Shown here piece by piece: positions 1-64,000 of a DNA stretch of 64,000 nucleotides. The position numbers were made by a program, and so were the translations under genes. Source of the stretch: a bacterium. GTDB taxonomy: Bacteria; Cyanobacteriota; Vampirovibrionia; Gastranaerophilales; Gastranaerophilaceae. Each line of letters starts with the position of its first letter. The first letter of the stretch is position 1. The notes beneath the pieces were generated by a model. The model was not told where the DNA came from, did not search any database, and saw only the letters and a program-made list of their open reading frames with translations. The stretch lies in NCBI GenBank assembly GCA_017536545.1, contig JAFXHF010000016.1, positions 124,001 to 188,000 of the forward strand, read 5' to 3'.

Positions 1-2
1 GT

Positions 3-452
3 GGAAGAAAACCATGGAAACAAAAAGGTACTGGTAGAGCAAGAGCTGGTTCTCTTCGTTCACCATTATTCGCAGGCGGTGGTGTAATCTTCGGACCAAA
101 ACCAAGAAGCTTTGCGTTCAATATGCCTCAAAAAGCTAGACAATTAGCTCTTAAATCAGCATTGTCAGCTAGAGAAGCACAAATCGTTGTAGTTAAAGAT
201 TTCTCAACAATCACTGAACCAAAAACAAAATTAATGGTTAGTGCTTTGAAATCTCTTAACGTAAGCGGAAAAGTTTTAATCGTTGCAAATACAAAAGCTG
301 ATGAAAATGCTAACTTAGAATTATCAGCAAGAAATATTCCAAGCGTAAAACTTTTATTACCAACAAACTTAAATGTGAAAGATTTATTGGAAGCTGATTT
401 TGTTGTTATGACTGAATCTGCTGTAAATGAAATTACAGAAAGGTTACAATAA
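3..452 (+). CDS. rplD: 50S ribosomal protein L4, 3' part
   Basis: The reading frame is open from base 3, so the 5' end lies outside the window. The first visible residues, PWKQKGTGRARAGSLRSP, are the conserved L4 loop that reaches into the peptide exit tunnel, and FGPKPRSFAF follows. L4 binds 23S rRNA and in some bacteria represses its own operon. The stop codon overlaps the rplW start by one base (TAATG), which suggests translational coupling. About 150 of the usual 200 or so residues are present. Identification is by conserved motif and by operon position. Confidence 0.97.
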   Translation, partial: GRKPWKQKGTGRARAGSLRSPLFAGGGVIFGPKPRSFAFNMPQKARQLALKSALSAREAQIVVVKDFSTITEPKTKLMVSALKSLNVSGKVLIVANTKADENANLELSARNIPSVKLLLPTNLNVKDLLEADFVVMTESAVNEITERLQ

Positions 453-748
453 TGAGTAAAGAAACAGAAAGACTATATGACGTAATTAAAAAATCATTAA
501 TTACAGAAAAATCAGTGGCAGCAACAGAAAATGCACAATATACTTTCGAAGTAAGAAAAGATGCAACAAAAATTGAAATTGCTAAAGCTGTAGAATTAGC
601 TTTTCCAGGCAGAAAAGTTACAAAAGTAAGAACAATTTATATGCCATCTCACGAAAAAAGAATGGGCTACAAATTCGGTAGAACTGATTCATCTAAAAAA
701 GCAGTTGTAACTATCGAAGGCGAACCAATCGAATTCATGGGAATTTAG
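452..748 (+). CDS. rplW: 50S ribosomal protein L23
   Basis: This 98-aa protein has the L23 pattern: an N-terminal VIKKSLITEKS, YTFEVRKDATK, then IYMPSHEKRMGYKFGRT. L23 sits at the tunnel exit and docks trigger factor and SRP. The length is normal for bacterial L23. The start overlaps the rplD stop by one base, with AGG about 8 bases upstream. A 75-base spacer follows before rplB, wider than in most S10 operons. Confidence 0.97.
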   Translation: MSKETERLYDVIKKSLITEKSVAATENAQYTFEVRKDATKIEIAKAVELAFPGRKVTKVRTIYMPSHEKRMGYKFGRTDSSKKAVVTIEGEPIEFMGI

Positions 749-823
749 TGGATTTTGAACAGTCAATAATCCAATACAAAACAAGTAAGTACAAAAGCCA
801 AGTAAATAGTAGGAGAAAATAAA

Positions 824-1651
824 ATGGCTATTAAGAAAATTAATCCGACGTCTCCGGGACAAAGAGGCATGACAAGAAGTGATTACCAAGAAATCACTAC
901 TTCAACTCCTGAAAAATCTTTATTAAGATCATTGAAAAAAACAGCAGGAAGAAATAACACTGGTAGAATTACATGTCGTCACAAAGGCGGCGGTGTAAAA
1001 AGATCATACCGTGTAATTGACTTTAAAAGAGATAAATTTGGCGTACCAGCAACAGTTAAAACTATTGAGTACGATCCAAACAGAAACGTAAGAATTTCAC
1101 TATGTTTCTACGCTGATGGTGAAAAAAGATATATCTTGACTCCAGAAGGTTTAAACGTAGGTGATGTAATCGTTAGTGGTCCAGAAGCTCCAGTTCAAAC
1201 TGGTAACGCTCTTCCACTAGAATTGATTCCGTTAGGTTCTATCGTTCACAACGTTGAATTGAATCCAGGTCGTGGCGGAGTTATGGTTAGATCAGCTGGT
1301 AACTCAGCTCAAGTAATGGCTAAAGAAGGTAACTATGTAACTATTAAATTACCTTCAGGTGAAATGAGAATGGTAAGAAAAGAATGTATGGCTACTATCG
1401 GTACATTAGGTAACTCAGAATTCAAAAACTTATCAATCGGTAAAGCTGGTAGAAAACGTTACATGGGCATCAGACCAACTGTACGTGGTGTAACAATGAA
1501 CCCTTGCGATCACCCTCACGGTGGTGGTGAAGGTAAAACTGGTCCTGGTGGACACCCTAAAACACCTTGGGGTAAACCAGCTCTAGGTTACAAAACTCGT
1601 AAAAAAGGTAAAGCTTCTGATAAATTAATCGTTAGAAGACGTAAAAAGTAA
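824..1651 (+). CDS. rplB: 50S ribosomal protein L2
   Basis: This is a full-length L2 of 275 aa. It shows the RNA-binding core ([17 protein letters not shown]) and the C-terminal peptidyl-transferase region [14 protein letters not shown], which contains the essential histidine. The start is preceded by AGGAG at about 813-817. L2 is needed for subunit joining and peptidyl transfer. The gene is followed by a terminator-like hairpin (1665-1699) before rpsS, which is unexpected in the middle of this operon. Confidence 0.98.
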
Positions 1652-1664
1652 CAAATAATTAAAT

Positions 1665-1699
1665 AGGGCTTTAAGCCAACAAGATTTAAAGCCCTTTTT
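1665..1699 (+). terminator. Terminator-like hairpin between rplB and rpsS
   Basis: GGGCTTTAA pairs perfectly with TTAAAGCCC across an 11-base loop and is followed by TTTTT. This is a classic intrinsic terminator shape inside a ribosomal protein operon. It may act as an attenuator that sets the ratio of upstream to downstream genes. The structure is seen directly; the function is inferred. Confidence 0.6.
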
Positions 1700-1730
1700 A
1701 AAATAACAATAAACAATAAAGGAGAAATAA

Positions 1731-2009
1731 ATGGCACGTTCATTAAAAAAAGGTGCATATGTAGAAGAAGCTCTACAAAGAAAAATCGATAAAATGAATG
1801 CAAATTCAGAAAAGAAAGTTATCAAAACTTGGTCAAGAGCATCAATGATTGTACCTGATATGTTAAACCATACAATTGCTGTTCACAATGGTAAAACTCA
1901 CGTACCAGTATATGTAACAGAACAAATGGTAGGACATAAATTGGGCGAATTTGCACCTACAAGATTATTCAAAGGTCACGCTGGTGCAGATAAAGCGAAA
2001 AAGAGATAA
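1731..2009 (+). CDS. rpsS: 30S ribosomal protein S19
   Basis: This 92-aa protein has the S19 signatures [27 protein letters not shown] and [17 protein letters not shown]19 lies in the 30S head and contacts S13 and the A-site tRNA region. The ATG has a good GGAG ribosome binding site at about 1721-1724. It follows the terminator-like hairpin after rplB, so read-through or an unseen promoter is needed to express it. Confidence 0.98.
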
Positions 2010-2052
2010 GAATCTCAAAAAGTGATATCTATATTAAATAAAGGATAAAAAA

Positions 2053-2391
2053 ATGGAAGCAAAAGCAAGACAAACAGACATAAAAATGACAGCAAGAAAA
2101 CTTCGTAGAGTAATCAACGAAGTAAGAGGTAAAGCTGTTATTGAAGCTCAAGATATGTTACGTTTTATGCCTTACTTCGCAGCAAGAGTTGTTGAAAAGA
2201 ACTTGAAAGCTGCAGTTGCAAACGCTCGTGAGCAATATGGCGTAGCTCCAGAATCATTAAAGATTTCTCAAATCTTTGCTGATGAGAGTGTTACTTACAA
2301 ACGTGCAAGAACAAGAGCACAAGGTCGTATGTATTCAAGAATGAAACGTACATCACACCTTACATTAGTAGTTAGTGATACAACAAAATAG
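2053..2391 (+). CDS. rplV: 50S ribosomal protein L22
   Basis: This 112-aa protein has the L22 core (TARKLRRVINEVRGK) and the C-terminal tunnel hairpin (YKRARTRAQGRMYSRMKRTSH). L22 lines the exit tunnel opposite L4, and its hairpin is the usual macrolide-resistance site. The order rpsS-rplV-rpsC is the standard S10 order. Only 12 bases separate it from rpsC. Confidence 0.97.
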   Translation: MEAKARQTDIKMTARKLRRVINEVRGKAVIEAQDMLRFMPYFAARVVEKNLKAAVANAREQYGVAPESLKISQIFADESVTYKRARTRAQGRMYSRMKRTSHLTLVVSDTTK

Positions 2392-2403
2392 GAAAGTAAT
2401 AAA

Positions 2404-3126
2404 ATGGGACAAAAAACACATCCAACCGGATTTAGAGTAGGTATAATTCAACCTTGGGCAAGCACATGGTTTGCAAAGGTTAGAGACTACGCAGTATTCG
2501 TAGCAGAAGATGCTAAAATCAGAAAATTCGTTAAGAAAAAACTATATGCAGCTGGCGTATCAAGAATCTTGATTGCTAGAAAAGCACAAAATACAACAAT
2601 CACAGTTGTAACAGCAAAACCTGGTATAGTTGTTGGTCGTGGTGGTCAAGGTATCGATGAACTTCGTCAAGAAGTAACAAAATACATCGGCAGACCTGTT
2701 ATCATCAACGTTGTAGAAGTTGCAAGAATTGATGCAGATGCTCAATTAGTTGCAGAATCTATCGCTCAACAATTAGAAAAACGTATTGCATTCAGAAGAG
2801 CTATGAAACAAGCTATGCAAAGAACAATGCGTTCAGGCGTTCAAGGTATCAAAGTTATGGTATCAGGACGTTTGGGTGGTGCTGAAATCGCTCGTTCAGA
2901 ATGGGCTAAAGAAGGAAGAATTCCTCTTCAAACTCTAAGAGCTGATGTTGATTTCGGTTTCACAGAAGCTGATACAATCATGGGTAAAATTGGTGTTAAA
3001 GTTTGGATCTTCAAAGGCAACTTAATGCCTGGTGAAATGGCAGACCAAAACATCAAAGTTAAAAGTGGTAAGGACAACGCTGAAAAAGGCGCAAGACGTC
3101 CAAGACGTAGCAGAAATGCTGAATAG
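2404..3126 (+). CDS. rpsC: 30S ribosomal protein S3
   Basis: This is a 240-aa S3 protein. It begins [14 protein letters not shown], carries the KH-domain GxxG-like stretch [13 protein letters not shown], and has the C-terminal domain [15 protein letters not shown]3 forms part of the mRNA entry helicase with S4 and S5. The basic C-terminal tail ([11 protein letters not shown]) is typical. The start has only a weak upstream GGAAAG about 8 bases away, so translation is probably coupled to rplV. Confidence 0.98.
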
Positions 3127-3169
3127 GCACGGAAGCTAATAGGTATAAAAATAATAGGAGCAAAATATA

Positions 3170-3589
3170 ATGTTACAGCCTAAAAAAACAAAATACCGCA
3201 AAATGATGAAAGGCAGAATGAAAGGTACTGAAACTAGAGGTACAAAACTTGAATTCGGTCAATACGCTCTACAAGCAGTTGAGCCAGGTTGGATTACCAG
3301 CCGTCAAATCGAGGCAGCACGTCGTGCTATGACTCGTGAAATCAAACGTGGCGGTAACGTTTGGATTAAAATATTCCCAGATAAACCAATTACAGCAAAA
3401 CCAGCTGAAACTCGTATGGGTTCTGGTAAAGGTAACGTGGAATACTGGGTTGCAGTTGTTAAACCAAATAGATTATTATTTGAACTTGACTATTTCGATA
3501 GAAACATCGCAGTTAGAGCTTTAGAACTTGCTGCACAAAAACTTCCTATCAAAGTTAAGATCGTTGAACAACCAAGAGAACAAGCATAA
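3170..3589 (+). CDS. rplP: 50S ribosomal protein L16
   Basis: This 139-aa L16 begins [19 protein letters not shown] and contains [13 protein letters not shown] and the RMGSGKG motif near the tRNA elbow contact. The length is normal. AGGAG precedes the ATG by about 8 bases. It is followed by a structured spacer (3600-3639) before rpmC. Confidence 0.98.
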
Positions 3590-3599
3590 CAAAAAGCCA

Positions 3600-3639
3600 C
3601 ATCTTAACAAGAAGTTAATTCTTCGGGTCGGATAAGATG
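3600..3639 (+). ncRNA. Structured spacer between rplP and rpmC
   Basis: An outer stem CATCTTA/TAAGATG (3600-3606 with 3633-3639) encloses an inner hairpin AAGAA-GTTAA-TTCTT (3609-3623). It has no U-run, so it is not a standard terminator. It could be an RNA processing or stability element, or a ribosomal protein binding site. Only the pairing is seen; any role is inferred. Confidence 0.4.
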
Positions 3640-3666
3640 GGGAACAAGATAAAGGAAAAAAGTAAA

Positions 3667-3864
3667 ATGAAATTAAGTGAAATGCGTGAAAAAACAGTAG
3701 ATGAGTTACAAAATGCTATTGTTGATTGGAAGAAACAATTACTAGAAGCTAGATTGCAACTTTCAACTCACAAATTAGAAAATACAGCAAGTATTTCTAA
3801 AACTAAAAAACTTATCGCTCAAGCAAAAACAATAATAACAGAGAAAGGTGTACAAAATGCCTAA
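3667..3864 (+). CDS. rpmC: 50S ribosomal protein L29
   Basis: This is a 65-aa protein of the usual L29 length, starting [15 protein letters not shown] longer reading frame opens at 3637. I prefer the ATG at 3667 because the family begins with this motif and AAAGGA lies just upstream, whereas 3637 falls inside the spacer stem. The reading frame overlaps rpsQ by 8 bases. L29 sits near the tunnel exit beside L23. Confidence 0.93.
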
Positions 3865-4102
3865 AAAAGAAAAACAAGGAATAGTAGTAAGCAGCAAAAT
3901 GGACAAGACAGTTGTTGTAAAAGTAGCTTCTTACGATCCACATCCAAAATACAAAAAAATTATGGAATCAAATAAAAACTACAAAGCTCACGATGAACAA
4001 AACGCTTGTGGTGAAGGCGATATCGTAAGAATCGTTGAATCAAAACCTATTTCAGGTGGCAAACGTTGGACAGTTGCTGAAATCGTTGAAAAAGCTAGAT
4101 AG
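3857..4102 (+). CDS. rpsQ: 30S ribosomal protein S17
   Basis: This is an 81-aa S17 protein with the family pattern [18 protein letters not shown] and [18 protein letters not shown]. An in-frame GTG at 3848 would add three residues. The ATG at 3857 is preferred because AAAGG lies 8 bases upstream of it. Overlap with rpmC suggests coupled translation. S17 binds 16S rRNA early in 30S assembly. Confidence 0.96.
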
Positions 4103-4127
4103 TTTAAGGCGATACATAATAAAGTAG

Positions 4128-4161
4128 GTTGCAACATTACCATAGAGTAATGAGAGGCAAC
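4128..4161 (+). ncRNA. Stem-loop in the rpsQ-rplN spacer
   Basis: GTTGC (4128-4132) pairs with GCAAC (4157-4161), and inside it CATTAC (4135-4140) pairs with GTAATG (4147-4152). This is one of several hairpins found in the spacers of this operon. There is no U-run. The role is unknown. Confidence 0.35.
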
Positions 4162-4197
4162 AAAAGTAGTAAATTTAAATACTAAAAGGAAAGAAAA

Positions 4198-4566
4198 ATG
4201 ATACAACAAGAAACAAGACTAGAAGTAGCAGATAACACAGGTGCAAAACAATTGTTATGTATCCGTGTTATGGGAAGCTCAAATAAAAAATTTGCAGCAG
4301 TTGGCGATGTAATCGTTGCTTCTGTAAAAGATGCGACTCCAAATATGGCTGTGAAAAAAGGTGAAGTTGTTAAGGCTGTTGTTGTAAGAACTAAAGCAGA
4401 CATCAAACGTAATGATGGTTCAGTAATCAGATTTGATGAAAATGCTGCAGTTATTATTAACAAAGACGGCAACCCAAGAGGTACTCGTGTTTTCGGACCT
4501 GTTGCTCGTGAATTACGTGACAAAGGTTATATGAAAATAGTTTCTCTTGCACCAGAAGTTATCTAA
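4198..4566 (+). CDS. rplN: 50S ribosomal protein L14
   Basis: This 122-aa L14 starts [17 protein letters not shown] and contains [14 protein letters not shown] and [14 protein letters not shown]14 binds 23S rRNA at the subunit interface and is the docking site for RsfS. AAAGGAAAG precedes the ATG. The length is exactly that of the family. Confidence 0.98.
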
Positions 4567-4587
4567 TATACACAAGACCATGTAATA

Positions 4588-4609
4588 GACTTAGCTTTCG
4601 GGTTAAGTC
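4588..4609 (+). ncRNA. TTCG-loop hairpin between rplN and rplX
   Basis: GACTTAGCT pairs with GGTTAAGTC (with G-T wobbles) around a TTCG tetraloop. UUCG-type loops give unusually stable RNA hairpins. It lies in the spacer just before the rplX ribosome binding site. Pairing is seen; a regulatory role is inferred. Confidence 0.4.
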
Positions 4610-4640
4610 AGTCCATGAAAGATAAAACCAGGAGAAAAAA

Positions 4641-4979
4641 ATGACAAACAAAGATAAAAAAAGCTTACATGTAAAAACAAGTGACAGAGTCGTTGTTATT
4701 GCAGGTAAAGACAAAGGAAAAATCGGTAACGTAAAAAAAGTTGACCTTGAAAAAGGCAGAGTAATCGTTGAAGGTGCTAATATGGTAACTAAAGCACAAA
4801 AACCTCAACCTGCTGCTGGTATCCAAGGTGGTTTAATCAAACTTGAAGCTCCAATCGATTCTTCAAACGTTATGATTATTTGCCCAGCTTGTGAAAAAGC
4901 TACAAGAGTTGAAATGAAAGTTATCGACAGTAAAAAAGTTCGCGTTTGTAAAAAATGCGGTGAACAGCTAGATGCTTAA
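4641..4979 (+). CDS. rplX: 50S ribosomal protein L24
   Basis: This 112-aa L24 has the KOW-type N-terminus (VVVIAGKDKGKIGNVKKV). It also has a C-terminal zinc-ribbon-like region with CPAC and CKKC pairs, as in many bacterial L24 proteins. L24 is an assembly initiator at the exit tunnel. AGGAG precedes the start by 8 bases. Confidence 0.97.
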   Translation: MTNKDKKSLHVKTSDRVVVIAGKDKGKIGNVKKVDLEKGRVIVEGANMVTKAQKPQPAAGIQGGLIKLEAPIDSSNVMIICPACEKATRVEMKVIDSKKVRVCKKCGEQLDA

Positions 4980-5026
4980 TGTGTAAGCAATTACGACATT
5001 AATACCAATAGTAAAGGAAAAGAAAA

Positions 5027-5575
5027 ATGACAGTAACAAAAAATTTAAGAACTAAATATCAAGAAGATGTAGTTCCAGCTATGAAAGAAAAGTTTGGCTA
5101 CACAAATGATCACCAAGTACCAAAACTAGTTAAGATTGTTCTTAACATGGGTGTTGGTGAAGCTTCTCACAACTCAAAGATTGCTGAAGCTATTGAAGCT
5201 CAATTAACTAAAATTGCTGGTCAAAAAGCAGTAGTTACAAAAGCTAAAAAATCAATCGCTTCATACAAATTGAGAGAAGGTATGCCGGTTGGAGCAATGG
5301 CAACATTGCGTGGCGAAAGAATGTATGATTTCTTACAAAAACTTATCTGTGTTGTACTACCAAGAATTCGTGACTTCCGTGGTATCAGTGCAAAAAGTTT
5401 TGACGGTCGAGGAAACTATACATTAGGCTTGAAAGAACAAGCTCTATTCCCTGAAATCACTTATGAAGAAGTAGATTTAGTTAAGGGTATGAACGTTTCA
5501 GTTATCACAACTGCTGGAACAGATGAAGAGGCAAGAGAGTTATTAAGACTCTTAGGAATGCCTTTCAAAAAGTAG
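5027..5575 (+). CDS. rplE: 50S ribosomal protein L5
   Basis: This is a 182-aa L5 protein with [29 protein letters not shown] and the C-terminal [18 protein letters not shown]5 binds 5S rRNA and contacts the P-site tRNA. The length is normal. A 30-base spacer with AAGGAG leads to rpsN. Confidence 0.98.
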
Positions 5576-5605
5576 TAATTATTAAGGACAGCAAAGGAGA
5601 AATTC

Positions 5606-5812
5606 ATGGCTAAGAAAGCGATGATTAACAAAGAACTTAAACGTCAAAAACTTGCTGCTGCAGGAAAATACCCAACAGTAAGACTACACAACAGATGCTC
5701 TATCTGTGGTAGACCTCACGGTTTTCATAGAGATTTCGGTTTGTGCAGAATTTGTTTAAGAAAAATGGCTCACCAAGGTTTATTACCAGGTGTTACAAAA
5801 GCAAGCTGGTAG
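5606..5812 (+). CDS. rpsN: 30S ribosomal protein S14, zinc-binding type
   Basis: This is a 68-aa short S14. It carries two CxxC pairs (CSICGRP and [12 protein letters not shown]) that form the zinc site, which makes it the C+ type rather than the 100-aa C- type. AAAGGAG precedes the ATG. The ribosomal operon is broken directly after this gene by a terminator (5841-5871) and an inverted gene. Confidence 0.97.
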
Positions 5813-5840
5813 GTTTGATAGAGCTATTATCTAAGTTAAT

Positions 5841-5871
5841 AAAAAAGAGCGACTAAACAGTCGCTCTTTTT
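5841..5871. terminator. Bidirectional terminator after rpsN
   Basis: GAGCGACT and AGTCGCTC form an 8-bp perfect stem with a 4-base loop. It is flanked by AAAAAA on one side and TTTTT on the other. It can end rpsN transcription and also that of the convergent gene at 5888-6940. Confidence 0.85.
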
Positions 5872-5887
5872 GTAATTTATTTTTTAT

Positions 5888-6940
5888 TTAGAATACACAT
5901 TTAGCTTTTTCAATTAGAGTTTGAAGTAAAGATAAAGCTGCATCATAGTTTGCATTTTGATTATCTCGTGGAATTTGTGATAATAAAGCTATTTGTTCTT
6001 TTGTGAGATTAGTTACATCTAGCTCCATTAAGTCTTTTTGAGCCTTGGTAAATTCTGTTGAACCTTTTTTGCCAAATAGTGTTAATCCAAAAGGTGGTCC
6101 ATTATAAGATTCGCCATATGTAATTGTAACGTAAGTTCTTCCTTTGTAATTACCTGAGGTGATTTTAGGAAGTCCATCTGTTAATTTTGCAGAACTATGC
6201 CCAGGTGCAGTGCAACCAGATGTTAGACCTTCTGCTGCCTTGTGGTTTAGAGGACTTGCGATGTTGTTATCTTTGTTAACTATTCTGATTTGGAATCCGC
6301 CACCACCAGTATTATCACTCATTACGACTAAATCAGCATCATCTGAGTATGTATGAGGTTTTATACCAGAGTTTTTACCAAATACATTTTCGATTGATTC
6401 TTCTATTGTTTTTCCTGCAGTTTTTGACTTTGCAAATAAGGAATCACAATATTCGATGTACAATTTTGTGGCAGTGATTTGGTCTTTATTTGCAATAGCT
6501 TCTTGGATATTTTGAGGAAGTTTTTCGATGTCTGTTCCATGTTGTAAATTTAATGCGAAACCTCTATCGTAATTAAGTTTTTGAATTTCTTGTAACTTTG
6601 CCAATCTATCCTTTTTCTTTGGTAATTTGAGTGCATCATTAATATGTTGTGTAACTTTTTCTATATCAAAAAGTTCTCCCATTTTTTCATCAAGATATGA
6701 GCTTTCATATCTATTTTTGATATTTTTGACTAATTTATCAATTTCTTTTGATAAAGTTCTACCTTTTGAATATAAGATACCTCCAACAGTAGCTGCAGTT
6801 AAACCAATAGCCGCAGTGGTTCCAATTACTACCTTTTGATTTGTTGATAATCCTTGTTTTTCCTTTGGTTGTTCTTCTGATTGTGGATATGGATTAGTAA
6901 TTGGATGTGGTGGTGTTTTTACTACAATTTTATCAATCAT
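5888..6940 (-). CDS. Unknown membrane-anchored protein inserted in the ribosomal operon
   Basis: I do not recognise this 350-aa protein. It has a proline-rich N-terminus, one hydrophobic segment at about residues 34-55 (VVIGTTAAIGLTAATVGGIL), then a lysine-rich helical region. The C-terminal half contains GGGGFQIRIVNKD and TYVTITYGESYNGPPFG. Topology suggests a short N-tail and a large soluble domain. The start has AGGAAG 5 bases upstream and its own promoter. The gene lies inverted between rpsN and rpsH, which are normally adjacent, so it was probably inserted later. No catalytic motif is evident. Confidence 0.75.
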   Translation of the reverse strand: MIDKIVVKTPPHPITNPYPQSEEQPKEKQGLSTNQKVVIGTTAAIGLTAATVGGILYSKGRTLSKEIDKLVKNIKNRYESSYLDEKMGELFDIEKVTQHINDALKLPKKKDRLAKLQEIQKLNYDRGFALNLQHGTDIEKLPQNIQEAIANKDQITATKLYIEYCDSLFAKSKTAGKTIEESIENVFGKNSGIKPHTYSDDADLVVMSDNTGGGGFQIRIVNKDNNIASPLNHKAAEGLTSGCTAPGHSSAKLTDGLPKITSGNYKGRTYVTITYGESYNGPPFGLTLFGKKGSTEFTKAQKDLMELDVTNLTKEQIALLSQIPRDNQNANYDAALSLLQTLIEKAKCVF

Positions 6941-6980
6941 AAAACTTCCTTTTATTTTATACCTAATTCTATAAAAGCTT

Positions 6981-7009
6981 ATTATAAATAAATTTTGATA
7001 GTTTTATAA
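6981..7009 (-). promoter_or_regulatory. Promoter for the inverted gene in the ribosomal operon
   Basis: On the minus strand a perfect -10 TATAAT (6981-6986) lies 17 bases from a weak -35 TTATAA (7004-7009). It gives a 5' leader of roughly 33 bases to the ATG at 6940. Confidence 0.45.
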
Positions 7010-7038
7010 TTTATGTGAATAAATATTAATTAGCACGC

Positions 7039-7067
7039 TTGTAATCTGTAAATCTTCATGATAGTAT
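7039..7067 (+). promoter_or_regulatory. Candidate promoter for rpsH-rplF-rplR
   Basis: TTGTAA (7039-7044), a 17-base spacer, then TAGTAT (7062-7067). Each hexamer matches 4 of 6 consensus positions. A promoter is expected here because the preceding terminator and inverted gene cut rpsH off from upstream transcription. Confidence 0.35.
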
Positions 7068-7189
7068 GGTTGTACAGTTCCAGACTGCTGAAAGAAGCTT
7101 TCTAGTAAAGCAACAATTAATTCAGTAAGTGGTGTAATAGTTAATAGGATACTGCTCTATAACTGTGGAGTAAGTCCGGAGGAATTCTA

Positions 7190-7585
7190 ATGAATACAGA
7201 TCCAATAGCAGATATGCTAACAAGAATCAGAAACGCTAACACTGTTTCACATGCAACAGTTGAAGTTCCAGCTTCAAAATTAAAAGTTCAATTAGCTAAA
7301 CTTTTAAAAGAAGAAGGTTTCATCGCTGATTACGAAGTGAAAGAAGAAGGCAATTTCAAAGTTATCGTTATCACATTGAAATATGAAGCTAACGGTAAAC
7401 CAGTTATTACAAAATTACAACGTGTTTCAAAACCTGGTTTAAGACACTACTCAAAAGCTAAAAACTTAGAAAAAGTTTTAGGCGGTATGGGTATTGCTGT
7501 TGTTTCAACACCAAAAGGTTTGTTGACAGACAGAAAAGCTAGAAAAGAAAACGTTGGTGGTGAAGTTCTTTGCTACGTATACTAA
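7190..7585 (+). CDS. rpsH: 30S ribosomal protein S8
   Basis: This 131-aa S8 starts [17 protein letters not shown] and ends with [23 protein letters not shown]8 is a primary 16S rRNA binder and, in enteric bacteria, the spc operon repressor. GGAGGAATT precedes the ATG. It restarts the ribosomal gene series after the inverted insertion. Confidence 0.98.
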
Positions 7586-7689
7586 TGCGTAAGCTGATGT
7601 GTAGAACAAAGTCACAAAGTAGAACGTCAGGTGCAATTGGTAGAAAAGCCTGATAATTTGTAGAAATATACCACAAGGAGAAAATTAAA

Positions 7690-8229
7690 ATGTCAAGAAT
7701 TGGTAAAAAACCTATCGAAGTTCCTCAAGGCGTTGAGGTATCTTTCGTAGATAACGTATTTACAGCAAAAGGACCTTTAGGTACTGAAGTTGTAAATGTT
7801 CGTCCAGAAATTAATGTTGCTATCGAAGGCAACCAAATTGTTTTAACTAAAGCAGTTGATACACGTGAAGCTGGTGCTTTATATGGTTTATCAAGAACTT
7901 TAGTTGCAAACGCAGTTACTGGTGTAAAAGAAGGTTTCACTAAAAACTTAGAAATCGTTGGTGTAGGTTACCGTGCAAACATGGAAGGTTCTAACCTAAA
8001 CATGGCTCTAGGTTACTCTCACCCAGTTATCATCGTTCCTCCAGCAGGTATTACAATTTCTGTTGAAGCTAACACAAAAATCACTGTTAAAGGTTCTAAC
8101 AAACAAACAGTTGGTGACGTTGCAGCTTTAATTAGATCAAAACGTAAACCTGAAGTATACAAAGGAAAAGGTGTTAAATACGAAGGCGAATACATCAGAC
8201 GTAAAGCTGGTAAAGCTGGTAAAAAATAA
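7690..8229 (+). CDS. rplF: 50S ribosomal protein L6
   Basis: This 179-aa L6 begins MSRIGKKPIEVPQGVEV and contains the C-terminal motif IRSKRKPEVYKGKGVKYEGE. L6 lies by the sarcin-ricin loop. AAGGAG precedes the ATG. The 104-base spacer before it and the 204-base spacer after it are long for an spc operon. Confidence 0.98.
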   Translation: MSRIGKKPIEVPQGVEVSFVDNVFTAKGPLGTEVVNVRPEINVAIEGNQIVLTKAVDTREAGALYGLSRTLVANAVTGVKEGFTKNLEIVGVGYRANMEGSNLNMALGYSHPVIIVPPAGITISVEANTKITVKGSNKQTVGDVAALIRSKRKPEVYKGKGVKYEGEYIRRKAGKAGKK

Positions 8230-8270
8230 GATAGATATTGTTTTGTATTGCAAAACTTACATATATCTTA

Positions 8271-8309
8271 TTCTGAACTTGATTCAGGATCTCATTATTG
8301 CAATGAGAT
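8271..8309. repeat. REP-like double hairpin after rplF
   Basis: Two adjacent small palindromes are present: CTGAA-CTTGA-TTCAG, then ATCTCATT-ATTGC-AATGAGAT with an 8-bp perfect stem. The arrangement resembles the short dispersed intergenic hairpins (REP-like) found in several phyla. Only one copy is seen in this window, so membership of a family cannot be shown here. Confidence 0.35.
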
Positions 8310-8433
8310 TAAACTACAAAAACCCCTGTCAGTGTTAAGACTTGCACAGGTAGCATAAATAGTAAAACAAAAGCCCACATAAACCCTTGAAGTGGTTTTT
8401 CAAGAAGGTTTGGGTAACGAAAGGAAAATAAAA

Positions 8434-8802
8434 ATGATTAAACAAAAAGAAAGAAAACCATTAGTTCAAAAAAGACACAGATCAATCAGAGTTAAAATTT
8501 CTGGTACAGCTGAATTCCCAAGACTAGCTGTTTACAGAAGTACAAAACACATCTATGCTCAATTGATCGATGACGTTAACCATGTAACATTAGCAGCAGC
8601 TTCTTCAAATGACAAAGATTTGAAAGAAAAATTAGCTCACGGTGGTAACATCGAAGCAGCTAAAGTTGTTGGTGAAGCTATTGCTCAAAAAGCTAAAAAA
8701 GCTGGTGTTGAATGTGTTGTATTCGACCGTGGCGGTTTCTTATACCATGGTAGAATTGCAGCATTAGCAGATGCAGCTAGAGAAGCTGGTTTAATGTTCT
8801 AA
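8434..8802 (+). CDS. rplR: 50S ribosomal protein L18
   Basis: This is a 122-aa L18 protein with the basic N-terminus and the core [19 protein letters not shown], and [26 protein letters not shown] at the C-terminus. L18 carries 5S rRNA into the large subunit. A longer frame opens at 8392. The ATG at 8434 has AAAGGAAA just upstream and matches the family start. It is the last ribosomal gene here: the expected rpsE does not follow, and a strong terminator does. Confidence 0.96.
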
Positions 8803-8829
8803 TCTTTGAACAAAGGTTATAGAAATTTG

Positions 8830-8862
8830 GCGGCGGGTTTGATTTTCAAACCCGCCGCTTTT
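8830..8862. terminator. Strong terminator after rplR
   Basis: A 13-bp perfect stem, GCGGCGGGTTTGA with TCAAACCCGCCGC, closes a 3-base loop and is followed by TTTT. It marks the real end of the ribosomal operon and faces the convergent trmFO. Confidence 0.93.
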
Positions 8863-8866
8863 AATA

Positions 8867-10174
8867 TTATTTGTTCAAATATTGTTTAAGAGATTCAAGT
8901 GCTCTATTAGACATCAATTCGCCTTTGAGTTTTTTATTTTTACGTTCTTTTTTAGGAAGCTCAACAGGTGGAACGATACCCCAGTTTGAGTTTATTGGTT
9001 GGAAGTTGTCGTGTTCTGGGTTTGTAATGTAGTGAGTTAAAGCTCCTAACATTGTGTCTAATGGAAGTTCTAATAATGGCTCATCGTTTAGTAATTTAGC
9101 CATATTTATACCTGCTAAAAGTCCTGATGCGATAGATTCTGTGTAACCTTCAGTCCCTGTAATTTGACCTGCAAAGAATAGGTTTTTTCTCTCACGAGTT
9201 TGTAAGGTTGGGTTAAGAAGTGTTGGTGAGTTGATAAATGTATTTCTATGCATAACTCCATATCGAACGATGTTAACGTTTTCTAACCCAGGGATAGCTT
9301 GTAGTAATTCTTTTTGAGCACCCCATTTTAAGTTTGTTTGGAAACCTACCAAATTGAATAAAGTTTTTGCTGAATTGTCTTGTCTAAGTTGAACTACTGC
9401 ATAATTTTTTTCATTTGTTCTTTTGTCGATAAGTCCAACTGGTTTCATAGGACCAAATCTTAGAGTATCAACGCCACGAGAAGCTAGTACTTCAATTGGA
9501 AGACAGCTTTCAAAGAATTTCGCTCCTTTTTCAAAGTCGTGTTGCTCAATACGTGGGGCATTGATTAAAATATCATAAAATTTTTCGTATTGTTCTTTAT
9601 TCATTGGGCAGTTGATGTAGGATGCTTCACCTTTGTCATAACGGCTTGCCCAGAATGCAATATCAAAATTTATACTATCTTTTTCTACGATTGGTGCAAT
9701 AGCATCAAAGAAGTGTAAATATTCACTTTTTGTAAATTCTTTGATTGCGTCTGTAAATTTTGAACTTGTAAGAGGCCCTGAAGCGATAATTGTTGGGCCT
9801 TCAGGGATTTGAGTAACTTCTTCTCTAATCAAATTAATATTTGGATTTTGTTTGATTTTTTCGGTTACAGTTTGGGAGAATTTGTGTCTATCTATTGCAA
9901 GAGCATTACCTGCTGGAACTTGGCATGCTTTTGCAATTTCTATAAGTTCACCACCTAGAATTTCCATTTCATGTTTTAAAAGCCCACTTCCATTTGTAAT
10001 ATCGTATGAACCTAAGCTATTTGAACATACAAATTCTGCACAATCTTCAGTTGTATGAGCACCTGTTTTTTGAACAGGACGCATTTCATATAAATTAACT
10101 TTAAATCCTCTTTTAGCTAGTTGTAGAGCGGCTTCTGAGCCTGCTAGACCAGCACCAATAACATTTACTTCCAT
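8867..10174 (-). CDS. trmFO: TrmFO, folate-dependent tRNA uracil-54 methyltransferase
   Basis: The protein uses 5,10-methylenetetrahydrofolate and FAD to make ribothymidine-54 in the tRNA T-loop. It starts at the FAD-binding motif VIGAGLAGSEAALQLAKRG, then has the TrmFO-specific EMRPVQKTGAHTT and CAEFVCSNSLGS, and later FFAGQITGTEGYTES. The length, 435 aa, is normal. A TTG at 10216 would add 14 residues. I choose the ATG at 10174 because a strong promoter places the transcription start at that codon (predicted leaderless). Confidence 0.95.
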   Translation of the reverse strand: MEVNVIGAGLAGSEAALQLAKRGFKVNLYEMRPVQKTGAHTTEDCAEFVCSNSLGSYDITNGSGLLKHEMEILGGELIEIAKACQVPAGNALAIDRHKFSQTVTEKIKQNPNINLIREEVTQIPEGPTIIASGPLTSSKFTDAIKEFTKSEYLHFFDAIAPIVEKDSINFDIAFWASRYDKGEASYINCPMNKEQYEKFYDILINAPRIEQHDFEKGAKFFESCLPIEVLASRGVDTLRFGPMKPVGLIDKRTNEKNYAVVQLRQDNSAKTLFNLVGFQTNLKWGAQKELLQAIPGLENVNIVRYGVMHRNTFINSPTLLNPTLQTRERKNLFFAGQITGTEGYTESIASGLLAGINMAKLLNDEPLLELPLDTMLGALTHYITNPEHDNFQPINSNWGIVPPVELPKKERKNKKLKGELMSNRALESLKQYLNK

Positions 10175-10180
10175 TCCTGT

Positions 10181-10209
10181 AGTGTATCTAAGATATGAAA
10201 CCCTGTCAA
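10181..10209 (-). promoter_or_regulatory. trmFO promoter, predicted leaderless
   Basis: On the minus strand a perfect -35 TTGACA (10204-10209), a 17-base spacer and -10 TACACT (10181-10186) lie only 6 bases before the ATG. The predicted first transcribed base is the A of the start codon. There is no usable Shine-Dalgarno spacing. Confidence 0.6.
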
Positions 10210-10261
10210 ACTCCAATTGTATAGTAATGTTACAATAGTGTTATAATTGTAGTAAAAGGTA

Positions 10262-10290
10262 TTGCCAAGTATTTATGGATTAAGTATAAT
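10262..10290 (+). promoter_or_regulatory. Promoter of the 679-aa membrane protein gene
   Basis: TTGCCA (5 of 6) and TATAAT (6 of 6) are separated by exactly 17 bases. The predicted leader is about 124 bases long, enough to hold regulation, but I see no defined riboswitch in it. Confidence 0.65.
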
Positions 10291-10420
10291 AAGTACACTT
10301 GTTCTCAAAGTTCGGCAAAATTTTTGTAAACGTTTTGAAACATTACCCGAAAAAATAGCAATTAAACGTAGATTGTTGTTTTTTTAACTGTGTAGAAGTA
10401 TATATTAATTTGTAGGGATT

Positions 10421-12460
10421 ATGTCAGTAAAAGCAATTATACCAAGTTTAGACTCAAATAATAAGAAAGTGTCACAAAACAAACAAACTCAAATGGTGGC
10501 ACAATATACTCCAGTATCTTCATCTGTACCGACTACAACTGTGTCATTTACCGGTGCTGGTGGGTTCAATCCAATTGTTTCATTGATGGATTTCATTGAA
10601 GCTGGTGGTTATGCTGCTTCATTTATCATCCAAGATGGTATTGGTTTTATCGCACCTCGTGTTGGTAAAGGTTTGTTGCGTGGTGGCGAAGAGAAAAAAG
10701 ATGAAAATGGTAACGTTATTTTAGATGAAAATGGCGAACCAAAACGTGATTTAAACTGGGCATATGCAAGAAAAGAAGGTATTCGTGAGATTGTTACTGG
10801 TCCAAGTGCTTTCTTGATTCCTATGGCAATGCTTCATTTTATTAATAAATATGCAGGTTCTGGTAATAACGTAAAATTGAATTATATTGATGGTTTCCAA
10901 AAACCATTTACAGCATTTGTTCAAAATAATTTGTCAGAAGTTATGTCAGGTACAACTTCAAAACAATCATTCTATCAAAGTGTATTTGAAGATGTAATTG
11001 AACGTAGTGTTAACGGTCAAGTACCAGCATCTGAAAAAATGTCAGTAGAAGAAATTAAACGTTTAGCTTCTGAGTTTGCAGAAAAACAAATTAAAGTTGA
11101 AACAATCAACGCTGATAAATCATTGAAGAAAAAAGAACGTGCAGCTAAACTTGCTGAAGTTGGTTCAGTAGAAGATGACTTCATGAGATTGATGAAGAAA
11201 AGAGTTGGCGGTACTGTTAATGAAATGGCAGCACATTATACAGCTTCAAACGGTACTGTTAAAGGTGGCGGTATTGGTGAGTTGTTAAAAGCAATGAAAG
11301 ATTACTTTGGTGATGCTGTTAATAGCACTAAGAAAGTTTTAACAGAAGGTGTTTCTTCAGATCAAGTTGAAGCTGCAGTGAAGTCATTCACACATAGAAG
11401 AATGGGTTCAAGAGTACTTACTAACCTAGGTATTTTTGGAACAGTTGCATTATTCTATACTCAAATTCCTAAATTGTACAACTGGGGCTTGAATGGTAAC
11501 CCTGCTTTAGCTGGTAATACTGAAGTTCAAGCAGATAAACCTGAAGATAAAACATCTAAAAAAGATGTATCATTTACTGGTATGGGAACAGTTTTAGAAA
11601 AAACTGGTAATAAATTCTTCAATGGTAAATGGGCAAAAGGTATTTCTGATATGTTCGAATTAAACGGACCTATTATTTCTGGTACAGCAATGCCTGTATT
11701 GTTATATGGTTTCTGTATTCCACCAAGACTTGTACAAGCTCAAGATAAATACGATTACCAAGAAATCATGGTTCGTGATATGACAGCATTCACAGCATTG
11801 TTATTTGGTGCAAAAGCTCTAGCAAGATTATTCTCTGATGGCTTTACTAAATTAACAGGTCTTGCTTTGAATAGCAAAAATATGGAAGGCAGAAACGTAT
11901 TCCAAAAAGTTATTGATTACTTGAATCCAAATGATACAAGACACTCTGTATTATCAAGTAAACAGCTTGATTCTAAATATACAAATATTGATGAATACAG
12001 AAATGGTGTTTCTGGATTTATGGAATTTATCGAAGGTAGCGGTGGTAACGTGAAGAAAGCATTCTCTCGTGACAAAGATGTACAAGCTGCTGTTGATGGT
12101 ATCTTGAAGAAATTCAATGGTAAGTCATTCAAAGAAGCTACTGTAGATGAAATCAAAGCTGCATTAAAATCAGCTGATTCAGCTAAAGATGAATTGATTG
12201 AAAACTTCTATAAATTATTCAAAGGTGATAACGGCTTGTTAAGAGCAGCAAAAACTTGTAACAGTACATTTGGTTTCTTATCAACATTAGTACTTGTTCC
12301 AGGCTTGATTATCTGGTTAACTGATGTATGTCAAAAGATGACAGAAAAGCGTTTGGCAGAAGAATCAGCGGCAAAACAAAATACTCAGCCAGTTGCTGTT
12401 CCAGTTATGCAAACAAACGCACCGACAATGGCAGGTTTTATCGCACAAGGTGTGAAATAA
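10421..12460 (+). CDS. Large membrane protein with two VSFTG motifs
   Basis: I do not recognise this 679-aa protein. VSFTG occurs at residues 41-45 after a Ser/Thr/Gln-rich unstructured start, and again at 383-387 (KKDVSFTGMG), as if two similar modules were joined. Hydrophobic stretches occur near FLIPMAMLHFI, NLGIFGTVALFYTQI, AMPVLLYGFCI and LSTLVLVPGLIIWL, and lysine/glutamate-rich helices lie between. There is no signal peptide. It has its own promoter and terminator, so it is monocistronic. VSFTG-type motifs recur in other unrelated proteins of this window. Confidence 0.85.
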   Translation: MSVKAIIPSLDSNNKKVSQNKQTQMVAQYTPVSSSVPTTTVSFTGAGGFNPIVSLMDFIEAGGYAASFIIQDGIGFIAPRVGKGLLRGGEEKKDENGNVILDENGEPKRDLNWAYARKEGIREIVTGPSAFLIPMAMLHFINKYAGSGNNVKLNYIDGFQKPFTAFVQNNLSEVMSGTTSKQSFYQSVFEDVIERSVNGQVPASEKMSVEEIKRLASEFAEKQIKVETINADKSLKKKERAAKLAEVGSVEDDFMRLMKKRVGGTVNEMAAHYTASNGTVKGGGIGELLKAMKDYFGDAVNSTKKVLTEGVSSDQVEAAVKSFTHRRMGSRVLTNLGIFGTVALFYTQIPKLYNWGLNGNPALAGNTEVQADKPEDKTSKKDVSFTGMGTVLEKTGNKFFNGKWAKGISDMFELNGPIISGTAMPVLLYGFCIPPRLVQAQDKYDYQEIMVRDMTAFTALLFGAKALARLFSDGFTKLTGLALNSKNMEGRNVFQKVIDYLNPNDTRHSVLSSKQLDSKYTNIDEYRNGVSGFMEFIEGSGGNVKKAFSRDKDVQAAVDGILKKFNGKSFKEATVDEIKAALKSADSAKDELIENFYKLFKGDNGLLRAAKTCNSTFGFLSTLVLVPGLIIWLTDVCQKMTEKRLAEESAAKQNTQPVAVPVMQTNAPTMAGFIAQGVK

Positions 12461-12480
12461 TTAACAAATAATGTAAAAAA

Positions 12481-12519
12481 TGCCGATTTGAAATTTTAAA
12501 TTTTAGATCGGTATTTTTT
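12481..12519 (+). terminator. Terminator after the VSFTG membrane protein gene
   Basis: TGCCGAT pairs with ATCGGTA (one G-T), enclosing an AT-rich loop, and is followed by a run of six T. It lies about 20 bases after the stop codon. Confidence 0.6.
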
Positions 12520-12520
12520 A

Positions 12521-12549
12521 TTGTGTAAATTAGCAATATAATGTATAAT
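12521..12549 (+). promoter_or_regulatory. Promoter of the pilin-like gene
   Basis: TTGTGT (12521-12526), 17 bases, then TATAAT (12544-12549). The -35 is weak but the -10 and spacing are ideal. Confidence 0.5.
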
Positions 12550-12585
12550 CAATATAGTTCTATATATAAATAAGGAAGGTTTGTT

Positions 12586-13362
12586 ATGAAATGCAGATGT
12601 AGCGTGGTTTTCGGGGGAGGGGTAATCTTTAAAGGCCCGTTAAAACGAGGTTTTACATTGGCAGAGGTATTGATTACCCTTGGTATAATTGGTGTCGTTG
12701 CGGCGATGACTATTCCTAATTTGATTGCCAATACTAAAAGTGCAAGATATCGTTCTCAATATAAAAAAGCCGTGTCAACATTAACTCAAGCAGTAAGAAT
12801 GAATAAAGCAAATTATGATTGGGATTTTGCAGATATTGGTGAAACTTGTCCTTCTACAGATTTTATGTCGCATACTTCTGATACGAAATCTTCAATTTGT
12901 GCAATATTTAATAGTAATTTGAGCGGTATTCAAGGAATCTATCGTAATCAGGATTTAACGACTAAATATAACTATAGTTTTAAAGCTAGTTCACTTCCTG
13001 CTTGGGCAAATAACCAATACACAATATACATATTAAAAGATGGAACCATTGTTGGTGTGAGATCAGGTGTTAAACCTAGTTGTAGTTTGCCTGTGGGTGT
13101 AAACTTAGGGAAAGCTCTATTAGAGGAAACCACTTTAGAAGCTCCTAAGTTCTACTCTTGTTCAGGTTTTATTGATGTAAATGGTCTAAGTCTGCCAAAC
13201 ACAGAAGTTACATGTTCTACTGGAACTATTAGTAGAGATGTTGATGAACCTTGTACAGTTAGAAATAAAGATTTAACAGATATCTTCCCAGTTGTTTTTT
13301 ATAATGATACAGTATCGGCTGCATCTAATGCCGCAAGATATGTTTTACAAACTGCGAAGTAA
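12586..13362 (+). CDS. Type IV pilin-like / pseudopilin protein
   Basis: Residues 20-41 form a prepilin signal: KRG followed by FTLAEVLITLGIIGVVAAM, with cleavage predicted after Gly22 and Glu at mature position 5. A prepilin peptidase would cut and methylate it before assembly into a type IV pilus or type II-like pseudopilus. The 236-residue mature part has several cysteines (CPST, SCSL, YSCSG, VTCST, PCTV) that could form disulfides outside the cell. AAGGAAGG precedes the ATG. No assembly genes are adjacent, so this is an isolated minor-pilin-type gene. Confidence 0.88.
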   Translation: MKCRCSVVFGGGVIFKGPLKRGFTLAEVLITLGIIGVVAAMTIPNLIANTKSARYRSQYKKAVSTLTQAVRMNKANYDWDFADIGETCPSTDFMSHTSDTKSSICAIFNSNLSGIQGIYRNQDLTTKYNYSFKASSLPAWANNQYTIYILKDGTIVGVRSGVKPSCSLPVGVNLGKALLEETTLEAPKFYSCSGFIDVNGLSLPNTEVTCSTGTISRDVDEPCTVRNKDLTDIFPVVFYNDTVSAASNAARYVLQTAK

Positions 13363-13371
13363 TAGTTTAAC

Positions 13372-13405
13372 AAAAAAGGCTTACTCATTTGAGTAAGCCT
13401 TTTTT
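13372..13405. terminator. Bidirectional terminator
   Basis: GGCTTACTC and GAGTAAGCC form a 9-bp perfect stem with a 4-base loop, flanked by AAAAAA and TTTTTT. It serves both the pilin-like gene and the convergent DUF1858 gene. Confidence 0.88.
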
Positions 13406-13420
13406 AATTTGAAATTTATA

Positions 13421-13633
13421 TTAGCCTTCAACAGCTTCAATTAAAGCGTTGATATCAGCAACCATTTCATCTGGATCGTAACCGTGAACTTTAGCACCAG
13501 CTTCTAAGTTTTCGTATCTAGCAGCTGCACAACCAAGACAGCCTAAACCGTATCTGTGGAAAACTTCAATTGCTTCAGGGTGTTTTTGTGCAATTTCTAA
13601 GATGTTCATATCTTTTGTAACTTTTTCTGCCAT
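13421..13633 (-). CDS. DUF1858 (hybrid-cluster-protein-associated redox disulfide) protein
   Basis: This 70-aa protein has the DUF1858 pattern VTKDMNILEIAQKHPEAIEVFHRYGLGCLGC. The two cysteines in CLGC form the family's redox disulfide. Such domains occur alone or fused to hybrid cluster proteins in anaerobes. Partner and substrate are not known from the sequence. GGAG precedes the ATG on the minus strand. Confidence 0.85.
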   Translation of the reverse strand: MAEKVTKDMNILEIAQKHPEAIEVFHRYGLGCLGCAAARYENLEAGAKVHGYDPDEMVADINALIEAVEG

Positions 13634-13705
13634 AATATAATCTCCTTTGACTTTTTCCTAAATTTCCTTAAAAACATTATACACAAAAAAAGAAGGATGT
13701 GTATT

Positions 13706-13867
13706 ATGGAACTTATTAAATTTTTCTTTAAAGACGAAGTCCCTGCTGTTGGGTTATCAAAATTTAAAATTAGGAAGGAATATGCTCCAGCTTATGAAAT
13801 TCCAAATCTGAATTTTAATAAACAAATATTTAAACCTAACTACAAAAACAATTTCTTTTTAATGTAA
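13706..13867 (+). CDS. Small 53-aa ORF of unknown function
   Basis: This short open frame is supported by an AAGGA ribosome binding site 8 bases before the ATG. The translation starts MELIKFFFKDEVPAVG and ends in a basic, aromatic tail (YKNNFFLM). It has no recognised motif, no signal peptide and no clear membrane segment. It sits between the DUF1858 gene and the next small gene. It may be a real small protein, but there is no comparative evidence. Confidence 0.45.
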   Translation: MELIKFFFKDEVPAVGLSKFKIRKEYAPAYEIPNLNFNKQIFKPNYKNNFFLM

Positions 13868-13895
13868 TTGTAACAGAATGTAACGAGATTATAAA
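13868..13895 (+). promoter_or_regulatory. Candidate promoter of the 80-aa protein gene
   Basis: TTGTAA, a 16-base spacer, then TATAAA at 13890-13895. The leader would be about 60 bases. Confidence 0.38.
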
Positions 13896-13959
13896 AATTT
13901 AAGCAATTTTTCTCAAAAATGGTATTTTATTTATATATAGGGAAAAATTGGGGACAACT

Positions 13960-14202
13960 ATGGCAGTTACATTTGGTAATTTATTAACTGGATATATTAA
14001 CACAGGGGCGGTATCTACACCTGTCGTTCGTCCATCCGTTAATACTGAATTCAAAAAAGCTGCTTATGCTGCAATTCCATATGAAAGAGCTCCTCAGCAA
14101 GGTGATACAGTTCCAACTGTTGATAAAAATGGTCAGCCATTATTAGCAGGTTATGAACCAGCTGGAAGAGTTTTTGATAGCAATAGATGGCTTGGAATTT
14201 AA
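13960..14202 (+). CDS. Small protein starting MAVTFG, unknown function
   Basis: This is an 80-aa product whose start is chosen at the ATG (13960), with GGGG 6 bases upstream; a TTG at 13948 is less likely. Residues 3-6 (VTFG) resemble the SFG/SFTG tag seen in other proteins here. The rest is proline-rich (VSTPVVRPSV, DTVPTVDKNGQPLL) and ends FDSNRWLGI. No membrane segment is present. Function is unknown. Confidence 0.65.
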   Translation: MAVTFGNLLTGYINTGAVSTPVVRPSVNTEFKKAAYAAIPYERAPQQGDTVPTVDKNGQPLLAGYEPAGRVFDSNRWLGI

Positions 14203-14233
14203 TCCTTTTATAAGTTTTTGTACGATTTTGTAA

Positions 14234-14257
14234 CCAAAGTTTTTGCACTTTGGCTTT
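14234..14257 (+). terminator. Hairpin after the 80-aa protein gene
   Basis: CCAAAGT and ACTTTGG form a 7-bp stem with a 6-base loop, followed by CTTTCTC. The U-tract is poor, so termination is only possible, not sure. Confidence 0.4.
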
Positions 14258-14308
14258 CTCTGTAATAAAATTTTCTTGGAAATTCATTGACAAGAAAGTG
14301 TATTTATT

Positions 14309-15280
14309 ATGCTAAAAGATTTATTAGAATCAAAAAAGTGTTTTAAACTTGTGTGTGGTGCAGGTAACGAGGATGCCATTGAGGTTGAAAAGCTTGTTAC
14401 TATATATTCAAAAGCGGGTTGTAACTTTTTTGATGTATGTGCAAAACCTCAAATTGTTGAAGCTGCGAAAAGAGGTTTGAAAAATGCCGGCATAAATAAG
14501 GATAGATATTTGTGCGTTAGTGTCGGGATTGATGGTGACCCGCATATTACAAAAGCTATTATTGATCAAGAAAAATGCGTTAAATGTGGTAAATGTAAAA
14601 TTACTTGCCCGCATGATGCAATAATTGAGCTTGATAAATACAAAGTTAAAAAAGAAAGATGTATAGGCTGTACTTTGTGTGCAAAAAATTGTCCAAAAGA
14701 GGCAATATCAATGGTATCTCAATTGATGGATTATAAAGATGCATTGCCAAAGTTAATAGAAAAAGGAATTGATTGTATTGAGTTTCATGCGATTTCAGAT
14801 GATGAATTTGAAGTTGCTGAAAAATGGGAAATCATAAATGAACTCTTTGATGGAATGTTGTGTATTTCATTAGATAGATCAGGTTTGGGTGATAAGAAAC
14901 TTTTAGCAAGAGTTGAAAGAATGCTAAAAGGACGTGAACCATATTCAACAATTATTCAAGCTGATGGGGTTGCAATGAGTGGTAATGATGATGAATACGG
15001 TACAACTTTACAAGCTGTTGCAACTGCTCAATTATTCCAAAATGCAAAACTACCACTATATATTATGATGTCTGGTGGTACAAATACAAAATCAACAGAG
15101 CTTGCAAAACTTTGTGGAGTACGTCCTCATTGTTTGGCAGTAGGGTCTTATGCTAGAAAAATTGTCAAAGAATATTTGATGATGGATGATATTTTGACAA
15201 ATGAAGTTAAAATGGCTGAGGCAGTTGAGATTGCAAAATCATTAATTGATATTTCTTTGGAGAACATGAAAGATGATTAG
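14309..15280 (+). CDS. ldpA: LdpA-like iron-sulfur protein
   Basis: This 323-aa protein resembles cyanobacterial LdpA, the redox-sensing protein that feeds light and redox state into the circadian clock. Shared features as I recall them: an N-terminal FKLVCGAGNEDA-like stretch, AGCNFFDVCAKPQIVEAAKRG, and two 4Fe-4S ferredoxin motifs (CVKCGKCKITCP at about 91-102 and CIGCTLCAKNCP at about 117-128). A C-terminal TIM-barrel-like domain ends with MSGGTNTKSTELAKLCGV. Length is close to the family. No kai genes are visible, so a non-circadian redox role is likely. The reading frame overlaps the HAD gene by 8 bases. Confidence 0.75.
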   Translation: MLKDLLESKKCFKLVCGAGNEDAIEVEKLVTIYSKAGCNFFDVCAKPQIVEAAKRGLKNAGINKDRYLCVSVGIDGDPHITKAIIDQEKCVKCGKCKITCPHDAIIELDKYKVKKERCIGCTLCAKNCPKEAISMVSQLMDYKDALPKLIEKGIDCIEFHAISDDEFEVAEKWEIINELFDGMLCISLDRSGLGDKKLLARVERMLKGREPYSTIIQADGVAMSGNDDEYGTTLQAVATAQLFQNAKLPLYIMMSGGTNTKSTELAKLCGVRPHCLAVGSYARKIVKEYLMMDDILTNEVKMAEAVEIAKSLIDISLENMKDD

Positions 15281-16028
15281 TCTAAAGACTAAAAATTGGC
15301 AGATTGATAATATCGAAACTGTTTTATTTGATAAAGATGGAACTTTTATTGATTTGCATTATTTCTGGGGCAAAATGACAGAACTCAGAGTTCAAGAAAT
15401 CATTAAACGATTTAATCTAGAAGCTGGCGATTTTGAAAAACTTTGTCTGTATTTAGGTTATGATGTGAATTCTGGGAAGATGTTGCCTGATGGGATTACA
15501 GCACTTTATTCTCGTTCAAAAATCATTGAAATTTTCAGGGGAAATTTGGAGGAGTTTGGTGTTTTTACAACTGAAGTTGAATTGGCTAAAATCTTTGATT
15601 ACGTGAGTGAAATTTTTTATCAAGATATGGTGAAATATACTAAACCAATTGAACCTGCGATTGACTTTATTGAACAATTACATCAAGAAGGGATTAAGCT
15701 TGGGGTTGTAACTTCTGATTCTGTTGTTTCTACTGAATTGACATTAAGAAACTTTGGCTGGGAAAATTTGTTTGGGGTTGTTGTAGGTAGAGAATCCTCA
15801 AGTGAAACTAAAGAAAGTGGAGCTTTGACAAAAATTGCATTGGAAACGTTGGGTGCAAATCCACAAACAACGGTTATGATTGGAGATGCACCAATGGATA
15901 ATATTTCAGCAAAAAATGCAGAAATTGAAAATACAATTCTTGTCGCAACAGGGCAAATTGATGCAGTAAAACTACAACAAACGTCAAGCTTTGTTGTTGG
16001 TAGTTTATCTGAGGTAGAAATAGTTTAA
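15273..16028 (+). CDS. HAD-superfamily hydrolase
   Basis: This 251-aa protein is a haloacid-dehalogenase-type phosphatase. Motif I is LFDKDGTFID (nucleophile Asp), motif II is VVTSDS, and motif IV is MIGDAPMDN. A helical cap lies between motifs I and II, as in phosphoglycolate phosphatase and pyrophosphatase PpaX relatives. The substrate cannot be told from sequence. It starts inside the end of the LdpA-like gene, so the two are translationally coupled and probably act together. Confidence 0.85.
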   Translation: MISLKTKNWQIDNIETVLFDKDGTFIDLHYFWGKMTELRVQEIIKRFNLEAGDFEKLCLYLGYDVNSGKMLPDGITALYSRSKIIEIFRGNLEEFGVFTTEVELAKIFDYVSEIFYQDMVKYTKPIEPAIDFIEQLHQEGIKLGVVTSDSVVSTELTLRNFGWENLFGVVVGRESSSETKESGALTKIALETLGANPQTTVMIGDAPMDNISAKNAEIENTILVATGQIDAVKLQQTSSFVVGSLSEVEIV

Positions 16029-16544
16029 TTACTGGTCGCTTTCGTGGTGATCGCTATCTTTCATCAAGCGAGCAAAGTCTGAAGGTTTGATACTTTGAAC
16101 GAAGTTTTTGAATTCTTCAGCTTCTTCAGCGTCTTTTGCACTATCAGTTGAAACGGAACCATTTGAAAGAACATTAGCAGTTACATAAATTGGAGCTTCA
16201 ATTCTGATTGCAACGGCGATAGCATCAGATGGACGAGAATCGATTTCAATTTCGTTTCCGTCTTTGTCTTCTAGGAAAATTGTTGCAAAATAGGTTTCTT
16301 TTTCAACGTCGTTGATTTCAACTTTGGTTAGTTTGTAACCAGTTTTTTCAATGATAGAAATGATAAGGTCGTGAGTCATAGGACGAGTTACAGAAAGATT
16401 TTCAATTTTTCTGATGATAGAACTAGCTTCAGCAGAACCAATCCAAATTGGAAGAGCTCGTCTGTTGTCGATATCGTGAAGAACAACGATAGGCGAACCT
16501 GTTCTAGTGTCTAATGCTATACCCATAACTTTCATTTCAATCAT
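16029..16544 (-). CDS. Bifunctional nuclease family (DUF151) protein
   Basis: This 171-aa protein has the BFN/DUF151 pattern: MKVMGIALDTRTGSPIVVLHD, ALPIWIGSAEASSI, and SRPSDAIAVAIRIEAPIYV. Family members include a plant/bacterial bifunctional nuclease, but most have no proven activity. The C-terminal tail is acidic with an added helix (EEFKNFVQSIKPSDFARL). GAGAGG precedes the ATG. It is convergent with the HAD gene with no gap. Confidence 0.88.
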   Translation of the reverse strand: MIEMKVMGIALDTRTGSPIVVLHDIDNRRALPIWIGSAEASSIIRKIENLSVTRPMTHDLIISIIEKTGYKLTKVEINDVEKETYFATIFLEDKDGNEIEIDSRPSDAIAVAIRIEAPIYVTANVLSNGSVSTDSAKDAEEAEEFKNFVQSIKPSDFARLMKDSDHHESDQ

Positions 16545-16600
16545 AATATACCTCTCTTATTTAGTAATATTATACTTACAAAAAAATTTTTTTAAATAGC

Positions 16601-16629
16601 TTTCCAAAAAAAGATGTTTATGTTATAGT
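16601..16629 (+). promoter_or_regulatory. tRNA-Ser promoter
   Basis: TTTCCA, a 17-base spacer, then TATAGT at 16624-16629. The predicted start lies about 30 bases before the mature tRNA. Confidence 0.6.
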
Positions 16630-16666
16630 GGATTATGTAATCGAATTGAGGTTACAGTCGCCGAAT

Positions 16667-16755
16667 GGAGAAATGGCCGAGTGGCTTAAGGCGGCACCCT
16701 GCTAAGGTGTTGTATGGGGTTACCTGTACCGTGGGTTCAAATCCCACTTTCTCCG
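16667..16755 (+). tRNA. tRNA-Ser (anticodon GCU)
   Basis: The acceptor GGAGAAA (16667-16673) pairs with TTTCTCC (16748-16754), with discriminator G at 16755. The anticodon loop reads CTGCTAA, so the anticodon is GCT. A long variable arm and the T-loop GGTTCAAATCC are present, and the 89-base length is typical for serine. CCA is not encoded. Direct-repeat and accessory genes follow, so this may be an integration hotspot. Confidence 0.95.
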
Positions 16756-16790
16756 AATTAAAGTCCGATAACTGATGTTGTCGGACTTTA
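16755..16790 (+). repeat. Direct repeat, copy 1 (tRNA-proximal)
   Basis: These 36 bases start at the last base of tRNA-Ser and cover its terminator. They match 17848-17883 at 31 of 36 positions. The pair brackets the DnaB-like gene, like attachment-site remnants or a duplication. Confidence 0.6.
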
Positions 16791-16797
16791 TTTTTTT
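16758..16797 (+). terminator. tRNA-Ser terminator
   Basis: AAAGTCCGA and TCGGACTTT form a 9-bp perfect stem followed by A and seven T. A decayed copy of this sequence lies at 17848-17883. Confidence 0.88.
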
Positions 16798-16822
16798 GAA
16801 GTTGAAAAAGGAGTGAACTCAT

Positions 16823-16877
16823 ACAAAGCGAATGCTTTGTTTTAATACATCGTTCCAAGTGAACGATGTATTATTTT
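16823..16877 (+). terminator. Two consecutive hairpins after tRNA-Ser
   Basis: ACAAAGC-GAAT-GCTTTGT followed by TTT (16823-16843) is followed by AATACATCGTT-CCAAGTG-AACGATGTATT (16844-16872) with ATTTT after it. They insulate the DnaB-like gene from tRNA transcription. Confidence 0.6.
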
Positions 16878-16881
16878 GTAC

Positions 16882-16900
16882 TATGTCCAGAATTGACGTA
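16882..16900 (+). promoter_or_regulatory. Predicted WYL-regulator operator, copy A
   Basis: TATGTC, 7 bases, GACGTA. It matches the two copies that flank the WYL regulator gene at 23.0 and 24.1 kb. A TTGACG -35-like element (16893-16898) overlaps its right half, and TAAAGT lies 16 bases further on, so a bound regulator would block transcription of the DnaB-like gene. Confidence 0.6.
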
Positions 16901-16943
16901 GGTGAATGTCATAATAAAGTTATGATTAACAAAAGGAGGTTTT

Positions 16944-17750
16944 ATGAGTAATGAAAAAGTGTTAGAAAATATTTTAAAAGACATTAAAGAACCTAAGGAG
17001 CAAATTCTCAAAACAGGTTTTGAAGAATTAGATTCTATTTTGACGGAAGTAGAAAATTCTTCAATTATAACAATTTCGGGACGACCATCCATGGGAAAAA
17101 CAGCATTTGCACTTGCTTTATTAAAGAATTTTTGCAAACAAAATAAAAAATGCTTGTATTTAAGCTCAAGAGAATCTGAAAAATTATTATTAAAGCGTAT
17201 GCTAATACAAAATTCAGAAATACCTTTTTACAAAATTAATGAATCAAAATTAAAAAAAGAAGAAATAGAGAAATTAGAATTAGCTAAAAATGAAATCAGC
17301 AATTGGAATTTTAAAATAGAATACATAGAAAGTTTTGAACTTATTAATATTGAAAATGTACTAGAACAATTAAAACCAAATTATGTTTTTATCGAAGACA
17401 TACCATTATACATGTATGATGAAGATTGGATTTTAAAAGAATTAAAAAATTTAGCACATAAATATGGTTTGATAATATTCATCACAGCATCATTATCTAG
17501 AAGAATAGAAAAAAGAGCCGATAGACGCCCGCTTTTGTCTGATTTAAAACAAACTGCAATGATTGAAGATATATCAGATGTTGTGATGATGCTTTATAGG
17601 GAAGATTATTATGATTATAACTATGGTTCTGAAGATAATGCGGAAATTATTATTGTTAAAAACAACTTTGGCGGAGTTTATACTTTTCATTTAAATTTTG
17701 ATCCAAAATTTGCAAAGTTTTCTGAAATGACAAAAAATTATGATTTTTAA
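16944..17750 (+). CDS. DnaB-type helicase C-terminal domain protein (truncated family member)
   Basis: This 268-aa protein matches only the ATPase half of replicative helicase DnaB. Walker A is SGRPSMGKTAFALALL at about residues 48-63, a Walker B-like segment is YVFIEDIPLYM, and the family signature RADRRPLLSDLKQTAMIEDISDVVMMLYREDYY is spread over the C-terminal third. The N-terminal primase-binding domain is absent (full DnaB is about 450 aa), so it is not the housekeeping helicase. It has AGGAGG before the ATG, its own operator and a terminator. It sits between direct repeats next to a tRNA, so mobile or phage-derived origin is likely. Confidence 0.82.
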   Translation: MSNEKVLENILKDIKEPKEQILKTGFEELDSILTEVENSSIITISGRPSMGKTAFALALLKNFCKQNKKCLYLSSRESEKLLLKRMLIQNSEIPFYKINESKLKKEEIEKLELAKNEISNWNFKIEYIESFELINIENVLEQLKPNYVFIEDIPLYMYDEDWILKELKNLAHKYGLIIFITASLSRRIEKRADRRPLLSDLKQTAMIEDISDVVMMLYREDYYDYNYGSEDNAEIIIVKNNFGGVYTFHLNFDPKFAKFSEMTKNYDF

Positions 17751-17772
17751 ATTTTTAATATTCAAATTCTCT

Positions 17773-17809
17773 GAAAATTCCCTGTTATTAATTTAGGGAA
17801 TTTTCTCTT
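17773..17809 (+). terminator. Terminator after the DnaB-like gene
   Basis: GAAAATTCCCT and AGGGAATTTTC form an 11-bp perfect stem with an 11-base loop, followed by TCTCTTG. The downstream T-run is imperfect. Confidence 0.6.
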
Positions 17810-17847
17810 GCGTTTATTCAATAGGCGTTAGCTTAGATTCGCTATTT

Positions 17848-17883
17848 GAATTAAAGCCCGATAACTAATGTTTCTGGACTTTA
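17848..17883 (+). repeat. Direct repeat, copy 2 (decayed tRNA terminator)
   Basis: This is an imperfect copy of 16755-16790 with 5 substitutions, mostly in the terminator stem, which no longer pairs well. It lies just before the McrBC genes. Confidence 0.6.
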
Positions 17884-17915
17884 ATTTTATAATTCATTAA
17901 CCTATGTGTATATAA

Positions 17916-19151
17916 CTATTTTAAGATTTCTGCAAGTTTATCTTTTATAGTTGTTAGATTTGATTTTAAATCTGAATGTTTTAGGTTAATTGTTTTGAAA
18001 TTTATTTCATATTTTTCAGTAATTTCTTCATCTGTATTTAAGAAATAGTTATCAATATTTGGTCGAGTGTTATCCCATTGAGGGTATAATAGAATTGCTT
18101 TGTGTGCGTTATGTAGTAAGCAATATGTTGAAACTTGGAATACATCAGCATTTGAAAAGTCGTTTGCATTTCGGAATTTTTTATATTTTGTGTCTACAAC
18201 AATTTTTTCATTACCTTTTTTTACCATTATATCAACGTAGGTGTTACGTTTTTTGTTATGGTCACCACGCAAAAGTTTTCGTCCTTTTTGAGATTTTACT
18301 TCGCATTTAAAATCGTCTTTGTATTTATTAATAAGCTCAAACACAAATTCTTCAAATAATTTGTTCATATCCCAAATAAGTGTAATATTTTCAAATTTGT
18401 TTTTTGATAAATCAACGCTTGTTTGTTCAATAAACATTTTTGCCAAATTTAATGGCTTTTTAAATAATTCCTGGTTGCGTGTTAGTTTTATTTTATTGGC
18501 GTTGAATTTATCAAATCTGATAAATTTTATCTCAGAGTAATAATTCATTATGAACTTAAGAATTTTTTTGTTGTAGCGGTCTTGAGAAATATTATATAGA
18601 CAGGTTGAAACAAACAAGAATAATTGGTTCAGTTCGTTATCTTCTGAGAATTCATCAAATTCGCAATAAAACTTTGATTGGTTTGTGCAATTATAGCGAA
18701 TGTTTTCTGAAAATTTGAGTTTACCTTTGAGAAAACTTAGGTTATCTTCTTCTCTAACATATTTTTTAGGTGTTAGGCGTTTTAAACAATCAAATAGTGA
18801 ATTGGCGAATTCTCTAATTAAGATTTCAATAAACGGATTTTTTGCTGAGGCAAGCTTAGCATCATTACTTGTTTTTATGTCTAATTTTTTTGTAAAAGAA
18901 AGCATAAAAATCAAGTTTTTTAGGATATTTTCATTGTTATTATCTTTATCACAAATTAGTTTTGGCAAAATTTGGATATGTATTTTTTTATATTTTATAA
19001 CTCCAACCCAAGAGTTAGCTTTCACTCCTGTTGGTGTAACTTGTAGTGCGGAAGTCAGATTTTGACACTTGATGTAAGACTGTAATTTCGATAAATCACA
19101 GTCTTTTATATCGATTTCTTCGTATTCTTTCACATCTAAGGATTTTGCCAC
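17916..19151 (-). CDS. mcrC: McrC, nuclease subunit of McrBC restriction system
   Basis: This 411-aa protein has the McrC layout: an N-terminal beta-rich region (VGVIKYKKIHIQILPKL), a middle helical region (FLKGKLKFSENIRYN), and a C-terminal PD-(D/E)XK nuclease core with YVDIMVKKG...VVDTKYKK. McrC stimulates and cuts for the McrB motor on modified DNA. It starts with GTG overlapping the mcrB stop by one base, so the two subunits are translationally coupled. The order mcrB-mcrC is standard. Confidence 0.88.
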   Translation of the reverse strand: MAKSLDVKEYEEIDIKDCDLSKLQSYIKCQNLTSALQVTPTGVKANSWVGVIKYKKIHIQILPKLICDKDNNNENILKNLIFMLSFTKKLDIKTSNDAKLASAKNPFIEILIREFANSLFDCLKRLTPKKYVREEDNLSFLKGKLKFSENIRYNCTNQSKFYCEFDEFSEDNELNQLFLFVSTCLYNISQDRYNKKILKFIMNYYSEIKFIRFDKFNANKIKLTRNQELFKKPLNLAKMFIEQTSVDLSKNKFENITLIWDMNKLFEEFVFELINKYKDDFKCEVKSQKGRKLLRGDHNKKRNTYVDIMVKKGNEKIVVDTKYKKFRNANDFSNADVFQVSTYCLLHNAHKAILLYPQWDNTRPNIDNYFLNTDEEITEKYEINFKTINLKHSDLKSNLTTIKDKLAEILK

Positions 19152-21130
19152 TATTTTTCCTCTTGCTCATCTTTTTTAGTTTCAAAAGCATTTTTTAGAG
19201 CTTTTGAAAAATCAATATCTTTTTGAGGGGTGAAATCAAATGTTTCATCTTCATCACAAGTGTAACTAGTTGCAAATTTTACTTGTGATAGTTTCTTGAT
19301 GAAAGATTCTCCATTATCTTGAGCTTTACCTAATAGAGCTTGTAGTTTGTCCCAATCTCCATAAAAATATTCATTTAAAAGTGGCATAATACAATCAAAC
19401 CAAATTTGTTTGAAATTGGTTTCAAGGTCTTTGTCAGCTTTTAAGTTCATAAAATAACTGTGCCCGATTTGGTGATCTCTATCTAAAAGAACAGATATTC
19501 TTTCGTTTAGTGTTTTGAAAATATCTTGGATATTTAAACCTTGAACTTCTAATTCTTCATCAATTAGAGTTGAATCAGGCATCATCTCTTTGAATGTAAA
19601 TCTACGACGAAGAGCAATGTCAATAGATGCAATAGATCTGTCAGATGTGTTCATTGTTCCGATGATGTATAGGTTTTTCGGAACAGTGAATGGATCTTGA
19701 GAATAAGGTAATTTAAGTGATAAACTTTCACGTTTATCTTCTTCAATTAAAGTGATAAGTTCCCCAAAGATTTTTGAAATATTCCCTCTGTTGATTTCGT
19801 CGATTATAAGAATATATTTGTTTGTGTTTTTAGTTGTCTGCATATTTAATTTGTAATGTTCGTTCAAGTAATCGAGGATTCCTTGAACATAACATTTTCT
19901 ACCATTTTTAAATATTTCATTTTGCAAATAATCTTTGGTAATTACGCCAACGCTATTTCTATCAAAATTTTCGCCAGTGTATATTTTAAGATTATTCTTT
20001 TTGTTAGTTTTTATCCCAAATTCACTGCCATTAGGTGTTGTGAGTATTAGTAGTTTTTTTGAAGAATTTAAATCTTTTATTAATTGATCATAAATTTGGT
20101 CAAAGTTCTTTTCAATTTTAATAGTTGTTTGTGCGTCAGAACATATCTTTTTAAAAATTCCATCTTTCAATTCGTATGTTAATTTATCTTCACTGTTCAA
20201 ATCAGGTTTGATTCCTTCTACAAATTCTTCATAAGAATATGATTGGTGGAATGTTACAAATTCAATTTGACCTGTTTGTTTAAGATTATCAAATTCTTTT
20301 TTTAAATTTTTATATTTTTCGTTAGAAATTTTTTCATATTTTTCATCATTAATAATTTCCATAGCTTTAACAACAGTATTATAAGTTTTACCTGTTCCAG
20401 GTGGTCCGTATAGTATTTGGTTTAGTGGTTGTTGAGGATGCTTCATTGTATTAGTTTCTCCTTTATCGGTTTTTGTTGTAGCTTGTGTTGTAGTTTTTTT
20501 AGGTGTTCCATATTTTTCAATTAGTTCTTTTGAGAGCTTTCCGATGTTGCATCCTGGATTTTTCTCAAGAAGATATTTTTCTATGTCAAAGTAGTTATTA
20601 TTTTGGGGTAGTCCAAGTTGTTGTTTGTAATAATTTTGCCAACTTCTTGCATGATAAAAACTTATTAAATGTGGGTATAATATGTGGAAATATTTATGAA
20701 TATACCCTTTATTAAACATTTTACTTTGTGAACTTGAGGTAAAATTATAAAAACTCTCAAAATCATTGTTTTCTAAAAATTGACATGCTTTGACTAATTC
20801 AAGTTTAATGCTTTCTGCTAATTCTAAAGCTTGTTGTAAATTTATTTTTTTATGAAAATTAAACCAAGAACCATCTCTATATGCTAGTATGAAATTTGTG
20901 TCATATCCAGCCCCGCCGCTCCCAAATTCTAATAAGCCATTTTCTAATTCATTTTTCAAAGAATCATATTTGTTTTCGTGTAAATTTCCGAATTGTTCTT
21001 TTAAGTTTATATCATCATTTTTTTTAGGATAGGCGAGGAGTTTAAGTAGTTCGAGTCCACTTGTGTTTTCTAAAATAGATGGTGAAAATCTTTTTATGAA
21101 ATTTTCACGTTCAATATTATTTATATCCAT
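19151..21130 (-). CDS. mcrB: McrB, GTP-dependent AAA+ restriction motor
   Basis: This is a 659-aa protein. The N-terminal 220 residues are a variable, helical target-recognition region without a clear family. The AAA+ domain follows: Walker A LYGPPGTGKTYN, then TFHQSYSYEEFVEGIKP, Walker B YILIIDEINRGNISKIFGEL, sensor GTMNTSDRSIASIDIALRRRF. These are diagnostic of the McrB GTPase family, which translocates on methylated or otherwise modified DNA and recruits McrC. GAGG precedes the ATG. It forms a two-gene operon with mcrC. Confidence 0.93.
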   Translation of the reverse strand: MDINNIERENFIKRFSPSILENTSGLELLKLLAYPKKNDDINLKEQFGNLHENKYDSLKNELENGLLEFGSGGAGYDTNFILAYRDGSWFNFHKKINLQQALELAESIKLELVKACQFLENNDFESFYNFTSSSQSKMFNKGYIHKYFHILYPHLISFYHARSWQNYYKQQLGLPQNNNYFDIEKYLLEKNPGCNIGKLSKELIEKYGTPKKTTTQATTKTDKGETNTMKHPQQPLNQILYGPPGTGKTYNTVVKAMEIINDEKYEKISNEKYKNLKKEFDNLKQTGQIEFVTFHQSYSYEEFVEGIKPDLNSEDKLTYELKDGIFKKICSDAQTTIKIEKNFDQIYDQLIKDLNSSKKLLILTTPNGSEFGIKTNKKNNLKIYTGENFDRNSVGVITKDYLQNEIFKNGRKCYVQGILDYLNEHYKLNMQTTKNTNKYILIIDEINRGNISKIFGELITLIEEDKRESLSLKLPYSQDPFTVPKNLYIIGTMNTSDRSIASIDIALRRRFTFKEMMPDSTLIDEELEVQGLNIQDIFKTLNERISVLLDRDHQIGHSYFMNLKADKDLETNFKQIWFDCIMPLLNEYFYGDWDKLQALLGKAQDNGESFIKKLSQVKFATSYTCDEDETFDFTPQKDIDFSKALKNAFETKKDEQEEK

Positions 21131-21198
21131 ACTTAACCTCTTTTTCTTTTAAATTAGCATAAAAATTTATTACCCAAAATATTGTTAATAAAGTTTTC

Positions 21199-21834
21199 TT
21201 ATCTTATAAAATTTGTCCAAATAGTTTCTTCTTTTTTAGGCATTTCAACGCCAGCTTCTTTTGCGGCTTGTTGACATTTTAAGTGCCAAGCCATATTACG
21301 GGCAAGAATTCTCATATTTTGCATACCCTCTAAGTCTTGGCGAACTTCATCTGGGTTTGAGCCGTGAACCATATTCCAATATCTGCCAGAAATTATTGGC
21401 ATTTGAGATATAGTGAAATATTTATTTAATTGGTCAAGTGTTGCTGTTGTTCCAGCTCGTCTTGCACTAGCAATAGATGAGCCAGGTTTGTGTTCAAAAA
21501 TATCTCTGCGACCTGACATAGATGCACTGAAAAATGCTCTGTCTAAAAATGCAACTGTTGCACCAGAAGATGATGCATAATGAACAGGTGAACCAATGAT
21601 TAAACCATCGCATTTTTCCATTAGTTCAACAAACTCATTTACTCTATCATTAACAACACATTTGCCTAAATTCGCACAAGCACGGCACGCCATACAGGAT
21701 TTTATGGCGTCGTTTCCAACGTGAAAGATTTCAGATTCGATGCCTTCTTCTTTTAATGTGTTTGCGATTTCTTTTAGGGCAGTGAATGTACAACCTTGGT
21801 TATGTGGTGAACCATTAAATAATAAAACTTTCAT
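21199..21834 (-). CDS. Flavodoxin-fold NAD(P)H oxidoreductase, iron-sulfur flavoprotein type
   Basis: This 211-aa protein starts MKVLLFNGSPHNQGCTFTAL, the FMN phosphate loop of the NADPH-dependent FMN reductase fold. A cysteine cluster CMACRACANLGKC at about residues 47-59 follows, as in iron-sulfur flavoproteins of anaerobes, then GLIIGSPVHYASSSG for the flavin ring. It likely passes electrons to oxygen, peroxide or other acceptors. GGAGG precedes the ATG. It is on the same strand as mcrBC but separated by about 70 bases. Confidence 0.85.
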   Translation of the reverse strand: MKVLLFNGSPHNQGCTFTALKEIANTLKEEGIESEIFHVGNDAIKSCMACRACANLGKCVVNDRVNEFVELMEKCDGLIIGSPVHYASSSGATVAFLDRAFFSASMSGRRDIFEHKPGSSIASARRAGTTATLDQLNKYFTISQMPIISGRYWNMVHGSNPDEVRQDLEGMQNMRILARNMAWHLKCQQAAKEAGVEMPKKEETIWTNFIR

Positions 21835-21887
21835 ATACTAGCCTCCAAAAACACTTTTCTATGGGTATTTTATCACGAAAGATTATT

Positions 21888-22700
21888 TTATTTGCTCTTC
21901 TTTTCAAATTTAATCACAACGATTTCGGGTGGGCAGTTGAAGCGAAGTGGTAAAATACTTGTTCCAACTCCTGTTGTTACTATCATTTTTTTTCCGTCTT
22001 CTTCGATTAAACCTTTTGCGTATTTGTCGTGATAGTCTGATGCAGTAAACAATGGCCCAAATATCGGTAGTCTTACTTGTCCGCCGTGGGTGTGTCCAGC
22101 TAGGGTTAAATTAACCTCATATGGAACTTTTGGGAACATATCAGGGGTGTGGGTGAGTAAAATTATTGGTGATTTAGCTTTATCAATGGCTAAATAAACA
22201 TTAGCATCCCCCGTCATCATATCTTCAACACCTGCGATGTAAATTTCTTTGCCGTTAAATTTTATAGCTTCATTATCGTTTTCTAAAACTTTTATGCCGT
22301 TTGCCCTGAGTTCTTTTGCAACTATTTTGCTATCGTACCAACCGTCGTGGTTTCCAAGTGTTGTGTAAAATCCGTATTTAGATTTAACTTTCCCTAAACC
22401 TTTGGCAATGTCAGAGGCTGGCATGGTGGATTTTTTTGTATGCCCATTTACAAAATCTCCAGCAGATAAAACGATATCAGCTTCTTGAGAGTTGATTAGA
22501 TTAACAACTTTTTCTAATTGTTTTTCGTGGCGAGGTTTGATGTGAAAATCGCTTGCGAAAACAACTTTCAAACCACTTAGTCTATCGTCTTGAATTGTGT
22601 AATTTGTGACTTTTAAATTTTCTGGTTCGATAAACAAACAATAAAAACTTAACCCAAGAACAATAAATATTGATAGAATAACAATTAGTTTTTGTTTCAT
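21888..22700 (-). CDS. Membrane-anchored metallophosphoesterase (YkuE-type)
   Basis: This 270-aa protein has an N-terminal membrane anchor (LIVILSIFIVLGLSFYCLF). The calcineurin-like metal motifs follow in order: FASDFHIKP, SAGDFVNGH, LGNHDGWY, LTHTPDMFP and LAGHTHGGQ. These coordinate a di-metal centre. Related YkuE enzymes act on UDP-diacylglucosamine-like or other membrane phosphoesters. The ATG at 22700 is preferred over a TTG at 22712 because GGAG lies 6 bases before it. Confidence 0.88.
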   Translation of the reverse strand: MKQKLIVILSIFIVLGLSFYCLFIEPENLKVTNYTIQDDRLSGLKVVFASDFHIKPRHEKQLEKVVNLINSQEADIVLSAGDFVNGHTKKSTMPASDIAKGLGKVKSKYGFYTTLGNHDGWYDSKIVAKELRANGIKVLENDNEAIKFNGKEIYIAGVEDMMTGDANVYLAIDKAKSPIILLTHTPDMFPKVPYEVNLTLAGHTHGGQVRLPIFGPLFTASDYHDKYAKGLIEEDGKKMIVTTGVGTSILPLRFNCPPEIVVIKFEKKSK

Positions 22701-22741
22701 ACTTAACTCCAAAATAATGTTTTTATAAGTATAGCATGAAT

Positions 22742-22972
22742 CTAATTGTTACTATAGATTATTAGATGAGAGAAAAATAAATAAACGATAGTTTTTAAAA
22801 TTCCTTCAACCTCAGGGATTCTTTCGCTCAAATAAACTAAAGCCAAATCAAAAATTGCTTTAATCAAGTCAACCGCAAGCCAACTTAATAGCATAAATAT
22901 AGCAATAATTAATATTCGAGTAACGTTTGTTATGTAGTCATTTTTTACAATATTTCTAACTTGTCTAGCCAT
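22742..22972 (-). CDS. Small two-helix membrane protein, divergent from the WYL regulator
   Basis: This 76-aa protein has two hydrophobic segments (VTRILIIAIFMLLSWLAV and ILKTIVYLFFSHLIIY) separated by a short polar loop. GAGGAA precedes the ATG. It is divergently transcribed from the WYL regulator gene. The shared operator (23026-23044) overlaps its predicted -35, so it is probably a regulated target. The size and topology would suit a toxin-like or membrane-stress protein, but that is speculation. Confidence 0.65.
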   Translation of the reverse strand: MARQVRNIVKNDYITNVTRILIIAIFMLLSWLAVDLIKAIFDLALVYLSERIPEVEGILKTIVYLFFSHLIIYSNN

Positions 22973-23005
22973 TGTTCAATTCCTCATTATATTTCGTTCC
23001 TTACA

Positions 23006-23033
23006 TTTATATAATGACTCATGATTACGTCAG
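23006..23033 (-). promoter_or_regulatory. Promoter of the small membrane protein gene
   Basis: On the minus strand CTGACG (23028-23033), 16 bases, then TATAAA (23006-23011). The -35 lies inside operator copy B. Confidence 0.5.
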
Positions 23034-23044
23034 ATATGGACATA
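23026..23044. promoter_or_regulatory. Predicted WYL-regulator operator, copy B
   Basis: TACGTC-N7-GACATA lies between the two divergent promoters and covers the -35 of both. This is the expected position for autorepression of the WYL regulator and control of the small membrane protein gene. Confidence 0.7.
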
Positions 23045-23065
23045 GTGAAAAAAGTTTGTTATAAT
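23037..23065 (+). promoter_or_regulatory. Promoter of the WYL regulator gene
   Basis: TGGACA (5 of 6), 17 bases, TATAAT (6 of 6). The -35 is part of operator copy B. The leader is short (about 16 bases). Confidence 0.75.
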
Positions 23066-23087
23066 CTACCCAAAAAGGAGTTGGAGT

Positions 23088-24050
23088 ATGGAAGATAAAC
23101 CAAGATATTCACGAGTTTCGGATATTTTAGATTTGGCAATTTTTATGTCATCTAAGATTCAAGGAGTTACAATAAACGAAATTGCTGAGCGTTATAATGT
23201 TTCACGTAGGACGGCAGAGCGTATGAGAGATAGTTTGATTTGTATTTTTCCGCAAATCGACGAAATTGAAACGGATGATGTTCAAAAGCATTGGGGATTT
23301 ACTAATTATTCGATTAGTCAACTGATTTCGTTTACTCCAAAAGAGCTTGCCAATATCGAGCAACTTCAACGAAGAACAACTAACACTGAGATGAAAGATG
23401 AGTTAGGTAGGACTGTTGAAAAAATAAAATCTTTCAACCGCAAAAATATAAACTCTATTGAGAAAAATATAGAACTTATCATGCAAACAGAAGGGTATGC
23501 AGTTCGTCAGATGCCTCAATATAAAATTAGTTTAGAAATGTTGGGAATAGTTCGTGAGGCTGTTCAGTTTTCTAAGATGGCGACAGGGGTTTATCACGAC
23601 AAAGAACGTTTGCTAGAACCTTTGGGGATGATTTATGGCGAAAAGATTTATCTTGTGGCAAGAGAAAAAGCCAAAGGTGATGAGGTTTATACATATTTAT
23701 TGCACAAGTTTGAAAATCTAAGATTAACAGACAAGACTTTCGATAAAGGTGATTTTAATTTACAAGAACATACAAACAAATCTTTTGGAGTTTTCCAAGG
23801 TGAAATTTTGGATGTGAAATTATCTTTTAGTCCAGAATTGGCACAAGAAGCTAGTCATTATAATTTCCACCCAACCCAAAGGGGTAAATTGGAAGAAGAC
23901 GGATCCTATACAGTGAAGTTTAAAGCTAGTGGTAGTAAAGAAATTATCTGGCATGTGTTCAGGTGGGGAGCAGGGTGCAAAATCTTAGCTCCAAAATCAT
24001 TGCAAAAAGATTATAAAAAATATTTACAAGATTGTTTAAACAATATTTAA
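23088..24050 (+). CDS. HTH-WYL domain transcriptional regulator
   Basis: This 320-aa regulator has an N-terminal winged-helix (INEIAERYNVSRRTAERMRDSL at about residues 26-47) and a WYL domain around RLLEPLGMIYGEKIYLVAREK. The C-terminal extension HVFRWGAGCKILAPKSLQKDY is typical of YafY/PafC-type proteins. WYL proteins sense nucleic acids or nucleotides and control DNA damage, CRISPR and phage-defence genes. AAGGAG precedes the ATG. Operators lie before and after the gene, which indicates autoregulation. Confidence 0.9.
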   Translation: MEDKPRYSRVSDILDLAIFMSSKIQGVTINEIAERYNVSRRTAERMRDSLICIFPQIDEIETDDVQKHWGFTNYSISQLISFTPKELANIEQLQRRTTNTEMKDELGRTVEKIKSFNRKNINSIEKNIELIMQTEGYAVRQMPQYKISLEMLGIVREAVQFSKMATGVYHDKERLLEPLGMIYGEKIYLVAREKAKGDEVYTYLLHKFENLRLTDKTFDKGDFNLQEHTNKSFGVFQGEILDVKLSFSPELAQEASHYNFHPTQRGKLEEDGSYTVKFKASGSKEIIWHVFRWGAGCKILAPKSLQKDYKKYLQDCLNNI

Positions 24051-24053
24051 TCC

Positions 24054-24072
24054 TATGTCCATATTTGACATA
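24054..24072 (+). promoter_or_regulatory. Predicted WYL-regulator operator, copy C
   Basis: A perfect inverted repeat, TATGTC-N7-GACATA, starts 3 bases after the WYL stop codon. It contains a consensus -35 TTGACA (24065-24070) for the small downstream gene. The matching -10 is not clear. Confidence 0.7.
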
Positions 24073-24112
24073 TATGTATCTTATTATGTAAATATAACGA
24101 AAGGAATAAATT

Positions 24113-24295
24113 ATGGGACTTTTTGATTTTTTATTAGGTGATGACAAAGAAAGAAACAGACGTCATCGAGAACAAGAAATGGCAAATATGTACGAAATGG
24201 GTTGGGATGAACCTGAAGAATCCAAGTATGATAACCAAGCTTTTGAGCGTGAAAAATTTGCCAATTACGAATACTCTGAAGAAGAGGATGAGTAA
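24113..24295 (+). CDS. Small acidic protein in the WYL regulon
   Basis: This 60-aa protein starts MGLFDFLLGDDKERNRRHRE and ends in an acidic tail (YSEEEDE). It is highly charged, with no membrane segment. AAAGG precedes the ATG. Its promoter region carries operator copy C, so it is probably co-controlled with the WYL regulator. DNA-mimic-like acidity is notable, but the function is unknown. Confidence 0.65.
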   Translation: MGLFDFLLGDDKERNRRHREQEMANMYEMGWDEPEESKYDNQAFEREKFANYEYSEEEDE

Positions 24296-24298
24296 TAA

Positions 24299-24724
24299 CT
24301 ATTTATAACTTCCGACTTTTCTGCCGTATTTGTCGTATTCTGTAACTCTGCCTGATGAATCTTTTTTGAATGAACCAGTTTTTCTGCCGTATTGGTCATA
24401 TTTTGTAGTTACACCATTAGAGCCAGTTTTGTAACTTCCAGTTTTTCTACCATACTGATCGTATGAATTATAACCACTAGAAGTTTCTCTGTAGGAACCT
24501 GTTTTTCTTCCATATTGATCATATTGATTATAGCCATTAGAAGTCTCTCTAAATGAACCAGTTTTTTGCCCATGTTGGTTATATGTGTTATATCCAGAAC
24601 TTGTTTGTCTATAAGAGCCAGTTTTTCTTCCGTACTGGTCGTAAGAATTTACGTTAGCTTCAGCGATTGCTGTTGTTAATGCTACGAAATAAAAAACTAG
24701 AAATATGGATAAAAATTTCTTCAT
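24299..24724 (-). CDS. Secreted tandem-repeat protein (YDQYGRKTGS repeats)
   Basis: This 141-aa protein has a signal peptide (MKKFLSIFLVFYFVALTTAIAEA) followed by six units of 20-21 residues built on YDQYGRKTGSYR plus a Ser/Gly-rich half ending GYN. The units are nearly identical at DNA level, so copy number may change by slippage. The repeat is rich in Tyr, Gly, Lys and Arg and resembles small surface or wall-associated repeats. No enzyme motif is present. Confidence 0.8.
   Translation of the reverse strand: MKKFLSIFLVFYFVALTTAIAEANVNSYDQYGRKTGSYRQTSSGYNTYNQHGQKTGSFRETSNGYNQYDQYGRKTGSYRETSSGYNSYDQYGRKTGSYKTGSNGVTTKYDQYGRKTGSFKKDSSGRVTEYDKYGRKVGSYK
24300..24645 (-). repeat. Tandem repeats of about 60 bp
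   Basis: Six consecutive units encode the YDQYGRKTGS repeats of the secreted protein. The central units are the most alike. Confidence 0.7.
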
Positions 24725-24873
24725 TCTTTCCTCCTATATTATTATAACGGAATTTATATTATACAGTTCAAATATTTTGTAACATTTTTGTAATTAGCTG
24801 GAATAAAATTTATTTTTAAATTAAAATAATTATCCGAGGAAACGGAAAAGGGTTAAGAAAAGAAGGAGTGAAA

Positions 24874-26586
24874 ATGCAAGTCTCAAAAGTTGGTAGTGCC
24901 TCGTGGGTAGGTACTAATTATGGTCTAAAAAAATCTAATGGTAGTGTTCAAAGGGTTTCAAATCCTTTTATAAATAGCAAGTATAATTTAGCGACGGATA
25001 CGGTTGCGTTTACTCAAAAACAGGTTATTGAAAATCTTTTTATTGAAGATTTGAGTACTTGTAGATATAACGGGAGTTATAATGATTTTAGTGTTAAGCT
25101 TCAGGATATGGTAGATAACACGCATATTACTCAAATTGTGAAGTCAGTTAATAAGCCTGATGAGCCAACTTATGTTATTGAAAACGATAATATTGGCACA
25201 ATGTATATTGCAAAAAATGCAAAACATAAGAATATTAAACCGGGGGTAATTGTCGGAAAAACAGGAATGTATGCGACATTAGAAGTTCCAGGTAGAAAGG
25301 GAAATTTTGTAGTAATTATTCCTTATGGTTCAGAATTAAGTACGGAATCTGGCTTGAAAGTTATGAACAAAAGAACTCATAGACACTTGAATTTTACTGG
25401 CTCGACTTGTACGGTAAACGCTTATTATAAGCCTGAAAAAACAATTAATAGTGTGAATGAATTCATTAGGATGACTGAAACATCTCCTATTTTTGATGAT
25501 GTAAAACGTGCAGATAAAGATTACTCAAAATATTTTCATCCATATATTTTAGCAGGTGGTTTTGGGTCTAGATTGGAGGCTATTAGCCACACCAGAGGGG
25601 ACAACAAACCGTCAACAGGTACACCTATCCCAAATTGGAATTTGATTAATTTCACTTTGTTGAATTTATATCAAGCAAATTTGTTAGATAAAAAAACTGA
25701 TATTGATTTTTGTGTTCAAAAAGAGGCTAATAGTGCTGTAGGATGTTTTGTAACTACATTAGGCTACAAAATTGATATGACACCTCGAGGTTTAGATTTG
25801 GTTAAAGCAGGTGAATCTATTGTTCCACCTGATAAAAATGTCATTATTATGCCATCGGATAATATCACGGATGTTAATTTATCTGAAGCTCTAGATGCCT
25901 TTTTAGATAGGCCAGATGCTGGCATGATGGTCGTAGCTGTACCAGATTACAGATGTTATGGTGGGTTAATTTTACATAATGATAAGAATGAAATTAATAC
26001 ATTTATTACAAAACCTTCAAAAGAATTACTTGATACAGGTGTGGGTCATGTAATCAAAAATGGTAAAGTGCACAAGGACCCTGATGGGCAAGATACATCT
26101 TTAGGTAATGCGTTTATATATATTATCAAACCAGATGTTTTAGACACTATTACAGATATTTATAGAAACAAAATTAGAAATTCTTATAGTGTTTTAATGG
26201 CGACAAAAGGTGGCGATAAGACCATGTCTAAGGAAGAATATTTAAGTGTGATTGAAAGTTTTTGGGATAGAGAAATTATTCCTGAACTTGTACATATGAG
26301 TAATGAAGGCAGATTAAAAGGTCGTGATGGTCAAGATTTGAAAGTGGTTTCTTATGACTCTTTAGATGCTGATTGGTCAGATGTTGGGGAATATTCTTCT
26401 TATTATTCAACAATTAAAAATATCGCAAAAGAGGATAGTTTTACGAAATTACCTAAAAAACTAAAACAAGTGGTAAGTGATAATATTGATAAAAACGTAA
26501 TTTTCAATGCTGATTTTAAAGAAGATTTTAAAGAATTTTTAGGTAATGGTTATGTGAACGGTAATGTAATTGTCGTTGCGAAATAG
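24874..26586 (+). CDS. Sugar-nucleotidyltransferase-like protein with VAFTQ tag
   Basis: This 570-aa protein has a central GT-A nucleotidyltransferase domain: ILAGGFGSRLEAISHTRGDNKP at about residues 225-246 matches the NTP-binding signature of GlgC/RfbA-type enzymes. VIIMPSDNITD and a C-terminal region with DSLDADWSDVGEYSSYY follow, like the sugar-binding part. The N-terminal 200 residues are an unusual extension containing VAFTQ at 44-48, a variant of the SFTG tag. It probably makes an NDP-sugar, but substrate and activity are unproven. The ATG at 24874 is chosen because AAGGAG precedes it. Confidence 0.75.
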   Translation: MQVSKVGSASWVGTNYGLKKSNGSVQRVSNPFINSKYNLATDTVAFTQKQVIENLFIEDLSTCRYNGSYNDFSVKLQDMVDNTHITQIVKSVNKPDEPTYVIENDNIGTMYIAKNAKHKNIKPGVIVGKTGMYATLEVPGRKGNFVVIIPYGSELSTESGLKVMNKRTHRHLNFTGSTCTVNAYYKPEKTINSVNEFIRMTETSPIFDDVKRADKDYSKYFHPYILAGGFGSRLEAISHTRGDNKPSTGTPIPNWNLINFTLLNLYQANLLDKKTDIDFCVQKEANSAVGCFVTTLGYKIDMTPRGLDLVKAGESIVPPDKNVIIMPSDNITDVNLSEALDAFLDRPDAGMMVVAVPDYRCYGGLILHNDKNEINTFITKPSKELLDTGVGHVIKNGKVHKDPDGQDTSLGNAFIYIIKPDVLDTITDIYRNKIRNSYSVLMATKGGDKTMSKEEYLSVIESFWDREIIPELVHMSNEGRLKGRDGQDLKVVSYDSLDADWSDVGEYSSYYSTIKNIAKEDSFTKLPKKLKQVVSDNIDKNVIFNADFKEDFKEFLGNGYVNGNVIVVAK

Positions 26587-26685
26587 TTATTGATTTTTTA
26601 CTATATTTTAAAACCCTAAGTTCAAATATAAATTTATGTAAAATTAAAAAATGTAAATTAACAAATATTTGATTTTGGGGTTTTA

Positions 26686-27624
26686 ATGCGTTGGAAAGAG
26701 GAAAACTTGATGTGTATTAGAAGATTACAATTATCAAGACTTGAAAATAGATTTATTCATAAGGTTTTTACGGCTGATGGGATTTTGAATACCAGACGTT
26801 GGAAAATCGCAGGAAGTGGTTTTTCTCAAAAGTATCTAATGGGACCAAAATTTTTTGAGCTAGGAATGTTGTATAAAACATCAAAAGATGCCGCAAGTGA
26901 AGCTAAGCCTCTTAAAACTTATTTGAAAGATATTGCAAAGTTAGTTGAAATTCCTGTTAAAAGTACTGAAAAAATAAAAACAACTCAACTTCTTGATATA
27001 AATCCGATGAATCACGATACATATTTTATGTTTGTTCATGGAGGTGGTGCAACATTTACTAATAACCATTATCAAGAATTATATAAAAGTTTGTATGGTA
27101 AGGTGGGTGTTTGTGCTCCTGAATTTCGAGGTTATGGTGTAAATTATCAAGCTGGAAAAGGTATGGATTTACGTAAAACAATGTCAGAAGATGTTGATGC
27201 AGGCATACAGTATTTATTAAATAAAGGTATTAAAGAAGAAAAGATAATTTTAATGAGATATTGTGGAGGTTGTACGCAAGCTTTAGATGTCGCTCAAAAA
27301 TATCCTCAGTTAAAACAAGTTATTTTGATGTCGCCATATACAAGTTTTGAATATATTCCTGCGGCTAATTCTTTTGTCACTTATTTAAAGCATCATTCAT
27401 ATAAATCACCAGATTTGCTCTCAGCACAGAATGTTGAGGCTCCTGTTTCAATAATTCATGTTAATGGAGATCAAATATTACCGTTTAAAGCACCATTAGA
27501 GTTGTCTAAAAAAGTTAAAAATTTAAAAGATTTTATAATTATTCAATCTGATAAAACACATTGGTTTAATAGGACAAAGATTGATTTAGTAGGTAGATTA
27601 ATTGACAAATGTATATCATCGTGA
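26686..27624 (+). CDS. Alpha/beta hydrolase with a cysteine nucleophile elbow
   Basis: This 312-aa protein is an alpha/beta hydrolase: FMFVHGGGATFTNNHY gives the oxyanion loop, and EFRGYGVNYQ follows. The nucleophile elbow reads RYCGGC where GxSxG is usual, so Cys replaces Ser. A late Asp (VNGDQILP) and His (DKTHWFN) complete a triad. It lies 32 bases before the RiPP precursor on the same strand, so it may process or load the peptide. A later ATG at 26710 is a possible alternative start. The function is inferred. Confidence 0.75.
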   Translation: MRWKEENLMCIRRLQLSRLENRFIHKVFTADGILNTRRWKIAGSGFSQKYLMGPKFFELGMLYKTSKDAASEAKPLKTYLKDIAKLVEIPVKSTEKIKTTQLLDINPMNHDTYFMFVHGGGATFTNNHYQELYKSLYGKVGVCAPEFRGYGVNYQAGKGMDLRKTMSEDVDAGIQYLLNKGIKEEKIILMRYCGGCTQALDVAQKYPQLKQVILMSPYTSFEYIPAANSFVTYLKHHSYKSPDLLSAQNVEAPVSIIHVNGDQILPFKAPLELSKKVKNLKDFIIIQSDKTHWFNRTKIDLVGRLIDKCISS

Positions 27625-27656
27625 TAGGGTGATTTTGTATAGAAAGGGGTATGCAA

Positions 27657-27989
27657 ATGGTACAAAACATTACGGCTTATGCTGGCAGATCTTCAGCAGG
27701 AAGAAGAGTTACTGCAAGATTGACTCAAATGCCTGCAGAAATTGGACAAAATATTAAAAGTAAAGCAATAAAAGCCGCAGATTCTTGTGGTGGTATGATG
27801 TCTTGGAGCACACATACAGCACCTGTTCAAGCTAAAAAAGTTATCAAAGCCGCAGATTCTTGCGGTGGTATGATGTCTTGGAGCACACATACTGCACCTG
27901 TTCAGGCTAAAAAGACAATTCAAGCAGCAGATTCTTGTGCAGGTATGATGTCTTGGAGTACTCACACAGCACCAAGAGTATTATCTTAG
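27657..27989 (+). CDS. RiPP precursor peptide with three core repeats
   Basis: This 110-aa peptide has a leader of about 37 residues (MVQNITAYAGRSSAGRRV...) then three near-identical 25-residue repeats. Each contains the core ADSCGGMMSWSTHTAP, and the first two are followed by the linker VQAKK. The third repeat has Ala for the first Gly of the core. Each core has one Cys, one Trp and a Ser/Thr/His-rich end, suitable for radical SAM crosslinking. A PqqD-like protein and a radical SAM/SPASM enzyme follow at once. The ATG at 27657 has AAAGGGG at proper spacing; 27651 is too close. I do not know a named family with this core. Confidence 0.82.
   Translation: MVQNITAYAGRSSAGRRVTARLTQMPAEIGQNIKSKAIKAADSCGGMMSWSTHTAPVQAKKVIKAADSCGGMMSWSTHTAPVQAKKTIQAADSCAGMMSWSTHTAPRVLS
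27771..27986 (+). repeat. Three 75-bp repeats encoding the RiPP cores
   Basis: Units begin at 27771, 27846 and 27921, with an exact period of 75 bp. The third is shortened at its end. Units 1 and 2 encode the same 25 residues with few silent changes. Confidence 0.9.
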
Positions 27990-28004
27990 TAAACGATATT
28001 TATA

Positions 28005-28289
28005 ATGAGTAAATTATATAAGTTTAACAAAGATGTTGTGACTCGTTTTGAGAGTCGTATTGAAGACGGAATGTATTTCTTGTTCAATGTTTCTCGTAAT
28101 GAACTTTGGACAGGAAATACATCTTCTTATGTTTTGTTAAATAATTTCAAACGTAAAATGTCTGTAAAAACGGCATTAGATAGTAGTTTTGATAATTTTG
28201 ATTTAGAATATTCAGCTTTGGAAAATATGTTATCAAAACTTGTCGATGATTTGGTAGCTAAAGGTTTTTTAGATTGTTATGATGAGTAA
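28005..28289 (+). CDS. PqqD-like RiPP recognition element protein
   Basis: This 94-aa protein has the PqqD/RRE pattern: a beta-hairpin ending ELWTGNTSSYVLLNNF, a helix, then LSKLVDDLVAKGFLD in the winged-helix end. RRE domains bind the leader peptide and deliver the core to the maturase. The stop overlaps the radical SAM gene start region by 11 bases, so the two are coupled. Confidence 0.82.
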   Translation: MSKLYKFNKDVVTRFESRIEDGMYFLFNVSRNELWTGNTSSYVLLNNFKRKMSVKTALDSSFDNFDLEYSALENMLSKLVDDLVAKGFLDCYDE

Positions 28290-29484
28290 TCTTTCAAAAA
28301 AAGAACAAAATAGAAAAACTTACTTAGACATGTATTTTAAAGGGATTCCGCCTAGTGATGATTTTGTTACGGTGTTTAATTTGATGCATGAAGTTCTTAA
28401 TCGAGGGGATATTCATTTTGTATGTGATTATCCTTTTTCTGTTGTGTGGGAATTAACCTCAGCTTGTAATCTGCGTTGTAGACATTGTTATATTCAATCT
28501 AGGGAAAATGCATATTGTAGCGAGAATGATTTATCTGATGGGGAAATGATGGAACTGGCAAGGCAACTCGTTGATTATTTTGAGGTAAATCATGTTACCC
28601 TTACTGGTGGGGAACCATTCTTACGTAAAAATATTTTAGATATTTTAAATGTACTAAAAGAGTCTAATACTGCAGTTTATATTCAAACTAATGCGACTTT
28701 GATAAATGATAATATAATTGAATGTTTGGCTAAATTGTTGAACCCAAATATAGACGTTATTCAAGTTAGTTTAGATGGTCTTATTTCTGATTCTCATAAC
28801 AAAATTAGGGGTAAAGATATTTATAACAAGGTTGTTGAAAACATTAAAAAAATGATTGAAGCAGGACTTTTTGTTTCTGTAAATTGTACAATGACAAAAT
28901 TAAATTATGATGAGATAGAAAATCTTCTACTTGTTTGTAATGATATGGGGGTTAAAAGGTTTACTGTTACTAAAATGAAGGTAACAATTCCTGAACATGA
29001 AGAATTTGTGCTTACAAATGATGAAAATTTTGAGATGATTTCAAGATTAATTAATCTGAAAATGTCTAAAAATTTACCAATACATATGAACCTAACTTGC
29101 TTCAGTATTATGGAATTATTGAATGATAATGCAGTTAGAACAATGTTAGACGATTATATCGATAAGGATGCAAAATTAAATCCTCCAATTTATATGAATT
29201 GTCATCATAGAGAAAAGATTGCAATTAAGCCTGATGGAAAAGTGTATTTATGTCCAGATGTTGTTTCTCAGAAAGCATTGTTGGGAGATTTTAAAAAGAA
29301 TTCATTAGAAGAGATTTGGGCTACAGTTGATTCTCACCCTTTATATCAATTTAGAGAGTTTTCAAAAATGGAGTGTAAAAATTGTAAGTTTGTATTCTTA
29401 TGCAAAAGCGGATGTATGGGTGAAAATTTCGTTAAAACAGAAAATATTTATTCAAAATCTCCAGACTGTAAATTCTGTTTTTAA
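28279..29484 (+). CDS. Radical SAM/SPASM peptide maturase
   Basis: This 401-aa enzyme has the radical SAM cluster CNLRCRHCYIQ at about residues 63-73 and the SAM-binding TGGEPFLRK. The C-terminal SPASM domain carries auxiliary cluster cysteines (MNCHHREKIAIKPDGKVYLCPDVVSQ, then MECKNCKFVFLCKSGCMGE and CKFCF at the end). Such enzymes install thioether or C-C crosslinks in RiPPs. Coupling to the RRE gene and the adjacent Cys/Trp-core precursor support this role. The exact chemistry is not predictable. Confidence 0.92.
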   Translation: MMSNLSKKEQNRKTYLDMYFKGIPPSDDFVTVFNLMHEVLNRGDIHFVCDYPFSVVWELTSACNLRCRHCYIQSRENAYCSENDLSDGEMMELARQLVDYFEVNHVTLTGGEPFLRKNILDILNVLKESNTAVYIQTNATLINDNIIECLAKLLNPNIDVIQVSLDGLISDSHNKIRGKDIYNKVVENIKKMIEAGLFVSVNCTMTKLNYDEIENLLLVCNDMGVKRFTVTKMKVTIPEHEEFVLTNDENFEMISRLINLKMSKNLPIHMNLTCFSIMELLNDNAVRTMLDDYIDKDAKLNPPIYMNCHHREKIAIKPDGKVYLCPDVVSQKALLGDFKKNSLEEIWATVDSHPLYQFREFSKMECKNCKFVFLCKSGCMGENFVKTENIYSKSPDCKFCF

Positions 29485-29526
29485 AATTAATACTTGCAAT
29501 GAAAAATTTTTGTGCAAGAATAAGTT

Positions 29527-30222
29527 ATGGAGATTAAGTGTAAAACATACCCTATTAATTCAAGTAATTATCAAAGACCCCATCAGCAGGAGTTCACCTC
29601 AAGACGCGAGCGTATAAAAGTGCAGAGTGTGAGTGTGGGTACAACAACGGATATATTTGTGACAAGACCGAATGCAGAGAAAAGTGCGTTCGGTCTTTCA
29701 AGTTCTAAGGGCTTTTTTGCTCGTTGTAAAGATGCAGTTGTTCAATATTGCAAAAATTATAAGAAAAATATTCAACACACATATGATCATAAAATAGTTT
29801 TTGCTCTTATTGAAAAAGAATTGTATGGCAAAAATTCTATTGATAGTATTACTCACGATGCAGATAAGATGATTATGTATTTGTTAGGTTTCCCAAAATC
29901 AGTGGTATCTAAAGTTCATAGAAGTATTTCTGTACATCACCCTGAAAGTGGGAAACAATTGAATTTAAGAAGTATGTTGTGTGATAACATTGCATCTTCC
30001 CCACAATTTAAACCTGAGAAAAAATATTCGCTACGTGAGTATTATAATCTTTCAAAAGAATTACAAGAAATTCCAGGCTTCGGCGAATTGGTTAAAAAAT
30101 ATAATTTTGGTGACAATATTGATTTTTCTAGAATAAAGGCTTTGAAACAATATAAATATGATGGTTTTGCTGGCTTGTGGTCAGTTGCTTATAAATCTCT
30201 ATTGTTAGCATTTATTCATTAA
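29527..30222 (+). CDS. Unknown protein downstream of the RiPP maturase
   Basis: I do not recognise this 231-aa frame. The C-terminal 150 residues look like a real helical domain with conserved-looking histidines and aspartates (THDADKMIMYLLGF and SISVHHPESGK), a pattern reminiscent of HD-like or DUF5662-type metal proteins. The first 60 residues are low-complexity. A terminator-like hairpin falls inside them and no Shine-Dalgarno precedes the ATG, so the true start may be later. It may belong to the RiPP cluster or be a neighbour only. Confidence 0.55.
   Translation: MEIKCKTYPINSSNYQRPHQQEFTSRRERIKVQSVSVGTTTDIFVTRPNAEKSAFGLSSSKGFFARCKDAVVQYCKNYKKNIQHTYDHKIVFALIEKELYGKNSIDSITHDADKMIMYLLGFPKSVVSKVHRSISVHHPESGKQLNLRSMLCDNIASSPQFKPEKKYSLREYYNLSKELQEIPGFGELVKKYNFGDNIDFSRIKALKQYKYDGFAGLWSVAYKSLLLAFIH
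29664..29698 (+). terminator. Terminator-like hairpin after the RiPP cluster
   Basis: A 13-bp stem (AAGACCGAATGCA with TGCGTTCGGTCTT, one G-T) and an 8-base loop end in TTT. It lies within the 5' part of the next reading frame, which makes the start of that gene uncertain. Confidence 0.5.
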
Positions 30223-30245
30223 TCTAATATTAATTTAAAATTATC

Positions 30246-30274
30246 TTGAAATTAAACTATTCTCGTTGTATAAA
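30246..30274 (+). promoter_or_regulatory. gdhA promoter
   Basis: TTGAAA, 17 bases, TATAAA. Both hexamers match 5 of 6. Confidence 0.6.
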
Positions 30275-30313
30275 AAAATCAGTAATAGTCGAAATATAAG
30301 AGGAAGTTAGAAG

Positions 30314-31666
30314 ATGAATGCTTATTTAGAAAAAGTTTTAAATGAAACAGAATTAAAAAACATAAATGAATCAGAATATTTACAAGCTGTAAAAGAAGTT
30401 CTTTCTACAATAGAACCAGTTGTTGATGCTCACCAAGAAGAGTATGAAAAAATTGCATTATTAGAAAGAATGGTTGAACCAGAAAGAATCGTAACTTTTA
30501 GAGTTCCTTGGATTGATGATAATGGTCAAGTTCAAGTAAATAGAGGTTATAGAGTTCAATTTAGTTCTTTGATTGGTCCATACAAAGGTGGTTTGAGATT
30601 TCACCCAAGCGTAAACCAAAGTATTATGAAATTTTTAGGTTTTGAACAAATTTTCAAAAATGCTTTAACAGGCTTGCCAATTGGTGGTGCTAAGGGTGGA
30701 AGTGATTTTGACCCAAAAGGTAAATCAGATGTTGAAATTATGCATTTTTGTCAAAGTTTTATGACTGAATTGTATCGTCATATTGGTCAAGATGTCGATG
30801 TTCCTGCTGGTGATATCGGAGTTGGAGCTAGAGAAATTGGCTATATGTTTGGTCAATACAAAAGAATTAGAAACGCATATGAAGGTGGCGTTTTAACAGG
30901 TAAAGATATCAGTTATGGTGGATCTTTAGCTAGAAAAGAAGCTACTGGTTATGGTTTGATTTACTTTATGAGAGAAATGTTAGCTGCTCATAACAAATCA
31001 TTGGAAGGTAAAACAGTTATTATTTCAGGTTCTGGTAACGTTGCAATTTATGCATGCGAAAAAGTTACAGAAATGGGTGCAAAAGTTGTTGCAATGAGCG
31101 ACTCTAACGGTTGTATCTATGATAAAAATGGTATTGATTTAGATTTAATCAAACAAATTAAAGAAGTTGAACGTGGAAGAATTAAAGATTATTTGAACAC
31201 ATATATTGATGCAAAATATATCGAAAAAACTGGTGTTGATTCTCCAATTTGGGAAATTAAAGCAGATATCGCTCTTCCTTGTGCAACTCAAAACGAAGTA
31301 ACACTAAATTCAGCAAAAGTACTTGTTGAAAATGGAGTTTTAGCTGTTGGTGAAGGTGCAAATATGCCTTGTACAATTGAAGCTACAAATTATTTCTTAG
31401 AACATGGTGTTCTTGTAGCTCCAGCTAAAGCTGCAAATGCTGGTGGTGTTGCAACTTCTGCTATTGAAATGTCTCAAAATAGTATGAGATTCTATTATAC
31501 ATTTGAAGAAGTTGAAGCTAAATTAGAAAGAATTATGGTTAATATTTTCAAATCTTGTGCTGCAGCTGCTGCAAAATATAGATGTTCTGGTAACTATGTT
31601 GCTGGTGCAAATATCGCAGCTTTCCAAAAATTAGCAAAAGCAATGCGTGCACAAGGTATTGTATAA
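30314..31666 (+). CDS. gdhA: Glutamate dehydrogenase
   Basis: This 450-aa protein is a hexameric-type glutamate dehydrogenase that aminates 2-oxoglutarate. It shows the substrate site GPYKGGLRFHPSVN, the catalytic lysine region GGAKGGSDFDPKG, AGDIGVGAREIGYMFGQYKR, and the nucleotide-binding fold IISGSGNVAIYACEK. Length and motifs match the NADP-type bacterial enzymes. Ammonia assimilation through GdhA suits an ammonia-rich gut. AGAGGAAG precedes the ATG. It stands alone with its own promoter. Confidence 0.95.
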   Translation: MNAYLEKVLNETELKNINESEYLQAVKEVLSTIEPVVDAHQEEYEKIALLERMVEPERIVTFRVPWIDDNGQVQVNRGYRVQFSSLIGPYKGGLRFHPSVNQSIMKFLGFEQIFKNALTGLPIGGAKGGSDFDPKGKSDVEIMHFCQSFMTELYRHIGQDVDVPAGDIGVGAREIGYMFGQYKRIRNAYEGGVLTGKDISYGGSLARKEATGYGLIYFMREMLAAHNKSLEGKTVIISGSGNVAIYACEKVTEMGAKVVAMSDSNGCIYDKNGIDLDLIKQIKEVERGRIKDYLNTYIDAKYIEKTGVDSPIWEIKADIALPCATQNEVTLNSAKVLVENGVLAVGEGANMPCTIEATNYFLEHGVLVAPAKAANAGGVATSAIEMSQNSMRFYYTFEEVEAKLERIMVNIFKSCAAAAAKYRCSGNYVAGANIAAFQKLAKAMRAQGIV

Positions 31667-31693
31667 TAAAGTTTAATAGCAAAAATAATTTTT

Positions 31694-33064
31694 ATGGGTT
31701 TTCATGCTTATGCAATGAAAACCCAATTTATATCTGCGTATAATTATTATCCAAAATATAATCTCTCGCAAAAAGAACAACAAACAAATACTCCAGTTAC
31801 TAGACCTGTTTCAAATATTCAGTCTAAAGTTCAGTTGAATTTTACAGGTAATCGTTCTGTGGATTCTTTGATAAGGGTTTTGCATTTAGATCCTCTTTTG
31901 CATTTTAAGAACTTTACGAAGGAAGAATATTCAAGATTATCGTTGAGAGAAATTGAAAAATTAAGAGCGAGAAGTCTTGAAGTAATTAAAGATTCTAACT
32001 TTGATGCGTTAAATGCATTAGACGATATTCATACTATTGTTCCAAATGCTTTGAAATCTATGTTTGATAACTTTTTTGGAGCTGGTCAATATGTTGTTAT
32101 AACAATTGGGCGTTCTTTGTCGACAATAGGAAAAGCGTTGGGGTATAGAATTGGTGAAGAAAATGTTGTTAACCTTCCGATGAGTTGGTCTAGACGATTT
32201 ATGCCTACAACAACTAGGGTTGGGGATCATTTTGAAATATATAAAAAAATAAATTCTTATCAAGAGGGATTATATAAATTTTTAGCGTATTTAGAAAAGA
32301 TTGGTTTGGGTAGGGAGCAAGTTAAAAACTCTGGAAAAAGTTATATTTTAATGGATTATTGTTGTTCTGGGGATTCGTTGAAGGGTGCTGAGTTTTTATT
32401 CAAATCTGACTATGTTTGGGGACCAGATTCCAAAACTTATGCGGTTGATATCCTGAGTGCTTTGGAAAAATACGATTTACCTCAAGCAAGATTAATAAAG
32501 AGTAAATCAGTTAACGATGAACCAATAATGATTGATAGTCTTCCATTATTGAGTAAAGTTTTGTGTGGTAGTCACTTGAAAAGTTATTCAGATATTGGAC
32601 GAGCTCTTTCTCTTGGGGAAACTGAAAAAGTTGTATTTGTAACGCCTAAAGGTTATGGAATTACTCATAAAGAAAACCAACTTGTTAAATTTAGGATTTT
32701 AGATGGAGCAATGAAATCTCAAGCTGGGGAAGCTCCAAATTTAAAAGCAAATGTAGGTGATTTTCAACTTTCAGGACAGAGGGTTGCACCTTGGAACGAT
32801 TATTTATCTCAAACAGAGTCTGATATTAGAAATGATATTCAAAGAGTGAATTTCCAACTTATAAAATTAGATGCTGCAGATATTTATGGGACTCCTTTAA
32901 GACGAGATTTGGAATGTTTGTATAATGATTTGACTGATTATTATAACACATATAAAAGAAACCCTTATAGCATGGTTACTTATTATCAGTCAAAAAATAA
33001 CATTCAGAGAATTATTGAAAATGCGGAGACAGCATTAGTAGGAAAGGATATTTTTGCAAAATGA
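31694..33064 (+). CDS. Unknown protein with LNFTG tag and phosphoribosyltransferase-like segment
   Basis: This is a 456-aa protein. LNFTG lies at residues 48-52 after an unstructured start. The segment YVVITIGRSLSTIGKAL followed later by SYILMDYCCSGDSLKGAEFLF resembles the two core strands and PRPP-loop of the phosphoribosyltransferase fold, but the acidic pair is not canonical, so activity is uncertain. No Shine-Dalgarno precedes the ATG; an in-frame ATG at 31715 is possible. It overlaps the next gene by 4 bases (ATGA), so the two act together. Confidence 0.7.
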   Translation: MGFHAYAMKTQFISAYNYYPKYNLSQKEQQTNTPVTRPVSNIQSKVQLNFTGNRSVDSLIRVLHLDPLLHFKNFTKEEYSRLSLREIEKLRARSLEVIKDSNFDALNALDDIHTIVPNALKSMFDNFFGAGQYVVITIGRSLSTIGKALGYRIGEENVVNLPMSWSRRFMPTTTRVGDHFEIYKKINSYQEGLYKFLAYLEKIGLGREQVKNSGKSYILMDYCCSGDSLKGAEFLFKSDYVWGPDSKTYAVDILSALEKYDLPQARLIKSKSVNDEPIMIDSLPLLSKVLCGSHLKSYSDIGRALSLGETEKVVFVTPKGYGITHKENQLVKFRILDGAMKSQAGEAPNLKANVGDFQLSGQRVAPWNDYLSQTESDIRNDIQRVNFQLIKLDAADIYGTPLRRDLECLYNDLTDYYNTYKRNPYSMVTYYQSKNNIQRIIENAETALVGKDIFAK

Positions 33065-33750
33065 TAAAGATTATAAATGCTTCTCCAGAAGTTTTAAATG
33101 GGAAATTTAATCAGTTTAGCAGGATGATGATTAGAGGACAACATCGTGATACTACTTATGTTGTTTCTCAGTTGAAACAATATGAAAAACAGTATAAGAA
33201 ATTAAATTTATTAGATGTATTTAGTGAAAACATTGCGGGTCTTGCTGATGCTTTGCACCATAGGGGTTTGGATGATTTTGCGGGTATTTTATATAGTCAT
33301 TTAGTAAAACTTTCAAATATTTCACCAAAGCAAAGAGAAGTTTTTGCACAAAGAGCTTTAGATGTTGCACAAAAACAAGGAGATTTATTGCATACATTAG
33401 CTCGTATTGTAGATTTGAAAAAGGTATACCAAACTAATGGAAGAAGACGTCAAGTGATTGATACTTTATTTTTGGAAGAAAAGCAATTAATGGCTATTAT
33501 AAAAGATTTTGAAAAAACGAAAAAATCTTATAGAACGTATAACAGAGGTGTTAGCTCACTTGAAACATATCAATTACGACTTGCGATGGCAAGAGTCGAT
33601 ATCGCAAAAGGTTTGTTAAATTCAAACCCAGAAGCTGCTGAGCGTAAAATTCTTCTAGCAATGCCAACATTTGAAACTTTCGGGAAAAATAAAGAATTAA
33701 GTTTTGCTCAAAGTGTTTTAAATCAGGTATATCAAAGGTTATCTCGTTAA
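33061..33750 (+). CDS. Helical-repeat protein coupled to the preceding gene
   Basis: This 229-aa all-helical protein has TPR-like spacing (ADALHHRGLDDFAGILYSHLVKLS and FAQRALDVAQKQGDLLHTLARI). I do not recognise a family. It starts at the ATGA overlap with the previous gene and ends 4 bases into the convergent histidine kinase gene, so no terminator fits between them. It is likely a partner or adaptor of the preceding phosphoribosyltransferase-like protein. Confidence 0.65.
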   Translation: MIKIINASPEVLNGKFNQFSRMMIRGQHRDTTYVVSQLKQYEKQYKKLNLLDVFSENIAGLADALHHRGLDDFAGILYSHLVKLSNISPKQREVFAQRALDVAQKQGDLLHTLARIVDLKKVYQTNGRRRQVIDTLFLEEKQLMAIIKDFEKTKKSYRTYNRGVSSLETYQLRLAMARVDIAKGLLNSNPEAAERKILLAMPTFETFGKNKELSFAQSVLNQVYQRLSR

Positions 33751-34562
33751 GCACTGACTAACTTTGGATTACTATCAAGACTTGTAGGAATATTAAATCC
33801 AAATATGCAAGTTCCGTCATCAAAACTTTTTGCATAGATATTACCTTCGTGTAATTCGATAATTCTTTTTGCTAAATATAATCCCAAGCCATTTCCAGTT
33901 TTGTTATACTTTGCAAATTGAGTCTTTTGATACCTGTCAAATATTGTTTTTAATTCTTTTTCTGGAATTTGTTTACTAACGTTTTTTATGAAAATTTCTA
34001 ATGAATTATTATAAATTTTTAAATTGATACTTATTATTGTGTTGTCAAACCCGTATGTAATAGCATTTGTTAATAGGTTCGCTAATACTCTTTTAATTTG
34101 TAATTTGTCAGCATTGATGATGTAGTGAGCACATTCTTTCCTAAATTCTACTTTTTGATGATTATGTACATATAGGCTTTTTAATTCTTCGCTTATTTCT
34201 TCTACAAGCTCAATTATGTCAAAATCTTTCTTTTGTAGGTGAACTTCACCATTGTCATGGGTGTATGTATCCATAATTGTGCCAATTAAATCGGACATAT
34301 ATTTGCAAGATTTGTGAGTCAAGCTAATCATTTCTCTTTGTTCTGAATTTAATCTTCCAAAAGTTTCGTTATTTAGCATCTGTAATGTGCTAAGTTGTGC
34401 GTTTGTTGGGGTTTTTAAATCATGAACCAAGTTGGCTAAAAATGACTGTTTTAGTTTTTCGTGTTCTTGTTCTTTTTTTATATTATGGCTGAGTGATATG
34501 TTTTTTATCATTAGATAAATTACTGCTACTAATAATATGGCTATTGCTAAATTTAAATTCAA
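33747..34562 (-). CDS. Small sensor histidine kinase without a sensor domain
   Basis: This 271-aa kinase has one N-terminal membrane helix (LAIAILLVAVIYLMI), a short coiled linker, the HisKA box LANLVHDLKTPTNAQL with the phosphorylated His, and the HATPase motifs NLLTNAITYGFDN and GNGLGLYLAKRII. There is no extracytoplasmic sensor and no adjacent response regulator, so it is an orphan. I take TTG as the start because GAGG lies about 7 bases upstream and no ATG fits. It overlaps the convergent gene by 4 bases. Confidence 0.88.
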   Translation of the reverse strand: MNLNLAIAILLVAVIYLMIKNISLSHNIKKEQEHEKLKQSFLANLVHDLKTPTNAQLSTLQMLNNETFGRLNSEQREMISLTHKSCKYMSDLIGTIMDTYTHDNGEVHLQKKDFDIIELVEEISEELKSLYVHNHQKVEFRKECAHYIINADKLQIKRVLANLLTNAITYGFDNTIISINLKIYNNSLEIFIKNVSKQIPEKELKTIFDRYQKTQFAKYNKTGNGLGLYLAKRIIELHEGNIYAKSFDDGTCIFGFNIPTSLDSNPKLVSA

Positions 34563-34660
34563 TGTAAATCCTCTTGTTTCTTCTTATTGTATTGTAGTGG
34601 ATGTTATTTATTATGGATATTACCCAATTGGGTGATGCTTTTTGATAAATATATACAATA

Positions 34661-34690
34661 AAAAATCCCCTCTTTATTGAAGGGATTTTT
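34661..34690. terminator. Terminator of the 97-aa tagged protein gene
   Basis: AAAAATCCC and GGGATTTTT form a 9-bp stem around a 12-base loop. It has T-runs in both directions and sits about 90 bases downstream of the minus-strand gene. Confidence 0.7.
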
Positions 34691-34780
34691 ATTAAATGTC
34701 TAACCTCCGCAATCGGGGTAAGTTTGCATTGGTCATATTGTGGGGTAAATGAAAAGAGTTAAGTCTTTCAATTTTTATCA

Positions 34781-35074
34781 CTATGCCATGTATGGTAAGT
34801 GAATGTATGTTGATTCGGTTTGGGTAGTACGTCTTTTTGGCGTACATAGTATATTATAAGCCTTTACAATGTTGTAACCTAAAGCTTTGATAGGGTTAGT
34901 TTGAACCATATCAGCTTTTTTAGTTTCGTGTAAGTCTTTTTCGAAGTTGATTCTAGCGTTAGCATTTCTGTCTAATGACATAACTCCAACTTTAGAATTT
35001 TGATTATTTCTTTTAGTTTCACCGAATGAAACTTTATTGTATGTATTTAATTTTACTGGACTAATTGTTAACAT
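34781..35074 (-). CDS. Small protein with VSFGE tag
   Basis: This 97-aa protein starts at the ATG with a near-perfect ribosome binding site (AAAGGAGGT, 7 bases away); an upstream start at 35158 is rejected for that reason. VSFG lies at residues 15-18 of MLTISPVKLNTYNKVSFGE. The rest is polar and basic, with LGYNIVKAYNILCTPKRR near the end, and no membrane helix. Strong promoter and ribosome binding site suggest high expression. Function is unknown. Confidence 0.75.
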   Translation of the reverse strand: MLTISPVKLNTYNKVSFGETKRNNQNSKVGVMSLDRNANARINFEKDLHETKKADMVQTNPIKALGYNIVKAYNILCTPKRRTTQTESTYIHLPYMA

Positions 35075-35097
35075 TTGAGTTACCTCCTTTGTTATTA

Positions 35098-35131
35098 AGT
35101 GTTCATTTAACACTTCATCTAACACTTTCAC
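35098..35131 (-). repeat. Iterated AAGTGTT sites in the leader of the tagged protein gene
   Basis: Read on the minus strand, AAGTGTT occurs twice at 12-base spacing and is followed by AACACTT in inverted orientation. It overlaps the predicted transcription start. An operator or RNA hairpin is possible. Confidence 0.45.
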
Positions 35132-35158
35132 TATAAACCATAGAAATTTTTTTGTCAA
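35130..35158 (-). promoter_or_regulatory. Strong promoter of the 97-aa tagged protein gene
   Basis: On the minus strand TTGACA (35153-35158), 17 bases, TATAGT (35130-35135). The -35 is a perfect match. Confidence 0.8.
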
Positions 35159-35527
35159 CCCCTATTGTGAACTTTTGTAAACGAGTCTATAACCCAAGTA
35201 ATATAAGTGTTTTGGCATAAAGTGTAAAAAATGCACTTATTACAATGTTTTCCAGTATATGGGAAATTTTTTATTTTAACTAAATTTGTTTGATTTTTCG
35301 TATTAAAATCCCCCAAGTGGTTGATAAGACTGCACACCTGACTAATTGTTTGAGCTTTTTGCATGTTCTTTAATAAAATAAAATCTTTTTCATACTTCCA
35401 GCTATTCTTAATTCCAACGAGGACGATTAGTCCTCTTTTTTTTTTATTAATTTGTATCTAAAAAAGCTGTAAAATCTGACTTTTTATTGAAAAGATAAAG
35501 AAAATATAAAGATTGTAAACAATACAC

Positions 35528-35556
35528 TTGATTTCAATTAATATTTAAAGTACAAT
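35528..35556 (+). promoter_or_regulatory. adhE promoter
   Basis: TTGATT, 17 bases, TACAAT at 35551-35556. The predicted start falls inside the Rex operator. Confidence 0.65.
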
Positions 35557-35560
35557 GTAA

Positions 35561-35578
35561 TTGTGAAAAAATTCACAA
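35561..35578 (+). promoter_or_regulatory. Rex (NADH-sensing repressor) operator upstream of adhE
   Basis: TTGTGAA-AAAA-TTCACAA is a perfect 7-4-7 palindrome identical to the known Rex consensus TTGTGAANNNNTTCACAA. It covers the predicted adhE transcription start. Rex leaves DNA when NADH rises, so adhE would be induced to reoxidise NADH. The rex gene itself is not in the window. Confidence 0.8.
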
Positions 35579-35644
35579 ATTATACAAGAGGTATTTATAT
35601 TAGATAATAATAAGAAATGCTGTGTTATAAAAAGGAGAAAAAAT

Positions 35645-38329
35645 ATGACAACAAAAAGCAAAAAGAATGTTGAAAACTTAGAGAAAGCTTTAACAAAGTC
35701 TACTCTAGTTGACAGTGCTGAGCAATTAGAATTACTTATTGAAAGAGTAAAAAAAGCTCAAAAACTTTATTCAACTTTCTCTCAAGAAAAAGTTGATGCA
35801 ATTTTCAAAGCTGCTGCAACTGCTGCAGACAAAGCTCGTATTCCTCTAGCTAGAATGGCTGTTGAAGAAACTGGCATGGGTATTTTAGAAGATAAAATTA
35901 TTAAAAACCACTATGCTTCAGAATATATTTACAACAAACACAAAAATGCTAAAACTTGTGGAATTATCAAAGAAGATAAAACAAATGGTACAAAAATCGT
36001 TGCTGAACCTTTGGGTATTTTGGCAGGTATTATTCCTACAACAAACCCAACTTCAACTGCAATTTTCAAATCATTAATTGCTTTAAAAACAAGAAACGCA
36101 ATCATCTTCTCACCACACCCAAGAGCTATGAAATGTACAATTGCTGCTGCTAAATTAGTTTTAGAAGCTGCAGTTAAAGCTGGTGCTCCAGAAGATATTA
36201 TTGGTTGGATCGATGTTCCATCTATTGAGTTATCAAGCCAATTAATGAAACACCCTAACATTGACTGTATCTTGGCTACAGGTGGTCCAGGCATGGTTAA
36301 AGCTGCTTATTCATCAGGAAACCCAGCATTAGGTGTTGGTCCTGGTAACACTTCAGTAGTTATTGACGAAACAGCTGATATTAAAATGGCAGTTTCTTCA
36401 ATTCTTATGTCAAAAACTTTCGATAATGGTATGATTTGTGCTTCTGAACAAGCGGTTATCATTGTTGATAGTATTTATGAAGAAGTTAAAAAAGAATTCG
36501 AATACAGAGGTGCATACTTAGTATCTAAAGCTGAACAACAAAAAATGATCGATCTTCCATTTATCGATCCAAAACGTGGTACAGCTCACCCTGATATCGT
36601 TGGTCAAACAGCTCATACTATTGCTAAACTTTCTGGTTTTGATGTTCCAGAAAATGCTAAAGTTCTTTTAGCTGAAAGACCATGTGTAGATTGGGAAGAT
36701 CCATTCTCAAGAGAAAAATTATCACCAATTCTTTCTATGTACAGAGCTAAAAACTATGAAGAAGCTACAGATATGGCTTATGAAATGGTTTCAAAAGGTG
36801 GTGCAGGTCACACTTCAGTTCTTTACACAGACGCTAGAACTCAAGAAAGAATTAACCACTTCTCAGAAAAAATGCCAGCATGCAGAGTGTTAATTAACTC
36901 TCCATCATCACAAGGTGGTATTGGTGACTTATACAACTTCAAATTAGAACCATCATTAACATTAGGTTGTGGTTCTTGGGGTAAAAACGCAGTTTCTGGT
37001 AACGTAGGCGTTGAAAACTTATTAAACTACAAAACAGTAGCTGAAAGGAGAGAAAACATGTTATGGTTTAAGGTTCCTCAAAAAATCTACTTCAAACGTG
37101 GTGCTATCGATTTAGCTCTTCGTGAATTAGAAGGTAAAAAACGTGCATTTATCGTAACAGACAGATTCCTATTCAACTCTGGTGCGGTTTACAGCGTAAC
37201 AAATATTTTAGATGAAATCGGTATTGACTATCAAATCTTCTTTGATGTTAAACCAGATCCAACTCTATCTACAATTAACCAAGCTATGGAAATTATCAGA
37301 CCATACGAACCTGATGTTATCATTTCATTAGGTGGTGGTTCTCCAATGGACGCAGCTAAAATTATGTGGTTAATGTATGAACAACCAGAAACAAACTTCG
37401 AAGATATCTCTATGAGATTTATGGATATCAGAAAAAGAATTTGTTCAATTCCTGAACTTGGTAAAAAAGCTACAATGGTTGCTATCCCAACAACTTCAGG
37501 TACTGGTTCAGAAGTTACTCCATTCGCAATTATTACTGATGATGAAACTCACGTTAAATATGCGATTGCAGATTATGCTTTAACACCAAATATGGCTATC
37601 GTTGACCCTAACTTTGTTGATGGCATGCCAAAAGGCTTAACAGCAGCATCAGGTATTGACGCTTTAGTTCACTCAATTGAAGCTTATGTATCTTGTATGG
37701 CTACTAACTTCACTAACTCAAATGCTTTAGAAGCAACTAAGTTAGTATTCAAATACTTAGAAAGATCATACTCTGAAGGTGCTAACGATCCTATCGCTAG
37801 AGAAAAAATGCACTATGCAGCAACTATCGCTGGTATGGCATTTGCTAACTCATTCTTAGGATTATGCCACTCTATGGCTCACAAATTAGGTGCTATGTTC
37901 AACGTACCTCACGGTGTTGCTAACGCATTGTTAATTAGACAAATCATCAAATACAACGCTATTGATTGTCCTAAAAAACAAGCAACATTCCCTCAATACA
38001 AGTTCCCTAATGCGAAGGCTAAATATGGTCAAATCGCTGATAACTTAGGTTTGGGCGGAAAATCTGATGATGAAAAAGTTGAATTGTTAATTTCATCAGT
38101 TGATTCATTAATGAAAAACTTAAATCTTCCAAATTCTATCAAAGACTTTGGTGTAACTGAAGAACAATTCTACGCTAAATTAGATGAAATGGTTGAATTG
38201 GCATTTGACGACCAATGTACAGGTGCAAACCCAGTATATCCAATCATGTCAGATATGAAACAAATCTACATCGACGCTTTTGAAGGTGTTGTAAGAGATT
38301 ACTATTCATCAGCTAAAAAATCAAAATAG
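35645..38329 (+). CDS. adhE: Bifunctional acetaldehyde-CoA / alcohol dehydrogenase
   Basis: This 894-aa protein reduces acetyl-CoA to ethanol with 2 NADH. Residues 1-450 are the aldehyde dehydrogenase half (PTTNPTSTAIFKSL, GGPGMVKAAYSSG, catalytic Cys in NGMICASEQ). Residues 470-890 are the iron alcohol dehydrogenase half (GGGSPMDAAKIMW, PTTSGTGSEVTPF, and the iron ligands in CHSMAHKLGAMFNVPHG). Length matches AdhE, which forms spirosome filaments. AAAGGAG precedes the ATG. It has its own promoter and terminator with predicted Rex control. Confidence 0.97.
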   Translation: MTTKSKKNVENLEKALTKSTLVDSAEQLELLIERVKKAQKLYSTFSQEKVDAIFKAAATAADKARIPLARMAVEETGMGILEDKIIKNHYASEYIYNKHKNAKTCGIIKEDKTNGTKIVAEPLGILAGIIPTTNPTSTAIFKSLIALKTRNAIIFSPHPRAMKCTIAAAKLVLEAAVKAGAPEDIIGWIDVPSIELSSQLMKHPNIDCILATGGPGMVKAAYSSGNPALGVGPGNTSVVIDETADIKMAVSSILMSKTFDNGMICASEQAVIIVDSIYEEVKKEFEYRGAYLVSKAEQQKMIDLPFIDPKRGTAHPDIVGQTAHTIAKLSGFDVPENAKVLLAERPCVDWEDPFSREKLSPILSMYRAKNYEEATDMAYEMVSKGGAGHTSVLYTDARTQERINHFSEKMPACRVLINSPSSQGGIGDLYNFKLEPSLTLGCGSWGKNAVSGNVGVENLLNYKTVAERRENMLWFKVPQKIYFKRGAIDLALRELEGKKRAFIVTDRFLFNSGAVYSVTNILDEIGIDYQIFFDVKPDPTLSTINQAMEIIRPYEPDVIISLGGGSPMDAAKIMWLMYEQPETNFEDISMRFMDIRKRICSIPELGKKATMVAIPTTSGTGSEVTPFAIITDDETHVKYAIADYALTPNMAIVDPNFVDGMPKGLTAASGIDALVHSIEAYVSCMATNFTNSNALEATKLVFKYLERSYSEGANDPIAREKMHYAATIAGMAFANSFLGLCHSMAHKLGAMFNVPHGVANALLIRQIIKYNAIDCPKKQATFPQYKFPNAKAKYGQIADNLGLGGKSDDEKVELLISSVDSLMKNLNLPNSIKDFGVTEEQFYAKLDEMVELAFDDQCTGANPVYPIMSDMKQIYIDAFEGVVRDYYSSAKKSK

Positions 38330-38344
38330 TTTTTGATTATAAAT

Positions 38345-38376
38345 AAAAAAGACTGGTAGAAATACCAGTCTTTTTT
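38345..38376. terminator. Bidirectional terminator after adhE
   Basis: AAAAAAGACTGGTA and TACCAGTCTTTTTT form a 14-bp perfect stem with a 4-base loop. It also covers the end of the convergent 1161-aa gene. Confidence 0.92.
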
Positions 38377-41300
38377 ATGCTTTGCCTCCAGATGATGCTG
38401 ATACCGCTTGAACTTTTTTCATTTTCTTCTTAGATTCAATGATGCTTTCAGTATTAAATCTTGAAAGTTTTCTATCTGCTTTATCATCTGTTAATGTTGA
38501 TTCTATTACATTTGCGTTTGCAGAAGCTGATGCTGAAAGTTGAGTAATTGATGCTAAAAATTCATTTTCTTCTTGTTCTACAGCTTGAGGTTGTTCTGTT
38601 TCTGCAATTGTTTCTGGTTCCTCTGTTGTAGGATCTGAAGTTTCATCAGTAATTTCTTCACCATTTAATTCATCTTCGCTTATTCCAGCTTTTTCTTCTA
38701 ATTCCTCATTTTGTTCATTTGCTTCTTCTAGGACTTCATCAGAGTCGTTAGATACTGCTCGAGTTATAGCATTTGCTACAATACCAGTTGAACCAGTTGC
38801 TGCTGCGACTGTACCTGTACCGATTTCTGCTAAACCTTTAGATAATAATATTTCGCCTGCAAGAAGTTGGGTTACTCCTATACCGTAAGTAAATGGGTTA
38901 GACATTAATATCATACCTGATAGCATTAAACCTGTACCTGTGTATGAGTTTAATACCCCAACACCAGTTGTTCCGATCCCAACGGCCATTGTTTTAGCGG
39001 AAACGTCTAGTTGGTTTGAAATTGTTTTATTAAGGGCTGGTAATTCTTGGTCCATTATTTTTGTATTGTTTCTAAATTTAGCTAATTTTTGCACACTTTC
39101 AGAAACTGTTTTATCAGCACTTGCAGTTGAAGTTTCATCTCTTTGAATTGTTGAATCAAGTTGTGTTGATAGATTTACCATTTTATCTTGAGCTGTAAGT
39201 ACTTGATCTTCTGTTTGTGCTGTTTGAGCATCATTCTGGGCTAAAGCGTGTTGAGCTGAAATCGCTTCAGATTCTGCTAAATTTGCTTGGTGTTGAACAG
39301 CTGCCTTTGCTGTTTCTTTATCAATATTTTTAATTAAAGTTTTGCTTTCTTTTGTTTGGACTTCAACATTTCTGCTTAATTGGTGCATTTGTCTTTCTTC
39401 TTTAACCATATCAGCAGTAGTTTTAACTGTTGTTGCTGTCGCATTGATGGCATTAGGTGCACTGAATTCCATATCTACGGAAGGTTGTTTTTCTTGTGCT
39501 TTTTGTTGAGTTTGGTTTGCTGTAGTTTCTTCTTGTTCTCCGTTTTCTGGATTTGTTTCAGGGTTTTCGCCTTCAGTGTTTTCAACTTCTGTATTTTCAT
39601 TAGTTTCAGGATTTTGTTCAATTTCAGGAGTTTCAGCTAGATTTTCTTCTGCTGGAGTTGTTTGGTCGGTTTCAGTTGTAGTTTCGATTGTTTCATCTGA
39701 GATTTTTGTTTCTTCACTTTGAGTTGAAGTTTCTTGAGTTTCTGTTGAGTCTTGTGTTGCTTCACCTGATTTAGTTTCACCAACAGGATTTTCTTCTCCA
39801 ATACTTTGAGAAGCCTCTTTGATTTCTTGGTTATTGAATTTATAAACTTGTTCAGCTTCTTTTAGAGTAGAAGTTGCATCTTTGTTTGTATCTGTGGCTA
39901 CTGCAGATGCAATATTACCTGCTAAGCCTGTACCCATTGCAATAGTACCGTATGCAATTTCATTTTGTCCAAGAAGTTGTAATTCTATTCCTAGGATTGT
40001 TAAGGCAACCCCTTGGCTAAATGTTGGTGGGAATGGAATTAGTGACAAACCTGTTGAATATAATGAAGTACCAAGTGCGGTATCTACAAACCCTTTTGCA
40101 ACTGTTCCTGTTCCGATAGCAATTGTCTTATCTGAAACGTTTTCGTTGTTTTTATTTCTTGTTTCAAGGTTGTTATTATGACCTTGTAATGTTTTTGCTA
40201 GTTTTTCACCTTTTAATGTTGTTGTTGCACTTTTTGCAGTTGCTTTTTTAACTAAATCTTTGAATGATTTAGTTTCATTTTGAGTTTGGGCTAATTCGTT
40301 AGTTAAAGCTTGTTTTTGAACTGTTTTTTCATCTGTTGGTTGTTCTGAATTTTCAACAGGAATTTGTTCTTCCGCTCTAGTTTTTTGAGTTTTTGCGGCA
40401 GGAGCTTTTTCTCCAAGAGCTTCTAGTTCTGTTATTGTTTCTTCTTCTTTAGCTTGGTTTTCTGTAAGTTTTTCTTCAGCTTTAGTTTTTTCGCTTGATA
40501 ATTCTTTTGCATCTTTTTGTGCTGTTTTTAAATCAGTTTTTAATTGTTTATCAAATCTTGTAACATTGATATCTCTTGCGATTAGGTCATTTGTTGATAA
40601 TAGAGTTGTTGCTGTTGCAATAATTGAATTTGGTAATGAGAAGTTCATCATTACATCATAATTGCGAACTTTTGATTTAGGGTCTTGGTTTTCTTTGCCT
40701 GAGTTTTCACCATCTTTTTTGTTTTCGTTTTGGTCATCTTGAAGTTCCGCAGCACGAGTTGTGTAATCTGTTGCAAATTCTGTTAATTTTGCATTATCAC
40801 CGCTTGATAATTCTGCAGATAGGCTGTTAGAAAATTCTTCTAATTCACTACCTTTTTCAATGGCTAATTCTGAGATTTCTTCTCCTTTAACATCGTAAAG
40901 GGTATCTGAAGATTTACCATTGCCATCAAAAATTGCACCTTCAGTGGCTACTGGAAGTTGTGATTCGTTATAAGTTTTTTCATACTCACCTAATTCTTTA
41001 CCAGATTTGATTGTATCTCTAGCAAGAGTTAAGTTTTCGGAAATATCTTCGTTAAGTCCGTCTAATGATGATAAGAATGTTTCTAGTTCTTTACTGTTTT
41101 CTTGTATTTTATTTACTAATCCATTGTCTTTATCATTGAATTTTTTTGATAATTTTTTCAGTTTAAGTTCTTCGAATTTAGAAATTTTACCACTTTCTTT
41201 TTTCTCGCAAAGACGCTCATATTCTTGTTTATCTTTAGAGATTTCATCTAGCATTGCTTTGTAAAAAGAATTTTGTTTCTTTTGAATTTCTTCTGCTTTA

Positions 41301-41860
41301 TCAGCGTTAAGTTTAAATTCTTCAATGTTGATTGCTGCTTCTTCAAATGCAATTTCTGTTTTTGCGATATTTTGTTTAGCTTTTGTCTGAAGATTAGAAA
41401 GTTCATCTTGTGGGTCACCAGAAGCTTCTGTGGTATTATCCTCTAGAGCTGTTGCATCAGAAACCATAACATAATCAGTAACATCTGATTGTTGTTGAGC
41501 ATGAGCCCATTGCAAGATTTCTTCTGGGATTATATGGCCATTAGCTTCCATTGCAAGGATTTCTTCATAAGAATAGCCTGCCCATTCTACATCTTTAATT
41601 TCACATTTAACTACTCTTCTTTTGTGAATTTCTCTATTTGCAGCGATTAATTCTTGTAGTTCCAAGCTTTTTGCATAGTCCAAATAATAAGCATCAGAAT
41701 ACGCTGTTCCGTGCTTAGCTTTTAATTGTTTTGCTTTTTCAATCGCTTCTTCTGAATATTTAGCACAAAGGTCTTCATCTAGCGTCTGGCTAGATGCAGC
41801 AGATGAATATTTTACATATTCACTTTCTTTAATCTTAAATGTCCAATCACTATTAGCCAT
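38375..41860 (-). CDS. Giant acidic protein with duplicated glycine-rich hydrophobic modules
   Basis: I do not recognise this 1161-aa protein. After a 130-residue N-terminal domain and a coiled-coil region come two similar modules. Each begins with F-S-x-P-N-x-I-x-A-T-A-T-T, continues through a Gln/Glu/Lys-rich coiled coil, and ends in a glycine-rich hydrophobic block (KTIAIGTGTVAKGFVDTALG and KTMAVGIGTTGVGVLNSYTG). A long Glu/Thr/Asn linker separates the modules, and a third partial F/L-S-x-x-A start lies near the C-terminus. There is no signal peptide. The hydrophobic blocks could insert in a membrane or self-assemble. The function is unknown. Confidence 0.85.
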   Translation of the reverse strand: MANSDWTFKIKESEYVKYSSAASSQTLDEDLCAKYSEEAIEKAKQLKAKHGTAYSDAYYLDYAKSLELQELIAANREIHKRRVVKCEIKDVEWAGYSYEEILAMEANGHIIPEEILQWAHAQQQSDVTDYVMVSDATALEDNTTEASGDPQDELSNLQTKAKQNIAKTEIAFEEAAINIEEFKLNADKAEEIQKKQNSFYKAMLDEISKDKQEYERLCEKKESGKISKFEELKLKKLSKKFNDKDNGLVNKIQENSKELETFLSSLDGLNEDISENLTLARDTIKSGKELGEYEKTYNESQLPVATEGAIFDGNGKSSDTLYDVKGEEISELAIEKGSELEEFSNSLSAELSSGDNAKLTEFATDYTTRAAELQDDQNENKKDGENSGKENQDPKSKVRNYDVMMNFSLPNSIIATATTLLSTNDLIARDINVTRFDKQLKTDLKTAQKDAKELSSEKTKAEEKLTENQAKEEETITELEALGEKAPAAKTQKTRAEEQIPVENSEQPTDEKTVQKQALTNELAQTQNETKSFKDLVKKATAKSATTTLKGEKLAKTLQGHNNNLETRNKNNENVSDKTIAIGTGTVAKGFVDTALGTSLYSTGLSLIPFPPTFSQGVALTILGIELQLLGQNEIAYGTIAMGTGLAGNIASAVATDTNKDATSTLKEAEQVYKFNNQEIKEASQSIGEENPVGETKSGEATQDSTETQETSTQSEETKISDETIETTTETDQTTPAEENLAETPEIEQNPETNENTEVENTEGENPETNPENGEQEETTANQTQQKAQEKQPSVDMEFSAPNAINATATTVKTTADMVKEERQMHQLSRNVEVQTKESKTLIKNIDKETAKAAVQHQANLAESEAISAQHALAQNDAQTAQTEDQVLTAQDKMVNLSTQLDSTIQRDETSTASADKTVSESVQKLAKFRNNTKIMDQELPALNKTISNQLDVSAKTMAVGIGTTGVGVLNSYTGTGLMLSGMILMSNPFTYGIGVTQLLAGEILLSKGLAEIGTGTVAAATGSTGIVANAITRAVSNDSDEVLEEANEQNEELEEKAGISEDELNGEEITDETSDPTTEEPETIAETEQPQAVEQEENEFLASITQLSASASANANVIESTLTDDKADRKLSRFNTESIIESKKKMKKVQAVSASSGGKA

Positions 41861-42076
41861 AATACCTTTGTCCTTTTGATTTACTCACATGGATTATCGG
41901 TTTTTTTTGTTGAAACTTTAGGTATTGAGGACCTTTTTTTGATTAAATTTACAATTTGTTACATTGCTTTCGAAGTTGATTTTAATGGATAAAATACTTC
42001 TTTTTTGACTTTTATACCTGTTTGTAATAATCTCTTAATATGTTGTGATAACAATTACAACTTTTGGAATTCGGTT

Positions 42077-43273
42077 ATGATAAGAAAAATTTTTACAACT
42101 GCAATTATAATGGGAGTTTTGGCTGGTATTTCTGTACCAGAAACTTATGCTGCTGAAAAATTAACGAGAAAACAAAAAAAAGAAATAGCATTAATGGATA
42201 AGGCTAAGTCTAATTTTGAAAATCAACAGTATGATTTGGCAATCGAGTTCTACACAAGAGCTATTGAGGTTAATGCTGAAAATCCAGAATCTTATGCCAA
42301 ACGTGGTAATGCTAGATTCTTGATTGGTAATTATAAAGATGCAGTGATAGACTATACAAAAGCTATTGAGCTTGATCCAAAAAGAGAAAATCTTTATTAC
42401 AATCGAGGAATTGCAAAAGCTAACTTGAATTTGTACGAAGATGTTATAGAGGATTATACAAAAGAGTTAGAGCTCAATCCTGTTAACGTGAATGCATACT
42501 TAAATCGTGGTTCTACCCAAGTTTTAATGAAGCGTTATGATGAAGCGATTAAAGATTTTTCTATAGCGATAGGTTTGGATTCAAAAAATGAATTAGCTTA
42601 TTATAATCGAGGAATTGCAAAACGTTATAAAGGTGATTATAAAGGTGCAATTGAAGATTACACAAAAGTAATTGAACTAGATCCACAAAATGTTGATGCG
42701 TATAACAACCGTGGAGTTGCAAAGTATTATTCAAAAGATTATAGTGGTGCTGTTGCTGACTATACGAAAGTTTTAGAATTGGATAATTATTTTAAACAAG
42801 TTTATTATAATCGAGGAATTGCTAAATTAGGGTTGAAAAAATATGATGATGCGATTACTGATTTTAATAAAGAGCTAGAAATTAATCCAAAATCAGATTT
42901 AGCGTATTATGAAATTGGTATAGCGGAATCAAGATTGGATCATTATACATCTGCTATTGATGCTTTTACAAAAGCTATTGAATTGAACCCGAATAATGCT
43001 GAATACTACACTCAAAGAGGAGCATTGATTAGCCGTTCTGATGGCGATTTGCAAAAAGCAAAAGAGGATTTGATTAAGGCTATTGATTTGGATTCTAATG
43101 ATGCAGAAAAGTATTTAACCCGTGCAATTATTTTCTGTAAATTAAATATGTATTTACCTGCAATTGATGATTTGAATGTGGTTATCAAATTAGATGAAAA
43201 AAATACTCAAGCATATGACTTACGTTCTTATGCGATAAGTTCAATGAATGCAGAAGCTCAAAAAGTGAAATAA
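42077..43273 (+). CDS. Exported TPR-repeat protein
   Basis: This 398-aa protein begins at MIRKIFTTAIIMGVLAGISV, a signal peptide with likely cleavage after YAA. About ten 34-residue TPR units follow (NPESYAKRGNARFLIGNYKDAV and repeats of AYYNRGIAKxxxGDYKGAI). TPR arrays bind peptides or assemble complexes, here outside the cytoplasm. A reading frame from 42005 would mask the signal peptide, so I reject that start. The ribosome binding site is weak. A palindrome (42043-42060) precedes it. Confidence 0.85.
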   Translation: MIRKIFTTAIIMGVLAGISVPETYAAEKLTRKQKKEIALMDKAKSNFENQQYDLAIEFYTRAIEVNAENPESYAKRGNARFLIGNYKDAVIDYTKAIELDPKRENLYYNRGIAKANLNLYEDVIEDYTKELELNPVNVNAYLNRGSTQVLMKRYDEAIKDFSIAIGLDSKNELAYYNRGIAKRYKGDYKGAIEDYTKVIELDPQNVDAYNNRGVAKYYSKDYSGAVADYTKVLELDNYFKQVYYNRGIAKLGLKKYDDAITDFNKELEINPKSDLAYYEIGIAESRLDHYTSAIDAFTKAIELNPNNAEYYTQRGALISRSDGDLQKAKEDLIKAIDLDSNDAEKYLTRAIIFCKLNMYLPAIDDLNVVIKLDEKNTQAYDLRSYAISSMNAEAQKVK

Positions 43274-43290
43274 TTCCACTACTCGCATTA

Positions 43291-43318
43291 TTTCAACTTT
43301 TTCAATTAATGCTATAAT
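43291..43318 (+). promoter_or_regulatory. Candidate pepA promoter
   Basis: TTTCAA, 16 bases, TATAAT at 43313-43318. The -10 is perfect and the -35 weak. Confidence 0.4.
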
Positions 43319-43341
43319 GAACCCGAAAAGGAGAGTTTATT

Positions 43342-44736
43342 ATGGAAATTAAAATTGTTGAAAACACAAGAGATGTTGAGTGTGATGTTTTAATCGTAAA
43401 TAAGTTCGAGGATGAGTTAACTTCAAATCCTTTGGTTAATAAGTATGCTCCTGATACTTTTAAAGGTAAGCCAGGTGAATCATTTGTAATACATACTAGA
43501 GGGGAATTACCATCTACTTATGTATTGGCAGTAGGTTTTGGGACAGAACAAAATTTAGATAATAATATTATTAGAGAAAATATTGCAAAAGCAGTTAAAA
43601 AATGTGCAGAATTAAAAGCTAAAACAATTGCTCTTGATATCGATACTAATTTTGCATTCGGTGTTCAATCTGTTATTGGTGCAGAAATTGCAAACTATCA
43701 TTTTGATAAATACAAAACAAAAAAAGAACATAGAATTTCGGAAATGTATATTTCAAAAGTTTCAAATGATGTAGTTTTGGCACAATATGTTGCAGAGGGG
43801 ATGAAACTTGCCAGAAATTTAGCAAATGAACCTGCAGCATTTGCTACCCCTTCAAAATTAGCTGAAATCGCTCAAAGTTTTGAAGGCGTGGGAACTACAA
43901 TTTATGAAGAAGAGCAAATTCGAGAAATGGGTATGGGTGCATATTTAGCGGTTGCTCAAGGAAGCTCTCAAGCTCCTAAGTTTATTCATATCAAATACGC
44001 TCCTGAATATCCAAGAAGAAAAATTGCAATTGTTGGTAAAGGTTTATGTTTTGATAGTGGTGGTTTAGATATCAAGCCTGCCGCATCTATGTTGAATATG
44101 AAAGATGATATGTCAGGTGCAGCATGTGTGCTTGGTATTATGAAGGTTATTAGCAAGTTAAAACCAAATGTTGAAGTACATGCTATAATTGCAGCTTGTG
44201 AGAATATGCCATCAAGTAATTCTTATAAACCAGGTGATATTCTTACTGCTAAAAATGGTAAGACTATTGAAGTTGACAATACAGATGCTGAAGGTCGTTT
44301 AACTTTGGCTGATGCATTATGTTATGCTTGTGAACTTGGAGTTCATGAAGTTATTGATATTGCAACCCTAACAGGTGCTTGTATGGTTGCTTTAGGTTCT
44401 GCTGCATCAGGTATTATGGGTAATAACGATGAATTTGTTAAAGAACTTATTAAGTCTGGTGAGTACGTTGGTGAAAAATTCTGGCAACTTCCAATGTGGC
44501 AAGAATACCGTGATAATTTGAAAAGTGACGTTGCAGATATGAGAAATACTGGTGCTCGTTATGGTGGTGCGTCATCTGCTGGCATGTTCTTAAAAGAATT
44601 TGTTACAGACCAAGTTCGTTGGGCACACTTAGATGTTGCAGGTACTGCATTTTTAGATAAGCCTCAACACGAATTTTCTAAAGGTGCAACAGGCGTCGGC
44701 GTTAGAACTATTTTGAATTACTTATTATCATATTAA
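43342..44736 (+). CDS. pepA: Leucyl aminopeptidase (M17)
   Basis: This 464-aa cytoplasmic peptidase shows the M17 metal site: GKGLCFDSGGLDIKPAASM, KDDMSGAACVLG and the signature NTDAEGRLTLADAL. It removes N-terminal residues with two metal ions and forms hexamers. AAAGGAGAG precedes the ATG. It has its own promoter and terminator. In some bacteria PepA also binds DNA; nothing here shows that. Confidence 0.95.
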   Translation: MEIKIVENTRDVECDVLIVNKFEDELTSNPLVNKYAPDTFKGKPGESFVIHTRGELPSTYVLAVGFGTEQNLDNNIIRENIAKAVKKCAELKAKTIALDIDTNFAFGVQSVIGAEIANYHFDKYKTKKEHRISEMYISKVSNDVVLAQYVAEGMKLARNLANEPAAFATPSKLAEIAQSFEGVGTTIYEEEQIREMGMGAYLAVAQGSSQAPKFIHIKYAPEYPRRKIAIVGKGLCFDSGGLDIKPAASMLNMKDDMSGAACVLGIMKVISKLKPNVEVHAIIAACENMPSSNSYKPGDILTAKNGKTIEVDNTDAEGRLTLADALCYACELGVHEVIDIATLTGACMVALGSAASGIMGNNDEFVKELIKSGEYVGEKFWQLPMWQEYRDNLKSDVADMRNTGARYGGASSAGMFLKEFVTDQVRWAHLDVAGTAFLDKPQHEFSKGATGVGVRTILNYLLSY

Positions 44737-44755
44737 AATATAGTTTTATATCGAG

Positions 44756-44783
44756 TGGGAGCTTTTAGAAAGCTCCCATTTCT
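44756..44783 (+). terminator. pepA terminator
   Basis: TGGGAGCTTT and AAAGCTCCCA form a 10-bp stem with a 3-base loop, followed by TTTCTC. Confidence 0.75.
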
Positions 44784-44820
44784 CATATATTTGGATGTGT
44801 GAAATCTATAAAAGCTAATT

Positions 44821-44826
44821 TATAAT
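44821..44826 (+). promoter_or_regulatory. -10 element of a predicted leaderless gene
   Basis: A perfect TATAAT ends 6 bases before the ATG at 44833, and no Shine-Dalgarno exists. The -35 is not clear. The geometry equals that of trmFO. Confidence 0.45.
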
Positions 44827-44832
44827 CCTTGT

Positions 44833-45537
44833 ATGATGGACTTATTTAAACAAATTAAATACTTTTTCTTATCGCTAAAAGAAAAAGACTTGCAGGAAAA
44901 ATTACAAAAAACAACAAAAAGAAGTTTTACTAATAAAACTTCAAAACAAGTTTTGGGAACCGCCGCAGATTTAACTCTTAACAGCCAGACTCTTAAAACT
45001 ATTGATGAAGTAAAAGAAAATGTTTCTGCTATTGTTAAACAAACTAATTGCGACCCAGAAAAACTTTTGGATTATGTAAAAGCAGCAAAAACTCCTGTTT
45101 GTAAAATAAATAATGCTGACAAAATTTTAAATCTTATCAAAGAAGAAGAAGGTTTAATTTGTGAAAAACGAGGTTTTGAGGCTTTTGTTTTGGGTATCGT
45201 GACAGGTCAAGGTATAAAATTTAAGACTGAACCAATGTTTATTTTGAGGGATGGTATCATTGATAAATATTATATGTTGCATCATTTCTATCGTTGGTAT
45301 TCTTTAAAAGCAGATTTACCTGGTTTTGATTACGAAACTCAAAAGAGATTTAAGTCTTATCTTTTTGAAAATAACGATAATGTAAAAGGGTTATCAATGG
45401 AATCTATTATTAGTTTGCAAGAAGCTGTTGCCCGAGATCAGGAAGCAACTGAGTTTGTATTAGATTATACAAATTCTATTGAGGGGTCAAAACAAGTCAT
45501 CGAAAAGATAAAAAATGACGGTTCTGCAAATGTGTAG
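44833..45537 (+). CDS. Unknown 234-aa protein, predicted leaderless
   Basis: I do not recognise this protein. It is largely helical and charged, with a lysine-rich N-terminus (FKQIKYFFLSLKEKDLQEKL) that may be amphipathic. The middle contains RGFEAFVLGIVTGQGIKFK and a C-terminal half rich in aromatic residues (YYMLHHFYRWYSL). There is no membrane helix or signal peptide. ATG codons at 44833 and 44836 are both possible. A TATAAT 6 bases upstream points to a leaderless message. Confidence 0.7.
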   Translation: MMDLFKQIKYFFLSLKEKDLQEKLQKTTKRSFTNKTSKQVLGTAADLTLNSQTLKTIDEVKENVSAIVKQTNCDPEKLLDYVKAAKTPVCKINNADKILNLIKEEEGLICEKRGFEAFVLGIVTGQGIKFKTEPMFILRDGIIDKYYMLHHFYRWYSLKADLPGFDYETQKRFKSYLFENNDNVKGLSMESIISLQEAVARDQEATEFVLDYTNSIEGSKQVIEKIKNDGSANV

Positions 45538-45563
45538 TTATGTAACAATAATGGTTTTAGAAA

Positions 45564-45586
45564 AAAGTGGTAATAATTACCACTTT
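45564..45586. promoter_or_regulatory. 23-bp palindrome, Fur-family-like operator
   Basis: A perfect 11-1-11 inverted repeat overlaps the rubrerythrin -35. Its core TGGTAAT-A-ATTACCA (45568-45582) is a 7-1-7 element differing from the Fur consensus at one position in each half. A PerR- or Fur-type repressor is likely. It could instead be a hairpin ending the upstream gene. Confidence 0.6.
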
Positions 45587-45612
45587 ACAAATTGAATTTA
45601 ATTTGCTATAAT
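45584..45612 (+). promoter_or_regulatory. Rubrerythrin promoter
   Basis: TTTACA (5 of 6), 17 bases, TATAAT (6 of 6). Confidence 0.8.
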
Positions 45613-45661
45613 TAGTCATGTAAGAAATGAGAAAATAAATTCTAAATGAAAGGCGGTAATC

Positions 45662-46198
45662 ATGAAATACGTATGTACAGTTTGTGGATGGTCAACAGAA
45701 GCAGATAAAGCTCCAGAAAGATGCCCATTATGTGGTGCTACAACTTTTAAAGAAGTTGGCGGTGGAGAAAAAACATATGCTTGCGAACATAAAGTTGGTG
45801 ATGGTGTTGTTGCAGATGCTCAAGTTATGGAAGGTCTAAGAGCACACTTCAACGGTGAATGTACAGAAGTTGGTATGTATTTAGCAATGTCTAGAGTAGC
45901 TGAAAGAGAAGGCTATCCAGAAGTTGCTGAAGCATTCAAAAGATATGCATTTGAAGAAGCAGAACACGCTGCAAAATTTGCTGAATTGTTAGGCGAAGTT
46001 GTTACTGATTCAACAAAGAAAAACTTAGAATTAAGAGCTGAAGCAGAACACGGTGCTTGTGATGGCAAATTAGCAATCGCAATTAGAGCTAAAGAATTAG
46101 GCTATGATGCAATTCACGATACAGTTCACGAAATGGCTAAAGACGAAGCTCGTCATGGCAAAGGTTTTGATGGACTATTAAAAAGATATTTTGGTTAA
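45662..46198 (+). CDS. Rubrerythrin with N-terminal rubredoxin domain
   Basis: This 178-aa peroxide-reducing protein has a rubredoxin domain first (YVCTVCGW and RCPLCGA at residues 4-24), then a four-helix ferritin-like domain with the di-iron ligands in [30 protein letters not shown] and DEARHGKGF. This reversed order is that of the anaerobe reverse-rubrerythrin group, which reduces H2O2 with NAD(P)H-derived electrons. AAAGGCGG precedes the ATG. A strong promoter with a Fur-family-like palindrome suggests oxidative-stress control. Confidence 0.93.
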
Positions 46199-46222
46199 TT
46201 TACTTTCTACACACAACCAAAA

Positions 46223-46252
46223 AAAGCCGACCCTTGTGGTCGGCTTTAATAT
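46223..46252. terminator. Rubrerythrin terminator
   Basis: AAAGCCGACC and GGTCGGCTTT form a 10-bp perfect stem with a 5-base loop, A-rich on one side. It is convergent with the GH77-like gene. Confidence 0.82.
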
Positions 46253-48145
46253 TTATACTTTTTTATCAATATTTTCTGTTTTGGGTTTTTGGTTTTGGTA
46301 TTGTTTATACCCAACTAAAGCACTCACTCCTGTTACTAAGAGGCCGCCTGCAACTAACCAAGGAGTTTTGGATTTTTTAGTAGCGGCTTTAATTTCTTGA
46401 GGTTGGGTTACTTCTTCGATAATTTCGGTGGATTTTTCAATCAAGATATCTCTAAATTTAAGTAATTTACCATATAATTCTGAATGAGTTTCATTCAATC
46501 CTTTTGCATAAAATACTTTTACAAGACTATCCATAATGTTAAAACCATAGCCTTCTTCAACTGCTGCGTGATATGCAGATTTGTAGTTTGCAGGGATTTT
46601 GTATGCGTAATTTCTATGTGCAGATAAGTTTCTCGCAGAATCGTTTACGCAGTTCAAGTTTTGCATATCGAAACGTTCTTCTCTTCCGAATACATCCATA
46701 TAAAACATTTCATTATGTCTTGCCATCATAGGTTCAGCCCATTTTGCCCTTGCAAACTCAACTGGGTCACATAAGACACCTTCTGGAATATTTAAAATTT
46801 TTGCAAGCGGACGAATTGCATCATACTTATGTGGCTCAAGATTTGGCATTGATGTATCTGGCATGTTATGGGCGATCTGACGTAACGGTTGTGGGTCGTG
46901 ATTACCTACACCTACAACAAAATAATCAGGATCCCAACCACGTCTTATAAACGCATCGTTTGAACCCCATAAATCACCATCTTTTTCGTGCATATGGGTT
47001 GAACCAAAGATTTTTGTACGTTGTTTTACTTCGTCTAATAGTTCCCCTGAATTTGGTTTAAAAATATCTCCGCCTTCGAATTCGTAGATTAAGTTACGCA
47101 AATCAAAATCTTCACCTTTAACTTCTTTTACTGCATCTTCAATAAACTTGAGAACTTTATCTCCTAGATATTGTTGATAGGTGTGATTACCTGCTTCGTT
47201 AGTCATTCTAGGGTTTAAGTATGCCCAACCAACATCAAACCTAATCATATCGTATCGTTTTGCAAATAATTGAACTTTTGTTTTTAATAATTTTGCAGCA
47301 TCACTTGTTGGGTCTTGTAGGGCATCGTAATCAAGTGCTCTTAAATCCCAAGTTCGGTCACCGATGTAATAACCTTGTTTAAATGCTTTAGGATATGCTG
47401 CAATTTCATCTGCAGAAAATCCGATTAAACAATCACCACAAAGTTTTACACCCTCTTTGTTTAGTGCTTCTTTTCCTATTCTTAAGTGTTCATCAGCTAA
47501 GAATTGCCTAAATCTAAAATAGTCTTGATCTTTTTCGAATGACCGAGGAATATCTAACCAATATGAGTTTTCTTGAATATAACGATTGTATTTTTGTTTT
47601 AGTGGTGAATTTTCATCAAGAGCTAAAAATCTTTCGTGTGCGACTTTTAACATTTTATTTTGTTCACCTTGATAAGACATTACATTATCATAGTTTGCGA
47701 TAGTTTCTTTATCAGGTTTGATATTTGCTGTGACAATTTTTTGAAATTCTTCTGGTTTTAAAATTCTGCCAAATTCTTCAGTTGTTAAAAGTTCAGGGTC
47801 AATTTGGTGGTTCCCTAAAGACAAAGCTGTCCCACTATATGCACAATACAAACCTGAACCTTTAGAGTTTGCAACTTGACCTTGTGGTAGAACCTCAACA
47901 ATATTAAACCCTAGTAAAGGTTTCATAAATTTAAAAAATTCTTGAGATTCTTTTGCTGCTAAATTCGAAACCCCTGTATTTTTTGTTGCACTTTGAGGCA
48001 GACAAGCATCATGTACTATGAAAATAGATTTGCCTGTCTGACCTACTAATTGTTTTGCTTCTTTTTGGACTTGTTCAAATTCTTGAGTTTCTTGGGCTGT
48101 TAGCCTGCGTCCGAAGCTTATATTATTAACTGCAGAAACTTTCAT
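46253..48145 (-). CDS. GH77-like glucanotransferase with SFG tag and C-terminal membrane anchor
   Basis: This 630-aa protein resembles the 4-alpha-glucanotransferase/alpha-amylase clan. Candidate catalytic positions are Asp in MIRFDVGWAY, Glu in IYEFEGGDIF and the NHD of VGVGNHDPQPLR; DCLIGFSADEIAAYP precedes them. It starts MKVSAVNNISFGRRL, with ISFG at residues 9-12. It ends with a single membrane helix (WLVAGGLLVTGVSALVGY) and a basic tail, unusual for MalQ, so the enzyme is probably membrane-tethered. Substrate is inferred to be alpha-glucan. Confidence 0.72.
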   Translation of the reverse strand: MKVSAVNNISFGRRLTAQETQEFEQVQKEAKQLVGQTGKSIFIVHDACLPQSATKNTGVSNLAAKESQEFFKFMKPLLGFNIVEVLPQGQVANSKGSGLYCAYSGTALSLGNHQIDPELLTTEEFGRILKPEEFQKIVTANIKPDKETIANYDNVMSYQGEQNKMLKVAHERFLALDENSPLKQKYNRYIQENSYWLDIPRSFEKDQDYFRFRQFLADEHLRIGKEALNKEGVKLCGDCLIGFSADEIAAYPKAFKQGYYIGDRTWDLRALDYDALQDPTSDAAKLLKTKVQLFAKRYDMIRFDVGWAYLNPRMTNEAGNHTYQQYLGDKVLKFIEDAVKEVKGEDFDLRNLIYEFEGGDIFKPNSGELLDEVKQRTKIFGSTHMHEKDGDLWGSNDAFIRRGWDPDYFVVGVGNHDPQPLRQIAHNMPDTSMPNLEPHKYDAIRPLAKILNIPEGVLCDPVEFARAKWAEPMMARHNEMFYMDVFGREERFDMQNLNCVNDSARNLSAHRNYAYKIPANYKSAYHAAVEEGYGFNIMDSLVKVFYAKGLNETHSELYGKLLKFRDILIEKSTEIIEEVTQPQEIKAATKKSKTPWLVAGGLLVTGVSALVGYKQYQNQKPKTENIDKKV

Positions 48146-48177
48146 ACTTATCTTAAAGACCTAAATAAAAATTTTTG

Positions 48178-48501
48178 TTATAAATGTTTTTCAATATTTG
48201 AAATAATTGTTGATTTTGGCATTAAACCAGCCATGCGTTCAACAGCTTCCCCATTTTTGAATACTAACAAACTTGGTAAACCGCTGATTGAATATTTTTT
48301 AGCAGTTTCTAGAGATTCTTCAACATTTATTTTTACAAATTTAACTTTACCATCATATGCTTCAGCGATTTCATCAACAACAGGACCAAGTTTTCTGCAA
48401 GGACCACACCAAGTTGCCCAGAAATCAACCAATACTGGAATTGATGAATTTACAACTTCTGCTTCAAAAGTTGAATCATTTAGATCTAACACATTTCCCA
48501 T
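48178..48501 (-). CDS. trxA: Thioredoxin
   Basis: This 107-aa thioredoxin has the active site WATWCGPCRKLGP and the cis-proline loop ISGLPSLLVFKNG. It reduces protein disulfides in the cytoplasm. GGGG precedes the ATG at about 9 bases. The gene lies 32 bases upstream of the GH77-like gene on the same strand, so they may be co-transcribed. Confidence 0.96.
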   Translation of the reverse strand: MGNVLDLNDSTFEAEVVNSSIPVLVDFWATWCGPCRKLGPVVDEIAEAYDGKVKFVKINVEESLETAKKYSISGLPSLLVFKNGEAVERMAGLMPKSTIISNIEKHL

Positions 48502-48596
48502 GATTTTTACCCCATTTCTTAACTATTACTTCACAATAATAACATGGAAAAAACTTTTGTGCTATTATCTATATGAGAACTACGTAGGATAAAAAA

Positions 48597-49514
48597 ATGG
48601 CTAGAAAAAAAATAGTTGAAATTGTTTTAGATACTGAAACAACGGGATTAGATTATACTAGGGAGAAGATGGTTGAATTTGCCGCAGTAAGATTAGAAAA
48701 CGGTAAAATCAAAGATGAATTTCAAACTTTAATTAACCCTGAACAACACATTAGAAAATCAAGTATTGCGATTCACGGTATTACAGAGGAAATGGTAGTA
48801 GATGCTCCAACAGAAGCTGAAGCTATGCCTAAAATTTTAGAGTTTATTGGCGATTATCCGATTGTTGCACATAATGCAATTTTTGATTATTCATTTTTAA
48901 ATGAAGCAGCAAAAAGAGTTACTGGTGAAGAGCTTAAAAATGAAAGAATTGATACTCAACAAATGTTCAAAGAAGTTTATCCAGATTTGGAAGCTCACGG
49001 TTTGAACGCTTTGACTGAAAAATTTAATGTTGAGTTAAAAGATCATCACAGAGCTATGGGTGATACTATGGGATTGGCATTAGCTTATCCAAAATTGAAA
49101 AAATTATATGTTCAAAAATATGACTGGGAAAGTAAACAATTAGAAAATGTTGATTATCTTTTCGAAAGATTTTTAAGACTTCAACAAACCGTTACTACTT
49201 TGCAGTCTGAAATGCAGGATTTGAAATCTGTATTCAAATTGTATTTTGAACAAGGGGGAGCTCCAATTACTTCACAAGAAGGTGATATGTTAGTGTACAA
49301 CTCAAAACAATCATTTGGGTATGACTTCAATGCAATCAAGCCTGTTTTAGAAGAAGTTGGTGCTTTAGAAAAAGCTGTAAAAATTAACACTGGCTTTGTA
49401 GATAGATTGGTTAATGGTAGAAGTCTTGATGATGAGAAAAAAGAAATTATCAAAAATGCAAGACAAGAGTTAACTGAAACAAGAAATATTCAAGTAATTA
49501 AGAATAATAAGTAG
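48597..49514 (+). CDS. DnaQ-type 3'-5' exonuclease
   Basis: This 305-aa protein has a DEDD exonuclease domain in residues 1-180: VLDTETTGLDYTREKMVEFA (Exo I), HNAIFDYSFLN (Exo II) and DHHRAMGDTMG (Exo III, DEDDh type). It is like the epsilon subunit or PolC proofreading domain. The C-terminal 120 residues are helical and of unknown role. AGGA precedes the ATG. It lies 14 bases before the antiporter gene, so the two are probably in one operon. Confidence 0.88.
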   Translation: MARKKIVEIVLDTETTGLDYTREKMVEFAAVRLENGKIKDEFQTLINPEQHIRKSSIAIHGITEEMVVDAPTEAEAMPKILEFIGDYPIVAHNAIFDYSFLNEAAKRVTGEELKNERIDTQQMFKEVYPDLEAHGLNALTEKFNVELKDHHRAMGDTMGLALAYPKLKKLYVQKYDWESKQLENVDYLFERFLRLQQTVTTLQSEMQDLKSVFKLYFEQGGAPITSQEGDMLVYNSKQSFGYDFNAIKPVLEEVGALEKAVKINTGFVDRLVNGRSLDDEKKEIIKNARQELTETRNIQVIKNNK

Positions 49515-49528
49515 GAGAAAAAGAAATT

Positions 49529-50950
49529 ATGTTGAAAAAATTAGGGGATTTCTTTAATTTTAAGGAACCACCTGTGGCAGAACCTATTCAAGATTCTGAC
49601 AAAGTGGCTTCTATGTATAAACATTGGCGTATAAGAATTTTCTATTCTTGCTTTATTGGTTATACGATTTTTTATCTATGTAAGAAAAATATTGCAGTTG
49701 CACTACCTGGTATTATGCAAGAGTTTGGTTATTCTGCAACTGAACTTGGTTTGTTAGGTAGTTCATTATATTTAACTTATGGTATCGGTAAGTTTGTTAA
49801 TGGTGTATTGGCTGACGGTTCAGATGTGAGAAAATTTTTCCCTTCTGCACTATTAATGACAGCATTAGCGAATATTCTATTTGCTTTGGCACCAAGTGGC
49901 GTTGGCCTATTAGGCTTAAGCTCACAAATGACAGCAGTTGTTTTATTATGGGTACTAGCTTTCTTGTGGGGTGTTAGTGGTTGGTTCCAATCAGCTGGTT
50001 TCCCTGCAGTTGCAAAAAGTTTAACTTACTGGTATTCAAACTCTGAACGTGGAACAAAATGGTCATTATGGTCTTGTTCTCACCAAACAGGTACTTTCTT
50101 AAGCTTTATTTTAGCAGGTCATATTGCGGCTCACTTTGGTTGGAGAGCAGCATTCTTTGTACCTGGTATGTTGGCTTTAATCACTGCTTTATGGTTGTTT
50201 GAAAGATTAAGAGATAGACCGCAGTCTTTGGGTCTTCCAGATGTTGAAGAGTTTCGTAATGAACCAGTTAAAAAACAAGATGAAGGTAAAAAATCTGAAG
50301 AAGATGAAATGTCTTATGTTCAAATCTTCAAAAAACACGTTTTGTGCAATAAAACACTTTGGTTATTAGCGATTGCTTATGTGTTTGTTTATATTATTAG
50401 ATTTGGTGCAGAAGACTGGATGATTATGTACTTGAAAAATGCTAAAAACATCGAGTTAGCTGATGCTACAAATATGATTGCTTCATTACCTCTTGTTGGT
50501 ATTTGTGGTACTGTTTGTGCTGGTATTATTTCTGATAAATTATTCAAAGGTAAGAGAGCTCCTGTTAACTTAATTTATCTAGTGGGTGTAATTTTAGCTA
50601 TTATTGCTTTGAAATTTAATACAATTAATAGTTTGAATTACGTAATCATTGGTTTATTGGGGGCATTTACTTACGGTCCTCAAATGATGATTGGTGGACT
50701 TTGTGCAGTTGAATCAAGTTCTAAAAAAGTTGCTTCAGCAGCATCAGGTTTTACAGGCACTTTTGGTTATGTAGGTGCATTTTTATCAGCAACAGGTACA
50801 GGTTTCTTAGTTGATAAACTAGGTAAAGATGGTGTTGGAAACTGGGATGGTGCAATCTATTTTTGGTTAGTGTCTGGTATCATTTGTTTAGTTATCTGTA
50901 CAATCTTAGCTATTGATGAATACAGAAAAGATGCAGCTAAAAAAGCCTAA
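49529..50950 (+). CDS. Organophosphate:phosphate antiporter (MFS, OPA family)
   Basis: This 473-aa protein has twelve predicted membrane helices and the OPA features YTIFYLCKKNIAVALPGIM, YGIGKFVNGVLAD and ERGTKWSLWSCSHQTGT, as in GlpT, UhpT and UhpC. It exchanges phosphate for a sugar phosphate or glycerol 3-phosphate across the membrane. A charged insert (KKQDEGKKSEEDE) marks the central cytoplasmic loop. GGAG precedes the ATG. Substrate cannot be set from sequence alone. Confidence 0.9.
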   Translation: MLKKLGDFFNFKEPPVAEPIQDSDKVASMYKHWRIRIFYSCFIGYTIFYLCKKNIAVALPGIMQEFGYSATELGLLGSSLYLTYGIGKFVNGVLADGSDVRKFFPSALLMTALANILFALAPSGVGLLGLSSQMTAVVLLWVLAFLWGVSGWFQSAGFPAVAKSLTYWYSNSERGTKWSLWSCSHQTGTFLSFILAGHIAAHFGWRAAFFVPGMLALITALWLFERLRDRPQSLGLPDVEEFRNEPVKKQDEGKKSEEDEMSYVQIFKKHVLCNKTLWLLAIAYVFVYIIRFGAEDWMIMYLKNAKNIELADATNMIASLPLVGICGTVCAGIISDKLFKGKRAPVNLIYLVGVILAIIALKFNTINSLNYVIIGLLGAFTYGPQMMIGGLCAVESSSKKVASAASGFTGTFGYVGAFLSATGTGFLVDKLGKDGVGNWDGAIYFWLVSGIICLVICTILAIDEYRKDAAKKA

Positions 50951-50967
50951 GGGTAAATATATAAATT

Positions 50968-51000
50968 AAAAAAGAGAGGTAATTTTGCCTCTCTTTTTTT
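50968..51000 (+). terminator. Terminator after the antiporter gene
   Basis: AAAAAAGAGAGG and CCTCTCTTTTTT form a 12-bp stem with an 8-base loop. Confidence 0.85.
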
Positions 51001-51030
51001 ATGTGATAAAATTAGGTCGGAGGATTTCCG

Positions 51031-52011
51031 ATGAAAGTTGCTGAAATAGAAAACGAAATAGTTGTTTTAAAAGATAGAGAAGATGAAGTTTTAGAAGGCA
51101 GAAAAGGTGCTATTGTAAAGGTTTTAGGTTGTGGACTTTGTGGTTCTGATATTGTAAAACTTAAACATAAACTTGTAAAAAGTGGCACTGTTTTAGGACA
51201 CGAAATTGTTGCTAAAATCGTTGAAATCGATTCTGAAACAAACTTTAAAAAAGATGATATTATCGTAACTTCTCACCATATTCCTTGTGGGAAATGTGAA
51301 TATTGTAAAAATGGTAATGTTTCTATGTGTAGGCATTTTAAAGAAACTAATATTAGACCAGGTGGGTTTAGTGAATTGGTTTTTGTATCTGATGAACATT
51401 TGAAAAATGTTGCGTATTTAAAACCAGAAAATTTAACCGAAGAAGAAGCATCTTTTTATGAACCTTTAGGCTGTTGTGTGAGAGCTGTGAAAAGGGCATC
51501 ATTGAGAGAAAATTCAACAGTTCTTGTGATAGGCTTAGGGTCTATTGGGATTATTATGGCTCAAGCTTTAAAAGCTTTCGGGATGAATGTTATTGGATGT
51601 GATTTGTTGGCAAGTCGTGTTCAAATTTTGAAAAATCTTGGTATAGAAGCTTTTACGTTAAATGAGATGTGCGAAAGCATAAAAGCTGATGGTGTATTTA
51701 TGACATCGGGTTCTGATAAAGCTATTGATACGGCATTAAAGTTTGTTCGTGATGGTGGAAAAATTTTAGTATTTTCAAGCACTCCTCAAAATTTTGGATA
51801 TGCGAATAATGAAATTTATTATAGGGAATTGACAGTCCTTGGTAGTTATTCACCAGCTCCGATTGATTTAAAAGATTCGTTAGAACTTTTGGCAACAAAA
51901 CAAGTTAAGGTAAATGGTTTATCTACTATTTATACTCTGGACAAAGTTCAAAAAGCTATCAATGATACTCTTGAAAATAAAATTATGAAGGCTTATATTA
52001 AAGTAAGTTAG
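51031..52011 (+). CDS. Zinc-dependent medium-chain dehydrogenase 1
   Basis: This 326-aa alcohol/polyol dehydrogenase has catalytic zinc residues in GCGLCGSDIVK and LGHEIV, and the structural zinc loop CGKCEYCKNGNVSMC. The NAD fold starts VLVIGLGSIGIIMAQA. It is slightly short for the family (about 340-350). GGAGG precedes the ATG. The next gene, 7 bases on, is a homologous dehydrogenase, so the two may act on one sugar or polyol pathway. Confidence 0.88.
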   Translation: MKVAEIENEIVVLKDREDEVLEGRKGAIVKVLGCGLCGSDIVKLKHKLVKSGTVLGHEIVAKIVEIDSETNFKKDDIIVTSHHIPCGKCEYCKNGNVSMCRHFKETNIRPGGFSELVFVSDEHLKNVAYLKPENLTEEEASFYEPLGCCVRAVKRASLRENSTVLVIGLGSIGIIMAQALKAFGMNVIGCDLLASRVQILKNLGIEAFTLNEMCESIKADGVFMTSGSDKAIDTALKFVRDGGKILVFSSTPQNFGYANNEIYYRELTVLGSYSPAPIDLKDSLELLATKQVKVNGLSTIYTLDKVQKAINDTLENKIMKAYIKVS

Positions 52012-52018
52012 GAAGATT

Positions 52019-53056
52019 ATGAAAGCAATACAATATTACGGACCACAAGAGATTAAATACGAAGAAGTTATGGTAAAACCTCCAGAAGAAGGTGAAGTTG
52101 TTGTAAAAGTTATGGCAGCTTTGACTTGTGGAACAGATGTTAAAACTTTCCGACGTGGTCATCCTGTTTTGATTAAGGAAGTTCCATCAGGATTCGGTCA
52201 TGAATTTTCTGGAATTGTTGAAAAAGTTGGCAAAAACGTCAAAGAATTCAAAGTAGGAGATAGAGTTGTTGCAGCAAATTCTGCACCTTGCGGGGAATGT
52301 TTTTATTGCAAAAAACAAGAATATAATCTGTGTGAAAATTTAGATTTACTAAATGGTGCTTACGCACAATACATAACTGTTCCAGCTAGAATAGTTAAGA
52401 AAAATATGTTGATTTTACCAGATAGTTTGAGTTTTGAACGTGCTGCATTTTGTGAACCTTTAGCAAATGTTGTTCACGGGGCAGAAAGAACAGGTATAAA
52501 ACCTGGTGATACTGTTGGGATTATCGGCATTGGACCTATTGGGCTAATGTTTGCTCGTGTTGCAAAGCTTATGGGTGCTAGGGTTATTGTGGCTGGTAGA
52601 AACCCTATAAAATTAAAAGCTGCTGAAGATTTTGCACATGCTGATGAAATTGTGGATTTAACAAAATACAAAAATCCAACAATGATTTTTAGGGAATTTT
52701 CTGATGAAGGATTTGGTTTAGATGTTGCGATTGAGTGCGTTGGTTTACCTGAAATTTGGGAGCAAATTTTTGATTGTGTAAGACCTGGTGGAACAGTGCA
52801 TTTCTTTGGTGGGTGTAAATCAGGCTCTAAGGTTTGTTTAGATACAACAAAAATGCATTATGGTGATATTAAAATTATGAGTGTTTTTCACCATACTCCA
52901 AAATATTTTAGAAAAGCATTGGATTATATTGCATCTGGTGATATTGAAGTTGAAAAACTTATCACAGATACCTTGCCTCTTGAGAAAGTTGAATACGCTA
53001 TGCAACAACATATCGAGGGTAAAGCAATTAAATTTTTAATCAACCCTTGGGCATAA
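52019..53056 (+). CDS. Zinc-dependent medium-chain dehydrogenase 2
   Basis: This 345-aa protein shows the same fold: catalytic zinc CGTDVKTFRRGH and GFGHEFSG, structural zinc CGECFYCKKQEYNLC, and the nucleotide motif GIIGIGPIGLMFARVA. It resembles sorbitol/threonine-type dehydrogenases. The ribosome binding site AGGAAG overlaps the end of dehydrogenase 1, so translation is coupled. The pair probably arose by duplication followed by divergence. Confidence 0.9.
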   Translation: MKAIQYYGPQEIKYEEVMVKPPEEGEVVVKVMAALTCGTDVKTFRRGHPVLIKEVPSGFGHEFSGIVEKVGKNVKEFKVGDRVVAANSAPCGECFYCKKQEYNLCENLDLLNGAYAQYITVPARIVKKNMLILPDSLSFERAAFCEPLANVVHGAERTGIKPGDTVGIIGIGPIGLMFARVAKLMGARVIVAGRNPIKLKAAEDFAHADEIVDLTKYKNPTMIFREFSDEGFGLDVAIECVGLPEIWEQIFDCVRPGGTVHFFGGCKSGSKVCLDTTKMHYGDIKIMSVFHHTPKYFRKALDYIASGDIEVEKLITDTLPLEKVEYAMQQHIEGKAIKFLINPWA

Positions 53057-53146
53057 AAATAAATTTTTCTTCATAAACTAGCAAATTTTTATCAAAAAAA
53101 TACTTTATAAGAATGTGAAAGTGTTTTTTGAAAGGTAAGTTTTTGT

Positions 53147-53500
53147 ATGATGAATGGTGTAAATGGTTTAACTCCAGTTTATGTTCTTCCGTTGAAAGAT
53201 GTTGAAATGTGTGATAAATGTATGCAGGATAAAATGGCATGTAATGAAAGTCACGCACAAAATTTGGAAGATGAAAAAGTTGATCCGTCTTTGTATAGCA
53301 AAATAATGCGTAATTTAGCATTAGCAACAATGATGATGAACAATAGAAGAAGTAATCTTACTCAAATGAATATCAACAATATGAATCAGCAGATGCTTGA
53401 ACAACAACAAATGTTGACTAATTTGATGATGCATCAACAAGCTATGCAAGATCATATGACTGCAGTTCAAATGACAACTCCGGGTATGGGTTTTATCTAA
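53147..53500 (+). CDS. Methionine-rich small protein, unknown
   Basis: This is a 117-aa protein in which 19 residues are Met. It has an N-terminal CDKCMQDKMAC motif (three Cys) at about residues 22-32 and a Gln/Asn/Met-rich C-terminal half (MNINNMNQQMLEQQQMLTN). Such Met/Cys patterns can bind copper or other soft metals, but this is not shown. The start has only AAAGG at a long distance. It lies convergent with the next gene. Confidence 0.65.
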   Translation: MMNGVNGLTPVYVLPLKDVEMCDKCMQDKMACNESHAQNLEDEKVDPSLYSKIMRNLALATMMMNNRRSNLTQMNINNMNQQMLEQQQMLTNLMMHQQAMQDHMTAVQMTTPGMGFI

Positions 53501-53502
53501 AC

Positions 53503-55134
53503 TTACCCTTTAAACAGTTCGTCTAATTTTGATTGAAAATCTGACATTTTTTCAGACATTGCTTTTTTGAATTGAGTAATAAATGTCTTAAAATATTCGT
53601 CTGCAAATTTGTTTGCTTCATCTGTTGCTTTTGCTAACATATCTGTTTTAAATTTCTCAATGCCATCTGTTGGTTTTTGAGTTTTTGGTTGTTCTGTGGT
53701 TTCTGTTTTAACTTTTGGTTTTCTTCCACGTCTTTTAACAGGTTTTATTTCTTCTGCAACTTTTTCAGTTCCTCGAACTACTGGTTCAATAGCTGGGGCT
53801 TGTGGTTGTTCCTGAGCGAGTTTTTGTTCTTTGGCAACTTGTGCTGTAATTCTCTTATCCTCAAATTCAGAAACATCCATGTCTTCGATTTTTCTTTGTG
53901 CTTTTGGTTTTTCTTTTAATTTTAAAACTGTAACTTCATGAGGTGCGTCAGTTTCTTTTGAAGCTCTAAAAATTTCTTCCATATAACTATTGAATTTGTT
54001 TTCAATATTGTATTCCTTGATTTCCGCAGGGGTGTAACTAAAAATAGAATCTTTTATAATTTTTGGTTTCCCGTTTGTTGAATCGCATTTTAAAAATTCT
54101 TTTGTTTCAAAGTCGATTGAAATAAAATGTTTATATCCCTCTGGTGAAATCTTTTCTAGGGTTACATACCTTAATTGTGAACCATATTCTGGGTTCATTC
54201 TTTTTGAAACTTTTAGAGTTCCGCCATCTTCTGTTTTTAGTGAGAATGCTACAACTTTTCTGCTTGATGGAGAAACTTGTGGGTTAATGTGTGTAGGAAT
54301 TTCATCAGCCCCTTTTTCAAATATTCCAAAAAGTTTAACAATAGATTGTTCTCTTGTTAATGCTGGTGAAATTGCTCTTGTAATAGGTTTTAAAGTTGAG
54401 GTAGTAACACCATCAGTCCCAACTTTTTTTCTTGTTTTTATAGGTTGTTCTGATGATACTTTTTCTAAATATTGTGCAAAATTTTGTAATTCGGAATTTG
54501 CAAAATGGATGTACAATTTTGCACCTGATCTATCTAATTCTTCAGCTGTCATATATCTGAATTTCGGTGGCATAAATCTAGGATTTTTCTTGTTTAAATT
54601 TCCTACAACTTTGTCAAGACCATCAAGTAAAAAGTGTGTTTCTTTTCCTTCTGTATCTGTTATAACAATTCTCATTAAATCTTTTTCATTTCTTGATTTG
54701 GAAATAGTTATAGTTTTTCCGTCCTCAGGAAATGGCATTCTAAATGTTAGCCCTTGTTTTTTTGTACCTTTAATGATTGGAAGATATCCATCTTTTATTT
54801 TTTCAGCTCTTGGTGGATTTGTTTTTAATCTTTCAAAAAATTCAGAAATCATTTGAAAATTTTTATGCATATTTTCAACTTGTTTTTGGGTCTCTGGGTT
54901 TAATTGCGCGTGGAATGCATTTTTAATATGTCTTTTGCCAGTGCCTTTTGTAGCTTTAGAAACTGCTTTTTTAGCATCCCCAACAGCTTTAACAAAATCC
55001 TTGGGTCTTCTTCCTGTAAAACTTACTGTGTCGGAACTTAAGCCAGTTGATATATATGTTCTATTTTCTTTTTTTCTATTGTTATAAATCCCAAAATTAT
55101 TACTCAATGCAAAAATATTATTTTCTACTCTCAT
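53503..55134 (-). CDS. VSFTG-tagged protein with an AT-hook-like motif
   Basis: I do not recognise this 543-aa protein. VSFTGRRPKDF (VSFTG at 37-41) follows an Asn/Tyr/Arg-rich start. The middle is a beta-rich region with repeated charge patterns (FRMPFPEDGKTITISKS; SLKTEDGGTLKVSKRM) that look like two copies of one domain. Near the C-terminus lies KRRGRKPKVK, close to the AT-hook core RGRP, then a phasin-like amphipathic helix of about 60 residues. There is no signal peptide or clear membrane helix. Confidence 0.8.
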   Translation of the reverse strand: MRVENNIFALSNNFGIYNNRKKENRTYISTGLSSDTVSFTGRRPKDFVKAVGDAKKAVSKATKGTGKRHIKNAFHAQLNPETQKQVENMHKNFQMISEFFERLKTNPPRAEKIKDGYLPIIKGTKKQGLTFRMPFPEDGKTITISKSRNEKDLMRIVITDTEGKETHFLLDGLDKVVGNLNKKNPRFMPPKFRYMTAEELDRSGAKLYIHFANSELQNFAQYLEKVSSEQPIKTRKKVGTDGVTTSTLKPITRAISPALTREQSIVKLFGIFEKGADEIPTHINPQVSPSSRKVVAFSLKTEDGGTLKVSKRMNPEYGSQLRYVTLEKISPEGYKHFISIDFETKEFLKCDSTNGKPKIIKDSIFSYTPAEIKEYNIENKFNSYMEEIFRASKETDAPHEVTVLKLKEKPKAQRKIEDMDVSEFEDKRITAQVAKEQKLAQEQPQAPAIEPVVRGTEKVAEEIKPVKRRGRKPKVKTETTEQPKTQKPTDGIEKFKTDMLAKATDEANKFADEYFKTFITQFKKAMSEKMSDFQSKLDELFKG

Positions 55135-55268
55135 GTTAATCCCCTTTTGCTATTTTTTAGAGTATAAAAAATTCAATTATTATTCAATAAAATGTAAAAA
55201 TATATTTAGTTTTACCCCTTGTAAAAAAAGTGTGTGCGTACGATAATATTCTTATCAAAGGATAAGAC

Positions 55269-55886
55269 ATGTCAAATATTTTAGTATATTCGTTAGAGGG
55301 TAAAATTTATATAAATTTAACCAATAGATGCACAAATGATTGTATTTTCTGCTTGAGAAAAGATAAAGATGACGTTTGCGGTCAAGAATTGTGGCTTGAT
55401 AGCGAAGATTTTGGTGTGAATGATGTTGTAGAACAACTGAATAAGTTTGAATTGTCTAAAGAGGTGGTTTTCTGTGGTTATGGAGAACCTCTTTTAAAAT
55501 TCGAAATTCTAAAACAAGTTGCAAAATACATAAAAGAAAATTACCCAGATACTAAAATTAGAATTAATACAAATGGTCATGCTAATTATGTGTACAAAAA
55601 AAATATTGTACCTGAATTAGTTGGTTTAATTGATGAGATTTCTGTAAGTTTAAATGGTTCAACTTCTGAAGAATATGATGAACTTTCTCAACCTAAATTT
55701 GAGGGTGCTTATGATGAAGTTAAAAAGTTTATCAAATGTTGTTCAGATGCTGGTATAAAAACAGATACATCTATTGTTGATGGTTATAAAGGTCGCAGAT
55801 TAGATATCAAAAAATGCGAAGAAATTTCAAAAGATTTAGGAGCAAAATTGAGAGTCCGTGAATGGATTGTTAATGGTTATTCTTAA
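55269..55886 (+). CDS. Small radical SAM protein (TatD-linked type)
   Basis: This 205-aa protein starts VYSLEGKIYINLTNRC and has the radical SAM motif CTNDCIFCLR at about residues 21-30, with CGYGEPLLKFEIL for SAM binding. It matches the short family that is often near TatD nucleases in anaerobes, as I recall it. There is no SPASM domain, and TatD is not adjacent here. AAAGGA precedes the ATG. The reaction is unknown. Confidence 0.82.
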   Translation: MSNILVYSLEGKIYINLTNRCTNDCIFCLRKDKDDVCGQELWLDSEDFGVNDVVEQLNKFELSKEVVFCGYGEPLLKFEILKQVAKYIKENYPDTKIRINTNGHANYVYKKNIVPELVGLIDEISVSLNGSTSEEYDELSQPKFEGAYDEVKKFIKCCSDAGIKTDTSIVDGYKGRRLDIKKCEEISKDLGAKLRVREWIVNGYS

Positions 55887-55938
55887 GAAAAAATATTAAA
55901 AGTACAAATAAAAAACTCAGAAAAAGAAAGGACGGAAA

Positions 55939-58101
55939 ATGAGTAATTTAGACAAAATTATGAAGCCAAAATCAGTCGCTGTTATTGGTGCTTCAACTAA
56001 AGAACACACTATTGGTTCTGACATTATGAAAAGATTACAAGAGTACAAATTCAACGGTAACATCTACCCAGTTAACCCAAAAGGTGGCGTTATCGAAGGA
56101 TTACAAGCATATACTTCAATTTTAGAAGTTCCTGGCGAAGTTGATTTAGCAATTATCGTTGTTAACCAAAAATTCGTTTTAGATACAATTGATCAATGCC
56201 ATCAAAAAGGTGTTGGCGGTCTTGTTGTTATCACAGCTGGTTTCAAAGAAACTGGTAAAGAAGGTGCTGAAGCTGAAAAACAATTATTAGCTAAAGTTCA
56301 AGAATATGGTATGAGATGTGTTGGTCCTAACTGCTTAGGTGTTGTAAATACTCACCCAGACGTTAGACTTGATGGATGTTTTGCTGAAACATTACCAGAA
56401 CGTGGACACATCGCATTCGTTTCTCAATCAGGTGCTTTAGGTGGCGGTATTCTTAACATTCTTAAAGACCTTAACCTTGGTTTTGCTCAATTCATTTCTA
56501 TTGGTAACCAAGCTGATGTTAACGCTGAAACAGCTATGGAATATTGGGAAAATGACCAAGACGTTGATCAAATCCTACTTTACATGGAATCAATTGCTAA
56601 TCCATCAAACTTCAGAAAATTAGCTTCAAGAATTTCTAAGAAAAAACCTATCTTAGCTTTAAAAGCTGGTAGATCAGCTGCAGGTGCTTCAGCTGCTTCT
56701 TCTCACACTGGTTCATTAGCTGGTGCTGATAAAGCTGCAAACGCACTTTTAGCTCAATCAGGTGTTATCAGAGAATACTCTTTGAAAAACTTATTCTCAA
56801 CAGCAAAAGTTTTTGCTAACTGCCCAATCCCACAAGGCAACAGAGTAGCTATTATCACTAACTCAGGTGGCCCTGGTATTATGGCAACAGATGCTATTTG
56901 TGAAAATGGTATGCAAATGGCTCCTATTACAGAAGAAACAAAAGCTAAATTAAGAAGTTTCTTACCAGCTGCAGCTTCTGTTAAAAACCCAATCGATATG
57001 ATCGCTTCAGCTCCTATCGAACACTATACTCAAACATTAGAAACAGTTATCGCTGATGAAAATGTTGATATGATTATGGTTATTTACTTACCATTCTTAG
57101 GTTTGAAAGATATCGATGTTGCTAAAGCATTGATGGAAATCAAAGCTAAAAATCCTCAAAAACCTATCATTGGTGTATTCATGACTACATCAAACTTCTT
57201 CACTACAATTTCTGAAATGGATGTTAATATGCCATTCTTTATGTACGCAGAAGAAGCTGCTGAAGGTTTCTTGAGATTAGACCAACAAAGAAAATGGATT
57301 GCAAGACCAGAAGGTCAAATCCCAGTTTACGATGTAGATAGAGAAAAAGCTAAACAAATTATTAAACAATCTTTAGCTGAAGGTAGAGCTCAATTAACAA
57401 CTCGTGAATCTATCGACGTTCTTGATGCTTATGGTATCAGAGTATGTAAATCAGGTTTTGCATCAACTGAAGAAGAAGTTATTTCTGTTGGTAACTCAAT
57501 CGGTTATCCAGTAGTTATGAAAATGACTTCAAAAACAACTTCTCACAAAACAGATGTTGGTGGTGTAAGAGTTAACATCCAATCTGAAGAACAATTAAGA
57601 GCTGAATATCAAGATTTAATCGCTAAATTAACTGAAAAAGGTTTAATCGATGGTCTTGAAGGTGTAATCATTCAAGAAATGGTTAAAGGCAATAGAGAAA
57701 TGGTTTGTGGTATCGCAACAGACCCTCAATATGGTCCAATGATGATGTTTGGTCTAGGTGGTGTATTCATCGAAGTTATGAAAGACGTAACTTTCAGAAT
57801 TGCTCCTCTAACTGATATCGATGCTGAAGAAATGATTAAATCAGTTAAAGCATACAAATTGTTAGAAGGTGCTCGTGGTACAACTCCAGCACAAATGGAT
57901 CAAATCAAAGAAACTCTATTGAGATTATCTCAATTAGTTCACGATTTCAGCTTTATCGATGAGTTAGATATTAACCCATTGTTAATCTCTGAAAAAACTG
58001 GTGAAGGTATTGCAGTTGACGGACGTATCAAAGTTCGTTTAGAAGAAGCTGTTCACGCTATGGGTTGTGAATGTGGTTCTTGCTGTGGATGTTGTCACTA
58101 A
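55939..58101 (+). CDS. ADP-forming acetyl-CoA synthetase (fused alpha-beta)
   Basis: This 720-aa enzyme converts acetyl-CoA, ADP and Pi to acetate, CoA and ATP. The alpha part has VAVIGASTKEHTIGSDI, AFVSQSGALGGGILN and the phospho-His region SSHTGSLAGAD. The beta part has the ATP-grasp segment KMTSKTTSHKTDVGGV and LEGVIIQEMVKGNREMVCG. The fusion is common in bacteria and archaea. The C-terminus ends in a cysteine cluster (CECGSCCGCCH) that is not part of the family core. AAAGGA precedes the ATG. Confidence 0.93.
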   Translation: MSNLDKIMKPKSVAVIGASTKEHTIGSDIMKRLQEYKFNGNIYPVNPKGGVIEGLQAYTSILEVPGEVDLAIIVVNQKFVLDTIDQCHQKGVGGLVVITAGFKETGKEGAEAEKQLLAKVQEYGMRCVGPNCLGVVNTHPDVRLDGCFAETLPERGHIAFVSQSGALGGGILNILKDLNLGFAQFISIGNQADVNAETAMEYWENDQDVDQILLYMESIANPSNFRKLASRISKKKPILALKAGRSAAGASAASSHTGSLAGADKAANALLAQSGVIREYSLKNLFSTAKVFANCPIPQGNRVAIITNSGGPGIMATDAICENGMQMAPITEETKAKLRSFLPAAASVKNPIDMIASAPIEHYTQTLETVIADENVDMIMVIYLPFLGLKDIDVAKALMEIKAKNPQKPIIGVFMTTSNFFTTISEMDVNMPFFMYAEEAAEGFLRLDQQRKWIARPEGQIPVYDVDREKAKQIIKQSLAEGRAQLTTRESIDVLDAYGIRVCKSGFASTEEEVISVGNSIGYPVVMKMTSKTTSHKTDVGGVRVNIQSEEQLRAEYQDLIAKLTEKGLIDGLEGVIIQEMVKGNREMVCGIATDPQYGPMMMFGLGGVFIEVMKDVTFRIAPLTDIDAEEMIKSVKAYKLLEGARGTTPAQMDQIKETLLRLSQLVHDFSFIDELDINPLLISEKTGEGIAVDGRIKVRLEEAVHAMGCECGSCCGCCH

Positions 58102-58150
58102 GGTAAAGGAGTAAATAATAGACAATATTATTTATTCAAATAGAATTAAA

Positions 58151-58180
58151 GAGGCGGTTGCAACGCAACCGCCTCTTTTC
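58151..58180. terminator. Terminator after the ADP-forming acetyl-CoA synthetase gene
   Basis: GAGGCGGTTGC and GCAACCGCCTC form an 11-bp perfect stem with a 3-base loop, then TTTT. Confidence 0.93.
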
Positions 58181-58196
58181 TATTATTAAAAATTTT

Positions 58197-58796
58197 TTAT
58201 TTTACCTCTTTAAAAAATTCATTTGCAATAAGTTGAGAATATCTATCTTTTTCGTTTGCAGAAACTAAAATTTTATCATTACCTTTTGAATCTTTTACAA
58301 CCGAAATTATTCCAGAGATTTCACCGATTGGAAGTTTTTTAATTCTTGCAGTAAATTTTACATATGGAACTGTTTGCCCGTAAGATGTCATTGTTCCTTT
58401 TTCTGTAACTCTAAAATCTTCAACTGCTGCAGCTTGGTATTTGTATTTATTGATTGCAGCTTTTAGTCTATCTTCAACGTCAGCTGATTTTATGTCATCT
58501 GCTGTTATTGGAGCTTTTTTGTTAGAATCAATTACAATCATTTTTTGCCCAGATGCTTTATGTTCAGCTAGCACTGCGTTATAGCCCATGATTCCTGCGG
58601 CTTTTTCTATCTCAAATTCTTTATTTATCTTCGAGAAATCTCCAACTTTTTGAGCACGTTCTAAGATAACATCTTTGCTTGGATTAAAATAATTTTTAAC
58701 TTGACGTTTTAAAAAATCAGGTCCACCAAATGCCATAAAACCAACAACGACAACTGTTAAAAATAATGCTCTTGTTACGTTTTTTAAACAACTCAT
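58197..58796 (-). CDS. Membrane-anchored or secreted protein, unknown
   Basis: This 199-aa protein has an N-terminal hydrophobic helix (ALFLTVVVVGFMAFGG) after a short basic start, so it is anchored or exported. The soluble part has two alpha/beta halves (GIMGYNAVLAEHKASGQKMIVID and VPYVKFTARIKKLPIGEISGIISVV). I do not recognise a family. It lies divergent to mutS with 36 bases between them. Confidence 0.75.
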   Translation of the reverse strand: MSCLKNVTRALFLTVVVVGFMAFGGPDFLKRQVKNYFNPSKDVILERAQKVGDFSKINKEFEIEKAAGIMGYNAVLAEHKASGQKMIVIDSNKKAPITADDIKSADVEDRLKAAINKYKYQAAAVEDFRVTEKGTMTSYGQTVPYVKFTARIKKLPIGEISGIISVVKDSKGNDKILVSANEKDRYSQLIANEFFKEVK

Positions 58797-58832
58797 GTTG
58801 AAATCCTTTCATTTTTATAAGAATATTATAGT

Positions 58833-61412
58833 ATGAGCAAATCTGAAATCAATCACATAAACAGTTGGGAAGTTAATGCAGAAGATACAACACCTGTAAT
58901 GCAGCAGTATTTACAGATAAAAAAAGAAAATCCTGGGATTTTGCTTTGGTATCGTTTGGGTGATTTTTACGAAACTTTCTTTGAAGATGCTCTTATTATG
59001 TCAAAGGAATTAGAATTAACTTTGACTGGACGTGATGCTGGTCCAAAATTAGGTAGAATTCCTTTAGCTGGTATTCCTGCCAAGGCTGGTGATAATTATT
59101 TAGAAAAGTTAGTTGCAAAAAATTATAAAGTTGCAATTTGTGATCAATTAGAAGACCCAAAATTTGCAAAAGGACTTGTAAAACGTGGTGTAACAAGGGT
59201 GATCACTGCTGGGACTTTAACTGAAAGTAATCTTTTACAGCAAAATTCAAACAATTATATTTGTGCTATTTATAAAGATGAAAAAAGTGAATTGTATGGT
59301 TTTTCTTACACAGATATTTCAACTGGTGAATTTAAAACAACTCAGGCTTCGTTGAATTTGATTATGGCGGAACTTGCTAGATTAAATCCAGCAGAAATTG
59401 TTGCACCTAGTTTGAAACAAGATATCAAACCATTCCAAATTGTACCAGATGAGGTTGTAAATCTTCCTGAAGAAATTACAAAAAGATATAACTGTTCAAA
59501 AATTCCTACATCGGTTTTTGAGACAACTTTTGCTGAAAACAATTTGAAAACAGTATTTAAAACTCAAAGTTTAGAAGCTTTTGGGTATTCTAAATATAAA
59601 TTAGGTTTCCGTGCTGCAGGTGCTTTGCTTGCTTATGTTTGGGAAACTTTAAAAGGTAATATGCCAAAATTTGACAGAATAGAATCTTACGAACTTTCTG
59701 AATATATGATTTTGGACGCATCAACAAGAAAAAATTTAGAGCTTGTTGAAACATTAAGGGAGAAAAATAAATATGGCTCACTTCTTTGGGCTATTGATAA
59801 GACAAAAACCAATATGGGGGCAAGACTTTTAAAAAGTTGGATTTGCCAACCATTAAAAAATGTTTCTGATATTCAATCTCGCCAAGATGCAGTATCAGAA
59901 CTTGTGGAAAAAGATTATGTGAGATTTTCACTAGGTGAAAATTTAGAAAAAATCTATGATATCCAACGTTTAGCTACTCGTATGAGTAACGGTTCTGCTA
60001 GTCCTAAAGATTTTGTGAGTTTGAAATTATCATTGAACATGCTTCCTGCACTTCTTGATTCTACTGAAAATCTTGAGAATGACATGTTTGCTCAAGTTAG
60101 AGAATACAGAGATGAAATCAGTGATTATGTTCAAATGATTGAAAACACTATCGTTGATAATCCTCCAGTATTGTTAAAAGAAGGTGGAATAATAAAAGAA
60201 CGAGTTAGTGGTGAATTAGATTACTTTAGAGATTTGCTTACAGGTGGTGAGAACTGGCTTAAAAATTTCGAGGAAGAAGAAAAAGAACGCACTGGAATCA
60301 AGAATTTAAAAATTGGTTATAACAAAGTTTTTGGTTACTTTATCGAAGTTACAAATTCATTTTTGAACCTTGTTCCACCAACTTATATTAGAAAACAAAC
60401 TCTAACTGGTGCAGAAAGATTTATTACAGATGAACTTAAAAAACACGAAGACGATGTGTTGTCTGCTAAGTTTAAATCAACAGAACTTGAGTATAAATTA
60501 TTCACAGATTTCAGAGAATATTCAAAAGAATTTGTTTCTAAAATTAGAGAAATTGCAGATTGCGTTGCAAAAGCTGACGTTTTGAATTCTTTGGCAGATA
60601 TTGCAGTGGAAAACAATTATTGCAAGCCTGTTTTAGATGAATCTGATGACTTTATTGTAAAAAATGGTCGTCATGCTGTTTTAGAAAAGATTTTGCCATT
60701 GGGTGAATATGTTGCAAATGATTTGGAATTAAAATCAAATTCAACAGATGCTACTCAGTTTATGATTTTGACTGGTCCAAACATGGCTGGTAAATCAACT
60801 TATATGCGTCAAAATGCACTGATTTTGATTTTGGCACAAATTGGTTCTTGGGTTCCTGCAGATTATGCGAAAATTGGGGTTGCAGATAAGGTGTTTACAA
60901 GAGTTGGAGCAAGTGATGATTTAACTCTTGGACAATCAACATTTATGGTTGAGATGATTGAAACATCTTATATTTTAAATTCGGCAACTGATAGAAGTTT
61001 TATTTTATTAGATGAAATCGGTCGTGGGACAAGTACATACGATGGTGTTGCGATTGCGTGGTCTGTTGCTGAATATATTGCGACAAAAATTAAAGCAAGA
61101 TGTATTTTTGCAACTCATTACCACGAATTAAATGTAATGACAAAAACTTATCCACAAATCAAAAATTATAGAATTACTATTTCTGAACAGAACGGTGAAA
61201 TTGAATTTTTGAGAAAAATCGTTCAAGGTGGAGCAAGCAAAAGTTATGGTATTCAAGTAGCTAAAATGGCAGGTTTGCCATCATCTGTTATCAAGCGTTC
61301 TGAAGATTTGATGTTAAAAATGCAAAAAGATTATTCAAATAATCTTGCATCTCGTAAGAAAATAAGTAATAATGAAGATGAAGTTCCTCAATTATCATTA
61401 TTTGGAATGTAA
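58833..61412 (+). CDS. mutS: DNA mismatch repair protein MutS
   Basis: This 859-aa protein recognises mispairs. The mismatch-binding domain has GDFYETFFEDA (Phe-x-Glu wedge), the connector and lever domains follow, and the ATPase has LTGPNMAGKSTYMRQ (Walker A), DEIGRGTSTYDG (Walker B) and FATHYHEL. A C-terminal clamp follows. Length is typical. No Shine-Dalgarno is visible before the ATG and TATAGT abuts it, so start or expression mode is uncertain. No mutL is adjacent. Confidence 0.97.
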   Translation: MSKSEINHINSWEVNAEDTTPVMQQYLQIKKENPGILLWYRLGDFYETFFEDALIMSKELELTLTGRDAGPKLGRIPLAGIPAKAGDNYLEKLVAKNYKVAICDQLEDPKFAKGLVKRGVTRVITAGTLTESNLLQQNSNNYICAIYKDEKSELYGFSYTDISTGEFKTTQASLNLIMAELARLNPAEIVAPSLKQDIKPFQIVPDEVVNLPEEITKRYNCSKIPTSVFETTFAENNLKTVFKTQSLEAFGYSKYKLGFRAAGALLAYVWETLKGNMPKFDRIESYELSEYMILDASTRKNLELVETLREKNKYGSLLWAIDKTKTNMGARLLKSWICQPLKNVSDIQSRQDAVSELVEKDYVRFSLGENLEKIYDIQRLATRMSNGSASPKDFVSLKLSLNMLPALLDSTENLENDMFAQVREYRDEISDYVQMIENTIVDNPPVLLKEGGIIKERVSGELDYFRDLLTGGENWLKNFEEEEKERTGIKNLKIGYNKVFGYFIEVTNSFLNLVPPTYIRKQTLTGAERFITDELKKHEDDVLSAKFKSTELEYKLFTDFREYSKEFVSKIREIADCVAKADVLNSLADIAVENNYCKPVLDESDDFIVKNGRHAVLEKILPLGEYVANDLELKSNSTDATQFMILTGPNMAGKSTYMRQNALILILAQIGSWVPADYAKIGVADKVFTRVGASDDLTLGQSTFMVEMIETSYILNSATDRSFILLDEIGRGTSTYDGVAIAWSVAEYIATKIKARCIFATHYHELNVMTKTYPQIKNYRITISEQNGEIEFLRKIVQGGASKSYGIQVAKMAGLPSSVIKRSEDLMLKMQKDYSNNLASRKKISNNEDEVPQLSLFGM

Positions 61413-61479
61413 AGAATTGTGTTGAACTAACAAAATTTTAAATTTTAGTGTTTTCTATACTTCAACAAGGAGTGTATAT

Positions 61480-62232
61480 ATGAAAGTAGGTTTAGTAAAT
61501 CAGGTTAGCTTTAGAGCAACAGAAGAAGCAAAACCAACAGTTGTTGGAGCTGGAGTTACACCTCCAACCAATTTGTTAAATGGGATTCAAACTCAAACTG
61601 ATAAGGTTGAAGTTAAACCATCAAAAGCTGATGAGTACAAAGCAAGATTAAAAGACCCTGAATGGGAAAAACGCTATGTTCCAGAAGGTAACTTTATTCA
61701 TATGAAAAAACTAAATGTTATTGATGGTTTAGAATATGAAATTACACCAGATGGTAAAGTTACTGAAGTTGGTTGCTGGACAAAACCTACAGTAATTTTA
61801 GAAGATGATGAAGATTCTAAAAAAATGTTTGAAAGAAATGGTTTAACTGGCGATAAAAAAGCTGAAGAAGAACCTAAAAAGAAAACAACATTTAAAGAAA
61901 AAGTAGCTAATGTTTGGAAATTTTTCTCAGAAGCAGGAAAAATGGTAGAAGCTACAGCTAAAGGTATCTTCTATGGTGCAGTAACTGGTGTTACTTTACT
62001 TGGTGGAGCTTGGTTATTTAAAGCGTTACCAAAAGCATTTGTAAAAGAAGGTCCAAAACTATTAGAAGTTGTTAAACATCCTCTAAAACATATGGGCAAA
62101 GCTGGTAAAATAATTGCAGGTATCGGTTCAGCTCTAGTTCTAGGTTATCATCTTGTAGTTGGTAAATTAGAAGCAAATCAAAGAACTGCTGTTATTGATC
62201 ACAAAATGAAAACTGGTCATAGAGATGCGTAA
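61480..62232 (+). CDS. VSFRA-tagged membrane protein, unknown
   Basis: This 250-aa protein starts MKVGLVNQVSFRATEE, with the tag at residues 9-13. A Pro/Thr-rich stretch, a charged domain (DPEWEKRYVPEGNFIHMKKL) and two hydrophobic segments follow (GIFYGAVTGVTLLGGAWLF and IIAGIGSALVLGYHLVVG). AAGGAG precedes the ATG. I do not recognise a family. It ends in a strong terminator. Confidence 0.78.
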   Translation: MKVGLVNQVSFRATEEAKPTVVGAGVTPPTNLLNGIQTQTDKVEVKPSKADEYKARLKDPEWEKRYVPEGNFIHMKKLNVIDGLEYEITPDGKVTEVGCWTKPTVILEDDEDSKKMFERNGLTGDKKAEEEPKKKTTFKEKVANVWKFFSEAGKMVEATAKGIFYGAVTGVTLLGGAWLFKALPKAFVKEGPKLLEVVKHPLKHMGKAGKIIAGIGSALVLGYHLVVGKLEANQRTAVIDHKMKTGHRDA

Positions 62233-62247
62233 AATTTATGGATAATA

Positions 62248-62279
62248 AAAGCGGCGGAGCCTTTGGCTCCGCCGCTTTG
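62248..62279. terminator. Bidirectional terminator between the VSFRA gene and smpB
   Basis: AAAGCGGCGGAGCC and GGCTCCGCCGCTTT form a 14-bp perfect stem with a 3-base loop. Confidence 0.9.
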
Positions 62280-62284
62280 TTATA

Positions 62285-62731
62285 TTAGTATTTTGAATTT
62301 CTATCAATATCTCGTTGAATATCTTTTTTAGCTAAGGTTTCTCGTTTATCGTATAGTTTTTTACCTTTAGCTAAGCCAATTTCAACTTTTGCAAATCCAC
62401 GAGATATAAACACTTCAAGAGGAACAATTGTGTAACCATCTTTTTTGATTTTTGAATGCATTTTAAGAATTTCTTTTTTTGTTAAAAGAAGTTTTCTTGT
62501 GCGTTCTGCTTTGTGGTTATATCTGTTGCCTTGTTCGTATGGCGAGATGTGGCAATTGTACAAGAAAATTTCGTTATCTTCGATTTTACAAAAACTATCT
62601 TTTAGGTTGATTGCACTTTTACGAATCGATTTAATTTCAGTTCCAGATAGCACAATTCCTGCCACAAATTTATCAAAAATGTGGTAATCGTGATAGGCTT
62701 TTCTGTTTGTTGTGATAACTTTCTTTTCCAT
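62285..62731 (-). CDS. smpB: SsrA-binding protein SmpB
   Basis: This 148-aa SmpB protein has NRKAYHDYHIFDKFVAG, GTEIKSIRKSAINLKDSF and the basic C-terminal tail (KGKKLYDKRETLAKKD) that mimics a codon in the decoding site. It partners tmRNA in rescuing stalled ribosomes. The ssrA gene is not in the window. It lies 7 bases after the next gene on the same strand. Confidence 0.96.
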   Translation of the reverse strand: MEKKVITTNRKAYHDYHIFDKFVAGIVLSGTEIKSIRKSAINLKDSFCKIEDNEIFLYNCHISPYEQGNRYNHKAERTRKLLLTKKEILKMHSKIKKDGYTIVPLEVFISRGFAKVEIGLAKGKKLYDKRETLAKKDIQRDIDRNSKY

Positions 62732-62738
62732 AAGCTAA

Positions 62739-63512
62739 TTATAGCACAGAGTTTTTGTTTTTTGTTCTCTCAGTTTGGATTATATGTTTTAGTCTACTTT
62801 CTAATAGTGCAAATTTTTCTTCAAAGTCGTGTTCTTTGAAGCTATAAAAATCTCCAGAATGGTTATACTTTAAGTTTTGATATTTTGCAATTCTTTCTTC
62901 TATACCTTTAATTCCTGCACAACTGTTTTGTTCTTTTAATAGTTGGTAACGGAAGAATTGAAGAATATCGATTTTTTGAGCTGTTGATTTGTTTTGTAAA
63001 AATTTATCTAAAGATTTTGCTGTTAATTTTTGTGTGTTCTGGATATTAGCTTGATAGAAATTTGTGATTTCTTTCATATTATAACCCTTACCAAGCATAA
63101 TTAATAAACGCTTGAAAAATTTTGGATTAAGTATTTCTTCAAAAAATTTTTGAGTTTCTTGTAAGAATATTAACGATGTGCTTTGGTGAATATTTTTATA
63201 ATAATAAGTTAGAGGTAATGCAATTGAGTAACCTCTTGCTATCCCTTTATCCCCTAATAAAACATGATGCATTTCTCCTGATTTTGGGTTTAATGATTCT
63301 GCAATGTCAATTCTGATTGGATATCCTACTGTTTCTCTTAAAACTTTTTTGAATGTCCCAGGTTTAACTTCATAACCTTTAAATGAGTCCTGTAAATTAT
63401 CAAAAAAACGCAAGTTCATAAGTCGAGCAAGGTGCAATCTTTGCTCCGTAGTTCCTTTAACCATAGACATTGGTAAATGTGTTTTATTATAATCAATACG
63501 AAATTTTAGCAT
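62739..63512 (-). CDS. Unknown 257-aa protein before smpB
   Basis: I do not recognise this protein. It begins MLKFRIDYNKTHLPMSMVKG and is mixed alpha/beta, then strongly helical and lysine-rich. GEMHHVLLGDKGIARGYSIAL lies in the middle. No membrane segment or signal is seen. The start has AGGAT very close to the ATG. It lies between the transporter ATPase gene and smpB with small gaps, so the three may be co-transcribed. Confidence 0.7.
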   Translation of the reverse strand: MLKFRIDYNKTHLPMSMVKGTTEQRLHLARLMNLRFFDNLQDSFKGYEVKPGTFKKVLRETVGYPIRIDIAESLNPKSGEMHHVLLGDKGIARGYSIALPLTYYYKNIHQSTSLIFLQETQKFFEEILNPKFFKRLLIMLGKGYNMKEITNFYQANIQNTQKLTAKSLDKFLQNKSTAQKIDILQFFRYQLLKEQNSCAGIKGIEERIAKYQNLKYNHSGDFYSFKEHDFEEKFALLESRLKHIIQTERTKNKNSVL

Positions 63513-63544
63513 ATCCTAGATAAAAACAGTAAAAAATATTTTTG

Positions 63545-64000
63545 CTATTCATATAGGAAACATTTACAATTATGTGTTTGGGTAAATTCTATTGTGTTTG
63601 GTTTTTCGTGTTTGCATTTGTCCATGGTATATGGGCAACGAGTATGGAATTTACACCCTTGAGGTAAGTTTTCTGGAGATGGTAATTCTCCTGTTAAGTG
63701 GATTTTTTCTTTGGTTTCTTGTGTGTTTAGTTCTGGAACTGCACTAAGTAGTGCTTTTGTATATGGATGTTTTGGGTTGGTAAAAATTTCTTCAGTTTTT
63801 CCGACTTCTACAATTTCCCCAAGATACATAATTGCAATTCTATCAGACAAATATTTAATTACACTCAAATCGTGTGAAATAAACAAAAATGTTAGATTAA
63901 AATCTTCTTTTAACTGTTTTAAAAGGTTGATAATTTGGGCTTGGATACTTACATCTAAGGCACTTACTGGTTCATCTGCAATAATAAATTCTGGATTTAA
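63545..64000 (-). CDS. Oligopeptide/dipeptide ABC transporter ATPase, C-terminal part
   Basis: The frame is open to the window edge, so only the C-terminal 151 codons are seen. Walker B and D-loop read [19 protein letters not shown], and the switch His is in [16 protein letters not shown]. The end has the cysteine-rich oligopeptide-transporter tail ([15 protein letters not shown]) typical of OppF/DppF. It powers peptide import. Walker A lies outside the window. Confidence 0.92.

Follow-up and report, generated by a model that had tools for sequence, protein, structure and literature searches.

A putative three-core RiPP cassette with a stand-alone RRE and a radical SAM/SPASM maturase in Gastranaerophilales, and its clade of related cassettes

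What does a bacterium make from a short peptide that carries the same cysteine-containing segment three times, and that is encoded directly beside a leader-binding protein and a radical SAM/SPASM enzyme? This question is raised by a locus of the window, by which we mean the whole analysed stretch of 64,000 nucleotides from a member of the Gastranaerophilales, a group that is common in animal guts and mostly uncultured, and for which no RiPP was reported in the literature searched, most subscription journals being outside its scope. Our answer, to which we give a probability of about 0.62, is a compact three-core RiPP cassette in which the RRE would hold the leader, the enzyme would most likely form one thioether per core, and cleavage would yield three near-identical products. 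That the locus is a RiPP locus at all is strongly supported, while the leader binding site, the bond type, the acceptor residue, the cleavage, the export and the biological role are the parts of this picture that we infer. The features concerned are as follows.

24868-26586: nucleotidyltransferase gene, upstream neighbour of the module
26587-29487, + strand: whole module, as delimited by blastn against the sister species G013 (locus L230)
26686-27624, + strand: alpha/beta hydrolase, candidate processing enzyme (Pfam DLH, 2.3e-6; predicted triad Cys193-Asp262-His292)
27657-27989, + strand: precursor of 110 aa, in an ORF that opens at 27651
27729-27746, + strand: leader segment MPAEIG, candidate RRE-binding motif shared with clade precursors, chosen partly post hoc
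27777-27824, + strand: core 1, ADSCGGMMSWSTHTAP
27852-27899, + strand: core 2, ADSCGGMMSWSTHTAP
27927-27974, + strand: core 3, ADSCAGMMSWSTHTAP
28005-28289, + strand: stand-alone RRE, PqqD-like leader-binding protein (by Pfam matches of homologues and AlphaFold fold)
28279-29484, + strand: radical SAM/SPASM peptide maturase, 401 aa (Pfam Radical_SAM 4.9e-25, SPASM 4.7e-9; model pLDDT 87.9)
28465-28488, + strand: CNLRCRHC, radical SAM cluster motif, residues 63-70
29200-29469, + strand: SPASM cysteines C308 to C397
29527-30222: unknown 231-aa gene, downstream of the maturase
30314-31666: presumably a glutamate-dehydrogenase-like gene, so named from sequence and general knowledge, after the 231-aa gene

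The gene order is thus nucleotidyltransferase, alpha/beta hydrolase, precursor, RRE, radical SAM/SPASM enzyme, 231-aa gene and the presumed glutamate-dehydrogenase-like gene, and the limits of the module within it can be read from the sister species. In G013 the 2.9-kb block 26587-29487 is absent at the same site by blastn, with 47 nt where the module stands in the window; DNA identity of the aligned flanks is 83% and 91%, and the neighbouring genes encode proteins that are 89% and 98% identical to those of the window. Since G013 lacks exactly this block, hydrolase included, the hydrolase belongs to the module, and hydrolase, precursor, RRE and maturase are one module that is gained or lost together. 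The initial annotation had let its span begin at 26686, which is indeed the start of the hydrolase gene, though the hydrolase itself went unmentioned. The hydrolase stop is followed after 32 bp by the precursor start and the subsequent genes are close or overlapping, and such short gaps make a single transcript likely. The ends of the module showed neither direct repeats nor recombinase genes, and promoter-like and terminator-like matches within it were at or below chance level. Just 3' of the module stands an inverted repeat, CTTGCA ... TGCAAG (29490-29516), which is also present at the empty site of G013. As for composition, the precursor gene (27657-27989) has 41% G+C vs 31% across the whole module. 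Outside it, at 24299-24724 on the - strand, a 141-aa protein with a signal-peptide-like start carries repeats of about 20 aa of the type YDQYGRKTGSYRETSSGYN.

The precursor ORF spans 27651-27989, and a start at its second ATG (27657), which is better spaced from the Shine-Dalgarno sequence, yields the 110 aa. The core consensus ADSC[G/A]GMMSWSTHTAP stands in it three times with exact 75-bp spacing (starts 27777, 27852 and 27927), and TRF scored the tandem repeat 27762-27973 at 305; the 110-aa peptide with three repeats of exact 75-bp period that was described initially is thereby borne out, except that the repeats are not all of 25 residues, the third unit being shorter, with RVLS right after the core and CAG in place of CGG. 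Pairwise comparison of the cores gives 2, 4 and 6 synonymous codon differences vs 0, 1 and 1 non-synonymous, and as the codons differ mostly at silent sites, the cores are being maintained at the amino-acid level. The linkers contain KK and are nearly unchanged between units 1 and 2. Trp is present in all three cores, which hold no Lys, no Asn and no acidic residue C-terminal of the Cys; a cyclophane RiPP of the Aro-Xaa-Asn type was considered and rejected, because the core is without Asn. No curated family or searched genome carries the ADSC[G/A]GMMSWSTHTAP core, in agreement with the first impression that it belongs to no known family. When the precursor was searched in 334 genomes of the family, only its own genome came below E 0.01, the others (best 0.02) lying mostly within long unrelated frames; tblastn found no precursor in phages, and the degenerate core pattern gave no match in viral contigs. 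The pattern method found no maturase relatives in genome_contigs or viral_contigs, the maturase profile on genome_contigs returned clade members together with more distant rSAM enzymes, and plasmid matches were all below 30% identity.

Of the two proteins that would act on this peptide, the smaller one alone matches Pfam PqqD weakly and below threshold (E 0.22), and a PqqD match is found in 11 of its 18 homologues (best E 3.6e-7). Its AlphaFold model (pLDDT 95.5) has as top solved structure the TbiB1-leader complex (Z 12.8 over 88 residues, 2.2 A), followed by lasso peptide B1 (Z 11.5), the RRE part of the rSAM enzyme TigE (9.9) and PqqD (9.5). By its modelled fold the 28005-28289 product is a leader-binding domain, namely a stand-alone RRE with a PqqD-like winged helix adjoining the precursor gene, so that the PqqD-like protein noticed there at the outset is confirmed by homologues and fold together. 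The larger protein has the CxxxCxxC motif and the seven-Cys SPASM pattern of two auxiliary clusters (C308-x11-G-x4-C325, C366-x2-C-x5-C-x3-C379, C397), so that no expected cysteine is missing, and the cluster cysteines of both motifs are invariant across 17 clade members. Nearest to its model among solved structures are SuiB (Z 26.8, 326 residues, 3.9 A), SkfB (Z 25.7, 281 residues, 3.0 A) and PqqE (Z 23.1), each of them a peptide maturase, and SkfB is the best sequence match among them (3.2e-30, profile positions 44-231). SuiB makes a Lys-Trp C-C bond, and as it fits as well as the thioether-forming SkfB, the fold does not choose the bond. NirJ1, ScmE, MftC, WgkB, StsB and ACGX are the best NCBIfam matches of the maturase or its clade; the window enzyme scores 124 bits against a curated cut-off of 650 for NirJ1 (the best), 118 against 400 for ScmE, 117 against 265 for MftC, 106 against 650 for WgkB and 97 against 400 for ACGX. 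Being far below every cut-off, it is no member of those families, and no curated NCBIfam family claims the clade members.

More can be learned from relatives. Maturase profiles were searched over overlapping samples of the family (383 genomes), the order (383) and the phylum (244), and at least 28 maturases at 24 loci in 20 genomes of one bacterial family of the Gastranaerophilales form the clade of the window enzyme, these counts being lower bounds because scoring was limited to the top few candidates of each genome. Strong matches were confined to that family. The clade, delimited by searches that started from its own members, is split by one branch (support 88/90) from 41 other rSAM enzymes of the same searches, which we regard as moderate support, and the window maturase is a long single branch within it (0.97) with a best identity of 34%. 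The maturase is accompanied at 23 of the 24 loci by an RRE, either as its own gene or as a fusion, and by a short ORF whose C-terminal core bears Cys; the exception, L010, is cut by a contig end. The order is precursor-RRE-maturase in the window, L153-L159 and L200, and precursor-maturase-RRE in L162-L168, L171, L172 and L201; two maturases flank the RRE in L169 and L170, and two RRE-maturase fusions are found in L160 and L161. The cores vary greatly, including CGIDQCAI, CSDYEPIDYCSPLFP, CGEGNNYEYFIHLA, GCGCEDWCTPLLSF, YRQC and others, so the core is not the family-defining trait that it was first taken for. Cys is nonetheless in every one of them, and many have no Trp. For 14 single-core precursors that differ in sequence, the final 30% of the chain holds 30 of the 34 Cys (at most 22 in 10,000 shuffles), and only six of the 14 have a Trp there. 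Maturases lacking the window's precursor, named beforehand as a point against the RiPP reading, do occur, but they adjoin other short Cys-core precursors of their own wherever the contig allows, and the RiPP reading is therefore strengthened. Genes, fold, motifs and this family-wide association together sustain the proposed RiPP locus of RRE, rSAM-SPASM enzyme and repeat precursor.

Three cores inside one gene are found among the clade loci only in the window member, in one genome. At L200 (G445:C155, 7570-8375, - strand), one RRE-maturase pair is preceded by a tandem of three precursor genes, whose leaders are related and whose Cys cores differ. Different clade cassettes may also share a genome, G253 carrying L160 and L165 and G309 carrying L161 and L162, and one of these cassettes has two RRE-maturase fusion genes for one short YRQC-ending peptide.

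As regards the leader, the pattern [LMT]P[AKSER]x-hydrophobic, which was picked once the leaders had been viewed, matches 8 of 15 vs a shuffle mean of 1.05 (maximum 6 in 5,000). A blind search of width 5 recovered the same segment (117.0, where 20 shuffles reached at most 110.6), an earlier one of width 7/9 was marginal, and at widths 6 and 8 the result did not exceed chance. The evidence for a common leader motif as the RRE-binding site is suggestive. In the mechanism that we propose, the stand-alone RRE would hold the leader, probably via MPAEIG, and present the precursor to the radical SAM/SPASM maturase, which would work along the three near-identical cores, most likely placing in each one thioether that joins its only Cys to a residue close by in CGGMMSWSTH; cleavage in the leader and the KK-containing linkers would be made by the Cys-type hydrolase or by resident peptidases such as M16, which the genome encodes. 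Three near-identical cores per chain might raise the yield, or be cleaved into three near-identical products, and the product would likely be a secreted bioactive or signalling peptide. The hydrolase may take part in precursor processing. In the alignment its nucleophile site reads RYCGGC vs GHSMGG in resident paralogues, that is, the catalytic Ser has become Cys with Asp262 and His292 kept, and close relatives of it are rare, as 60 searched genomes gave only paralogues of 34-39% identity, in its own genome and two congeners. At L169 (G437:C16, 11573-13374, + strand), M16 (PqqF-like) and M14 peptidase genes follow two maturases, and are candidates for leader processing.

The thioether is favoured because the Cys is constant across the clade cores, and it is on this point that other bonds have to be weighed. 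The Trp-Ser-Thr type of C-C link offered as one option in the initial annotation is weakened and was dropped, as Trp is not kept across the clade. The same pathway might still form a C-C (or C-N/C-O) bond at the Trp or His of SWSTH in the manner of SuiB, with the Cys used otherwise; SuiB is tied for the closest structure and all three window cores carry Trp, but many clade cores do not, Cys is in every one, and the window core has no Lys, so we consider such a bond unlikely. A doubtful but somewhat more plausible view is that the cores are modified and never separated, the product being the 110-aa or leaderless chain, for instance a metal-binding or surface-active scaffold. In its favour, neither a dedicated exporter nor a clear leader peptidase is present within the module, the genome has no match to a C39 domain, and the linkers of units 1 and 2 are nearly identical; the hydrolase as part of the module speaks against it, as do the relatives, where a single core is C-terminal to the leader as though each core were a product.

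Two further readings depart more widely from the three-core cassette. In one, the peptide would be trimmed to a few residues for a redox cofactor such as mycofactocin or PQQ, and it is true that MftC and PqqE models score against the maturase and that one relative locus has the PqqF-like M16 and M14 peptidases after its maturases; however, the scores are far below the curated cut-offs, other cofactor genes are absent, and cores so diverse are ill-suited to a shared cofactor, which leaves this reading very improbable. In the other, the repeat ORF is not the substrate and the maturase acts on another protein. Within this genome the peptide and the enzyme are indeed linked by gene neighbourhood only, but that neighbourhood recurs at 23 loci with unrelated surroundings, the ribosome-binding site of the precursor ORF is good and the protein sequence of the repeats is maintained, and we give this reading hardly any credence.

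Beyond the window, it is tempting, though still quite speculative, to see in the clade a lineage-specific RiPP class of the Gastranaerophilales, with RRE-guided maturases, fast-diversifying Cys cores and an undescribed bond, in which new versions might arise through duplication of cores inside a gene, as in the window, or of precursor genes, as in L200. Related maturases that are each paired with an RRE of their own, and with Cys cores that differ strongly, make a natural series for leader binding versus core choice, and with three near-identical cores in one substrate, per-core modification and processivity are readable by mass spectrometry.

Compared with known systems, an RRE with an rSAM-SPASM enzyme and a short precursor, as well as repetitive precursors beside rSAM-SPASM enzymes, are already known kinds. 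Streptide (SuiA/SuiB) is alike in that SuiB is the top structural neighbour of the window maturase, and unlike in that the window core is without Lys, has a conserved Cys and goes with a separate RRE gene. The sporulation killing factor likewise has an rSAM-SPASM peptide maturase and a small Cys-containing core, and its enzyme SkfB is described as making a thioether (PMC6231123); in the window a gene of its own encodes the RRE, three cores stand in tandem within the precursor, and the thioether is a prediction. In sactipeptides a SPASM enzyme links Cys by a thioether to an alpha carbon; Cys is the constant residue of the clade cores. Ranthipeptides link it to a non-alpha carbon, to Asp or Glu in the case of PapA/PapB (PMC9413430); no acidic residue follows the Cys in the window core, though acceptors beyond Asp/Glu may serve. 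TvgA/TvgB combine a repetitive precursor with an adjoining rSAM-SPASM enzyme, and in an uncharacterised network cluster Asp-Cys motifs recur as many as six times (PMC9062424); both resemble the window cassette in layout, and the latter has another core, ADSCxGMMSWSTHTAP, and other accessory genes. What seems to be new against all of these is the maturase clade, the spread of its cores in the Gastranaerophilales, the three-core member and the Cys-type hydrolase in the module.
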